Assembly (NCBI GenBank): GCA_022771765.1
Contig: JALELN010000099.1
Coordinates: 1 to 35,523, forward strand
Direction of reading: 5' to 3'
DNA: 35,523 nucleotides
Source: Lachnospiraceae bacterium
Lineage (GTDB): Bacteria; Bacillota; Clostridia; Lachnospirales; Lachnospiraceae
Shown here: positions 1-35,523 of the stretch, one piece after another
Layout of the letters: each line of letters starts with the position of its first letter
Numbering within the stretch: position 1 is the first letter of the stretch
Position numbers and translations under genes: made by a program
The notes under the pieces: model-generated
The model's input: the letters and a program-made list of their open reading frames with translations, nothing else
Databases searched by the model: none
Told to the model about the DNA's origin: nothing

Positions 1-207
1 TGCGAGAGCTATAATGCAAGGTATTTTGAGGAACATGGGATGAGCGTGTGGGCTCAGACAATAGATGAGATGGTACGTCAGGCCGATAGAATTCTGGAAG
101 ATAATGTGGTGGGATTAAAGATGACCGAATGCCAGCAGCAATGGATCAATCCCCGGGCGGCAGCAGATATCTGCGACCTCGCGGAGCAGCTGGCAGCGCA
201 AACGTAG
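1..207 (+). CDS. C-terminal fragment of a MurG/MGDG-synthase-like glycosyltransferase (truncated by window start)
   Basis: Frame 1 is open from base 1 to TAG at 205-207 (CESYNARYFEEHGMSVWAQTIDEMVRQADRILEDNVVGLKMTECQQQWINPRAAADICDLAEQLAAQT). Resembles the C-terminus of GT28/MGDG synthase-type enzymes. Confidence 0.5.
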   Translation, partial: CESYNARYFEEHGMSVWAQTIDEMVRQADRILEDNVVGLKMTECQQQWINPRAAADICDLAEQLAAQT

Positions 208-380
208 ACAGGCGATTGCGAAACTTATTCATAACGTGAACAGGAAATGTGAGACACAATGTGTCAGGCAGTGCACTTTGGAGCGGCTGGTACTTAGTGC
301 CCGTATTTTGGTCACTTATGTACCACTGCCAGCGACAAGTAGCGGGAGCGTGCCTGCCATACATGTGCTCACATGACCCA

Positions 381-402
381 AAACGCAACGTAAATAGTTG
401 CG
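381..402 (-). terminator. Rho-independent terminator downstream of prs
   Basis: On the minus strand, CGCAAC-TATTTAC-GTTGCG followed by TTTT, just after the prs stop. Confidence 0.55.
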
Positions 403-413
403 CAATTGCCTAA

Positions 414-1601
414 TTAGTGATGCTCCAGCTCGCCGTTCGTGTATGAGGCAACGATCTTCTTGATCTTGTCGTAAGGGTTCAACAGCTCGCTTAAGGAAGC
501 GTTGTGGTTTAAGGTGTCGATGATATAGGCAATATATTTGCTCATATCGCAGCTGATATAGTAGTCGCGGCTCAGCATTTCCTCAGACTGGTAAATCAGG
601 TTGGTTGTGAGAACACGGTAAATGATGCCTTTTTCCACAGCTTCATCAAATTTCGCAAAGCCGTTTGTGAACAGCCCGAAGGTGGAAATGACGAAAATAC
701 GTTTTGCCTTTCTCTTTTTCAACTCAGTTGCAACGTCAATCATACTCTCACCGGAAGAGATCATGTCATCGATGATGAATACATCCTTGTCCTCGACAGA
801 TGAGCCCAGAAATTCATGGGCAATGATCGGGTTACGTCCGTCAATGATGCGGCTGTAATCGCGGCGCTTGTAGAACATGCCTACATTGATGCCCAACACG
901 TTGGCCAGATAGACAGCACGATCCGTACCACCTTCATCCGGGCTGATGATCATCATGTGGTCGTTGTCAAATTTCAGGTCATCTACATTCAGGCAGAGTG
1001 CCTTCACAAACTGGTATGCGCAGGTGACAGACTCAAAGCCGTGCAGGGGAATCGCATTCTGTACACGAGGGTCATGTGCGTCAAAGGTGATGATGTTTTC
1101 TACACCCATATCTACCAGCTCCTGTAATGCCAGTGCACAGTCTAAAGACTCTCTGGTGGATCGTCTGTGTTGGCGGCTCTCATAGAGAAACGGCATAATT
1201 ACATTAATGCGTTTTGCCTTTCCGCTGGAAGCGGCGATGATGCGCTTCAAATCCTGATAATGGTCGTCGGGAGACATGTGGTTGATTTCGCCGCACATTT
1301 TGTAGGTCAGGCTGTGGTTGGTGATATCAAGCATAATATATAAATCATCTCCGCGCACAGATTCCTTGATCGTTCCCTTTGCCTCTCCGTTTCCAAAGCG
1401 GGGGAGAGAGTGGTCAATCAGGTAGCTGTCACGCTGATAGCCCTTGAATGCAATGTCATTCGGGTGAAGCTGCTGCCTGCTGGAGCGCCATTTTACGAGA
1501 TACTGATCCACTTTTTGACCAAGTTTCTCGCTGCTCTTTAAGGTGATAAGTCCCAGCTTACCATGAGGGATAGATTCTAATTGAATTTCTTCGTTCGGCA
1601 T
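414..1601 (-). CDS. prs: Ribose-phosphate pyrophosphokinase (long form, 395 aa)
   Basis: Contains YESRQHRRSTRESLDCALALQELVDMGVENIITFDAHDPRVQNAIP and the PRPP loop VFIIDDMISSGESMIDVATELKKR. Confidence 0.85.
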   Translation of the reverse strand: MPNEEIQLESIPHGKLGLITLKSSEKLGQKVDQYLVKWRSSRQQLHPNDIAFKGYQRDSYLIDHSLPRFGNGEAKGTIKESVRGDDLYIMLDITNHSLTYKMCGEINHMSPDDHYQDLKRIIAASSGKAKRINVIMPFLYESRQHRRSTRESLDCALALQELVDMGVENIITFDAHDPRVQNAIPLHGFESVTCAYQFVKALCLNVDDLKFDNDHMMIISPDEGGTDRAVYLANVLGINVGMFYKRRDYSRIIDGRNPIIAHEFLGSSVEDKDVFIIDDMISSGESMIDVATELKKRKAKRIFVISTFGLFTNGFAKFDEAVEKGIIYRVLTTNLIYQSEEMLSRDYYISCDMSKYIAYIIDTLNHNASLSELLNPYDKIKKIVASYTNGELEHH

Positions 1602-1632
1602 GAATGATTTCCTCCATAATGATGTATATTTA

Positions 1633-2610
1633 TTATTTCCTCTTTTGCAGGCGGATATCCGCGCCTGTGAGCTTTAACAGCGTATAATTGCTGATAATGC
1701 GTGAAAAATTGCGCTCTGAGTAAGTGTCAAAGAGCTTGTCCAGATCCAGATTACTGGAAATAATGGTGGACTTTTTGTGGAGCAGACGCTCGTTCAGACA
1801 TAGAAACAACTGTGAGACAGAAAAACTGTTCGTCAGCTCTGCGCCGAGATCATCAATGATGAGCAGGTCACAGGTAAACAAATCTTCTTCCTGCTGCCTG
1901 GCATCTGCGTCCTGATGAAATTTGCTTTCCTCTAATATATTAAATAACTGGAAAGATGTAAAGTATAAAACAGAATGCCCACTGTCCATCAGTGCTTTTG
2001 CTACGCAATTTGACAAAAAAGTCTTGCCGACGCCGGTGCAGCCGTAAAAAAATAGGTTTTCAAATGAACAGTCAAACCGTTCAATAAAGGAATGGCAGGC
2101 AGCAACTGCCAGCTTTGCATTGTCAAGGGGGCTGCGACCTGTTGACGGGTCAATGGGGGTGTCAGAATAATAATCAAGGGTTAAGGTATTAAAATTTTCA
2201 TTTTCCAGAATAGATTTTATATTGGACTGTGTGTAAATCAGGTTAATAGCTGCCTGCTTGAAACAGTGACAGCGCTGATTTCCGATATAGCCGGTGTCCT
2301 GACAGTCGGGACATTCGTAGACCGGTGTCAGATCATCCGGAGAAAAACCTGCCTGCTCCAAAAGCGAGGTGCGCTTGTTACGCGCCTTTGCAAGCTGATC
2401 CTTTAGTGTGTTAAGCGCGTTTTTGTCACCGTCCAATAGCAGACGTGCCTGCTTTACACTAAAGGAAGCGATCTGTGATTCCAGCTCCTTTAAGCCGGGA
2501 ACCAAAGCGTAGATTTGTGTTTTTTTCTTCTCCAGACGCAACCTCGCATTGCGCTGCTTTACCTCATAGGCTCGCATAATCTGGTCGTACTGGCTGTTAG
2601 TTAGTGCCAT
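1633..2610 (-). CDS. DnaC/DnaI-like helicase loader ATPase
   Basis: Zn-finger-like YECPDCQDTGYIGNQRCHCFKQ, Walker A FFYGCTGVGKTFLSNCVAKAL, Walker B DLLIIDDLGAE, sensor SNLDLDKL...RNFSRI. Confidence 0.88.
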   Translation of the reverse strand: MALTNSQYDQIMRAYEVKQRNARLRLEKKKTQIYALVPGLKELESQIASFSVKQARLLLDGDKNALNTLKDQLAKARNKRTSLLEQAGFSPDDLTPVYECPDCQDTGYIGNQRCHCFKQAAINLIYTQSNIKSILENENFNTLTLDYYSDTPIDPSTGRSPLDNAKLAVAACHSFIERFDCSFENLFFYGCTGVGKTFLSNCVAKALMDSGHSVLYFTSFQLFNILEESKFHQDADARQQEEDLFTCDLLIIDDLGAELTNSFSVSQLFLCLNERLLHKKSTIISSNLDLDKLFDTYSERNFSRIISNYTLLKLTGADIRLQKRK

Positions 2611-3643
2611 AATTCAACAATTCCTTTTCTAACTGGCTTGTGTCGTAAGATCGCTGGGTAAAATCGTTAAATCGATTTTTCTTTCCAGCCGTTTCGGTGC
2701 GTTTGGGCATGGCAGCTGCCCTTTCCTGATGCAGCGCATCCAGCGCCTGAATATCCGAAAGGGAAACAACATGATGCTTCTTCCAGTTCTTTAAGATAGA
2801 GTCTGCATATTCAAAGCTGGCCTGATGAATTGCGCGGATGGTGCGTTCACAGGCAGCAGAGATGATCTCCACGTTAAAGCCGTAGTCCTTCTGCCAGGTA
2901 TTAATGTACTCTTTTTCATAGGGAACAAAGTCCCGGCCCTGAATGCCAAAGGCTTTCTTGACCGCTGTGTGCAATTCGTTGTGCCGATTGGCCTCTTCCT
3001 TGGCTGCAGATACAGTTGTAATACCTGCTTTCGCCCATGAAAGAGCAACTTTTTCCATATAATGGACACTCTTGTGTCCCTTTGCCACACATGATTCTAC
3101 CAGATAGTCAATCAAATCACCAGAAAAATTTAAAGATTCCTTCCAGTAGAGAATCGCATTCATCTCGGTGGCATTTAAGGGATGTCCCAGATAGTGCTCT
3201 GCTACAAACAAAAGCTCCTGAATATCTGCCTCCTCTTTCAGGCGGCGCAGCTCAGCGGCACTGTAATTCTCCCGTGGCGGGACTTCGGGTGCAGTAGACT
3301 TCCTTGTCTGCATGGAGACTGCAGGAATCTGGGGGCCCGGGGCGCTGGCAACATCCAGAAAGCAGATGCCGGTCAGCTCCTTGTTTTCATCGAACTCCAG
3401 CCGGAGTAAATGCATTTTTTCCCAGTATTTAAGTGCCCGGATGATATCTTTTTCTGTGTGTTCAAACTTGTCCGCGACATCAGAAATTGAAAAAGACATC
3501 GTGGGATCGTTCATACACCGGAGCAGGTAAAGATATACTTTCACGTACTCTCCGTTCGCGTGTACCATATAAGCATCAATAAAATAGTTGGGAACAACGG
3601 TTCTCTGAATTTCGCTGTCTCTATGTAAAGTAATGTCTGCCAT
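2597..3643 (-). CDS. DnaD-domain replication initiation protein
   Basis: ORF 2597..3778. The start is best placed at 3643 (MADITLHRDSEIQRTVVPNYFIDAYM), with upstream AGGAG. Contains a DnaD-like region (ILKNWKKHHVVSLSDIQAL). Overlaps the next gene by 14 nt. Confidence 0.8.
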   Translation of the reverse strand: MADITLHRDSEIQRTVVPNYFIDAYMVHANGEYVKVYLYLLRCMNDPTMSFSISDVADKFEHTEKDIIRALKYWEKMHLLRLEFDENKELTGICFLDVASAPGPQIPAVSMQTRKSTAPEVPPRENYSAAELRRLKEEADIQELLFVAEHYLGHPLNATEMNAILYWKESLNFSGDLIDYLVESCVAKGHKSVHYMEKVALSWAKAGITTVSAAKEEANRHNELHTAVKKAFGIQGRDFVPYEKEYINTWQKDYGFNVEIISAACERTIRAIHQASFEYADSILKNWKKHHVVSLSDIQALDALHQERAAAMPKRTETAGKKNRFNDFTQRSYDTSQLEKELLNYGTN

Positions 3644-3697
3644 AAACCAATCTTCTCCTCTTGCGAAAAGCATGATCTGCTTTTTCACTGCTCGGAC

Positions 3698-3706
3698 ATT
3701 ATAGCA
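3698..3706 (-). promoter_or_regulatory. Extended -10 promoter (TGCTATAAT) for dnaD-dnaC
   Basis: The minus strand reads TGTGCTATAATGTCC about 55 nt upstream of the dnaD start. Confidence 0.45.
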
Positions 3707-3765
3707 CATAAAATAAAAAAAGAGAAGCCTTGATTTTTGCCGAAAGCCTTGAAAATCAAGGCTTT
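3704..3765 (-). terminator. Terminator of murC (minus strand) with duplicated stem segments
   Basis: On the minus strand, AAGCCTTGATTTT...AAAATCAAGGCTT followed by CTCTTTTTTTATTTTA. Confidence 0.7.
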
Positions 3766-3783
3766 GCGGGTTCATCAAAAAAC

Positions 3784-3944
3784 TGTGGATAAGTGGATAA
3801 TGTTTTATGTAAACAATAAATTTCGTGTCATAAACCGCATGCTTTCGGCATATTCTGAAAGTGAAAAGGACATGTTATGTTAATAAAATATCCACAACGG
3901 GAGGGGATAACTTTTCAACCTCTCATTGTGGATAATGTGGATAA
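3784..3944. promoter_or_regulatory. DnaA-box cluster (TTATCCACA / TGTGGATAA)
   Basis: Perfect boxes at 3784-3792, 3927-3935 and 3936-3944 (read as TGTGGATAA on plus). One-mismatch boxes at 3792-3800 (AGTGGATAA) and 3888-3896 (ATATCCACA). Confidence 0.65.
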
Positions 3945-3945
3945 C

Positions 3946-5421
3946 TTACTGCCCCAGAAGATGTTCGCCTACTTCCAGAATGTTTCCGGCTCCCATAGTT
4001 ATTAACAGGTCACCGTCGATACAATTTTTTAATAAAAATTTTTCAATGCCGTCGAACGTCTCGGTGGTGGGGAAATACCAGGCATCTACACCGCGGGCTT
4101 TCAGACGTTCCAAAATGTCCTTTGAGCTGACACCAAGGTCGTCTGTTTCGCGGGCTGCATAGATGTCAGCAAGCACGACCATATCCGCCAGAGATAAAGC
4201 ATCTGCGAAATCATCCAGAAATGCCTTTGTGCGGGAATACGTGTGTGGCTGAAATACGCAGACAATGCGCCGGGGGCCTTCTGCCCGGTCTGAGGCTGCA
4301 TCACAAATATTTCTCGCTGCGTTCAACGTCGCGCGGATTTCGGTCGGATGGTGCGCGTAATCGTCCACGATGGTTACCGTGGGCGAACTGCTCGTGGTGG
4401 AATTCTGGCAATGGCTTGAATCAACAGTGTGGGGGTGAAGTGTTCCTTTATATTGGAAGCGCCGGTCTGTACCGGTGAAGGCGGACAGACCTTGCACGAT
4501 GGCTTCCGGAGAAATGCCCATCTGTGAGGTGACCGCATATGCTGCCAGTGCATTCGAAACATTGTGCTTTCCGGGGACGAGCAGTTTTACAGGTGTCTGT
4601 TCTCCACCAGCGCCATGTATGACAAAAGATGCGCAGCCAAAAGCATTGTAGTGGATGTCAGAGGCATAGACATCAAAATCCTCCGTGAAGCCGTAGGTAA
4701 TGACTTTTGCGGAAAGTCCTTCCGTGAGCTCGACGCGATTTGGAATCTCGCCGTTTAAAATGATGGCACCGTCATCGGCAGTATTGGCGAGAAAACGGTG
4801 AAAGGAATGACGGATATCGTCATAGTCCTTAAAAAAGTCAAGATGTTCTGCCTCTACATTCAGCACAACGCTGTATTTCGGAAAAAAGTGTAAAAAGCTG
4901 TTCGTGTACTCGCATGCCTCAGTGACAAAACAGTCGGAGGAGCCAACGCGGATATTTCCGTCGATTGCCTTCAAAATGCCGCCGACAGAGATGGTGGGGT
5001 CAGCGTTTGCCGCTAACAGGATGTGTGTGATCATTGAAGTTGTGGTGGTCTTGCCATGAGTGCCGGCAACAGCCACCGAACGGTCATAATTGTTCATCAG
5101 CTGTCCGAGAAACTCTGCGCGGGAGAGCATGGGCTTGCCGGATGATTTTGCGGCTGCAAACTCAGGGTTGTCCTCGTGAATCGCAGCGGTGTACACAATC
5201 ACATCAATATCGGGGGTGATATTTTCTGCGCTCTGAGGGTAGGCAATCTTTGCCCCGAGTGCCGCAAGCTGTCTGGTGAGGGCAGATTCTTTGGAATCTG
5301 AACCTGATACCGTAAAACCTTCTTTTAATATAATCTGAGCGAGACCGCTCATGCTGATGCCGCCGATTCCGATGAAGTGAACATGGCAGGGGCGGGAAAA
5401 ATTAACTGTATACGCATTCAT
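3946..5421 (-). CDS. murC: UDP-N-acetylmuramate--L-alanine ligase
   Basis: HFIGIGGISMSGLAQI at the N-terminus, VAGTHGKTTTTSMI ATP loop, VDDYAHHPTEIRATL. Confidence 0.97.
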   Translation of the reverse strand: MNAYTVNFSRPCHVHFIGIGGISMSGLAQIILKEGFTVSGSDSKESALTRQLAALGAKIAYPQSAENITPDIDVIVYTAAIHEDNPEFAAAKSSGKPMLSRAEFLGQLMNNYDRSVAVAGTHGKTTTTSMITHILLAANADPTISVGGILKAIDGNIRVGSSDCFVTEACEYTNSFLHFFPKYSVVLNVEAEHLDFFKDYDDIRHSFHRFLANTADDGAIILNGEIPNRVELTEGLSAKVITYGFTEDFDVYASDIHYNAFGCASFVIHGAGGEQTPVKLLVPGKHNVSNALAAYAVTSQMGISPEAIVQGLSAFTGTDRRFQYKGTLHPHTVDSSHCQNSTTSSSPTVTIVDDYAHHPTEIRATLNAARNICDAASDRAEGPRRIVCVFQPHTYSRTKAFLDDFADALSLADMVVLADIYAARETDDLGVSSKDILERLKARGVDAWYFPTTETFDGIEKFLLKNCIDGDLLITMGAGNILEVGEHLLGQ

Positions 5422-5513
5422 ACTATTTACCTTCGCTTTTCGATAAATTTTTATTTCCTCAAATCAGTATACCACTTTTTTTCCTGATCGGGGATGTGTC
5501 TTTGTGTGAAATT

Positions 5514-5522
5514 TGTGGATAA
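5514..5522. promoter_or_regulatory. Isolated perfect DnaA box in the murC/glgC divergent region
   Basis: TGTGGATAA on the plus strand. Confidence 0.4.
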
Positions 5523-5583
5523 CCATAATTTGTAAAAAGTTACAAAAATGAAAAAGTTTTTACTATTTTTTTGTATATAATGA

Positions 5584-5612
5584 TGTACAAATGAGAAATA
5601 AAGTGGTATAAT
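5584..5612 (+). promoter_or_regulatory. Possible sigma-A promoter for glgC-glgD
   Basis: TGTACA-17-TATAAT. Confidence 0.4.
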
Positions 5613-5689
5613 AATTTCAACTTATATAGTTATTGTAGTAATATCACACTAGTTGATAGGCTAAAAAATATGAGCAAGAGGTGAGCGAC

Positions 5690-6964
5690 ATGATTCGTAA
5701 GGAAATGATTGCCATGCTGCTTGCAGGTGGCCAGGGAAGTCGTCTTGGTGTTCTGACAGCAGATGTGGCAAAGCCCGCAGTAGCTTTCGGCGGAAAGTAT
5801 CGGATTATCGATTTTCCGCTGAGTAACTGTATCAATTCAGGGATTGACACTGTCGGTGTCCTGACGCAGTATCAGCCCCTTCGTCTGAATACGCATATCG
5901 GAATTGGTATTCCGTGGGATCTGGACCGAAATACGGGAGGTGTTACTGTTCTGCCACCCTATGAAAAGAGTACCAACAGTGAGTGGTACACCGGTACGGC
6001 GAATGCGATCTACCAGAACTTAAACTATATGGAGAACTACAATCCGGAGTATGTACTGATCCTTTCCGGAGATCACATTTATAAAATGGATTATGAGGTT
6101 ATGCTGGATTTCCATAAGGCAAATAATGCGGATGTCACGATAGCAGTGATGCCTGTTCCGATGGAAGAGGCCAGTCGTTTTGGAGTGGTGATTGCGGATG
6201 AACAGCGCAGGATCAGTGAGTTTGAGGAGAAGCCGGAGCATCCGAGGAGCAATCTTGCATCTATGGGTATTTACATCTTCAGCTGGAAGGTGCTGCGCGA
6301 GGCATTGGTAGCGCTGAAGGATCAGAACAGCTGTGATTTTGGTAAGCATGTGATCCCTTATCTGCATGAGCGCAACAGCCGGATGTTTGCTTACGAGTTT
6401 AACGGCTACTGGAAGGATGTAGGAACTTTAAGCTCCTATTGGGAAGCCAACATGGAGCTGATTGATCTGATTCCGGAGTTCAACCTTTATGAAAAATACT
6501 GGAAGGTTTATACCAATACCGGGGCAATTCAGCCGCAGTACATATCATCTGACTCCAGAATCGTCAGGAGTATTATCGGTGAGGGCAGTGAAATCTACGG
6601 AGAGGTATACGGCTCAGTAATCGGTGCCAACGTCGTAGTCGGAAAGGGCAGTGTGGTTCGTGATTCTATTGTCATGCAGGGAACGGTGATCGGAGACAAT
6701 GTGGTTCTGGACAAGGCAATTGTGGCAGAGGACTGCCGGATCGGCAGCAATGTAAAGGTTGGAGTCGGGCAGTTTGCGCCGAGCAAGTTCAACCCGAAGG
6801 TGTACTGCAGCGATCTCGCTGTGATCGGCGAGCGGTCTGTTGTACCGGATAATGTTTCGATCGGAAGAAATACAGCGATTTCAGGTGCGACAGAGGCGGC
6901 TGATTATGCAAATGGCTTCCTGGAAAGCGGAGACTCTATTATAAAGGCAGGTGTGAAGGCATGA
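5690..6964 (+). CDS. glgC: Glucose-1-phosphate adenylyltransferase, catalytic subunit
   Basis: [52 protein letters not shown]-terminal left-handed beta-helix repeats. ATG 5690 preferred over GTG 5681 because AGGTGA precedes it. Confidence 0.95.
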
Positions 6965-8079
6965 AAGCATTAGGAATTATTTTAGCTGGTGGTAACAATC
7001 AGAGGATGGATGCGTTATCACGCAAGAGAGCGATCGCGGCAATGCCTGTAGCAGGAAGCTTCCGTTGCATCGATTTTGCGCTCAGCAATATGTCAAACTC
7101 CCATATTCAGAAAGTGGCTGTGCTGTCACAGTACAATGCCCGCTCGTTAAATGAGCATCTGAGCTCATCAAAATGGTGGGATTTCGGCAGAAAGCAGGGC
7201 GGGCTGTTTGTATTTACGCCCACGGTAACCGCTGACAACAGCTGGTGGTATCGCGGTACGGCAGATGCCATGTACCAGAATATCGAGTGGTTAAAGCGTT
7301 GCCATGAGCCTTATGTGATTATTACGAGCGGTGACTGCGTATACAAGATCGACTATAATGAACTGCTGGATTATCATATTGAGAAAAAGGCAGATATCAC
7401 GATTGCTGTGAAGGACATGCCACAGGGTGTGGATGTGAGCCGTTTTGGTGTTGTTCGAATGAATGAGGATTCACGGATTACGCATTTTGAGGAAAAGCCC
7501 ATGGTGGCACAGTCCAACACGATTTCTGCCGGCGTGTATGTCATTCGACGCAGACAGCTGATTGAGCTGTTAGAGCAGTGTGCGGCAGAGGACCGCTGGA
7601 ACTTTGTAACGGACATTTTGATCCGCTATAAAGACCTGAAGCGTATTTACGGCTATAAGCTGAAGGGTTACTGGAACAATATATCTACGGTGGAATCCTA
7701 TTATCAGACGAATATGGATTTCCTGAAGCCGGAGGTGCGCCAGTACTTCTTTAAAGAAGAGCCTCGGATTTACTCAAAGGTGGATGATCTTCCGCCTGCC
7801 AAGTACAATGAGGGCTCGGATGTTCGCAATTCGCTGGTTGCCAGTGGTTCGATCATCAATGGTAAGGTAGAGAATTCCATTCTCTTTAAGGAAGCGTTTA
7901 TCGGCAAAAATTGTATCATTAAGAATTCAATCATTCTCAATGAGGTATACATAGGAGATAATACACATATCGAAAATTGTATCGTGGAGAGTCGTGGTAC
8001 ATTAAAGCCGAATATGTACTATTTTGGAGATGGACAGATTCAGATTGTTGTTGGGGAAAGCAATCGATACGGGATTTAA
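6961..8079 (+). CDS. glgD: GlgD, glucose-1-phosphate adenylyltransferase regulatory subunit
   Basis: GlgC paralogue ([47 protein letters not shown]) overlapping the glgC stop by 4 nt. Confidence 0.93.
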
Positions 8080-8107
8080 TTTGGGGTGTAACAAAATTTT
8101 GCATTGA

Positions 8108-8130
8108 AGCTGTGAAAGTACTGAACAGTT
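8108..8130 (+). repeat. Copy 1 of dispersed hairpin with conserved loop GAAAGTACTGA
   Basis: AGCTGT-GAAAGTACTGA-ACAGTT; same core and loop as 18477-18507 and 34957-34983. Confidence 0.5.
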
Positions 8131-8148
8131 AAAAGGGGGTTAGAACAA

Positions 8149-8421
8149 ATGGAGATTACGGATATCAGAATCCGTAGATTGGAAGGCAGTAATAAGATGA
8201 AAGCAATCGTCTCGATCACGATTGATGATGAATTTGTTTTACATGATATCAAGGTTGTAGATGGTGAGAAGGGATTGTTTATTGCGATGCCCAGCAAAAA
8301 GACGGCGGATGGAGAGTACCGCGATATTGCACATCCAATCAAGACGGAGACCAGAAATCGTATCCAGCAGATGATTTTGGAGCGCTATGCACAGGAGCTG
8401 GAGCTGGCGGCAGAAGGGTAG
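8149..8421 (+). CDS. spoVG: Septation protein SpoVG
   Basis: [64 protein letters not shown] is the characteristic SpoVG sequence. Confidence 0.98.
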
Positions 8422-8437
8422 AGGACGAAAAATGATG

Positions 8438-8475
8438 AAAATTCAAGGGTTGTCGGATGACAACCCTTGAATTTT
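8438..8475 (+). terminator. Terminator-like hairpin after spoVG
   Basis: AAATTCAAGGGTTGTC-GGAT-GACAACCCTTGAATTTT. Confidence 0.7.
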
Positions 8476-8530
8476 GCGAAAAACTAAGCTAAACTAGAGA
8501 CATTGTTGTGGCGAAAATAGGAGGATCTAT

Positions 8531-9265
8531 ATGAGTAAACGAAAAGCCGTTATTCTGGCAGCAGGTAAAGGGACACGCATGAAATCAGACCTTCCGAAGG
8601 TAGTACACCGGATAAATGGGAAATGTCTGGTTGATTATGTGATAGATGCGGCACGCGGCGCAGACGTGTCTGAGATCTGTCTGGTTGTAGGGTATAAACA
8701 TGAGATTGTGGAGCGGGAGATCATGAATCGTGATGTCAGTTTCGCCCTGCAGCCGGAGCAGCTGGGTACCGGTCATGCAGTAAAGTGTGCGCGGGAGTTT
8801 TTGGGAGATGACGGGCAGACGCTGATCCTGTTTGGTGATACGCCGCTCATCACGGCACAGACGTTGCGGCAGCTTTGTGAGTATCATGAAAAAAATGGGA
8901 ATGCCGTGACGGTTCTTTCGGCAAAGGTTGACGATCCGACCGGATACGGGCGGATTATTCGTGATGAGCAGGGATGCTTTGTGAAGAGTGTGGAGCATAA
9001 GGACGCAAATGAAGCAGAGCTTGCGTCACAGGAGATCAATTCCGGTATGTATATTTTTGAAACGGCTGAGCTGAAGGCTGCATTGGACCTTATCCGGCCG
9101 AATAATGCACAGGGTGAATATTATCTGCCTGATACGCTCGCCATTATTAAGGAAAAAGGATTGAAGGTGGATGCCTATGCGCTCGATGATGCAACGGATA
9201 TCACAGGGGTTAATGACCAGATACAGCTTGCAGAAGCGGCAAAAATTATTAAGGAAAGAGGATAA
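8531..9265 (+). CDS. glmU: UDP-GlcNAc pyrophosphorylase; single-domain GlmU lacking the C-terminal acetyltransferase region
   Basis: KAVILAAGKGTRMKSDLPKVVHRINGK, LQPEQLGTGHAVKCA, LFGDTPLIT; ends after ...DATDITGVNDQIQLAEAAKIIKERG at 244 aa. Confidence 0.9.
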   Translation: MSKRKAVILAAGKGTRMKSDLPKVVHRINGKCLVDYVIDAARGADVSEICLVVGYKHEIVEREIMNRDVSFALQPEQLGTGHAVKCAREFLGDDGQTLILFGDTPLITAQTLRQLCEYHEKNGNAVTVLSAKVDDPTGYGRIIRDEQGCFVKSVEHKDANEAELASQEINSGMYIFETAELKAALDLIRPNNAQGEYYLPDTLAIIKEKGLKVDAYALDDATDITGVNDQIQLAEAAKIIKERG

Positions 9266-9269
9266 TATC

Positions 9270-9839
9270 ATGTTTGTGATAGCCGGACTTGGTAATCCGG
9301 ATAAAAAGTATGAAAAGACGCGCCATAATGTGGGATTTGATGTCATAGATGCGATGGCAAAAAAATATAATGTAGAATTAACAGAGAAAAAACACCGGGC
9401 GCTTTGTGGCAGCGGCTATATTGCGGGGCAGAAGGTACTGCTTGTGAAGCCGCAGACCTACATGAACCTGAGCGGTGAGAGCATACAGGCGATTCTGAAT
9501 TTCTACAAGCTGGATGCAGAACGCGATCTGCTGGTTATCTATGATGATATCAGTCTTGCACCGGGACGTATTCGCGTGCGGGCAAAAGGCAGCGCCGGAG
9601 GGCATAACGGCATCAAGAACATTATTGCGATGACCGGTACGCAGGGTTTTGCCCGTATTAAAATCGGTGTCGGCGAAAAACCGCAGGGGTGGGATCTGGC
9701 AGATTACGTTCTGGGACATTTTTCGAAGGAAGAACGTGGGCTGGTAGAAGATGCCTTTACAGATGCAATCGAGGCGGCAGAGATGATTTTGATGGATGAT
9801 CTGGCAGGGGCGATGAACAAATTTAATGGCAAAAAGTGA
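9270..9839 (+). CDS. pth: Peptidyl-tRNA hydrolase
   Basis: MFVIAGLGNPDKKYEKTRHNVGFDVIDAMA, KPQTYMNLSGES, GSAGGHNGIKNI. Start at ATG 9270 after AAGGAAAGAGG. Confidence 0.97.
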   Translation: MFVIAGLGNPDKKYEKTRHNVGFDVIDAMAKKYNVELTEKKHRALCGSGYIAGQKVLLVKPQTYMNLSGESIQAILNFYKLDAERDLLVIYDDISLAPGRIRVRAKGSAGGHNGIKNIIAMTGTQGFARIKIGVGEKPQGWDLADYVLGHFSKEERGLVEDAFTDAIEAAEMILMDDLAGAMNKFNGKK

Positions 9840-9878
9840 TTGCAGGTCTCAGGAGACCGGATCAGAACAGGAAAAGTG

Positions 9879-12800
9879 ATGCAGGCATTTTTGAATCCGC
9901 TGAAAGAGTGGAAGGATTATGAGGCAATTGAACGAAAGCTGCCTGATTTAAAGGGCACAATAGAAATATCCGGGTGTATGGATGCGCAGAAAGCCCATTT
10001 GATCTATGGAATAGGCGGACAATCCTACAGCCGGTTAATTGTCACGTTCCAGGAGCAAAAGGCGAAGGAATTTTATGAGGACTATCGTTTTTTTGATGAG
10101 GATGTGTTGTATTTTCCGGCGAAAGACGTGCTCTTCTACCAGTCTGATCTGCGAGGAAATGCGCTGACCCGGGAGCGTTTGACCGTGCTACAGGCACTTT
10201 TGGAGACACAGCGCGTAGCTGACGATGATCGGCGTGAAGCATCGGTAGAGGCACATACAGATCGGGAGACTAAAACGGTCACGGTGATCACAACATTTGA
10301 TGCGCTCATGAACAGGATGAGTACACCGGAACAGTTCCTGAACGCGACCCGAAGTTTTGCGGTGGGAGATACGATCGATGTCCAGAAGCTGAAAAACGAG
10401 CTGGTGGCGATGGGCTACGAGCGGGAGTATCAGGCAAGTGCGCCGGGACAATTTGCCGTCCGTGGAGGCATCATAGACATTTATCCGATGACGTCAGAGC
10501 AGCCCTTACGTATGGAACTGTGGGGAGATGAAATCGATTCGATCCGCACATTTGACGCGGAGAGCCAGCGTTCGGTGGAAGATGGGATGCAGGAGAGCTT
10601 TACGCTCTATCCGGCCAGTGAGTGGGTACTGTCGGAACAACAAATAGAATCAGGATTAAATAAGGTAAAAACGGAAGCAAAGGAGCTGGAGAAAACATTT
10701 AGAAGCCGCCAAAAGACGGAAGAAGCGGCAAGAATACGACAAATAGTGGCGAATTTAGAGGAAGAATTGACGGAACTTGGCGGCGCTGCAAATTTGGATT
10801 CGTTTCTGGGCTATTTCTCTCGGGATCAGGTATCTTTGCTTGATTACATTGACCGGGCGAATACGATTTGTTTTTTGGATGAACCGGCAAGACTCATGGA
10901 ACAGGGGCGTAGTGTGGAACTGGAATTTTCGGAGAGCATGAAGCAGCGTCTGGAGAAGGGTTATATCCTGCCAGGGCAGGCGGATGCCCTGTATGGGGCA
11001 GCGGATGTGATGGGACGTCTGCAGCAATGCCGTTGTATTGCCCTTTCCACACTGGAGCAGCGTGTGCCTCAGCTTGTCATGGAGCAGCAGCATCAGATCC
11101 AGGCCCGTACGGTCAATGCCTATAATAGTAGCTTTGAACTTTTGATCAAGGATTTGAAACGGTATAAGAAAAATCAATTCAAGGTTATATTATTGTCTGG
11201 ATCGCGGACCAGAGCCAAACGACTGGCAGAAGATATCATGAATGAAGGGGTCACATGCTTTTATACAGAAGACAGAGATCATTGTCTGCAGCCCGGTGAG
11301 ATCATGGTACTGTACGGAAAGGTCCGGCGCGGTTATGAGTATCCGATGCTTTCTTTTGCGGTGATCACAGAGAGCGATATTTTCGGCACTGAGAAGAAGA
11401 AAAAGAAGAAGTACAAGCGCTATGAAGGCGAGCATATCCAGAGCTTTGCCGATCTTCATGTAGGAGATTACGTGGTGCATGAAAATCATGGACTGGGCAT
11501 CTATCAGGGAATTGAGAAGATGGAGGTCGGTGGTACGACAAAAGACTACATGAAGATTTCCTATGCGAAAGGTGCAAATCTTTATATTCTGGCGACACAG
11601 TTAGACCTGATTCAGAAATATGCCGGAAGTGATGCAAAAAAGCCAAAACTTAACACGCTTGGCACACAGGAGTGGAATAAGACCCGGGCTCGTGTACAGG
11701 GCGCAGTCAGAGAAATTGCGAAGGAACTGGTGGAGCTGTATGCGGCACGTCAGCAAAAGGAAGGTTACGTGTACGGCCCCGATACGGTCTGGCAGAAAGA
11801 ATTTGAGGAAATGTTTCCCTTCGAGGAGACGGAGGATCAGGTGAATGCCATCGAGGAGACAAAGCGGGATATGGAGAGCCCGAAGATTATGGACCGGCTC
11901 ATCTGCGGGGATGTAGGCTACGGTAAAACAGAGGTGGCGATTCGCGCTGCATTTAAGGCTGTGCAGGAGGGCAAACAGGTAGTGTTCCTGGTGCCGACAA
12001 CGATCCTTGCGCAGCAGCATTACAATACATTTGCGCAGCGCATGAAGGATTTTCCCGTGACAGTCGATCTGCTGTGCCGGTTTCGCACAGCTGCCCAGCA
12101 GAAGCATACGATCGAACAGCTGAAAAAGGGTATGGTGGATATTGTGATCGGTACCCACCGCGTGCTGTCAAAGGACGTAGGGTTCAAAGATCTGGGGCTG
12201 CTCATTATCGATGAGGAGCAGCGGTTTGGTGTGACGCATAAGGAAAAGATCAAGCAGATGAAGAAAAATGTCGACGTTCTGACGTTGACTGCGACACCGA
12301 TTCCGCGTACATTGCACATGAGCCTGATTGGAATTCGTGATATGAGTGTGCTGGAGGAGCCGCCGATGGACCGTCTGCCGATCCAGACCTACGTGATGGA
12401 GTACAACGAGGAGCTGGTGCGGGAGGCAATCGCCAGAGAACTGGCGCGGGGCGGACAGGTGTATTATGTGTTTAATCGTGTCAATCAGATCGCAGATGTG
12501 GCGGCGAAGATCTCCGGACTTGTGCCGGAAGCAAATGTGGCCTTTGCCCATGGGCAGATGAAGGAGCTGGAGCTGGAACACATCATGTATCAGTTTATCA
12601 ACGGAGAGATTGATGTACTGGTGTCAACGACAATTATTGAAACAGGACTTGATATCTCAAACGTCAATACGATGATCATACAGGATGCGGACAACATGGG
12701 ACTCTCACAGCTCTATCAGTTGCGTGGGCGTGTGGGACGAAGCAATCGCACAGCGTATGCGTTCTTTATGTATAAGCGTGATAAAATGCTGAAGGAGGTG

Positions 12801-13490
12801 GCGGAAAAGCGACTGGCAGCGATCCGGGAGTTTACGGATCTCGGCAGTGGTTTTAAGATTGCTATGCGGGACCTGGAGATCCGCGGTGCGGGTAATCTGC
12901 TGGGCGCGCAGCAGCACGGACATATGGAGGCGGTGGGCTATGACCTCTACTGCAAGATGTTAAATGAGGCGGTGAAGGAGCAGAAAGGTGAACTGCCACA
13001 GGCGCAGTTTGAGACGACGCTTGATATAGAGATTGATGCATTTATTCCTCCGTCATATATCCCGAATGAATATCAGAAGCTTGATATTTACAAGCGGATT
13101 GCCAGTATTGAGACGAATGCGGAGGGAGACGAGATGCTGGATGAGCTGATCGACCGCTTTGGCGAGCCGCCCCGCTCGGTACAGAATCTCTTGTCGATTG
13201 CAAGGCAGAAGGCAAGCGCGCATCAGGTCTATGTCACGGAGATCACGCAGAAGGGGGATACGCTGCGTTTTGTGCTTTACGAGCAGGCTCCGGTCGACCC
13301 GTTACAGATACCGAAGCTTGTTGAAAAGTTTGATGGAGCGGTGATTTTTGTGCCGGACAAGACAGCGCCGTCATTTTTGTACAATATGAACTATAATAGC
13401 AGGCAAAAGATGAAGAGTGCGCTGGAGGCGGTTGCGGTGTTCTTGGAAGAACTGACAGCCTTGTTCCCAAACCTCTATATCCGTTCGTGA
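9879..13490 (+). CDS. mfd: Transcription-repair coupling factor
   Basis: VHENHGLGIYQGIEKMEV, CGDVGYGKTEVAIRAAFKAV, IIDEEQRFGVTHKEKIKQ, LRGRVGRSNRTAYAFF. ATG 9879 preferred over the upstream TTG 9840. Confidence 0.97.
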   Translation: MQAFLNPLKEWKDYEAIERKLPDLKGTIEISGCMDAQKAHLIYGIGGQSYSRLIVTFQEQKAKEFYEDYRFFDEDVLYFPAKDVLFYQSDLRGNALTRERLTVLQALLETQRVADDDRREASVEAHTDRETKTVTVITTFDALMNRMSTPEQFLNATRSFAVGDTIDVQKLKNELVAMGYEREYQASAPGQFAVRGGIIDIYPMTSEQPLRMELWGDEIDSIRTFDAESQRSVEDGMQESFTLYPASEWVLSEQQIESGLNKVKTEAKELEKTFRSRQKTEEAARIRQIVANLEEELTELGGAANLDSFLGYFSRDQVSLLDYIDRANTICFLDEPARLMEQGRSVELEFSESMKQRLEKGYILPGQADALYGAADVMGRLQQCRCIALSTLEQRVPQLVMEQQHQIQARTVNAYNSSFELLIKDLKRYKKNQFKVILLSGSRTRAKRLAEDIMNEGVTCFYTEDRDHCLQPGEIMVLYGKVRRGYEYPMLSFAVITESDIFGTEKKKKKKYKRYEGEHIQSFADLHVGDYVVHENHGLGIYQGIEKMEVGGTTKDYMKISYAKGANLYILATQLDLIQKYAGSDAKKPKLNTLGTQEWNKTRARVQGAVREIAKELVELYAARQQKEGYVYGPDTVWQKEFEEMFPFEETEDQVNAIEETKRDMESPKIMDRLICGDVGYGKTEVAIRAAFKAVQEGKQVVFLVPTTILAQQHYNTFAQRMKDFPVTVDLLCRFRTAAQQKHTIEQLKKGMVDIVIGTHRVLSKDVGFKDLGLLIIDEEQRFGVTHKEKIKQMKKNVDVLTLTATPIPRTLHMSLIGIRDMSVLEEPPMDRLPIQTYVMEYNEELVREAIARELARGGQVYYVFNRVNQIADVAAKISGLVPEANVAFAHGQMKELELEHIMYQFINGEIDVLVSTTIIETGLDISNVNTMIIQDADNMGLSQLYQLRGRVGRSNRTAYAFFMYKRDKMLKEVAEKRLAAIREFTDLGSGFKIAMRDLEIRGAGNLLGAQQHGHMEAVGYDLYCKMLNEAVKEQKGELPQAQFETTLDIEIDAFIPPSYIPNEYQKLDIYKRIASIETNAEGDEMLDELIDRFGEPPRSVQNLLSIARQKASAHQVYVTEITQKGDTLRFVLYEQAPVDPLQIPKLVEKFDGAVIFVPDKTAPSFLYNMNYNSRQKMKSALEAVAVFLEELTALFPNLYIRS

Positions 13491-13520
13491 ACTGATAGTT
13501 GTGAAAAAACAGTGAATTGC

Positions 13521-13549
13521 TTGCGTTTGTACACGTGAGGTCTTATAAT
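13521..13549 (+). promoter_or_regulatory. Possible sigma-A promoter for the PrsA-like lipoprotein gene
   Basis: TTGCGT-17-TATAAT. Confidence 0.45.
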
Positions 13550-13618
13550 CATACCGAGACGGAATCTGTATGGTGTGGGTTTCGGAAAAAAGGTGTAAAA
13601 ACTTAGGAGGACAATACA

Positions 13619-14797
13619 ATGAAATGGAAAAGAATATCAGCGCTTCTTCTGGCGTGTGTGATGACAGCAGGTGCGCTGACCGGCTGTGGAGCGGCAGATC
13701 CGCAGGAAGCGGTGGCGACAATCAACGGGACACCGATCAGTCTTGGACTTGCAAATTTTGCGGCACAGTTTACGGCCGTGGATTATGATACTTATTACAT
13801 GTCTTATTTCGGACAGGATATGTGGTCATCGGATCCTGGCGGAAATGGTGAGACAATGACGGATTCCGTAAAGGAAAATACGCTGGAAACGCTGGAGGAA
13901 TACTGCCTTCTGGAGCAGCATATGGAAGATTACGGCGTGGAGCTTACAGATGAGGAACTGCAGAAGGTGGAGGATGCGGCAGCGCAGTTTGTGTCTGACA
14001 ATAATGCGGAGGTACTGAAGCTGTTGTGCTCCAACAATCAGGACTATGTGAAAGAGTTCCTGCGTCTGAACCTGATCCAGAAGAAGATGCGTGACGCAAT
14101 CGTGGCAGATGTGGACACGAATGTGCCGGATAAAGACTGTGCGCAGAAGACAATCAGCTATGTGCGTGTGAATAAGACGGCGTCTGCTTCTTCGGATAAG
14201 GAGACGGATGATGCTGAGGAGAAGACAGATGAGCAGAAGGCTGCTGAGGCAAAGGAAAAGGCAGAAAAGATTCTGCAGGCAGCATTGACCGGCAGTCAGG
14301 AGGATCCGCTGCAGGCGGCGGCAGATGACAACGATGCCAACAAGGCTACCTGTTCTTATGGTACTTCAGATTTGAATGAAGATGATAATTCTACCTACCT
14401 GGAGCTGGAGGTGCTTCAGGCTGCAGAAAAGCTGGGTGAGGGTGAATTTGCCAAAAATCTGATTGAGACAGACGACTATTTCTATATTATCCGTATGGAC
14501 AGCCTGTTTGATCAGGAGGCAACCGAACAGAAGCGCGCATCTATTATTTCTGATCGAGAGGATGACATGTATCAGAAGGCATTGGACGGCTATAAAGAGA
14601 ATGCGGAATGGCAGGTGAATGATAAGATCTGGAAGACGGTAAATTTTGATACGATCTATACAAAGCCTCAGACACAGCCCCAAACGGATGCGCAGGCAGA
14701 TGAGACGGAAGATTCTTCCGCAGACGCAAATGACGATATAGATTCGGATGCCGATACGAATGAGAGCGCGGATATAAATGCCGCTGCTGAGGAATAA
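13619..14797 (+). CDS. PrsA/SurA-like foldase lipoprotein with acidic C-terminal tail
   Basis: Signal peptide and lipobox (LLACVMTAGALTGCG), SurA_N-like helices, C-terminal parvulin-like segment (GTSDLNEDDNSTYLELEVLQAAEKLGEGEF), D/E/A-rich tail. Confidence 0.75.
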   Translation: MKWKRISALLLACVMTAGALTGCGAADPQEAVATINGTPISLGLANFAAQFTAVDYDTYYMSYFGQDMWSSDPGGNGETMTDSVKENTLETLEEYCLLEQHMEDYGVELTDEELQKVEDAAAQFVSDNNAEVLKLLCSNNQDYVKEFLRLNLIQKKMRDAIVADVDTNVPDKDCAQKTISYVRVNKTASASSDKETDDAEEKTDEQKAAEAKEKAEKILQAALTGSQEDPLQAAADDNDANKATCSYGTSDLNEDDNSTYLELEVLQAAEKLGEGEFAKNLIETDDYFYIIRMDSLFDQEATEQKRASIISDREDDMYQKALDGYKENAEWQVNDKIWKTVNFDTIYTKPQTQPQTDAQADETEDSSADANDDIDSDADTNESADINAAAEE

Positions 14798-14829
14798 TAA
14801 ATAATAGAAATTAAACAGAGAGTATATAA

Positions 14830-14860
14830 GAGTCAGGAACCATTAGTTCCTGACTCTTTT
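14830..14860 (+). terminator. Rho-independent terminator
   Basis: GAGTCAGGAAC-CATTA-GTTCCTGACTC-TTTT. Confidence 0.85.
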
Positions 14861-14873
14861 CGGAGAAATGGTT

Positions 14874-16622
14874 ATGAGGAAACTGCTGGTTTATTTAAAA
14901 GATTATAAAAAGGAATCTGTCATTGCGCCCCTCTTTAAAATGCTGGAAGCATTTTTTGATCTGTTGGTGCCGCTGGTGGTGGCATCCATTATTAACAGGG
15001 GTATTAAAAACGGAGATAAAAGTTATATTTATCAGATGTGTGGTGTGCTCATACTGCTGGCGGTGGTAGGACTCGTATGTGCGATATGTGCCCAGTATTT
15101 TGCGGCGAAGGCCGCGGTAGGTTTTGCGGCGAAGCTTAGGCATGCGCTGTTTACGCATATCCAGTCATTGTCCTTTACGGAACTGGACACGCAGGGTACT
15201 TCTGCGCTCATGAACCGCATGACGAGCGATGTGAATCAGCTTCAGAACGGTGTAAACATGGCATTGCGTCTGCTGCTGCGCTCCCCGTTTATCGTATTCG
15301 GGGCAATGATTATGGCATTTACGGTCAATGTGCAGGCGGCGTTTACGTTTGTAGTTGTCATACCTATACTTTTTGTCATTGTTTTCGGAATCATCCTTGC
15401 GACATTGCCGCTATACCGGAAGGTGCAGGACCGGCTGGATCAGGTACTGCGCCGCACGAGAGAGAATTTGAGCGGCGTGCGCGTTATTCGCGCATTCCAC
15501 AGAGAAGACGAGGAGACACAGAGCTTTCAGGCAGATAATGAAGTGCTGAGGAAGGAACAGATCTTCGTTGGGAAGATTTCCGCGCTTATGAATCCGCTCA
15601 CTTATGTGGTGATCAATCTAGGTGTCATCGCGCTGCTCTGGAATGGCGGGGTAAAGGTGTCCGTCGGCGGTATGGAACAGGGGGATGTGGTGGCGCTTCT
15701 GGACTACATGTCACAGATTCTGGTGGAGCTGGTAAAGCTCGCCAATACGATCGTACTCCTGACGCGTGCCATGGCAAGCGGAAGACGTGTGGCGGGAGTT
15801 CTGGAGGTGGAGAGCTCCATGCAGTTCCCGGATCAGCCGGTGCAGGTGCCGCGTGTAGATGACGGAGAGGAAATGATCGGTTTTTCCCATGTGGATCTCA
15901 CTTACGCAGGAGCGGGGGACAAATCGCTGGAGGATCTGAATCTTTCGATCAAAAAGGGACAGACGGTGGGCATTATCGGCGGCACCGGGTCAGGCAAGAC
16001 TTCTCTGGTACACCTCATCGCGCGGTTTTATGACGCGACGGGCGGAGAGGTACGCATCGCCGGACGGGATGTAAAGACATACAGCAAACAGCAGCTCTGT
16101 GATCTGGTGGGTATCGTTATGCAAAAGGCGGTGTTGTTTCAGGGAACAATCCGGGAGAATCTGCTCTGGGGTAAAAAGGATGCCACGGAGGAGGAATTGT
16201 GGAAGGCGCTCTCCACTGCGCAGGCGAAGGAGATCGTGGAGGGTAAGGCAGACGGTCTGGAGGAAATGGTGGAACAGGGCGGACGCAATCTGTCCGGTGG
16301 ACAGCGGCAGCGACTCGCCATTGCGCGCACTCTGGTGGGGCAGCATCCGATACTGATTCTTGATGACAGCTCATCGGCGCTGGACTATGCGACAGATGCG
16401 AGTCTGCGGATGGCGGTTGCGCAGCTTGATCCGAAACCGACCGTGCTCATCGTTTCACAACGTGCGGCGTCTATATTATATGCAGATTTGATAATTGTGA
16501 TGGATGATGGAAAAATTGTGGGTCAGGGAACACATGAACAGCTGTTGGATACTTGCCCGGTCTATCGGGAGATCTACGATTCACAGTTTGATCACCGCGG
16601 ACAGGCGAAGGGAGGTGCGTGA
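14874..16622 (+). CDS. ABC exporter subunit (TMD-NBD) with degenerate catalytic motifs
   Basis: Walker A GGTGSGKTS, signature LSGGQRQRLAIART, Walker B LILDDSSSALD (D in place of catalytic E), switch region VSQRA (Q in place of H). Confidence 0.92.
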   Translation: MRKLLVYLKDYKKESVIAPLFKMLEAFFDLLVPLVVASIINRGIKNGDKSYIYQMCGVLILLAVVGLVCAICAQYFAAKAAVGFAAKLRHALFTHIQSLSFTELDTQGTSALMNRMTSDVNQLQNGVNMALRLLLRSPFIVFGAMIMAFTVNVQAAFTFVVVIPILFVIVFGIILATLPLYRKVQDRLDQVLRRTRENLSGVRVIRAFHREDEETQSFQADNEVLRKEQIFVGKISALMNPLTYVVINLGVIALLWNGGVKVSVGGMEQGDVVALLDYMSQILVELVKLANTIVLLTRAMASGRRVAGVLEVESSMQFPDQPVQVPRVDDGEEMIGFSHVDLTYAGAGDKSLEDLNLSIKKGQTVGIIGGTGSGKTSLVHLIARFYDATGGEVRIAGRDVKTYSKQQLCDLVGIVMQKAVLFQGTIRENLLWGKKDATEEELWKALSTAQAKEIVEGKADGLEEMVEQGGRNLSGGQRQRLAIARTLVGQHPILILDDSSSALDYATDASLRMAVAQLDPKPTVLIVSQRAASILYADLIIVMDDGKIVGQGTHEQLLDTCPVYREIYDSQFDHRGQAKGGA

Positions 16623-16625
16623 GTC

Positions 16626-18386
16626 TTGAATAAGGATAAGCAGAACAATTTTAAGCGGGAAACAATAGGGAAGGTGCTGCGTTATGTGAGTGGCTATTGG
16701 TATTATCTGGCTGCGAGTATTCTGCTGGCGCTGGGAGTGGTTGTGCTGACGTTGTCAGTGCCGCTTTTAACCGGTGATGCAATTGATTGTATTGTCGGGG
16801 TGGACAAGGTGAATTTTGCCGCTTTGATAAAGATACTTCGGCTGATTGCGGCGGTTATTATCATCAATAGTATGGCGCAGTGGGCGATGGCGCGTTGCAA
16901 TAACCGGCTTACCTACAGTGTGACAAGAGATATTCGTGATGATGCGGCGGCAAAGCTGCAGCATCTTCCGTTAAAGTATCTGGACGGACATTCGCTCGGA
17001 GACATTACCAGCCGTATGATCTCGGATGTCGACCAGTTTGCCGATGGTCTGTTGCTGGGCTTCACACAGCTTTTTACCGGTGTCATTACGATATTTGGAA
17101 CGTTGTTTTTCATGCTGCGTGAAGATGCGGGGATTGCATTTGTGGTGATCGTCGTGACACCGCTGTCACTGTTTACGGCCAGCTTTATTGCAAAGAAGAC
17201 CTATCATATGTTTCAGGAACAGGCGCGTATTCGCGGGGAACAGACGGCATATATGGATGAGATGGTTCAGAATCAGAAGGTTGTTCAGGCCTACGGGCAT
17301 GAGGAAGAGACCCAGGAGGAATTTGACGAGATCAATGACCGGCTGGAGAAGTGCTCGAAAAAGGCTGTGTTTTTCTCCTCTCTGACAAATCCGAGTACCC
17401 GGTTCGTAAACAATATCGTGTATGCTGCAGTAGCGGTATTTGGTGCGTTGTCTGCAGTGGCAGGCAATCTGACGGTTGGTCAGCTCTCATGCTTTTTGAA
17501 TTATGCGAGCCAGTATACCAAGCCTTTTAATGAGATTTCCGGTGTGATTGCAGAACTTCAGAATGCGATTGCCTGTGCAGCGCGCGTTTTTGAACTGATG
17601 GAGGAACAGCCCGAGCTTGCTGAGGATACGGACGCCGTGCGGCTTTCTGATGTAGAGGGTTATGTGGATTTGGAGCATGTGTATTTTTCTTATACAGACG
17701 AACAGCGCCTTATTGAGGATTTTAACCTGCATGTGAAACCGGGACAGCGTATTGCTATTGTCGGTCCCACCGGCTGCGGGAAGACGACGCTGATCAATCT
17801 GCTCATGCGTTTTTATGATGTCAGGTCAGGTAAAATATGCGTGGATGGTACAGATATCCGCCATGTGACGCGGGAAAGTCTGCGGGAGAGCTACGGTATG
17901 GTGCTGCAGGAGACATGGCTGCATTCCGGCACGATCCGTGAAAATATCTGCATGGGAAAGCCGGATGCCACCGAGGAAGAGATGATTGCAGCGGCGAAGG
18001 CGAGCCATTGTCACAGTTTTATCAAACGGTTGCCACAGGGCTATGACACTCCGATGGGTGAGGATGGCGGAGGACTCTCCCAGGGGCAGAAACAGCTGCT
18101 TTGTATCGCGCGTGTCATGCTGTGTCTTCCGCCGATGCTTATTTTAGATGAGGCGACCAGCTCGATTGATACGCGCACGGAACTGAAGATCCAGAATGCG
18201 TTTGCGACGATGATGCAGGGAAGGACAAGCTTTATTGTGGCGCACCGGCTGTCAACGATTCAGAGTGCGGATGTGATTTTGGTTATGAAGGATGGTCATA
18301 TTATTGAGCAGGGGAATCACGATGAACTGCTTGCTGCCGGAGGCTTTTACGCCACCCTGTATAATAGTCAGTTTGTAACAATTTAG
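16626..18386 (+). CDS. ABC exporter subunit (TMD-NBD), canonical ATPase motifs
   Basis: Walker A GPTGCGKTTLINLL, signature LSQGQKQLLCIAR, Walker B LILDEATSSID, switch VAHRLSTIQ. TTG start after GGGAGGTG. Confidence 0.92.
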   Translation: MNKDKQNNFKRETIGKVLRYVSGYWYYLAASILLALGVVVLTLSVPLLTGDAIDCIVGVDKVNFAALIKILRLIAAVIIINSMAQWAMARCNNRLTYSVTRDIRDDAAAKLQHLPLKYLDGHSLGDITSRMISDVDQFADGLLLGFTQLFTGVITIFGTLFFMLREDAGIAFVVIVVTPLSLFTASFIAKKTYHMFQEQARIRGEQTAYMDEMVQNQKVVQAYGHEEETQEEFDEINDRLEKCSKKAVFFSSLTNPSTRFVNNIVYAAVAVFGALSAVAGNLTVGQLSCFLNYASQYTKPFNEISGVIAELQNAIACAARVFELMEEQPELAEDTDAVRLSDVEGYVDLEHVYFSYTDEQRLIEDFNLHVKPGQRIAIVGPTGCGKTTLINLLMRFYDVRSGKICVDGTDIRHVTRESLRESYGMVLQETWLHSGTIRENICMGKPDATEEEMIAAAKASHCHSFIKRLPQGYDTPMGEDGGGLSQGQKQLLCIARVMLCLPPMLILDEATSSIDTRTELKIQNAFATMMQGRTSFIVAHRLSTIQSADVILVMKDGHIIEQGNHDELLAAGGFYATLYNSQFVTI

Positions 18387-18437
18387 AACAGGTCGGAGCG
18401 GTACCGCGCAGACCGTGAGAACATGATTCAGTAGTAC

Positions 18438-18473
18438 AAAAATGCCATTGCAAAGCAATTTTCATGCATTTTT
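18438..18473 (+). terminator. Terminator-like hairpin after the ABC operon
   Basis: AAAAATGC-(ATTGC-AAA-GCAAT nested)-GCATTTTT. Confidence 0.55.
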
Positions 18474-18476
18474 GCA

Positions 18477-18507
18477 ACGGATCTGTGAAGGTACTGAACA
18501 GATCCGT
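18477..18507 (+). repeat. Copy 2 (best copy) of dispersed hairpin
   Basis: ACGGATCTGT-GAAGGTACTGA-ACAGATCCGT: perfect 10-bp arms and an 11-nt loop. Confidence 0.75.
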
Positions 18508-18597
18508 CAGTTTGCGCATTAGACACGCACGGGCCGTGTTGCGGTGCATACTATAAACTAGAATTTCCGACAGCCGAGGCAGGCATTACTTTCCATA

Positions 18598-18626
18598 TTT
18601 ACAAAGTGGATGAAGATTGCTATAAT
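18598..18626 (+). promoter_or_regulatory. Sigma-A promoter P1 upstream of murA
   Basis: TTTACA-17-TATAAT. Confidence 0.6.
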
Positions 18627-18659
18627 TGTAGGAACAGTGGGTCATTACGTGTATTTCTA

Positions 18660-18688
18660 TTGACAAACATTCGCGATGCCACTATAAT
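18660..18688 (+). promoter_or_regulatory. Sigma-A promoter P2 upstream of murA
   Basis: TTGACA-17-TATAAT, full consensus. Confidence 0.8.
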
Positions 18689-18728
18689 TACGTGGTTTGT
18701 GTATGAAATTTTATTGCAGAGGTGCAAG

Positions 18729-20021
18729 ATGGAACAATATGTGATTAAGGGTGGAAACCCGTTAGTTGGAGAGGTTGAAATCGGCGGTGCAAAAAATGCT
18801 GCGCTGGCGATCCTTGCCGCGTCTATTATGGCGGATGAGACGGTCACGATTGATAATCTTCCGGATGTGCGGGACATCAATGTCCTTCTGGAAGCAATCA
18901 AGGGGATCGGGGCGATAGTAGACCGGCTCGATGCGCATACGGTGAAGATCAATGGAAGCACGATTTCCGGTATGAGTGTCGATTACGAGTATATAAAGAA
19001 GATCCGTGCTTCTTATTATCTGCTGGGAGCACTGCTCGGCAAGTACAAGAGAGCAGAGGTGGCGCTGCCCGGAGGGTGTGATATCGGAAGTCGTCCGATT
19101 GATCTGCACTTAAAAGGATTTCGTGCGCTGGGTGCTACGGTGGACATACAGCATGGTCTGATTGCGGCACAGGCAGAACATTTGAAAGGTACTCATATCT
19201 ATCTGGATAAAGTGTCAGTCGGGGCAACGATCAATATCATGATGGCGGCAGCAATGGCCGAGGGAAAGACGATCATTGAAAATGCAGCAAAGGAGCCGCA
19301 CGTTGTGGATGTGGCAAACTTCTTGAATAGTATGGGTGCAGGTATCCGAGGAGCCGGAACCGATGTGATTCGTATTGTTGGTGTGGAAAAACTGCACAAG
19401 ACCGAGTATTCGATTATTCCCGATCAGATAGAGGCAGGAACATTTATGTTTGCCGCGGCAGCGACCCGCGGAGACGTGACTGTAAAAAATGTGATTCCAA
19501 AGCATCTGGAGGCAACAACGGCAAAGCTGTTAGAGGTAGGCTGTGAGGTGGAGGAATTTGATGACGCGGTGCGCGTGGTCTGCGCAAAACGGATGCACCA
19601 CACACAGGTGACAACACTTCCGTATCCCGGATTCCCGACTGACATGCAGCCGCAGATGGCTGTAATTCTCGGAATTGCCGAGGGGACCAGCACGGTGACG
19701 GAGAGTATTTTCGAGAATCGCTTCAAGTATGTGGATGAGTTGACCCGCATGGGTGCCAATATTAAGGTGGAGAGCAACATCGCCATCATTACCGGTGTCG
19801 AGGGATATACCGGCGCAAGAGTGAGTGCTCCGGATCTGCGCGCGGGAGCAGCCCTTGTGATCGCGGGCCTGGCAGCGGAAGGCATCACCATCGTGGATGA
19901 TATATATTACGTGGAACGCGGTTATGAGCATTTTGAAGAGAAGCTTGCAAGTCTCGGTGCCCAGATCGAGAAGGTGAGCTCAGAGAAAGAAATCCAGAAA
20001 TTTACATTGAAAGTGTCATAA
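18729..20021 (+). CDS. murA: UDP-N-acetylglucosamine 1-carboxyvinyltransferase
   Basis: MEQYVIKGGNPLVGEVEIGGAKNAALAILAAS, LPGGCDIGSRPIDLHLKG, PYPGFPTDMQPQMA. Start moved from 18606 to ATG 18729 by homology. Confidence 0.96.
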   Translation: MEQYVIKGGNPLVGEVEIGGAKNAALAILAASIMADETVTIDNLPDVRDINVLLEAIKGIGAIVDRLDAHTVKINGSTISGMSVDYEYIKKIRASYYLLGALLGKYKRAEVALPGGCDIGSRPIDLHLKGFRALGATVDIQHGLIAAQAEHLKGTHIYLDKVSVGATINIMMAAAMAEGKTIIENAAKEPHVVDVANFLNSMGAGIRGAGTDVIRIVGVEKLHKTEYSIIPDQIEAGTFMFAAAATRGDVTVKNVIPKHLEATTAKLLEVGCEVEEFDDAVRVVCAKRMHHTQVTTLPYPGFPTDMQPQMAVILGIAEGTSTVTESIFENRFKYVDELTRMGANIKVESNIAIITGVEGYTGARVSAPDLRAGAALVIAGLAAEGITIVDDIYYVERGYEHFEEKLASLGAQIEKVSSEKEIQKFTLKVS

Positions 20022-20037
20022 TATGACGCATGATGAT

Positions 20038-20070
20038 AAAAACCCGTGTGGCAATGCCGCACGGGTTTTT
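20038..20070. terminator. Bidirectional terminator between convergent murA and the HD-GYP gene
   Basis: AAAAACCCGTGTGGC-AAT-GCCGCACGGGTTTTT. Confidence 0.9.
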
Positions 20071-20082
20071 GAATGTTCAAAA

Positions 20083-21249
20083 CTATACGATTGACTGTAT
20101 GTACAGTGGCGAGGATGCGAGATCAATGCAGGAACCATCGTTCAGCTGTACCAGCGGTTCGGACAGGGAATTCTGATTCAGTAAAATGATTTTTGCGGCC
20201 TGACCGTCGCTTAGAATCACGCGGTTGTTCTGATAGGTCGTTGCAATATGACGCAGGAACGTCAGCAAAAACTCGGTTTTGTATTTGTGGTAGCCGTCCC
20301 GTTCAAATTCGCGGATGACCTGGAACGGACAGAGCGGAGCGCGGTATTTGCGGGCGGCTGTCATTGCGTCGTAAACATCGGCAATAGCGACAACCATGGC
20401 AAAATCGTCTAACATGATCTCATCCACCTGCATCGGATAGCCGCTGCCATCACAACGCTCATGGTGCTGCAGGGCAGCTTTTTTGATGCGGGAATCCATT
20501 TTCAGATCCTTGATCAGGTCATATCCGGCACGGGGGTGCCAGCGAATCTGCTCAAATTCCTCGTCGGTCAGCTTCCCCTCTTTATTCAAAATCTCTGATG
20601 GGATCGTGATCTTTCCGATGTCGTGTAAAAGACCGGCAATGACAAGGTTGTCCAGATCAGAGCTGCTCCATTTCAGCCATTTGCCGAGAATTCGTGAGAT
20701 CATCGCAACATTGAGGGAATGCGAATAGACACTGTCATCGCTCGAACGCAGATTGTGAAGCATGTCAAAATACTGAATCACGGTCTGTCCCGGGGTGATC
20801 AGTGATTTGACACCCTTTAACATCTCATCGAAATCCATGGGTTTCTGCTCAAATACAAATCCTTCGAGCTGATCCCTCAGCATCTTTGTTACCATCGTTG
20901 AGTGCAGAGAATATTCCTGAAAGGATTTGCTTCGCTTGACCTTCTGTGAATAGGCAATTTCATTCTTAGGGGTCGTGATTTCGGGCTGGGGTTCTGCTTT
21001 TTGGACTTCCGGTGTTGAATGGCCGAGCTTCTGTGCCATGGCAGCCTGCAAAGCAGCCTGAATTTCCTCCTCTGTCAGAATCGAAGTCTCATCGATACAA
21101 GCTGAATCGATGCTGTAAAACTCCATGCGCGAAATTAATTGTTTGGTTAAGGTCGTTCCTGCAGGAACAAGCTCCTGCCCCCGCTTGGTTTTGACGGGCT
21201 CGGTTGTGACCATGCCCGGTTTTAAGTCAGATATCTTAATTTTCTCCAT
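20083..21249 (-). CDS. HD-GYP domain protein (putative cyclic dinucleotide phosphodiesterase)
   Basis: YSHSLNVAMI, LLHDIGKITIPSEILNKEGKLTDEEFEQIRWHP, HHERCDGSGYP. Confidence 0.92.
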   Translation of the reverse strand: MEKIKISDLKPGMVTTEPVKTKRGQELVPAGTTLTKQLISRMEFYSIDSACIDETSILTEEEIQAALQAAMAQKLGHSTPEVQKAEPQPEITTPKNEIAYSQKVKRSKSFQEYSLHSTMVTKMLRDQLEGFVFEQKPMDFDEMLKGVKSLITPGQTVIQYFDMLHNLRSSDDSVYSHSLNVAMISRILGKWLKWSSSDLDNLVIAGLLHDIGKITIPSEILNKEGKLTDEEFEQIRWHPRAGYDLIKDLKMDSRIKKAALQHHERCDGSGYPMQVDEIMLDDFAMVVAIADVYDAMTAARKYRAPLCPFQVIREFERDGYHKYKTEFLLTFLRHIATTYQNNRVILSDGQAAKIILLNQNSLSEPLVQLNDGSCIDLASSPLYIQSIV

Positions 21250-21253
21250 AATT

Positions 21254-21283
21254 GTATTATCGCATGAAAGGGAAATTTGTCAA
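21254..21283 (-). promoter_or_regulatory. Sigma-A promoter of the HD-GYP gene, immediately before ATG
   Basis: On the minus strand, TTGACA-18-TAATAC, with the -10 ending 4 nt before the start codon. Confidence 0.55.
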
Positions 21284-21409
21284 TAAAATAGTGGGCATGT
21301 TTTCCAAAAAAGCTGAAAAAAATAAAATATTCGGTTGAAATGTTATAAAAAGACAGATAGTTAAAGAATAAGATGGCAAAAAGAAAGTAGAAAAAGTAGA
21401 AATAGGGTG

Positions 21410-21438
21410 TTGACTTATACTGATAAATAGAGTATGGT
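21410..21438 (+). promoter_or_regulatory. Sigma-A promoter of metK leader
   Basis: TTGACT-17-TATGGT. Confidence 0.55.
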
Positions 21439-21465
21439 TAGGACAAACAGCATAAAATAATATCC

Positions 21466-21607
21466 CTTATTCAGAGTGATGGAGATACATAGGATCTGTG
21501 AAGTCACGGCAACCCCATGATTGGAAGGTGCCAACCTGAGCGAGAAATCGAACAATAAGAGGATTTGATACCGCAATCAATCCGCTTATTTCAAGTGGAT
21601 TTTTTTT
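21466..21607 (+). ncRNA. SAM-I (S-box) riboswitch with terminator
   Basis: Aptamer CTTATTCAGAGTGATGGAG...GTCACGGCAACCCC...AAGGTGCCAACC...GAGAAATCGAACAATAAG. Terminator AATCCGCTT-ATTTC-AAGTGGATT-TTTTTT. Located upstream of metK. Confidence 0.95.
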
Positions 21608-21665
21608 ATGGCATGTTTATCTTGACTATATGTTTATTTTACGATTCCAAGGAGGAAATAAGATC

Positions 21666-22847
21666 ATGGAAAAATTATTGTTTACTTCAGAGTCAGTGAC
21701 CGAAGGACATCCCGATAAGGTATGTGACGCTGTCTCTGACGCAATTCTTGACGCTTGTATGGAGCAGGATCCGATGAGTCGTGTGGCGTGTGAGACTGCA
21801 TGCTGTACCGGTTTTGTACTCGTGACCGGCGAGATCACGACAAAGGCGCAGCTGGATATTCCGGCGATCGTTCGCCAGACGGTGAACGAGATCGGATATA
21901 ACGACGCAAAGACCGGGTTTGACGGAAATACCTGTGCAGTGATGGTTGCCCTTGACCGGCAGTCTACAGACATTGCGATGGGTGTGGATAAGGCACTGGA
22001 GGCAAAGAAGGGCGATCTTACGGATGATCTTGATACCGGAGCCGGTGATCAGGGAATGATGTTTGGTTATGCAACCAACGAGACAGAGGAGTATATGCCG
22101 TACCCGATTTCTCTGGCTCACAAGCTGGCACATCAGCTCACAAACGTGCGCAAAGACGGCACTTTGAAGTATCTGCGTCCGGACGGAAAAACACAGGTTT
22201 CCGTAGAGTATGACGAGAACGGCAAGCCGAAGCGTTTAGAGGCAGTTGTACTGTCCACCCAGCATGACGATGATGTGACCCAGGAGCAGATTCACGAGGA
22301 TATTAAAAAATATGTGTTTGATCCGGTTCTTCCCATTGAGTTGATTGATGAGAAGACAAAGTTCTTTATCAATCCGACCGGCCGTTTTGTGATCGGAGGA
22401 CCCCACGGAGACGCAGGTCTCACCGGACGCAAGATCATTGTCGACACTTATGGCGGCTATGCGCGTCACGGCGGCGGGGCATTCTCAGGAAAGGATTGCA
22501 CAAAGGTAGACCGTTCCGCGGCATATGCGGCTCGCTATGTGGCTAAGAATCTGGTTGCAGCCGGACTGGCTGATAAGTGTGAGATTCAGTTGTCTTATGC
22601 CATCGGTGTCGCACAGCCCACTTCCATCATGGTAGATACCTTTGGAACAGGAAAACTGGCAGACGACAAACTGGTTGAGATCGTGCGTGACAATTTTGAT
22701 CTGCGTCCGGCGGGAATTATCAAGATGTTAGATTTGCGCAGACCGATCTACAAGCAGACGGCAGCATACGGACATTTCGGAAGAACCGATCTGGATCTGC
22801 CCTGGGAGGCTCTTGATAAAGTCAATGTATTAAAGGCTTATTTATAA
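21666..22847 (+). CDS. metK: S-adenosylmethionine synthetase
   Basis: [66 protein letters not shown] 21666 after GGAGG. Confidence 0.98.
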
Positions 22848-22881
22848 AATTTTTAGAAATGTTCAGGTGAAAACATGTTAT

Positions 22882-22914
22882 AATAGGATTGGCATAGAGA
22901 GCCAATCCTATTTT
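22882..22914 (+). terminator. Rho-independent terminator of metK
   Basis: AATAGGATTGGC-ATAGAGA-GCCAATCCTATTTT. Confidence 0.85.
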
Positions 22915-22955
22915 GCATCACAGGAAATTCGATGGAATGACGGAGTGACCGAGGA

Positions 22956-24461
22956 ATGAAACAACGAACAAGACTTTTAATCGCTTTCTGCACAATTATT
23001 TTTGTGCCGATTGTGCTCGTGGGGGTTGCATTTTACAGCTTCCGTCACATTCAGATGAAGGAACTGCAGGAAAATTATGGCATAGAGGCAACCGATTACA
23101 CCTATCTTTTGAATACGGTGCAGCTGTTAAATCGCTATACGGAGGAAAATTTTGAGACGCTTCTGGAGTTGGCGGACACCAATCCGGAGCAGCTGGAGGA
23201 TGTGACATATCTGAAGCAGGTGGATGAGGCGCTGGCAGACAAGAATTCGTACCTTCTGGTGCGCAAGGGCGCTGATATTTATTTCCTTGGCGGAGATAAA
23301 GGATATACGGTTCCGGCCTATCTGCCGGAATATGTCGGAGGCAGCAGCGAGCAGGATCTGGGTGTCTATGTGGATAATGCGGATCATGCTCTGATCAAGC
23401 AGGTGGATTTCCTTTTTTCCGACGGCGCGGAGGGAAGTGCATTTATTATCAGTAATGTCCGGGAAATGATACCGGAGATGAAAAAGATGATTATTGATAT
23501 GGTTGTTTCCGTAGTGCTGATTTTGATTTTTACCGCCAGTATGATGGCAATCTGGATCTATAGCGGGATGATCAATCCCATCCGAAAGCTGCAGATTGCG
23601 ACTAAAAATATTATGGAGGATAATCTGGATTTTACAATAGAGGCGGAGACCAACGATGAGATCGGAGAGCTCTGCCGGAATTTTGAGGAGATGCGGAAAC
23701 GCTTAAAAGACTATTCGGAGGAGCGTTTAAATAACGAAAAGCAGAGCCGCGAGCTGATCAGCAATATTTCTCATGACCTGAAAACACCGATTACGGCCAT
23801 CCGTGGATATGTGGAAGGCATCATTGACGGTGTTGCGGATACACCGGAAAAAATGGATCACTACATCAAAACGATCTATAACAAGACGAATGAGATGACG
23901 CGTCTGGTCAATGAGTTGACGCTTTATTCACAAATCAATACAAACCGGATCCCGTATAACTTTAATAAGATCAATGTGTCGGATTATTTCAGAGATTGTG
24001 TGGAGGAACTGTCGATCGAACTGGAATCGAAAAATGTATCGCTTCAGTACATGAATTATGTGTCGGATGACGTTGTGATCATCGCTGATCCGGAGCAGCT
24101 GGGGCGCGTGATCAACAATATTATCAGTAATACGCTGAAATATCTGGATAAGCCACAGGGCTTGATCCATATGCGCATCAAGGACGTGGGGGATTTCATA
24201 CAGGTTGAGATTGAGGATAATGGGCGCGGGATTGCTGCCAAGGATTTGCCATACATTTTCGACCGCTTTTACCGGGCGGACGCGTCGCGCAATTCCGCCA
24301 CCGGCGGCAGCGGTATCGGGCTGTCCATTGTGAAAAAGATTATTGAGGATCACGGCGGAAAAATATGGGCGACTTCCAAACCCGGAATTGGTACGATCAT
24401 GTATTTCGTGATTCGCAAATATCAGGTGGCGGAGCCGTCGGTGGAAAGTACGGACGAATAG
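22956..24461 (+). CDS. Membrane sensor histidine kinase (HAMP, HisKA, HATPase)
   Basis: Two TM segments flank an extracellular region; NISHDLKTPITAIRGYVEGI H-box; GSGIGLSIVKKIIEDHGGKIW G-box. Confidence 0.95.
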   Translation: MKQRTRLLIAFCTIIFVPIVLVGVAFYSFRHIQMKELQENYGIEATDYTYLLNTVQLLNRYTEENFETLLELADTNPEQLEDVTYLKQVDEALADKNSYLLVRKGADIYFLGGDKGYTVPAYLPEYVGGSSEQDLGVYVDNADHALIKQVDFLFSDGAEGSAFIISNVREMIPEMKKMIIDMVVSVVLILIFTASMMAIWIYSGMINPIRKLQIATKNIMEDNLDFTIEAETNDEIGELCRNFEEMRKRLKDYSEERLNNEKQSRELISNISHDLKTPITAIRGYVEGIIDGVADTPEKMDHYIKTIYNKTNEMTRLVNELTLYSQINTNRIPYNFNKINVSDYFRDCVEELSIELESKNVSLQYMNYVSDDVVIIADPEQLGRVINNIISNTLKYLDKPQGLIHMRIKDVGDFIQVEIEDNGRGIAAKDLPYIFDRFYRADASRNSATGGSGIGLSIVKKIIEDHGGKIWATSKPGIGTIMYFVIRKYQVAEPSVESTDE

Positions 24462-24471
24462 GAGGCTTGAG

Positions 24472-25161
24472 ATGAAGAAAATACTGATTATTGAGGATGA
24501 ACCATCAATCGCAGAACTCGAAAAGGATTATCTGGAGCTGAGTAATTTTGAGGTTCAGATCGAACAGAATGGACGTGTTGGTTTGAAACGCGCACTGGAA
24601 GAAGAATTTGATATGTTTATACTCGATTTAATGTTACCCGACATGGATGGATTTGATATATGCAGGGAGATTCGGAAAGAGAAAAATGTTCCGATTCTCA
24701 TGGTGTCTGCCAAGAAGGATGACATTGATAAGATTCGTGGGCTGGGGCTTGGAGCGGACGATTATATCACCAAACCTTTTTCGCCGAGTGAGCTGGTGGC
24801 GCGTGTGAAAGCGCATCTGGCACGTTATGAGACGCTGACTTCTGCCGATTTGACGAAGAATGATGAGATCAAGATCCGGGGTATCCGGATTGACAAAACT
24901 GCGCGCCGCGTGTGGGTCAACGATGAAGAAAAAGCCTTTACGTCAAAGGAATTTGATTTGCTGACATTTCTTGCGGAAAATCCGAATCGGGTCTTTTCAA
25001 AAGAGGAATTATTTAGTACAATTTGGGAAATGGAACCGGAAGGAGATATAGCGACAGTTACGGTACACATTAAAAAGATTCGCGAAAAGATCGAATATAA
25101 TACCGCCAAACCGCAGTATATTGAAACTATATGGGGTGTGGGATACCGGTTCAAACTATAA
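24472..25161 (+). CDS. OmpR-family response regulator
   Basis: REC domain (FDMFILDLMLPDMDGFD) and winged-helix output (RVFSKEELFSTIWEMEPEGDIATVTVHIKKIREKIE...IWGVGYRFKL). Confidence 0.95.
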   Translation: MKKILIIEDEPSIAELEKDYLELSNFEVQIEQNGRVGLKRALEEEFDMFILDLMLPDMDGFDICREIRKEKNVPILMVSAKKDDIDKIRGLGLGADDYITKPFSPSELVARVKAHLARYETLTSADLTKNDEIKIRGIRIDKTARRVWVNDEEKAFTSKEFDLLTFLAENPNRVFSKEELFSTIWEMEPEGDIATVTVHIKKIREKIEYNTAKPQYIETIWGVGYRFKL

Positions 25162-25183
25162 TACATGACAGGAGGGATAGCGG

Positions 25184-25546
25184 ATGAAAACAATACTGGT
25201 TGCAGATGACGACAAATTAAATCTGAACAATGCAATGAAGATTTTAACACCGGTGTACAAGGTAATTCCTGTACCGTCCGGAAAGATGGCATTGAATTAC
25301 CTGTCAAAAAATATTCCGGATCTGATTCTTTTGGATGTTCTGATGCCGGAGATGGATGGATTTGAAGTGATGCGACAGATCCGGGCAAATAGAGAATGGG
25401 CAGATATTCCGGTCATTTTCCTGACTGCGGATGTGAGCCCGGAGACATGCGAAAAAGGCGGCGCACTTGGTGCGGCGGGCTTTATGGCAAAGCCGCTGGA
25501 AGCGGCGCGCATGATTTCCGGCGTTGAGGCTGTGATCGGAAAATAA
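25184..25546 (+). CDS. Stand-alone receiver-domain protein
   Basis: 120 aa, REC only: ILVADDDKLNL, DLILLDVLMPEMDGFEVM, VIFLTAD, MAKPLE. Confidence 0.9.
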   Translation: MKTILVADDDKLNLNNAMKILTPVYKVIPVPSGKMALNYLSKNIPDLILLDVLMPEMDGFEVMRQIRANREWADIPVIFLTADVSPETCEKGGALGAAGFMAKPLEAARMISGVEAVIGK

Positions 25547-25633
25547 TGGAAAATTATTGATTTCGTCCATACATAGACAAAGGCGGATAGAACTTCCAGA
25601 GAGATTTTATGGCGCAGCGTACATACTACCTAT

Positions 25634-26740
25634 ATGAGCGGACGAAATAAAAACGGGAATATTTTTCAATGGTATCAATGGATCAGACTGATAGGGATTA
25701 CCCTGGCGGTATATGTGATGATGGAATATGTGCTGCCGGTGGTATTCCCTTTTTGTATTGGATTTGCAGTGGCATTCATGTTGTACCCGCTGCGTAGGTG
25801 GATTCAGCGCAGGCTGCGCCTGAAACGCGAACTGGCGGGTTTTGTGGCATTGTTTGCCGGCATCTGCGCAGCAGTGCTGGTGGTAGGCGGTGTTTTGTAT
25901 CTGCTGCTGCTGGGCGGCAGTTATGCGGGAAAGTGCGGACTGCCGGATGTACTGCTCTCACAGGGGCGCACGATGTGGAATACCTGTTGTGACCGGCTGT
26001 ACACGCTGACCGGACACTGGGTCATGGAGCCGGATGACTATCATGTGCTGATTGACACGGTACAAAAACGCAGCTTTCGCTTTGACGCGGATGCGGTGAT
26101 GTCTAACTGGAAGCATGTGAGCGCGCAGACACTGCGGCTACTCGCTTACGTACTGGTTACGGTTGTGAGTGCTTTGCTGATGCTGGACGAGTTTGATGAA
26201 CTAAAAAGGCATGTGAGACGCATTGCCAGACGCTTGTTTCATGCCGGCTTCGGACTGACGCTGCGCAAGGTGGGCTGGACCTATGTGAAAGCGCAGGCAA
26301 TTATTATTGGCACGATTACGGGGATCTGTGTGCTGGGACTTTTAGTGGCGCGGGAGCGTTTTTGGCTTCCTGTCGGTGTGGCGATCGGTATTTGTGATGC
26401 GTTGCCTTTTCTTGGCACGGGGATCTGTTTTCTGCCGTGGGCTCTGTGGCGTATTCTGAGCAGACGGTATGTGTCGGCATTGTGGTTTGTGGCGTTGTAT
26501 ATTATCACCAGCTTTACGAGGCAGAGTCTGGAGCCGAAGCTCATCGGGGAAAAAATAGGTGTGCCGCCGCTGGCAGTACTTATCAGCGTTTATGTGGGTG
26601 TCAAAGTGTACAGCAGAGGCGGTTTTTTATTGGGCCCGGTCAGTGCTTTTTTGATCTGGCAGCTATACAGTGATGATGTGGCAATGGAGGATGCTTATGA
26701 GAGTGACGAAACAACAGACGGAGAGGATGATCTGCTATGA
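25634..26740 (+). CDS. AI-2E family transporter / YtvI-like membrane protein
   Basis: Multiple TM segments; PVGVAIGICDALPFLGTGICFLPWALW and GVPPLAVLISVYVGVKVYSRGGFLLGPV match AI-2E family C-terminal motifs. Confidence 0.85.
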   Translation: MSGRNKNGNIFQWYQWIRLIGITLAVYVMMEYVLPVVFPFCIGFAVAFMLYPLRRWIQRRLRLKRELAGFVALFAGICAAVLVVGGVLYLLLLGGSYAGKCGLPDVLLSQGRTMWNTCCDRLYTLTGHWVMEPDDYHVLIDTVQKRSFRFDADAVMSNWKHVSAQTLRLLAYVLVTVVSALLMLDEFDELKRHVRRIARRLFHAGFGLTLRKVGWTYVKAQAIIIGTITGICVLGLLVARERFWLPVGVAIGICDALPFLGTGICFLPWALWRILSRRYVSALWFVALYIITSFTRQSLEPKLIGEKIGVPPLAVLISVYVGVKVYSRGGFLLGPVSAFLIWQLYSDDVAMEDAYESDETTDGEDDLL

Positions 26741-27428
26741 GGACGCGGAGGTGATCGTAGTGCATAAGCCGCCGTTTCTTGCAGTGGAGACCCGCGATCC
26801 CAGACAGCAGGATCTGCTCACTCTGCTCATAAACCGCCGCACAGCAAGAGGAGAAGTGGCATATATAGGCGTTGTACACCGTCTGGATCAACCGGTGGAG
26901 GGTTTACTTGTGCTGGCAAAGACCAGGGAAGCGGCAGCGTTCCTAAGCAGCAGGCTTCGGGCGGGAGATTTTTCTAAGGAATATCTGGCAGTTGTGCAGG
27001 GGGTGACGGAGGAGTCCGGCACCCTTGTACATACGCTGAAGAAGGATGGAAAGACAAATACCTCTGCGGTTGTTCCTGAGGGAACTGTGGGGGGAAAAGA
27101 GGCACGGCTCAGCTATAAGCGGCTTGCTGCGGCAGATGAGAAAAGTCTGCTGCGCATCCGTCTGGATACGGGCAGGCATCATCAGATTCGTGTGCAGTTG
27201 GCCGCAATCGGACATCCGCTTGTGGGGGATGCGAAATATGGTGACAGGGGCAATGGAGGAAAAGCTGGCGGCAGCTCTGCCGGAAATGTGTGCACGCAGA
27301 CCGGACAGCCACTTGCGCTCTGCAGCTGCAGACTGGTTTTTACGCACCCACGTACAAAAGAGATCATGGAATTTCATACTCTGCCTATGGGGGCAGGCTT
27401 TGAGGAATGGAAAGGGGCACTCGGATGA
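26697..27428 (+). CDS. RluA-family pseudouridine synthase
   Basis: VVHRLDQPVEGLLVLAKT, YLAVVQG, LDTGRHHQIRVQLAAIGHPLVGDAKYG. Start 26697 after GGAGG, overlapping the upstream gene. Confidence 0.92.
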   Translation: MRVTKQQTERMICYEDAEVIVVHKPPFLAVETRDPRQQDLLTLLINRRTARGEVAYIGVVHRLDQPVEGLLVLAKTREAAAFLSSRLRAGDFSKEYLAVVQGVTEESGTLVHTLKKDGKTNTSAVVPEGTVGGKEARLSYKRLAAADEKSLLRIRLDTGRHHQIRVQLAAIGHPLVGDAKYGDRGNGGKAGGSSAGNVCTQTGQPLALCSCRLVFTHPRTKEIMEFHTLPMGAGFEEWKGALG

Positions 27429-27514
27429 ACCGGGTGCCCTTCTTTCGACATCAAATGAGTTTCAATTATATGGGAGCGTGTGTGGGGCATGCTCCACTCA
27501 CAGATAAATGGAAA

Positions 27515-28636
27515 TTAAATCGTAATTAAATTATATGCACTGGTTCCGAGGCCGATTTTTTCTGCGTGTGCAATGCAGGATTTCCACTCGGTATCAGGGT
27601 GTGTCATGTGGAAGTGATCGTGGCCTTCTTCGTTGCCCAGTTTCTCAATATTTTCGCTGAGAATGCTGCCGGCAATCGGCGGCTGTGCGTTGCACAGATC
27701 TGCACATGCCTGATCCAGGGCAACCGGATCAAAGGAAGCCAGCATGCCGACATTCGGTATGATAGGGATGTCGTTCTCTGCATGGCAGTCACAATTGGGT
27801 GACACATCGCAGATGAGCGAAACATGGAAGCACGGACGGTTCTGGCAGACAGCCAGAGAGTACTCGGCGATTTTGTAGTTTAACATCGTGATCGCATCAG
27901 CAGAATCTGTTGCGATCGCATGCTTCGGGCAGGTCGCTATACAGCGCTCGCATCCAACACATTTGTTGTGGTCGATGGTTGCCTTGCCGTTTGTGATGAC
28001 CGGAGCATCATGTGCGCAGATATTTGCACAGGCTCCGCAACCGATGCAGTTTTCCGGATGAGCAACGCTCGGCCTGCCATCACAGTGTTGCTCCTTCTTG
28101 CCTTCGCAGGAACCGCAGCCCATACCGATATTTTTCATTGCACCGCCGAAGCCGGTTGCTTCGTGACCTTTAAAGTGAGTGAGGGAGATAAAGATATCCG
28201 CATCCATGACTGCGCGGCCGATTTTAGCCTCTGTGACGTAATCCCCTTTTACCGGAACTTTTACTTCATCCGTGCCCTTTAAGCCGTCTGCGATCAGTAC
28301 ATGACAGCCGGTCTGAAGTGGTGAAAACCCGTTCACATAAGCGGTGTCAAGATGATCCAACGCGTTTTTGCGGCTGCCGACATACAAGGTATTGCAGTCT
28401 GTCAGAAACGGTTTGCCTCCAAGCTCCTTTACATAATCGGCAACTACCTTTGCATAGTTAGGGCGCAGGAACGACAGATTGCCATACTCGCCAAAGTGAA
28501 TCTTAATTGCAGCGTATTTATCCTTAAAATCAATCTGTTCAAAGCCGGCGGTTTTCATAAGCCGGTGGAGCTTCTGCAACAGGTTTTCATGTTCGGTCGC
28601 CTTGAAGGTGGTGAAATAAACAGGTGCCTTTTCCAT
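27515..28636 (-). CDS. DUF362-domain protein with two 4Fe-4S ferredoxin motifs
   Basis: CIGCGACANICAHDAP and CVGCERCIATCPKHAI, plus DUF362-like VKIHFGE...FLTDCNTLY...GHEATGFGGAMKNIGMG. Start 28636 with an AGGAGG RBS. Confidence 0.9.
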   Translation of the reverse strand: MEKAPVYFTTFKATEHENLLQKLHRLMKTAGFEQIDFKDKYAAIKIHFGEYGNLSFLRPNYAKVVADYVKELGGKPFLTDCNTLYVGSRKNALDHLDTAYVNGFSPLQTGCHVLIADGLKGTDEVKVPVKGDYVTEAKIGRAVMDADIFISLTHFKGHEATGFGGAMKNIGMGCGSCEGKKEQHCDGRPSVAHPENCIGCGACANICAHDAPVITNGKATIDHNKCVGCERCIATCPKHAIATDSADAITMLNYKIAEYSLAVCQNRPCFHVSLICDVSPNCDCHAENDIPIIPNVGMLASFDPVALDQACADLCNAQPPIAGSILSENIEKLGNEEGHDHFHMTHPDTEWKSCIAHAEKIGLGTSAYNLITI

Positions 28637-28801
28637 TATAAATGACCTCCTCTGTAAAAAAAGTAAGCTAAAGTTAAGTTTAGCGTATTGAGAGAGAAAA
28701 TACAATTTATTTTTTAATGTTGTGGAGCACCAAAGTCACTTTTTAAATCCGGAGTATGAAGAGCGGAAACAAGAAAGCAGAGGAAAATGCAGAAAATGAG
28801 G

Positions 28802-28830
28802 TTGACAATCCCCGTTTAGCGGTTATAAAA
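28802..28830 (+). promoter_or_regulatory. Sigma-A promoter of proS T-box leader
   Basis: TTGACA-17-TATAAA. Confidence 0.75.
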
Positions 28831-28890
28831 TAGGCACTAGCTGGACACAATCCTAATAAATAATAGAATAATCGTAATGATTTTGCGTTG

Positions 28891-29191
28891 AAGAGGAATA
28901 GTACGGAACGGACGTGCCTTACAGAGAGGAGATCAATGCTGAGAGATCCCCGGTGACGAGTCCCGGAACCTGCCTCGGAGCTTTGTGCGAGCGCTTTCGG
29001 GCAGTCGAAGCACAACGTGGCAGCCGCGTTAAGGGTGAATCGAGTGTATGTATGTGAGAGAAGATACAGGTCAGATCGGGATAAACAGAATGTTGCCTGT
29101 GAGAACGGATCGCGTCACATATATGAACAAGGGTGGTACCGCCGAGAGAATCGGTCCCTGTGTGAGGGATTGATTGTTCCGGCGGTTTTTT
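28891..29191 (+). ncRNA. T-box riboswitch (tRNA-Pro responsive) with terminator
   Basis: AGTA at 28900, stem I AGAGAGGAGATC...GCTGAGAG, GAA-CCT-G specifier at 28966-28971, T-box AAGGGTGGTACCGC at 29129-29142, terminator ACCGCCG...CGGCGGTTTTTT. Confidence 0.93.
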
Positions 29192-29260
29192 GTACCGTTC
29201 AGAGGCCAGGCGAATGCCTCTGAACAATGACGGAAAGAAATTACAAAAAGGAGAATTATC

Positions 29261-30700
29261 ATGGCAAAGGAAAAGAAATTAGTAGAGCAGATCACCTCCA
29301 TGGACGAGGATTTTGCGCAGTGGTACACGGATGTCGTAAAGAAAGCAGAACTGATCGATTATTCATCTGTCAAGGGCTGCATGATCATCAAGCCCGCAGG
29401 CTATGCGATCTGGGAGAATATCCAGAAAGAGCTTGACCGTCGCTTCAAAGAGACCGGCGTGGAGAATGTATACATGCCGATGTTCATCCCGGAGAGTCTG
29501 CTGGAGAAGGAAAAGGATCATGTGGAGGGCTTCGCGCCGGAGGTGGCATGGGTGACCCATGGTGGACTGCAGCCGTTGCAGGAACGCTTGTGTGTGCGTC
29601 CCACATCCGAGACGCTGTTCTGTGATTTTTATAAAAACCTCATTCATTCTTATCGTGACCTGCCGAAAAACTATAATCAGTGGTGTTCGGTTGTGCGCTG
29701 GGAGAAGGAGACAAGACCGTTCCTCCGCTCCCGTGAGTTTTTGTGGCAGGAGGGACACACGATTCACGCAACCGCGGAGGAGGCGCAGGAACGTACTCTG
29801 CAGATGCTGAATGTGTATGCAGACTTTTTGGAGGAAGAGCTGGCAATCCCTGTGATCAAGGGACAGAAGACCGAAAAAGAGAAGTTTGCCGGCGCTGAGG
29901 CAACTTACACGATCGAGGCGCTCATGCACGACGGAAAAGCGCTTCAGTCCGGTACAAGCCACAACTTTGGTGACGGTTTTGCCAAGGCTTTTGATATTAC
30001 TTATACAGATAAAAACAACCAGCTTGTACATCCGTTCCAGACTTCATGGGGCATGACAACCCGTCTCATCGGCGCAATCATCATGGTACACGGAGACGAT
30101 TCCGGTTTGAAGCTGCCGCCGCATATTGCGCCGGTACAGGCGATGATCATTCCGATCCGCCAGCAGGCAGAGGGCGTCTTGGACAAAGCAAAGGAAGTAC
30201 TTGAGGCACTTGGCGCGAATGGCATCCGCGCGAGACTGGATGATTCCGATAAGTCTCCCGGCTGGAAATTCTCCGAGCAGGAGATGCGTGGAATTCCTGT
30301 CCGTATTGAGCTGGGACCGAAGGATATCGAGGCAGGTCAGTGTGTCGTTGTCCGCCGCGATACGAGGGAAAAAATTGTCATGGGATTGGACGAGGTTGCT
30401 GAGAAGCTGCCGGAGCTGTTAGAGACGATTCAGAAGGATATGTTCGAGCGCGCAAAGGCACATCGCGATGCTCATATTACCGATGTGACCACCTATGGCG
30501 CCTTCAAGGATGCGGTGGAGAACAAGCCGGGCTTTATCCGCGCAATGTGGTGTGGTGATCAGGCCTGTGAGGATAAGATCAAAGAGGAGACAACGGCGAC
30601 CTCGCGCTGTATGCCCTTTGAGCAGGAGAAGATTTCAGATGTATGTGTCTGCTGCGGCAAACCCGCAAAGAAGCTTGTTTTCTGGGGCAAGGCGTACTAA
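29261..30700 (+). CDS. proS: Prolyl-tRNA synthetase (archaeal/eukaryal-type, 479 aa)
   Basis: [76 protein letters not shown]. Confidence 0.96.
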
Positions 30701-30893
30701 TTTGCAATTCTCTGCTGCCAGACAACGGATTGCGTTAGGCTATCTCCGCGTGAACCCGTCGCACAAACGGCTGCCAGATGCTGTTGCACAGAGTGCGGAC
30801 GCGTAATTCACAAATTGTCACCTTGCTCAGTTAGGTGAAATGGAGAGCCTGCATTTATGTTTTTCGTAGTGGAGATTTCCGCGCCTAAGTCCG

Positions 30894-31171
30894 CCCGGAG
30901 TATTTGGCAGGTCGTTTATGCGACCGAATGAGTATAGAGCAGGGGATGCAGCAAGTGTGAATATGGCTGTGACCTTTGTATGGCGAAGTGCGAGCGCAAA
31001 GATAACCTTTTGGTAATATAGCTGGAAGTCCCCGGCTATGTGTGTGAAAGACACATCGAGCCGGGACTGAAGGGACAGCGAGGCACCGCCATGCAATCGG
31101 AGCAGTCCATATCGCACTTGCTGCGACCCTTTCTTATATTTGTGGAGCATAACCGACTGGCAATCTCCGGG
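30894..31171 (+). ncRNA. Candidate large structured RNA between proS and cca (family not identified; strand inferred)
   Basis: Nested complementary arms: CCCGGAG 30894-30900 / CTCCGGG 31165-31171; GCAGCAAGTG 30948-30957 / CACTTGCTGC 31115-31124; ATATGG 30961-30966 / CCATAT 31107-31112; hairpins GGTCG-TTTATG-CGACC and AGTCCCcGGCT-ATGTGT...ACACAT-CG-AGCCGGGACT. Confidence 0.55.
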
Positions 31172-31212
31172 TGAATGAAGGCACCGCAAAAATGTAACGA
31201 TAAGGAGCATGC

Positions 31213-32538
31213 ATGAGAATAGAATTACCGGATCACGTTAAATTTATCCTGCACACATTAGAGGAAAACGGCTACGAGGGCTATGCGGTCGGCGGCTGTG
31301 TGCGTGACGCGCTGCTGGGGCGTGTTCCTCAGGACTGGGATATCACTACGAACGCGAAGCCGCTGCAGGTAAAGGAGCTGTTTCGCCGAACGATCGATAC
31401 CGGTCTGCAGCACGGTACAGTGACGATCATGCTGGATCACACCGGCTATGAGGTGACGACCTACCGCATTGACGGCGTGTATGAGGACGGCAGACATCCG
31501 AAAGCGGTGAGCTTTACCGGAAGCCTTTCGGATGATCTCATGCGCCGTGATTTCACGATCAATGCGATGGCGTACAACGAAACAGAGGGACTGGTGGATC
31601 TCTTTGGCGGAAGGGAGGATCTGGAAACAGGCGTGATCCGCTGTGTCGGAGAGCCGAAAGAACGATTTGCGGAGGACGCGCTTCGGATGATGAGGGCGAT
31701 CCGCTTCTCTGCGCAACTCGGGTTTACGATCGAAGAACGCACCTTTGAGGCGATACGTGAACTGGCTGCTACGATCCGAAAAATCAGTGCGGAGCGGATT
31801 CAGACGGAGCTGCTAAAAACATTGACCAGCGCGCATCCGGATGATGTCCGGCTCTTTTATGAGACTGGCTTGAGCCGGTGTTTTCTGCCGGAACTGGATC
31901 ACATGATGGAGACAAACCAGCACAATCCGCATCACTGTTACAGTGTCGGTGAGCACACGCTGCACAGTCTTACGGAGGTGCCGCCGGATAAGGTGCTGCG
32001 GCTGGCAATGCTTCTTCACGACGTGGCAAAACCGGTCTGCAAAACGATGGATGAGGAGGGGATCGACCATTTTCACGGGCATCCCGTGCAGGGTGCCGAG
32101 ATGGCGAGAAAGATTCTGCGGCGATTGAAAATGGACAATGAGACGACTGCGCGGGTCACACAGCTGATCCGATGGCATGACGACAATCCTCCGCTCACCG
32201 AACGGAATGTGCGGCGCGCGGTCTGCCGGGTCGGTGCGGCGCAGTACCCGGATATCTTTGCGGTCAAACGTGCGGATATCCGTGCGCAGAGTGACTATCA
32301 AAAAGAAGAAAAACTGCACTATGTGGACGATTATGAGGCGCTTTATCAACAGATTCTGGAGAAGAGACAGTGCCTGTCCATCCGGGAGCTGGCGGTGAAT
32401 GGCGCAGATCTTCTGGCGGCAGGGGTGCCGCAGGGCAGGGAAATCGGTGAAAAGCTGCATGAACTGTTGGAGCTTGTGCTGGAGCGGCCGGAGTGCAACA
32501 CGAGAGAGTATCTGCTCTCACAGATCTATAAGGAATAA
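31213..32538 (+). CDS. cca: CCA tRNA nucleotidyltransferase / polyA polymerase family with HD domain
   Basis: YAVGGCVRDALLGRVPQDWDITTNAKP, RRDFTINAMAYN, RFAEDALRMMRAIRFSAQLGF, LLHDVAKP. Confidence 0.95.
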   Translation: MRIELPDHVKFILHTLEENGYEGYAVGGCVRDALLGRVPQDWDITTNAKPLQVKELFRRTIDTGLQHGTVTIMLDHTGYEVTTYRIDGVYEDGRHPKAVSFTGSLSDDLMRRDFTINAMAYNETEGLVDLFGGREDLETGVIRCVGEPKERFAEDALRMMRAIRFSAQLGFTIEERTFEAIRELAATIRKISAERIQTELLKTLTSAHPDDVRLFYETGLSRCFLPELDHMMETNQHNPHHCYSVGEHTLHSLTEVPPDKVLRLAMLLHDVAKPVCKTMDEEGIDHFHGHPVQGAEMARKILRRLKMDNETTARVTQLIRWHDDNPPLTERNVRRAVCRVGAAQYPDIFAVKRADIRAQSDYQKEEKLHYVDDYEALYQQILEKRQCLSIRELAVNGADLLAAGVPQGREIGEKLHELLELVLERPECNTREYLLSQIYKE

Positions 32539-32610
32539 AAAAAGAACCCCTTTCATAAGATTGGAGAGGACGGGGAAACGCGTCACTTAAATCTATTGGA
32601 GGGGTTTCTT

Positions 32611-33582
32611 ATGTATTATCGAGCAGAGCAGATTCTGAGTGCTTATCCGAAGGAATTCACAGGAAATATGAAAGGACGGGGGTCCATTCTGTGCGCTGAC
32701 AGCGAGGGAATCTATCTGCTGAAGGAATATACGGGTTCTGTGCACCGTCTGGAGCTGTTGGAGGAGACACTGACCTATCTGAAGGAGCATGGATTTTTGA
32801 CGGAAGAACTGGTGAGAACAAGAGAGGGGGCACTGTGTTACACAGATGTGGACGGCGTGTCCTACTTTTTACGGAAAACCTTTCAGGGGCGCGAATGTGA
32901 TACGCGAAATACGGAGGAGATACTTTGCGTGACCAGACATATGGCAAAAATGCACGACTTGCTTGCAGGGTGTCATCCTGCGTGTGAAGCAGATCGAATT
33001 GTGACACCGCCGTCAAGTCTTGCGGGAAAACATACGCGGGAATTGAAAAAAGTAAAGAACTATGTGCGGGCAAAAAAAAAGAAAAATGAGTTTGAGAGTG
33101 AGTTTTTGCGCGCTTATGAGCACTATATGAAGCAGGCAGACAAAGTGCTGGAGCTGGAGGAGACACAGCGGGTGCCGGAGGGAGCGGCACAGCTTTGCCA
33201 CGGAGATTTTAACCAGCACAATCTGCTCTTTACCAGAGAGGGACTGGCGGTGACCGGTTTTGAAAAGCTGCGTTATGACCTGTGTGTATCGGATCTGGCC
33301 AATTTTATGCGAAAAATACTCGAAAAGCACAATTGGAGCAGTGGGCTGGGCATGGATATGCTGATGGCGTACAATGCGGTCCGGGAGCTGGCACCGTGGG
33401 AAATGCATCAGATTTATCTCAAGCTGCTTTATCCGGAAAAATACTGGAAGATCGTCAACCACTATTACAATGCGAGAAAGACGTGGGTATCTCTGCGTGA
33501 TATTGAGAAACTGTCACGCCTCTCTGAGCAGGAAGAGAAGCGCGAGGAGTTTTTATCGATGTTGTTTTATCTGATAAAATAG
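32611..33582 (+). CDS. CotS/YsxE-like spore coat protein (APH-like fold)
   Basis: GSILCADSEGIYLLKEYTGS, LCHGDFNQHNLLFT, YDLCVSDLANFMRKILEKHNW. ATG 32611 after GGAGGGG. Confidence 0.82.
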   Translation: MYYRAEQILSAYPKEFTGNMKGRGSILCADSEGIYLLKEYTGSVHRLELLEETLTYLKEHGFLTEELVRTREGALCYTDVDGVSYFLRKTFQGRECDTRNTEEILCVTRHMAKMHDLLAGCHPACEADRIVTPPSSLAGKHTRELKKVKNYVRAKKKKNEFESEFLRAYEHYMKQADKVLELEETQRVPEGAAQLCHGDFNQHNLLFTREGLAVTGFEKLRYDLCVSDLANFMRKILEKHNWSSGLGMDMLMAYNAVRELAPWEMHQIYLKLLYPEKYWKIVNHYYNARKTWVSLRDIEKLSRLSEQEEKREEFLSMLFYLIK

Positions 33583-33590
33583 TTTATAAT
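33562..33590 (+). promoter_or_regulatory. Sigma-A-like promoter of the PEGA lipoprotein gene, adjacent to ATG
   Basis: TTGTTT-17-TATAAT; ATG begins 7 nt after the -10. Confidence 0.55.
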
Positions 33591-33597
33591 AGCAAAT

Positions 33598-34890
33598 ATG
33601 AGCAGGCAATTTTTACAGATGATAATGACAATTTCATGTGTGCTGCTGCTCTGTGGCTGTGGCGCAAAGGACAGCGGTACGATCACGATGGAACAATATC
33701 CGGAGGTTGTCACGCAGACAGAGGAGACTCCCAATGAACAGGCAGATGCAGTGGAGGAGGGTGAAACGATCCGGACAGACGGAAAGCTCTACGTGGTCCT
33801 TTCTATCGATACTGAGGAAAAACTCATTGGGCTTGGTGTGCCGGATTCGCCGCGGACGCTGCAGTACGGTTATACGCGTGCGACACAGATGCTGGATGAC
33901 CATGGGCAGTTTATGTCTACTGCCAGACTGACACCGGGACGGGTAGTGACGATCGGAGAGCCGGACGATGATGCGAAACTCACGGCAATACAGCTCGCCA
34001 AAGACGCGTGGTATCAGGAAAACATCACGCGATATTCCGTAGATCCATCGCTTCATATGATTGTCATCGGTGACACAAAATATAGATATGACGACCATTT
34101 ACGGGTATTTTCAGGAGATCAGGAAATATCTTTGGATCAGGTTGGTGAGAACGACGTGATCAGTGTGCAGGGTCTGGATAAACAGATTTTGTCTGTTCAG
34201 GTGACGACCGGTCATGGGACGATTGCGCTGATGAATACGGAGTTGTTCGAGGGCGGCTGGATCAGTCTTGGCACAAAGATATATGCAAAGATTACACCGG
34301 ATATGACGCTTGAAGTGCCGGAGGGCAGCTATGAGTTGTCTGTAGCAAATGATGGCTATGGTGACAGCAAGATGGTTGAAGTGGAACGCGAACAGGTGAC
34401 AACGGTTGATCTGGATGAGTACAAGGGAGAGGGCCCGAAAAAATGTCTGGTAACTTTTGAGATACATGTGGCCGATGCCCTGCTTTACATTGACGGTGAA
34501 CCGGTGGACTATGAGGAACCGGTGGAGCTTCGGTATGGTGTGTATCAGCTGACAGTGATTGCGGATGGTTTTGAGACCTGGGAGCGTCAGCTGGTGATTC
34601 ATTCAAAAGAGGCGACGATTCAGATTGGTGAACCGCAGCTTTCAGGGGAAGGAAATACTTCCGAGGAAGACAGTCATTCAGATCATGAGAATGCCCGGAA
34701 CGTGACTGGCAGCAGTATCATTGCTTCGGACGCGGATGAGGCAGAGCATTCGGATGGCAGCGGGACAGGCACAGACGGGGAAACAGGGACAGGCTCTTCG
34801 GATGTGGAGGGCAGCAGTACCGGCGACTACAGCGACTATCTGGACACGCTCACAGATCTGATAAAATCGCTGGTGGATCTGAAAGAATGA
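33598..34890 (+). CDS. Lipoprotein with PEGA domains and low-complexity S/G/T/D-rich C-terminus
   Basis: Signal peptide and lipobox (ISCVLLLCGCG); PEGA-like repeats (LEVPEGSYELSVANDGYGDSKMVEVE; ALLYIDGEPVDYEEPVELRYGVYQLTVIADGFETWERQLVI). Confidence 0.82.
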   Translation: MSRQFLQMIMTISCVLLLCGCGAKDSGTITMEQYPEVVTQTEETPNEQADAVEEGETIRTDGKLYVVLSIDTEEKLIGLGVPDSPRTLQYGYTRATQMLDDHGQFMSTARLTPGRVVTIGEPDDDAKLTAIQLAKDAWYQENITRYSVDPSLHMIVIGDTKYRYDDHLRVFSGDQEISLDQVGENDVISVQGLDKQILSVQVTTGHGTIALMNTELFEGGWISLGTKIYAKITPDMTLEVPEGSYELSVANDGYGDSKMVEVEREQVTTVDLDEYKGEGPKKCLVTFEIHVADALLYIDGEPVDYEEPVELRYGVYQLTVIADGFETWERQLVIHSKEATIQIGEPQLSGEGNTSEEDSHSDHENARNVTGSSIIASDADEAEHSDGSGTGTDGETGTGSSDVEGSSTGDYSDYLDTLTDLIKSLVDLKE

Positions 34891-34956
34891 TTGTAGCTGT
34901 TTGAAGCGAATTCGGATCATTTATGTTCACAGGCTGCGATGCGGCTTGAAAATATA

Positions 34957-34983
34957 GTATCTGTAAAGGTAGTGAACAGATAC
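34957..34983 (+). repeat. Copy 3 of dispersed hairpin
   Basis: GTATCTGT-AAAGGTAGTGA-ACAGATAC: perfect 8-bp arms and an 11-nt loop. Confidence 0.7.
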
Positions 34984-35019
34984 AGGTTATATTATTATAA
35001 GTATACAGGAGGGAATGAT

Positions 35020-35523
35020 ATGGACTACAAGGCAATGTATGAGGAATGGCTGCATAACCCGTATTTTGACGAAGAGACAAGATCCGAGTTAAAGGCGATT
35101 GAGGGGGACGAAAAAGAGATTGAGGATCGCTTTTACATGGATCTGGAGTTCGGTACGGCAGGACTACGCGGCGTGATCGGAGCAGGAACGAACCGCATGA
35201 ATATTTATACGGTGCGCAAGGCTACACAGGGACTGGCAAACTATATTCTGGGTGTAGGAGGAGAGAAAAAAGGTGTTGCAATCGCTTTTGATTCCCGCCA
35301 CATGTCACCGGAATTTGCGGATGAGGCAGCACTGTGTCTCGCGGCAAACGGCATCAAGGCATATGTGTTCGAGAGCCTTCGTCCGACACCGGAGCTGTCT
35401 TATGCAGTCCGTAAGCTGGGATGCATTGCGGGTATCAATATTACTGCCAGTCACAACCCGCCGGAATACAACGGATACAAGGTATACTGGGAGGATGGTG
35501 CCCAGATCACACCGCCGCACGAC
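35020..35523 (+). CDS. Phosphoglucomutase / phosphomannomutase, N-terminal part (truncated by window end)
   Basis: Frame open to the window end: [24 protein letters not shown]...[18 protein letters not shown]...[31 protein letters not shown] (active-site TASHNP). Confidence 0.93.

Follow-up and report, generated by a model that had tools for sequence, protein, structure and literature searches.

How does one short hairpin come to stand at three sites of a single contig, with a conserved loop and with arms that differ from site to site and still pair? The window analyzed here is a stretch of 35,523 nucleotides from a Lachnospiraceae bacterium (contig JALELN010000099.1), and it carries exact CTGT-11 nt-ACAG cores at 8110–8128, 18483–18501, and 34961–34979, where chance would give 0.04 per window even with up to three mismatches allowed. 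An earlier note, made from the sequence alone, had claimed the core and a loop of exactly 11 nt for all three sites, and both are present at each of them. The arms it listed are also correct as sequences, although they do not follow the order in which it gave the sites: ACGGATCTGT/ACAGATCCGT belong to the 18477 site, GTATCTGT/ACAGATAC to the 34957 site, and AGCTGT/ACAGTT to the 8108 site. The note left the choice between a regulatory RNA motif and a small mobile intergenic repeat. As described below, the second of these stands: the repeat has inverted ends, it duplicates 8 bp of its target, and congeners have the site empty.

The element that carries the motif

The host genome (2.37 Mb, 223 contigs) contains 17 exact copies of the pattern CTGTNANNGTANTGAACAG, the genome-wide search that had been suggested, and none of the reversed control. 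Inspection of the flanks revealed a longer repeat, of which many of these hairpins form the right end. The aligned copies define a short, non-coding element of about 133 bp (range 78–335 bp, mostly 131–135 bp), bounded by terminal inverted repeats (TIRs) with a 12-bp consensus, GTAACTGTTCAG on the left and CTGAACAGTTAC, the last 12 bases, on the right. From the left end, the family order is hairpin H2, with variable but complementary arms, the spacer CGTAAGAACATGATTCAGGAG, hairpin H3 with its inner stem, and finally H4, which is the motif itself: GTAACTGT-GAAGGTACTGA-ACAGTTAC. The motif hairpin is the right end of a larger mobile element and no free-standing unit. The right inverted repeat is CTGAACAGTTAC, so the conserved “loop” consists in part of element end.

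The window contains one full-length copy of 131 bp, at 18375–18505 on the forward strand (whole-element profile match, E 9.9e-42). Its left TIR, GTAACAATTTAG, occupies 18375–18386, followed by H2 at 18391–18414 (GGTCGGAGCGGTACCGCGCAGACC; seven of nine pairs with changes on both sides across the family) and H3 at 18435–18476 (TACAAAAATGC...ATTGC-AAA-GCAAT...GCATTTTTGCA). The outer stem of H3 was read from this copy, and its inner stem has both-sided changes in three of five pairs across the family. H4 lies at 18479–18505, with the inner arm GGATCTGT, the loop GAAGGTACTGA, and the outer arm ACAGATCC, which is the right TIR. An identical 8-mer, GTCAGTTT, flanks the copy at 18367–18374 and 18506–18513. 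The hairpin at 18477–18507 has a 10-bp stem, and its two outermost pairs take GT, the first two bases of this duplicated target; the stem is therefore not wholly element sequence.

The other two window hairpins are old, decayed insertions, both on the forward strand. The one upstream of spoVG retains the right part of H3 and H4 (8096–8133; profile positions 129–166, E 1.2e-7), and a search for an intact left end or a target-site duplication (TSD) around it found neither. Its core is present in one congener locus (L328), degenerate in another (L327), and absent from five more (L329, L330, and L332–L334). The remaining hairpin corresponds to H4 only (34956–34993; profile positions 138–175, E 1e-4); no TSD was found for it, and the sequence GTAGCTGTTTGA, near 34893, may be its degenerate left end.

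Variation within the family leaves the ends in place. In a scan with fixed ends, the ends and the duplications persist in elements between 78 and 335 bp long. In a variant of about 186 bp (L011:1338–1525, L020, L023, and L033), H2 has about 50 nt more, which form a long extra hairpin. A sister type with the ends GTTACTGTTCAC (L068:1501–1633, L135:7186–7328, and L180:5883–6015) has the same architecture, with 8-bp TSDs and an 11-nt loop in its right hairpin (GAACGGAGTGA). Its TIRs, in contrast, are of the subtype GTTAC...CAC.

Insertion, target sites, and spread

Is the window copy an insertion? It interrupts an ABC-transporter gene at its last codons, so that the description of the three sites as intergenic is nearly right and fails only for this element, which starts inside the end of the ORF. 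When the flanks were joined and the congeners were searched, five of them (L266, L267, L269, L270, and L271) had the uninterrupted site, with the target present once as GTCAGTTT, GTCAGTTC, or similar. At the empty sites the transporter ends in ...SQFAH*, while in the window the ORF (16626–18386) runs into the element and ends in ...SQFVTI*, the TAG of the left TIR now being its stop codon. The five empty sites and the changed protein end are direct evidence of insertion.

The duplicated target is a property of the family. The two flanking 8-mers are identical in 45 of 77 copies and agree at seven of eight positions in another 15, together 60 of 77; with shuffled partners, these rates are 0.06% and 0.54%, together 0.6%. 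The counts are slightly flattered, because the boundaries were partly chosen by the 8-mer match, and the fixed-end scan gave the same picture. The preferred target is AT-rich and starts with GA (TA|GA, then AT-rich).

Two identical 236-bp copies, with a much enlarged H3, lie about 1.3 kb apart in opposite orientation at L152 (6184–6419 and 7713–7948). Each has its own perfect TSD, different from that of the other, which indicates recent movement. The genes that they flank are host-like and include no transposase. The copy at L007:1489–1645 spans the start of a coaBC-like gene; an open frame leads out of the element into that gene, which may now take its start codon from the copy.

How widely is the element distributed? 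The host genome yields 41 BLAST matches, and in other gut Lachnospiraceae, too, the copies can run to dozens. The note had suggested that related genomes could carry similar repeats, and the pattern occurs in six of nine congeners and, patchily, in 22 of 298 sampled Lachnospiraceae genera, with up to 48 matches in one genome. Blautia, Oliverpabstia, Eisenbergiella, Murimonas, and Clostridium fessum are among the carriers. A class-level sample of 148 genomes gave no match outside the host genome. Taken together, the inverted ends, the 8-bp target duplications, and the empty congener sites identify the element as a MITE, and it has every feature of a MITE that we looked for, including ends in common with autonomous elements.

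The candidate transposase

Which enzyme moves the element? Starting from L226, one of the IS66-family loci of carrier genomes, and using its protein as the query across 299 Lachnospiraceae genomes, we found several IS66-type elements, all outside the host genus, whose ends match those of the MITE. L226 itself consists of a single transposase ORF between the ends GCAACAGTTCAG and GTAACAGTTCAG, with a perfect 8-bp TSD (TAATTGGA), and it resides in the same complete genome (AP025576.1) as the MITE copy L118. L242, found by this search, is a single-ORF element with the ends GTAACTGTTCAGAACCCCC, while L235, L236, and L238, likewise single-ORF, have the ends GTTACTGTTCA[C/G]. L235 also has a perfect 8-bp TSD; for L236, L238, and L242 the ends match and no matching TSD was found in the assembly. 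Against the IS66 model NF033517 (cut-off 180 bits), the L242 protein scores 222.6 bits, above the cut-off, and those of L226 (130), L235 (161.9), and L238 (161.8) fall below it. The ends of the sister MITE type fit a different subset of these IS66-type ends, such as the left end of L235. At L226:2389–2493, a 105-bp mini-element (GTAACAGTTCAGACGCCCC...GGGGCGTCTGAACAGTTAC) adjoins the IS66-type element and has the same TAATTGGA duplication, as if one target had served both.

Shared ends and, in some cases, 8-bp duplications make these single-ORF elements the likely movers, and the MITE is probably mobilized by an IS66-family transposase of the ISBst12 type. This link is drawn from end sequence and TSD length rather than from activity. 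ISDge4, of the ISBst12 group, has the TIR GTAACTGCTCAGCA and an 8-bp direct repeat (PMC12898284). The group thus resembles the MITE in its TIR, where GTAACTGCTCAG is close to GTAACTGTTCAG, and in the length of the repeat. It differs in having a single transposase ORF, whereas the MITE encodes none, and the ends of the MITE and the IS are alike over only the outer 12–15 bp or so. We saw none of the internal hairpins of the MITE, the inner arm of its right end included, in the IS ends examined. The classical IS66 elements of the genus (L205 and L208, with GTAAGCG ends) were considered as movers and rejected, as their ends do not match.

Fragmented draft assemblies tend to lose IS copies, and in the draft assemblies of the host and nine congeners, which are of this kind, the search for an intact transposase between exactly these ends found none. 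At the congener locus L021, a 335-bp element with the ends GTAACTATTCAGAACC and GGTTCTGAACAGTTAC appears to be an L242-type IS shortened by deletion. The proposed cycle would begin with a single-ORF IS66 transposase of the ISBst12 type binding both ends of the MITE. The enzyme would then cut or copy the element, which would be joined to target cuts staggered by 8 bp. We hold the MITE explanation as a whole, including the predicted ISBst12-type IS66 mover and the decayed window remnants, with high confidence.

Numerous small, imperfect, intergenic palindromes could also suggest REP- or BIME-like hairpins moved by an IS200/IS605-type (Y1, RAYT) transposase, and six of the ten genomes of the genus do encode Y1 transposases. 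The host genome, however, has no Y1 gene, and no element ends lie near any Y1 locus of the congeners. To our knowledge, Y1 enzymes give neither 8-bp target duplications nor long TIRs, and the family has both; membership in a TSD-less, Y1-dependent class is thereby rejected, and we regard this origin as having next to no chance of being correct.

Covariation of the hairpins

The arm covariation noticed in the motif is real, and it extends to two more hairpins of the same element; further copies and covarying arms, the lack of either of which would have told against the motif, were thus both found. In 28 non-redundant elements, 96.3% of the stem cells are paired; both-sided changes are seen in 12 of the 22 pairs and in 70 cells, against 19.4 cells in shuffles. 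The independent events are fewer than 70, because cells count sequences and subfamilies share changes. The hairpins covary across genera. When the left end is paired with the right end instead, there are no both-sided changes: the right end covaries with its inner arm and not with the left end. In the window copy, for example, the right end GATCC fits the inner arm GGATC and not the left end GTAAC.

Do these structures serve the host as RNA? Covariation in three hairpins would suit a structured regulatory RNA, mobile or not, acting in sense on the next gene from a 5′-UTR or an intercistronic position, as would two further observations: copies between codirectional genes are mostly in sense by simple ORF calls (61 sense, 13 antisense), and G-U pairs are somewhat commoner in the stems than A-C mismatches. 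The mean folding energy, however, is equal on the two strands (−51.8 and −51.2 kcal/mol, p 0.40), so that strand-specific conservation of structure is lacking, and a model of target preference alone, which is partly circular, predicts about 2:1 in favor of sense. Private mutations in 59 copies of the genus hit the H2 and H3 stems almost as often as unpaired positions (6.9 and 11.1 per kb, p 0.14), a difference that had appeared as stem protection after insertion in 25 copies (p 0.003) and was not upheld in the larger set; only one of 24 assignable stem changes is compensated. Rfam gave no match for the element even at E up to 5, and an unsystematic look revealed no link to one gene class. The Rfam scan of the window gave only a SAM riboswitch at 21464–21561 and a T-box leader at 28879–29162, both above the gathering scores and both elsewhere. 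A terminator scan over the window copy found none. An association of the targets with promoters was not convincing (−10-like sites near 24 of 60, and 16 in antisense). Because folding favors neither strand and the stems of resident copies are not clearly protected, the data give no support to a host RNA role, and the regulatory half of the original suggestion is very improbable; a modest orientation bias is left over without explanation.

The covariation is better attributed either to the copies that transpose or to template switching at palindromes, two accounts that the present data do not separate. In the former, the internal hairpins would be retained in lineages of copies that still transpose, and not for any service of the resident copies to the host, for instance through recognition as single-stranded DNA or a cruciform. 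In the latter, an ordinary MITE would owe its matching arms to a DNA process that corrects quasi-palindromes by template switching; this account competes only over the origin of the covariation. The lack of strand asymmetry in folding fits such correction, as does the lack of covariation between the left and right ends; transposase binding alone would favor identical TIRs. The inner-arm bases just outside H4 are also associated with the first two TSD bases, as if flanks had been copied (p about 0.025 each, uncorrected for multiple tests), but this association is weak. Moreover, selection seems to have acted on the conserved 11-nt loop and on the H2 arms, which are specific to subfamilies and have conserved CACTTGCTG-like tips. 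We therefore consider template switching a real possibility, if somewhat less than an even one. A bolder proposal is that the hairpins are working parts of transposition, the right end being recognized by the IS66-type transposase or a host factor as an extruded hairpin, in single-stranded or cruciform DNA. It would then be the inner arm, and not the left end, that the right end has to fit. This we think unlikely; if true, the ends of a DDE transposon would here be recognized in an unusual way.

Short MITE-like repeats are known from other bacteria, and we set two beside the present family by description. ERIC/IRU elements of enterobacteria are about 127 bp long, dispersed, intergenic, and strongly self-folding, with 7-bp TIRs and TA termini, and with reported orientation-dependent effects and reported effects on transcripts (PMC2229807). 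Our MITE is likewise dispersed, intergenic, and self-folding, but its GTAAC ends are 12 bp long and its TSDs 8 bp, and the reported effects on transcripts are those of ERIC. RUP of Streptococcus pneumoniae is a short MITE whose mover, IS630-Spn1, was inferred from shared TIRs (PMC2229807), the same reasoning as used here; RUP has an IS630 mover and a TA target, whereas our element has a predicted IS66-type mover and an 8-bp AT-rich target. In the open-access literature, which was our scope as distinct from ISfinder and subscription papers, we found neither this family nor similar IS66-type MITEs described, and a MITE review does not mention IS66 (PMC10969869). Literature matches to the end sequences looked, from the titles of the papers, like chance 12-mers.

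The family accounts for a large class of intergenic hairpins in the Lachnospiraceae that screens based on covariation would mistake for new regulatory RNAs. It also ties hairpin MITEs, at the probable strength given above, to IS66-family elements, for which we found no such MITEs described. Finally, its copies constitute a natural data set with which selection for structure can be separated from template switching at palindromes.

Follow-up and report, generated by a model that had tools for sequence, protein, structure and literature searches.

The small intergenic repeats BOX, RUP and SPRITE of Streptococcus pneumoniae are multi-copy, modular and strongly folding, and occur in few related species (PMC3049150). 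They are thought to be non-autonomous mobile elements; SPRITE is terminator-like, and BOX can be co-transcribed with its neighbours (PMC3049150). The locus described here lies between proS and cca in a Lachnospiraceae bacterium (genome G000; related genomes carry similar handles), in a contig stretch of 35,523 nt that is called the window below. The proS-cca gap is read, with a probability of roughly 0.75, as holding a copy of F1, a small interspersed repeat that forms hairpins, is specific to the genus and is here enclosed by the arms of another repeat, F2. On this reading F1 is a modular element of the BOX/RUP/BIME kind, probably mobile and non-autonomous.

Fold of the proS-cca region

The identity of the flanking gene products as ProS and CCA was confirmed with Pfam. 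The features of the gap are as follows.

30701..31212, plus strand: proS-cca intergenic region, 512 nt, with BLAST and covariance model (CM) repeat matches inside; seven relatives have only about 10-110 nt between the two genes
30736..30785, minus strand: partial F2 (5′ half), inverted with respect to the main element; from a CM R2 match at 30621-30785, minus strand (E 2.6e-5), convincing in its 5′ part alone; its low end extends into proS
30900..30924, plus strand: F2 5′ arm, enclosing F1; agrees at 24/25 bases with L143, an F2 copy elsewhere in this genome
30941..30962, plus strand: F1 5′ site-specific arm, pairing with 31113-31131; not similar to other copies' arms by BLAST
30963..31112, plus strand: F1 conserved core (model R1, 151 positions), supported by covariation and a CM R1 score of 141.3 bits (E 2.6e-31), the window copy being one of the 16 used to build R1 and the BLAST matches to other copies being independent of R1
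30970..30995, plus strand: core helix, 5′ strand, with conserved TGTGAC, GGCGAAGTGCGAGCG and internal-loop GA bases; its partner is 31078-31102, with 94% of cells paired
31027..31068, plus strand: F1 terminal hairpin (helices 5 and 6), with 96-98% of cells paired
31078..31102, plus strand: core helix, 3′ strand, with conserved CAGCGAG, CACC and GCAATCGGAG
31113..31131, plus strand: F1 3′ site-specific arm, pairing with 30941-30962; likewise not similar to other copies' arms by BLAST
31146..31164, plus strand: F2 3′ arm, enclosing F1; 19/19 identical to the F2 copy in L143

The segment 30890-31180 has a folding energy of -142.8 kcal/mol, against -89.6 +/- 5.6 kcal/mol for dinucleotide shuffles (z = -9.45), and the whole 512-nt gap folds with z = -7.16 against shuffles. 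The initial annotation had proposed a nested architecture, and most of its stems are there: the outer stem CCCGGAG-t-ATT (30894-30904) / AATCTCCGGG (31162-31171), the long-range stem GCAGCAAGTG..ATATGG (30948-30965) / CCATAT..CACTTGCTGC (31107-31125), and a strong inner hairpin, which is placed at 31027-31068. Two smaller hairpins fared worse. The proposed CTTTG/CAAAG hairpin (30974-31001) is contradicted by the covarying fold, which pairs 30976-30985 with 31087-31096. The proposed hairpin GGTCG-TTTATG-CGACC (30910-30925) found no support and competes with a long-range pairing of 11 nt between 30911-30921 and 31147-31157, which is 91% complementary and is an arm of the F2 repeat.

An Rfam search of the kind that the annotation had suggested, run as cmscan on 30690-31220, matched no family at E up to 10, on which ground a known RNA family was rejected. 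The eleven loci carrying F1-F4 likewise gave no Rfam match at E up to 0.5. Two known elements of the window are picked up with the same library, both above the Rfam gathering threshold: the T-box leader of proS at 28879-29162 and a SAM riboswitch at 21464-21561.

Protein coding was also considered and rejected. It had been stated that the gap holds no credible open reading frame, and this holds: a 127-codon minus-strand frame across the region has no Pfam match. Moreover, the conserved AAGTGCGAGCG hardly varies at any base, even where a change in the open-looking frame would be synonymous, while around it the F1 copies differ from each other.

Copy number and distribution of F1

The first searches found F1 at six places in G000, five of them beyond the window copy, at 13 places in G009 and at further places in G001, G002 and G007. 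BLAST with a G009 copy as query gave 31 matches within that genome, and model R1 gave 41 matches in six of the ten genomes of the genus. One of these genomes, G008, contributes a 45-nt match that looks like a simple hairpin and was therefore left out of the F1 count; about 38 good copies in five of the ten genomes result, an 84-nt match in G000 (C209) being doubtful. Because the genomes are all fragmented and repeats break assemblies, these numbers are lower bounds. The copies are similar to one another, mostly shorter than about 200 bp and placed at separate intergenic sites, as in a small interspersed repeat. Many are partial, tandem or nested, and the conserved core bases lie mostly in internal loops (GYGAC, GTGCGAGCG, CAGCGAGAC and GCAAYCGGAGC).

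In a sample of 299 genomes covering 298 genera of the family, F1 was found in this genus alone. In keeping with this restriction, a 26-base core pattern searched against 85,462 GTDB species representatives matched a single one, MAG SUG1317. IMG/VR, plasmids and phages gave no matches, and a viral, phage or plasmid origin was rejected on that basis.

Several variants were seen among the copies. An insert of about 45 nt (ACCTACCGAACTGCCACTGGCAGTTCGCCACGGATGCATGGC) occupies the loop of the F1 terminal hairpin in L003, L014, L053 and L140, in two species, and a similar module lies upstream of the F1 copy in L130. G009 carries tandem F1 copies (L120, L121 and L119), one unit per roughly 197 nt.

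Genomic context and the proS-cca site in relatives

F1 copies sit between genes in either orientation. In a tally of 3′-side neighbours of about 165 aa or more, 11 are co-directional with F1 and 10 opposed. The genes next to the copies are ordinary ones with no relation to each other (chorismate synthase, uvrC, hemN-like, mur ligase, LysR and CLC channel genes). In both G002 and G009, hemN-like genes have F1 at their 3′ end, in opposite orientations. This freedom of orientation and lack of relation among neighbours argue against a leader or riboswitch; a fixed same-strand position upstream of related genes, as in a cis-regulatory RNA, was not found for F1.

In the window, the element lies directly upstream of cca on the same strand, as a cis-acting leader or attenuator of cca should. 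Such a role is nevertheless very improbable: the relatives whose junction was read have no F1 in front of cca, elsewhere F1 lies before, after or antiparallel to genes of unrelated function, and the gap offers no terminator-like match beyond a single 5-bp stem, close to chance expectation. As a conserved function, a riboswitch or cca leader is contradicted by the gaps of the relatives and by the contexts of the other copies, and was rejected.

In the seven relatives with both the proS and cca ends readable (G007, G008, G003, G004, G006, G005 and G001), the gap measures about 10-110 nt and carries no F1-like sequence, which implies that some 400-500 nt were gained at this locus. For four other copies (L141, L139, L144 and L140), too, the orthologous sites are shorter or free of the element. 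The initial annotation, which proposed a large structured RNA as a candidate for the proS-cca gap, had named among its grounds for refutation a lack of homologous sequence in related genomes and arm changes without compensation. The two now point in different directions, as the relatives lack the sequence at this site while the arms do change compensatorily. A class tied to this gap is unsupported, the sequence being missing there in all seven relatives; the data describe a dispersed, multi-copy repeat that is free in orientation and composed of at least two nested families.

The relatives are about 80-85% identical in DNA at the compared loci, so that the exact ends of F1 cannot be placed; with this divergence no target-site duplication was definable at the empty sites. 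Self-comparison of tandem and recent copies, such as those of G002, which share at least 269 nt at 95% identity, gave no clean unit ends or duplications.

Nesting of repeat families

By sequence, the outermost stem in the window belongs to F2, with the F1 core inside its arms. The matches of these arms to the L143 copy are far above chance: 30900-30924 scores 45 against a best of 28 in 1000 shuffles, and 31146-31164 scores 38 against a best of 22 in 1000 shuffles. The partial, inverted F2 upstream is supported by 30743-30791, which has 86% identity to an F2 copy beside the F1 core copy of G007, and F2 copies paired in inverted orientation are likewise present in G007 and G001 (L206 and L207). 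F2 encloses a third family, F3, in three copies (L143, L212 and L213). No F2 was found outside the genus among 250 genomes of the family. Different modules are thus combined with one another, F1 in F2, F3 in F2 and F5 beside F1 in G009.

The other families are as follows. F3 (GATTTTGCCCGACCGAGCAAG ... GCGACGAGGGWAGGGGAATCGAGCAA), seen in L139, L205, L212, L213 and L143, makes up the interior of a terminator-like hairpin at one site shared by G000 and G007, where its orientation differs, and lies within F2 at other places. F4 is a repeat of about 145 nt (L140:6677-6823) present at many places in G003, G008 and G001 with 77-92% identity. F5 is a palindromic intergenic repeat that folds with z = -5.28 at window positions 207-420; related copies directly precede F1 in G009 (L118, L119, L122 and L125) and are also found in G002 (L149) and G008 (L210). 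An intergenic segment at window positions 18375-18506 has copies 81-84% similar in G001 (L202 and L219) and is possibly one more repeat family.

Site-specific arms and covariation of the core

Between genomes, BLAST similarity ends at the F1 core, and the arms are specific to the site in sequence. Arms are nevertheless significantly complementary in nearly every copy outside G009, as in L140 (GGGAGACAGCAGGG / CCCTGCTGTCTCCC) and L138 (GGCAAGCAGCG / CGCTGCTTGCC); the recent copies in G009 have arms in common. Terminal inverted repeats common to the copies, the mark of a MITE, were not found between genomes. For this reason, and because the relatives are too diverged for target-site duplications to be placed, F1 is not filed as a MITE.

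Mismatches in the arms were counted with a scoring that treats both DNA strands alike. Outside G009, G.T outnumbers A.C by 37 to 18 (p = 0.014, a weak test as the copies are related); within G009 the counts are 19 and 18. The corresponding figures are 15 to 3 for F3 and 23 to 17 for F2. The excess outside G009 hints at pairing of one strand, as RNA would need.

In the core, 93.9% of paired cells are standard pairs across 44 aligned F1 copies, an alignment that was fitted to the model and favours the structure. Among 38 core pairs in the same copies, 27 have changed on both sides, a number that none of 500 shuffles reaches, although copies within one genome are related and these counts are not independent. 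The covariation score is 0.292, against 0.021-0.051 when the partners are slid. Even in an unfitted MAFFT alignment of 14 copies, 28 of 52 pairs have changed on both sides. Taken with the folding z-score and the empty cmscan, the covariation over the 44 copies bears out the earlier description of the region as large, structured and outside Rfam. Covariation of the kind that marks structured RNA is thus present, and it fits RNA, single-stranded DNA or homogenisation of the arms alike. Mismatches in the core helix, such as the GA/GA ones to either side of two loops, are kept across copies and not erased.

These observations bear on whether the copies form a structured RNA family that has spread by duplication, either as RNA genes acting in trans or binding protein (as a scaffold or sponge, for instance) or as RNA-processing signals. 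Strong covariation and conserved internal-loop bases would be expected of it, as would GA/GA mismatches that a purely self-correcting palindrome should lose; the modest G.T excess in arms outside G009, together with the conserved loop bases, is what selection on an RNA strand should leave. Against it stand the random orientation to genes, the absence from half of the congeners and from all other genera tested, the numerous partial, tandem and nested copies, and the proS-cca gap, in which no promoter-like site was found. On balance an RNA family of this kind is unlikely.

Orthologous sites and the maintenance of the palindromes

At the chorismate-synthase locus, G007, G008 and G001 have a plain terminator hairpin. 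In G000 (L141:5969-6200), the whole of that terminator hairpin makes up the 3′ arm of F1, and the 5′ arm is its inverted copy. The terminator resembles the conserved 3′ core motif (CCCGAGGGCAATGAAGC in G007, CCCGAGCGCAATGAAGC in the G002 copies), so that it could be the target of the element or, in the other genomes, the remnant of a deletion. Parsimony favours an insertion in G000; a deletion between CGCCCG direct repeats would equally yield the observed picture. Between G000 and G007, F2 at the uvrC locus and F3 at an ABC-transporter locus are inverted, as would be expected from recombination between inverted arms.

A process at the DNA level, template switching or gene conversion, may be what keeps the arms matched, with the core merely lying in the apex and selection on structure needless outside the core. 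Arms that are unique to each site and still pair suit this account, as do the chorismate-synthase arms, of which the 3′ one is a terminator already present in element-free relatives, and the opposite orientation of F2 and F3 cores at the G000/G007 orthologous sites. The conserved core-helix mismatches, which should have been erased, and the strand-asymmetric G.T excess outside G009, unexpected from a DNA-level process, tell against it. Such maintenance is a serious though tentative possibility, and its probability overlaps that of the preferred reading because the two are compatible.

Mobilisation by a Y1 transposase, as in REP-type elements, is not supported by distribution: neither G000 nor G007 has a Y1 transposase (PF01797), and across the genomes the presence of these enzymes does not follow the number of copies. 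A bolder proposal is that mobile hairpin elements target hairpins that already exist, be they terminators or the stems of other such elements, and restore the partner arm from a copy of neighbouring sequence, each insertion producing a nested fold; L141 would be the type case. It is a speculation with rather low odds.

A mobile interspersed repeat remains the preferred reading, and the following sequence of events would be in keeping with it. F1, F2, F3 and others would be non-autonomous elements, mobile now or formerly, inserting into intergenic DNA and into one another's hairpins. Their folded form may be kept because the folded core, as RNA or single-stranded DNA, is recognised by a copying or recognition machinery or by a host protein. 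Lying on the same strand in a gap with no promoter-like site, the window copy is presumably read through in the proS-cca transcript, where the giant hairpin could lower or decouple cca expression or be a substrate of RNase III. Any such influence on cca would be a side effect and not the reason for the presence of F1.

Comparison with known systems

Strong folding and covariation alone can flag interspersed repeats as "novel structured RNAs", and copy number, orientation and empty sites need to be checked as well. The locus exposes a genus with several nesting repeat families that have conserved cores and self-complementary arms, and makes the origin and upkeep of nested palindromes testable in terms of RNA-level selection, a hairpin-targeting transposase or template switching.

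F1 resembles the large ornate bacterial RNAs GOLLD, ROOL and OLE and the raiA RNA in being large, structured and non-coding, and differs from them in having no Rfam match at E = 10 and in being dispersed and independent of orientation. Like MITEs and Correia-type elements, it is a short non-coding palindrome in gene gaps, present or absent at orthologous sites (PMC10969869, PMC3049150); unlike them, it showed no terminal inverted repeats conserved between genomes. No target-site duplication was found at the empty sites of the rather diverged relatives, and the search for Y1 (PF01797) identified no parent transposase in G000. REP and BIME palindromes associated with Y1 (RAYT) transposases (PMC2817692) are likewise extragenic, mosaic and often arranged in inverted pairs, whereas the units here are about 150-250 nt long instead of a short palindrome and no Y1 transposase was found in the genome of the window; the enterobacterial BIMEs are a further object of comparison. 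Mitochondrial repetitive or double hairpin elements, which are organellar unlike F1 and are likened to it by features and not by sequence, have also differentially invaded intergenic regions of close relatives (PMC2800124). The likeness to BOX, RUP and SPRITE, again one of features and not of sequence, extends to size, intergenic sites, copy number, modularity, folding and narrow host range (PMC3049150). However, BOX strings together boxA, boxB and boxC modules (PMC3049150), whereas the present repeats nest as complete hairpin elements inside one another, and their arms, in distinction from BOX, RUP and SPRITE, differ from site to site and yet pair.
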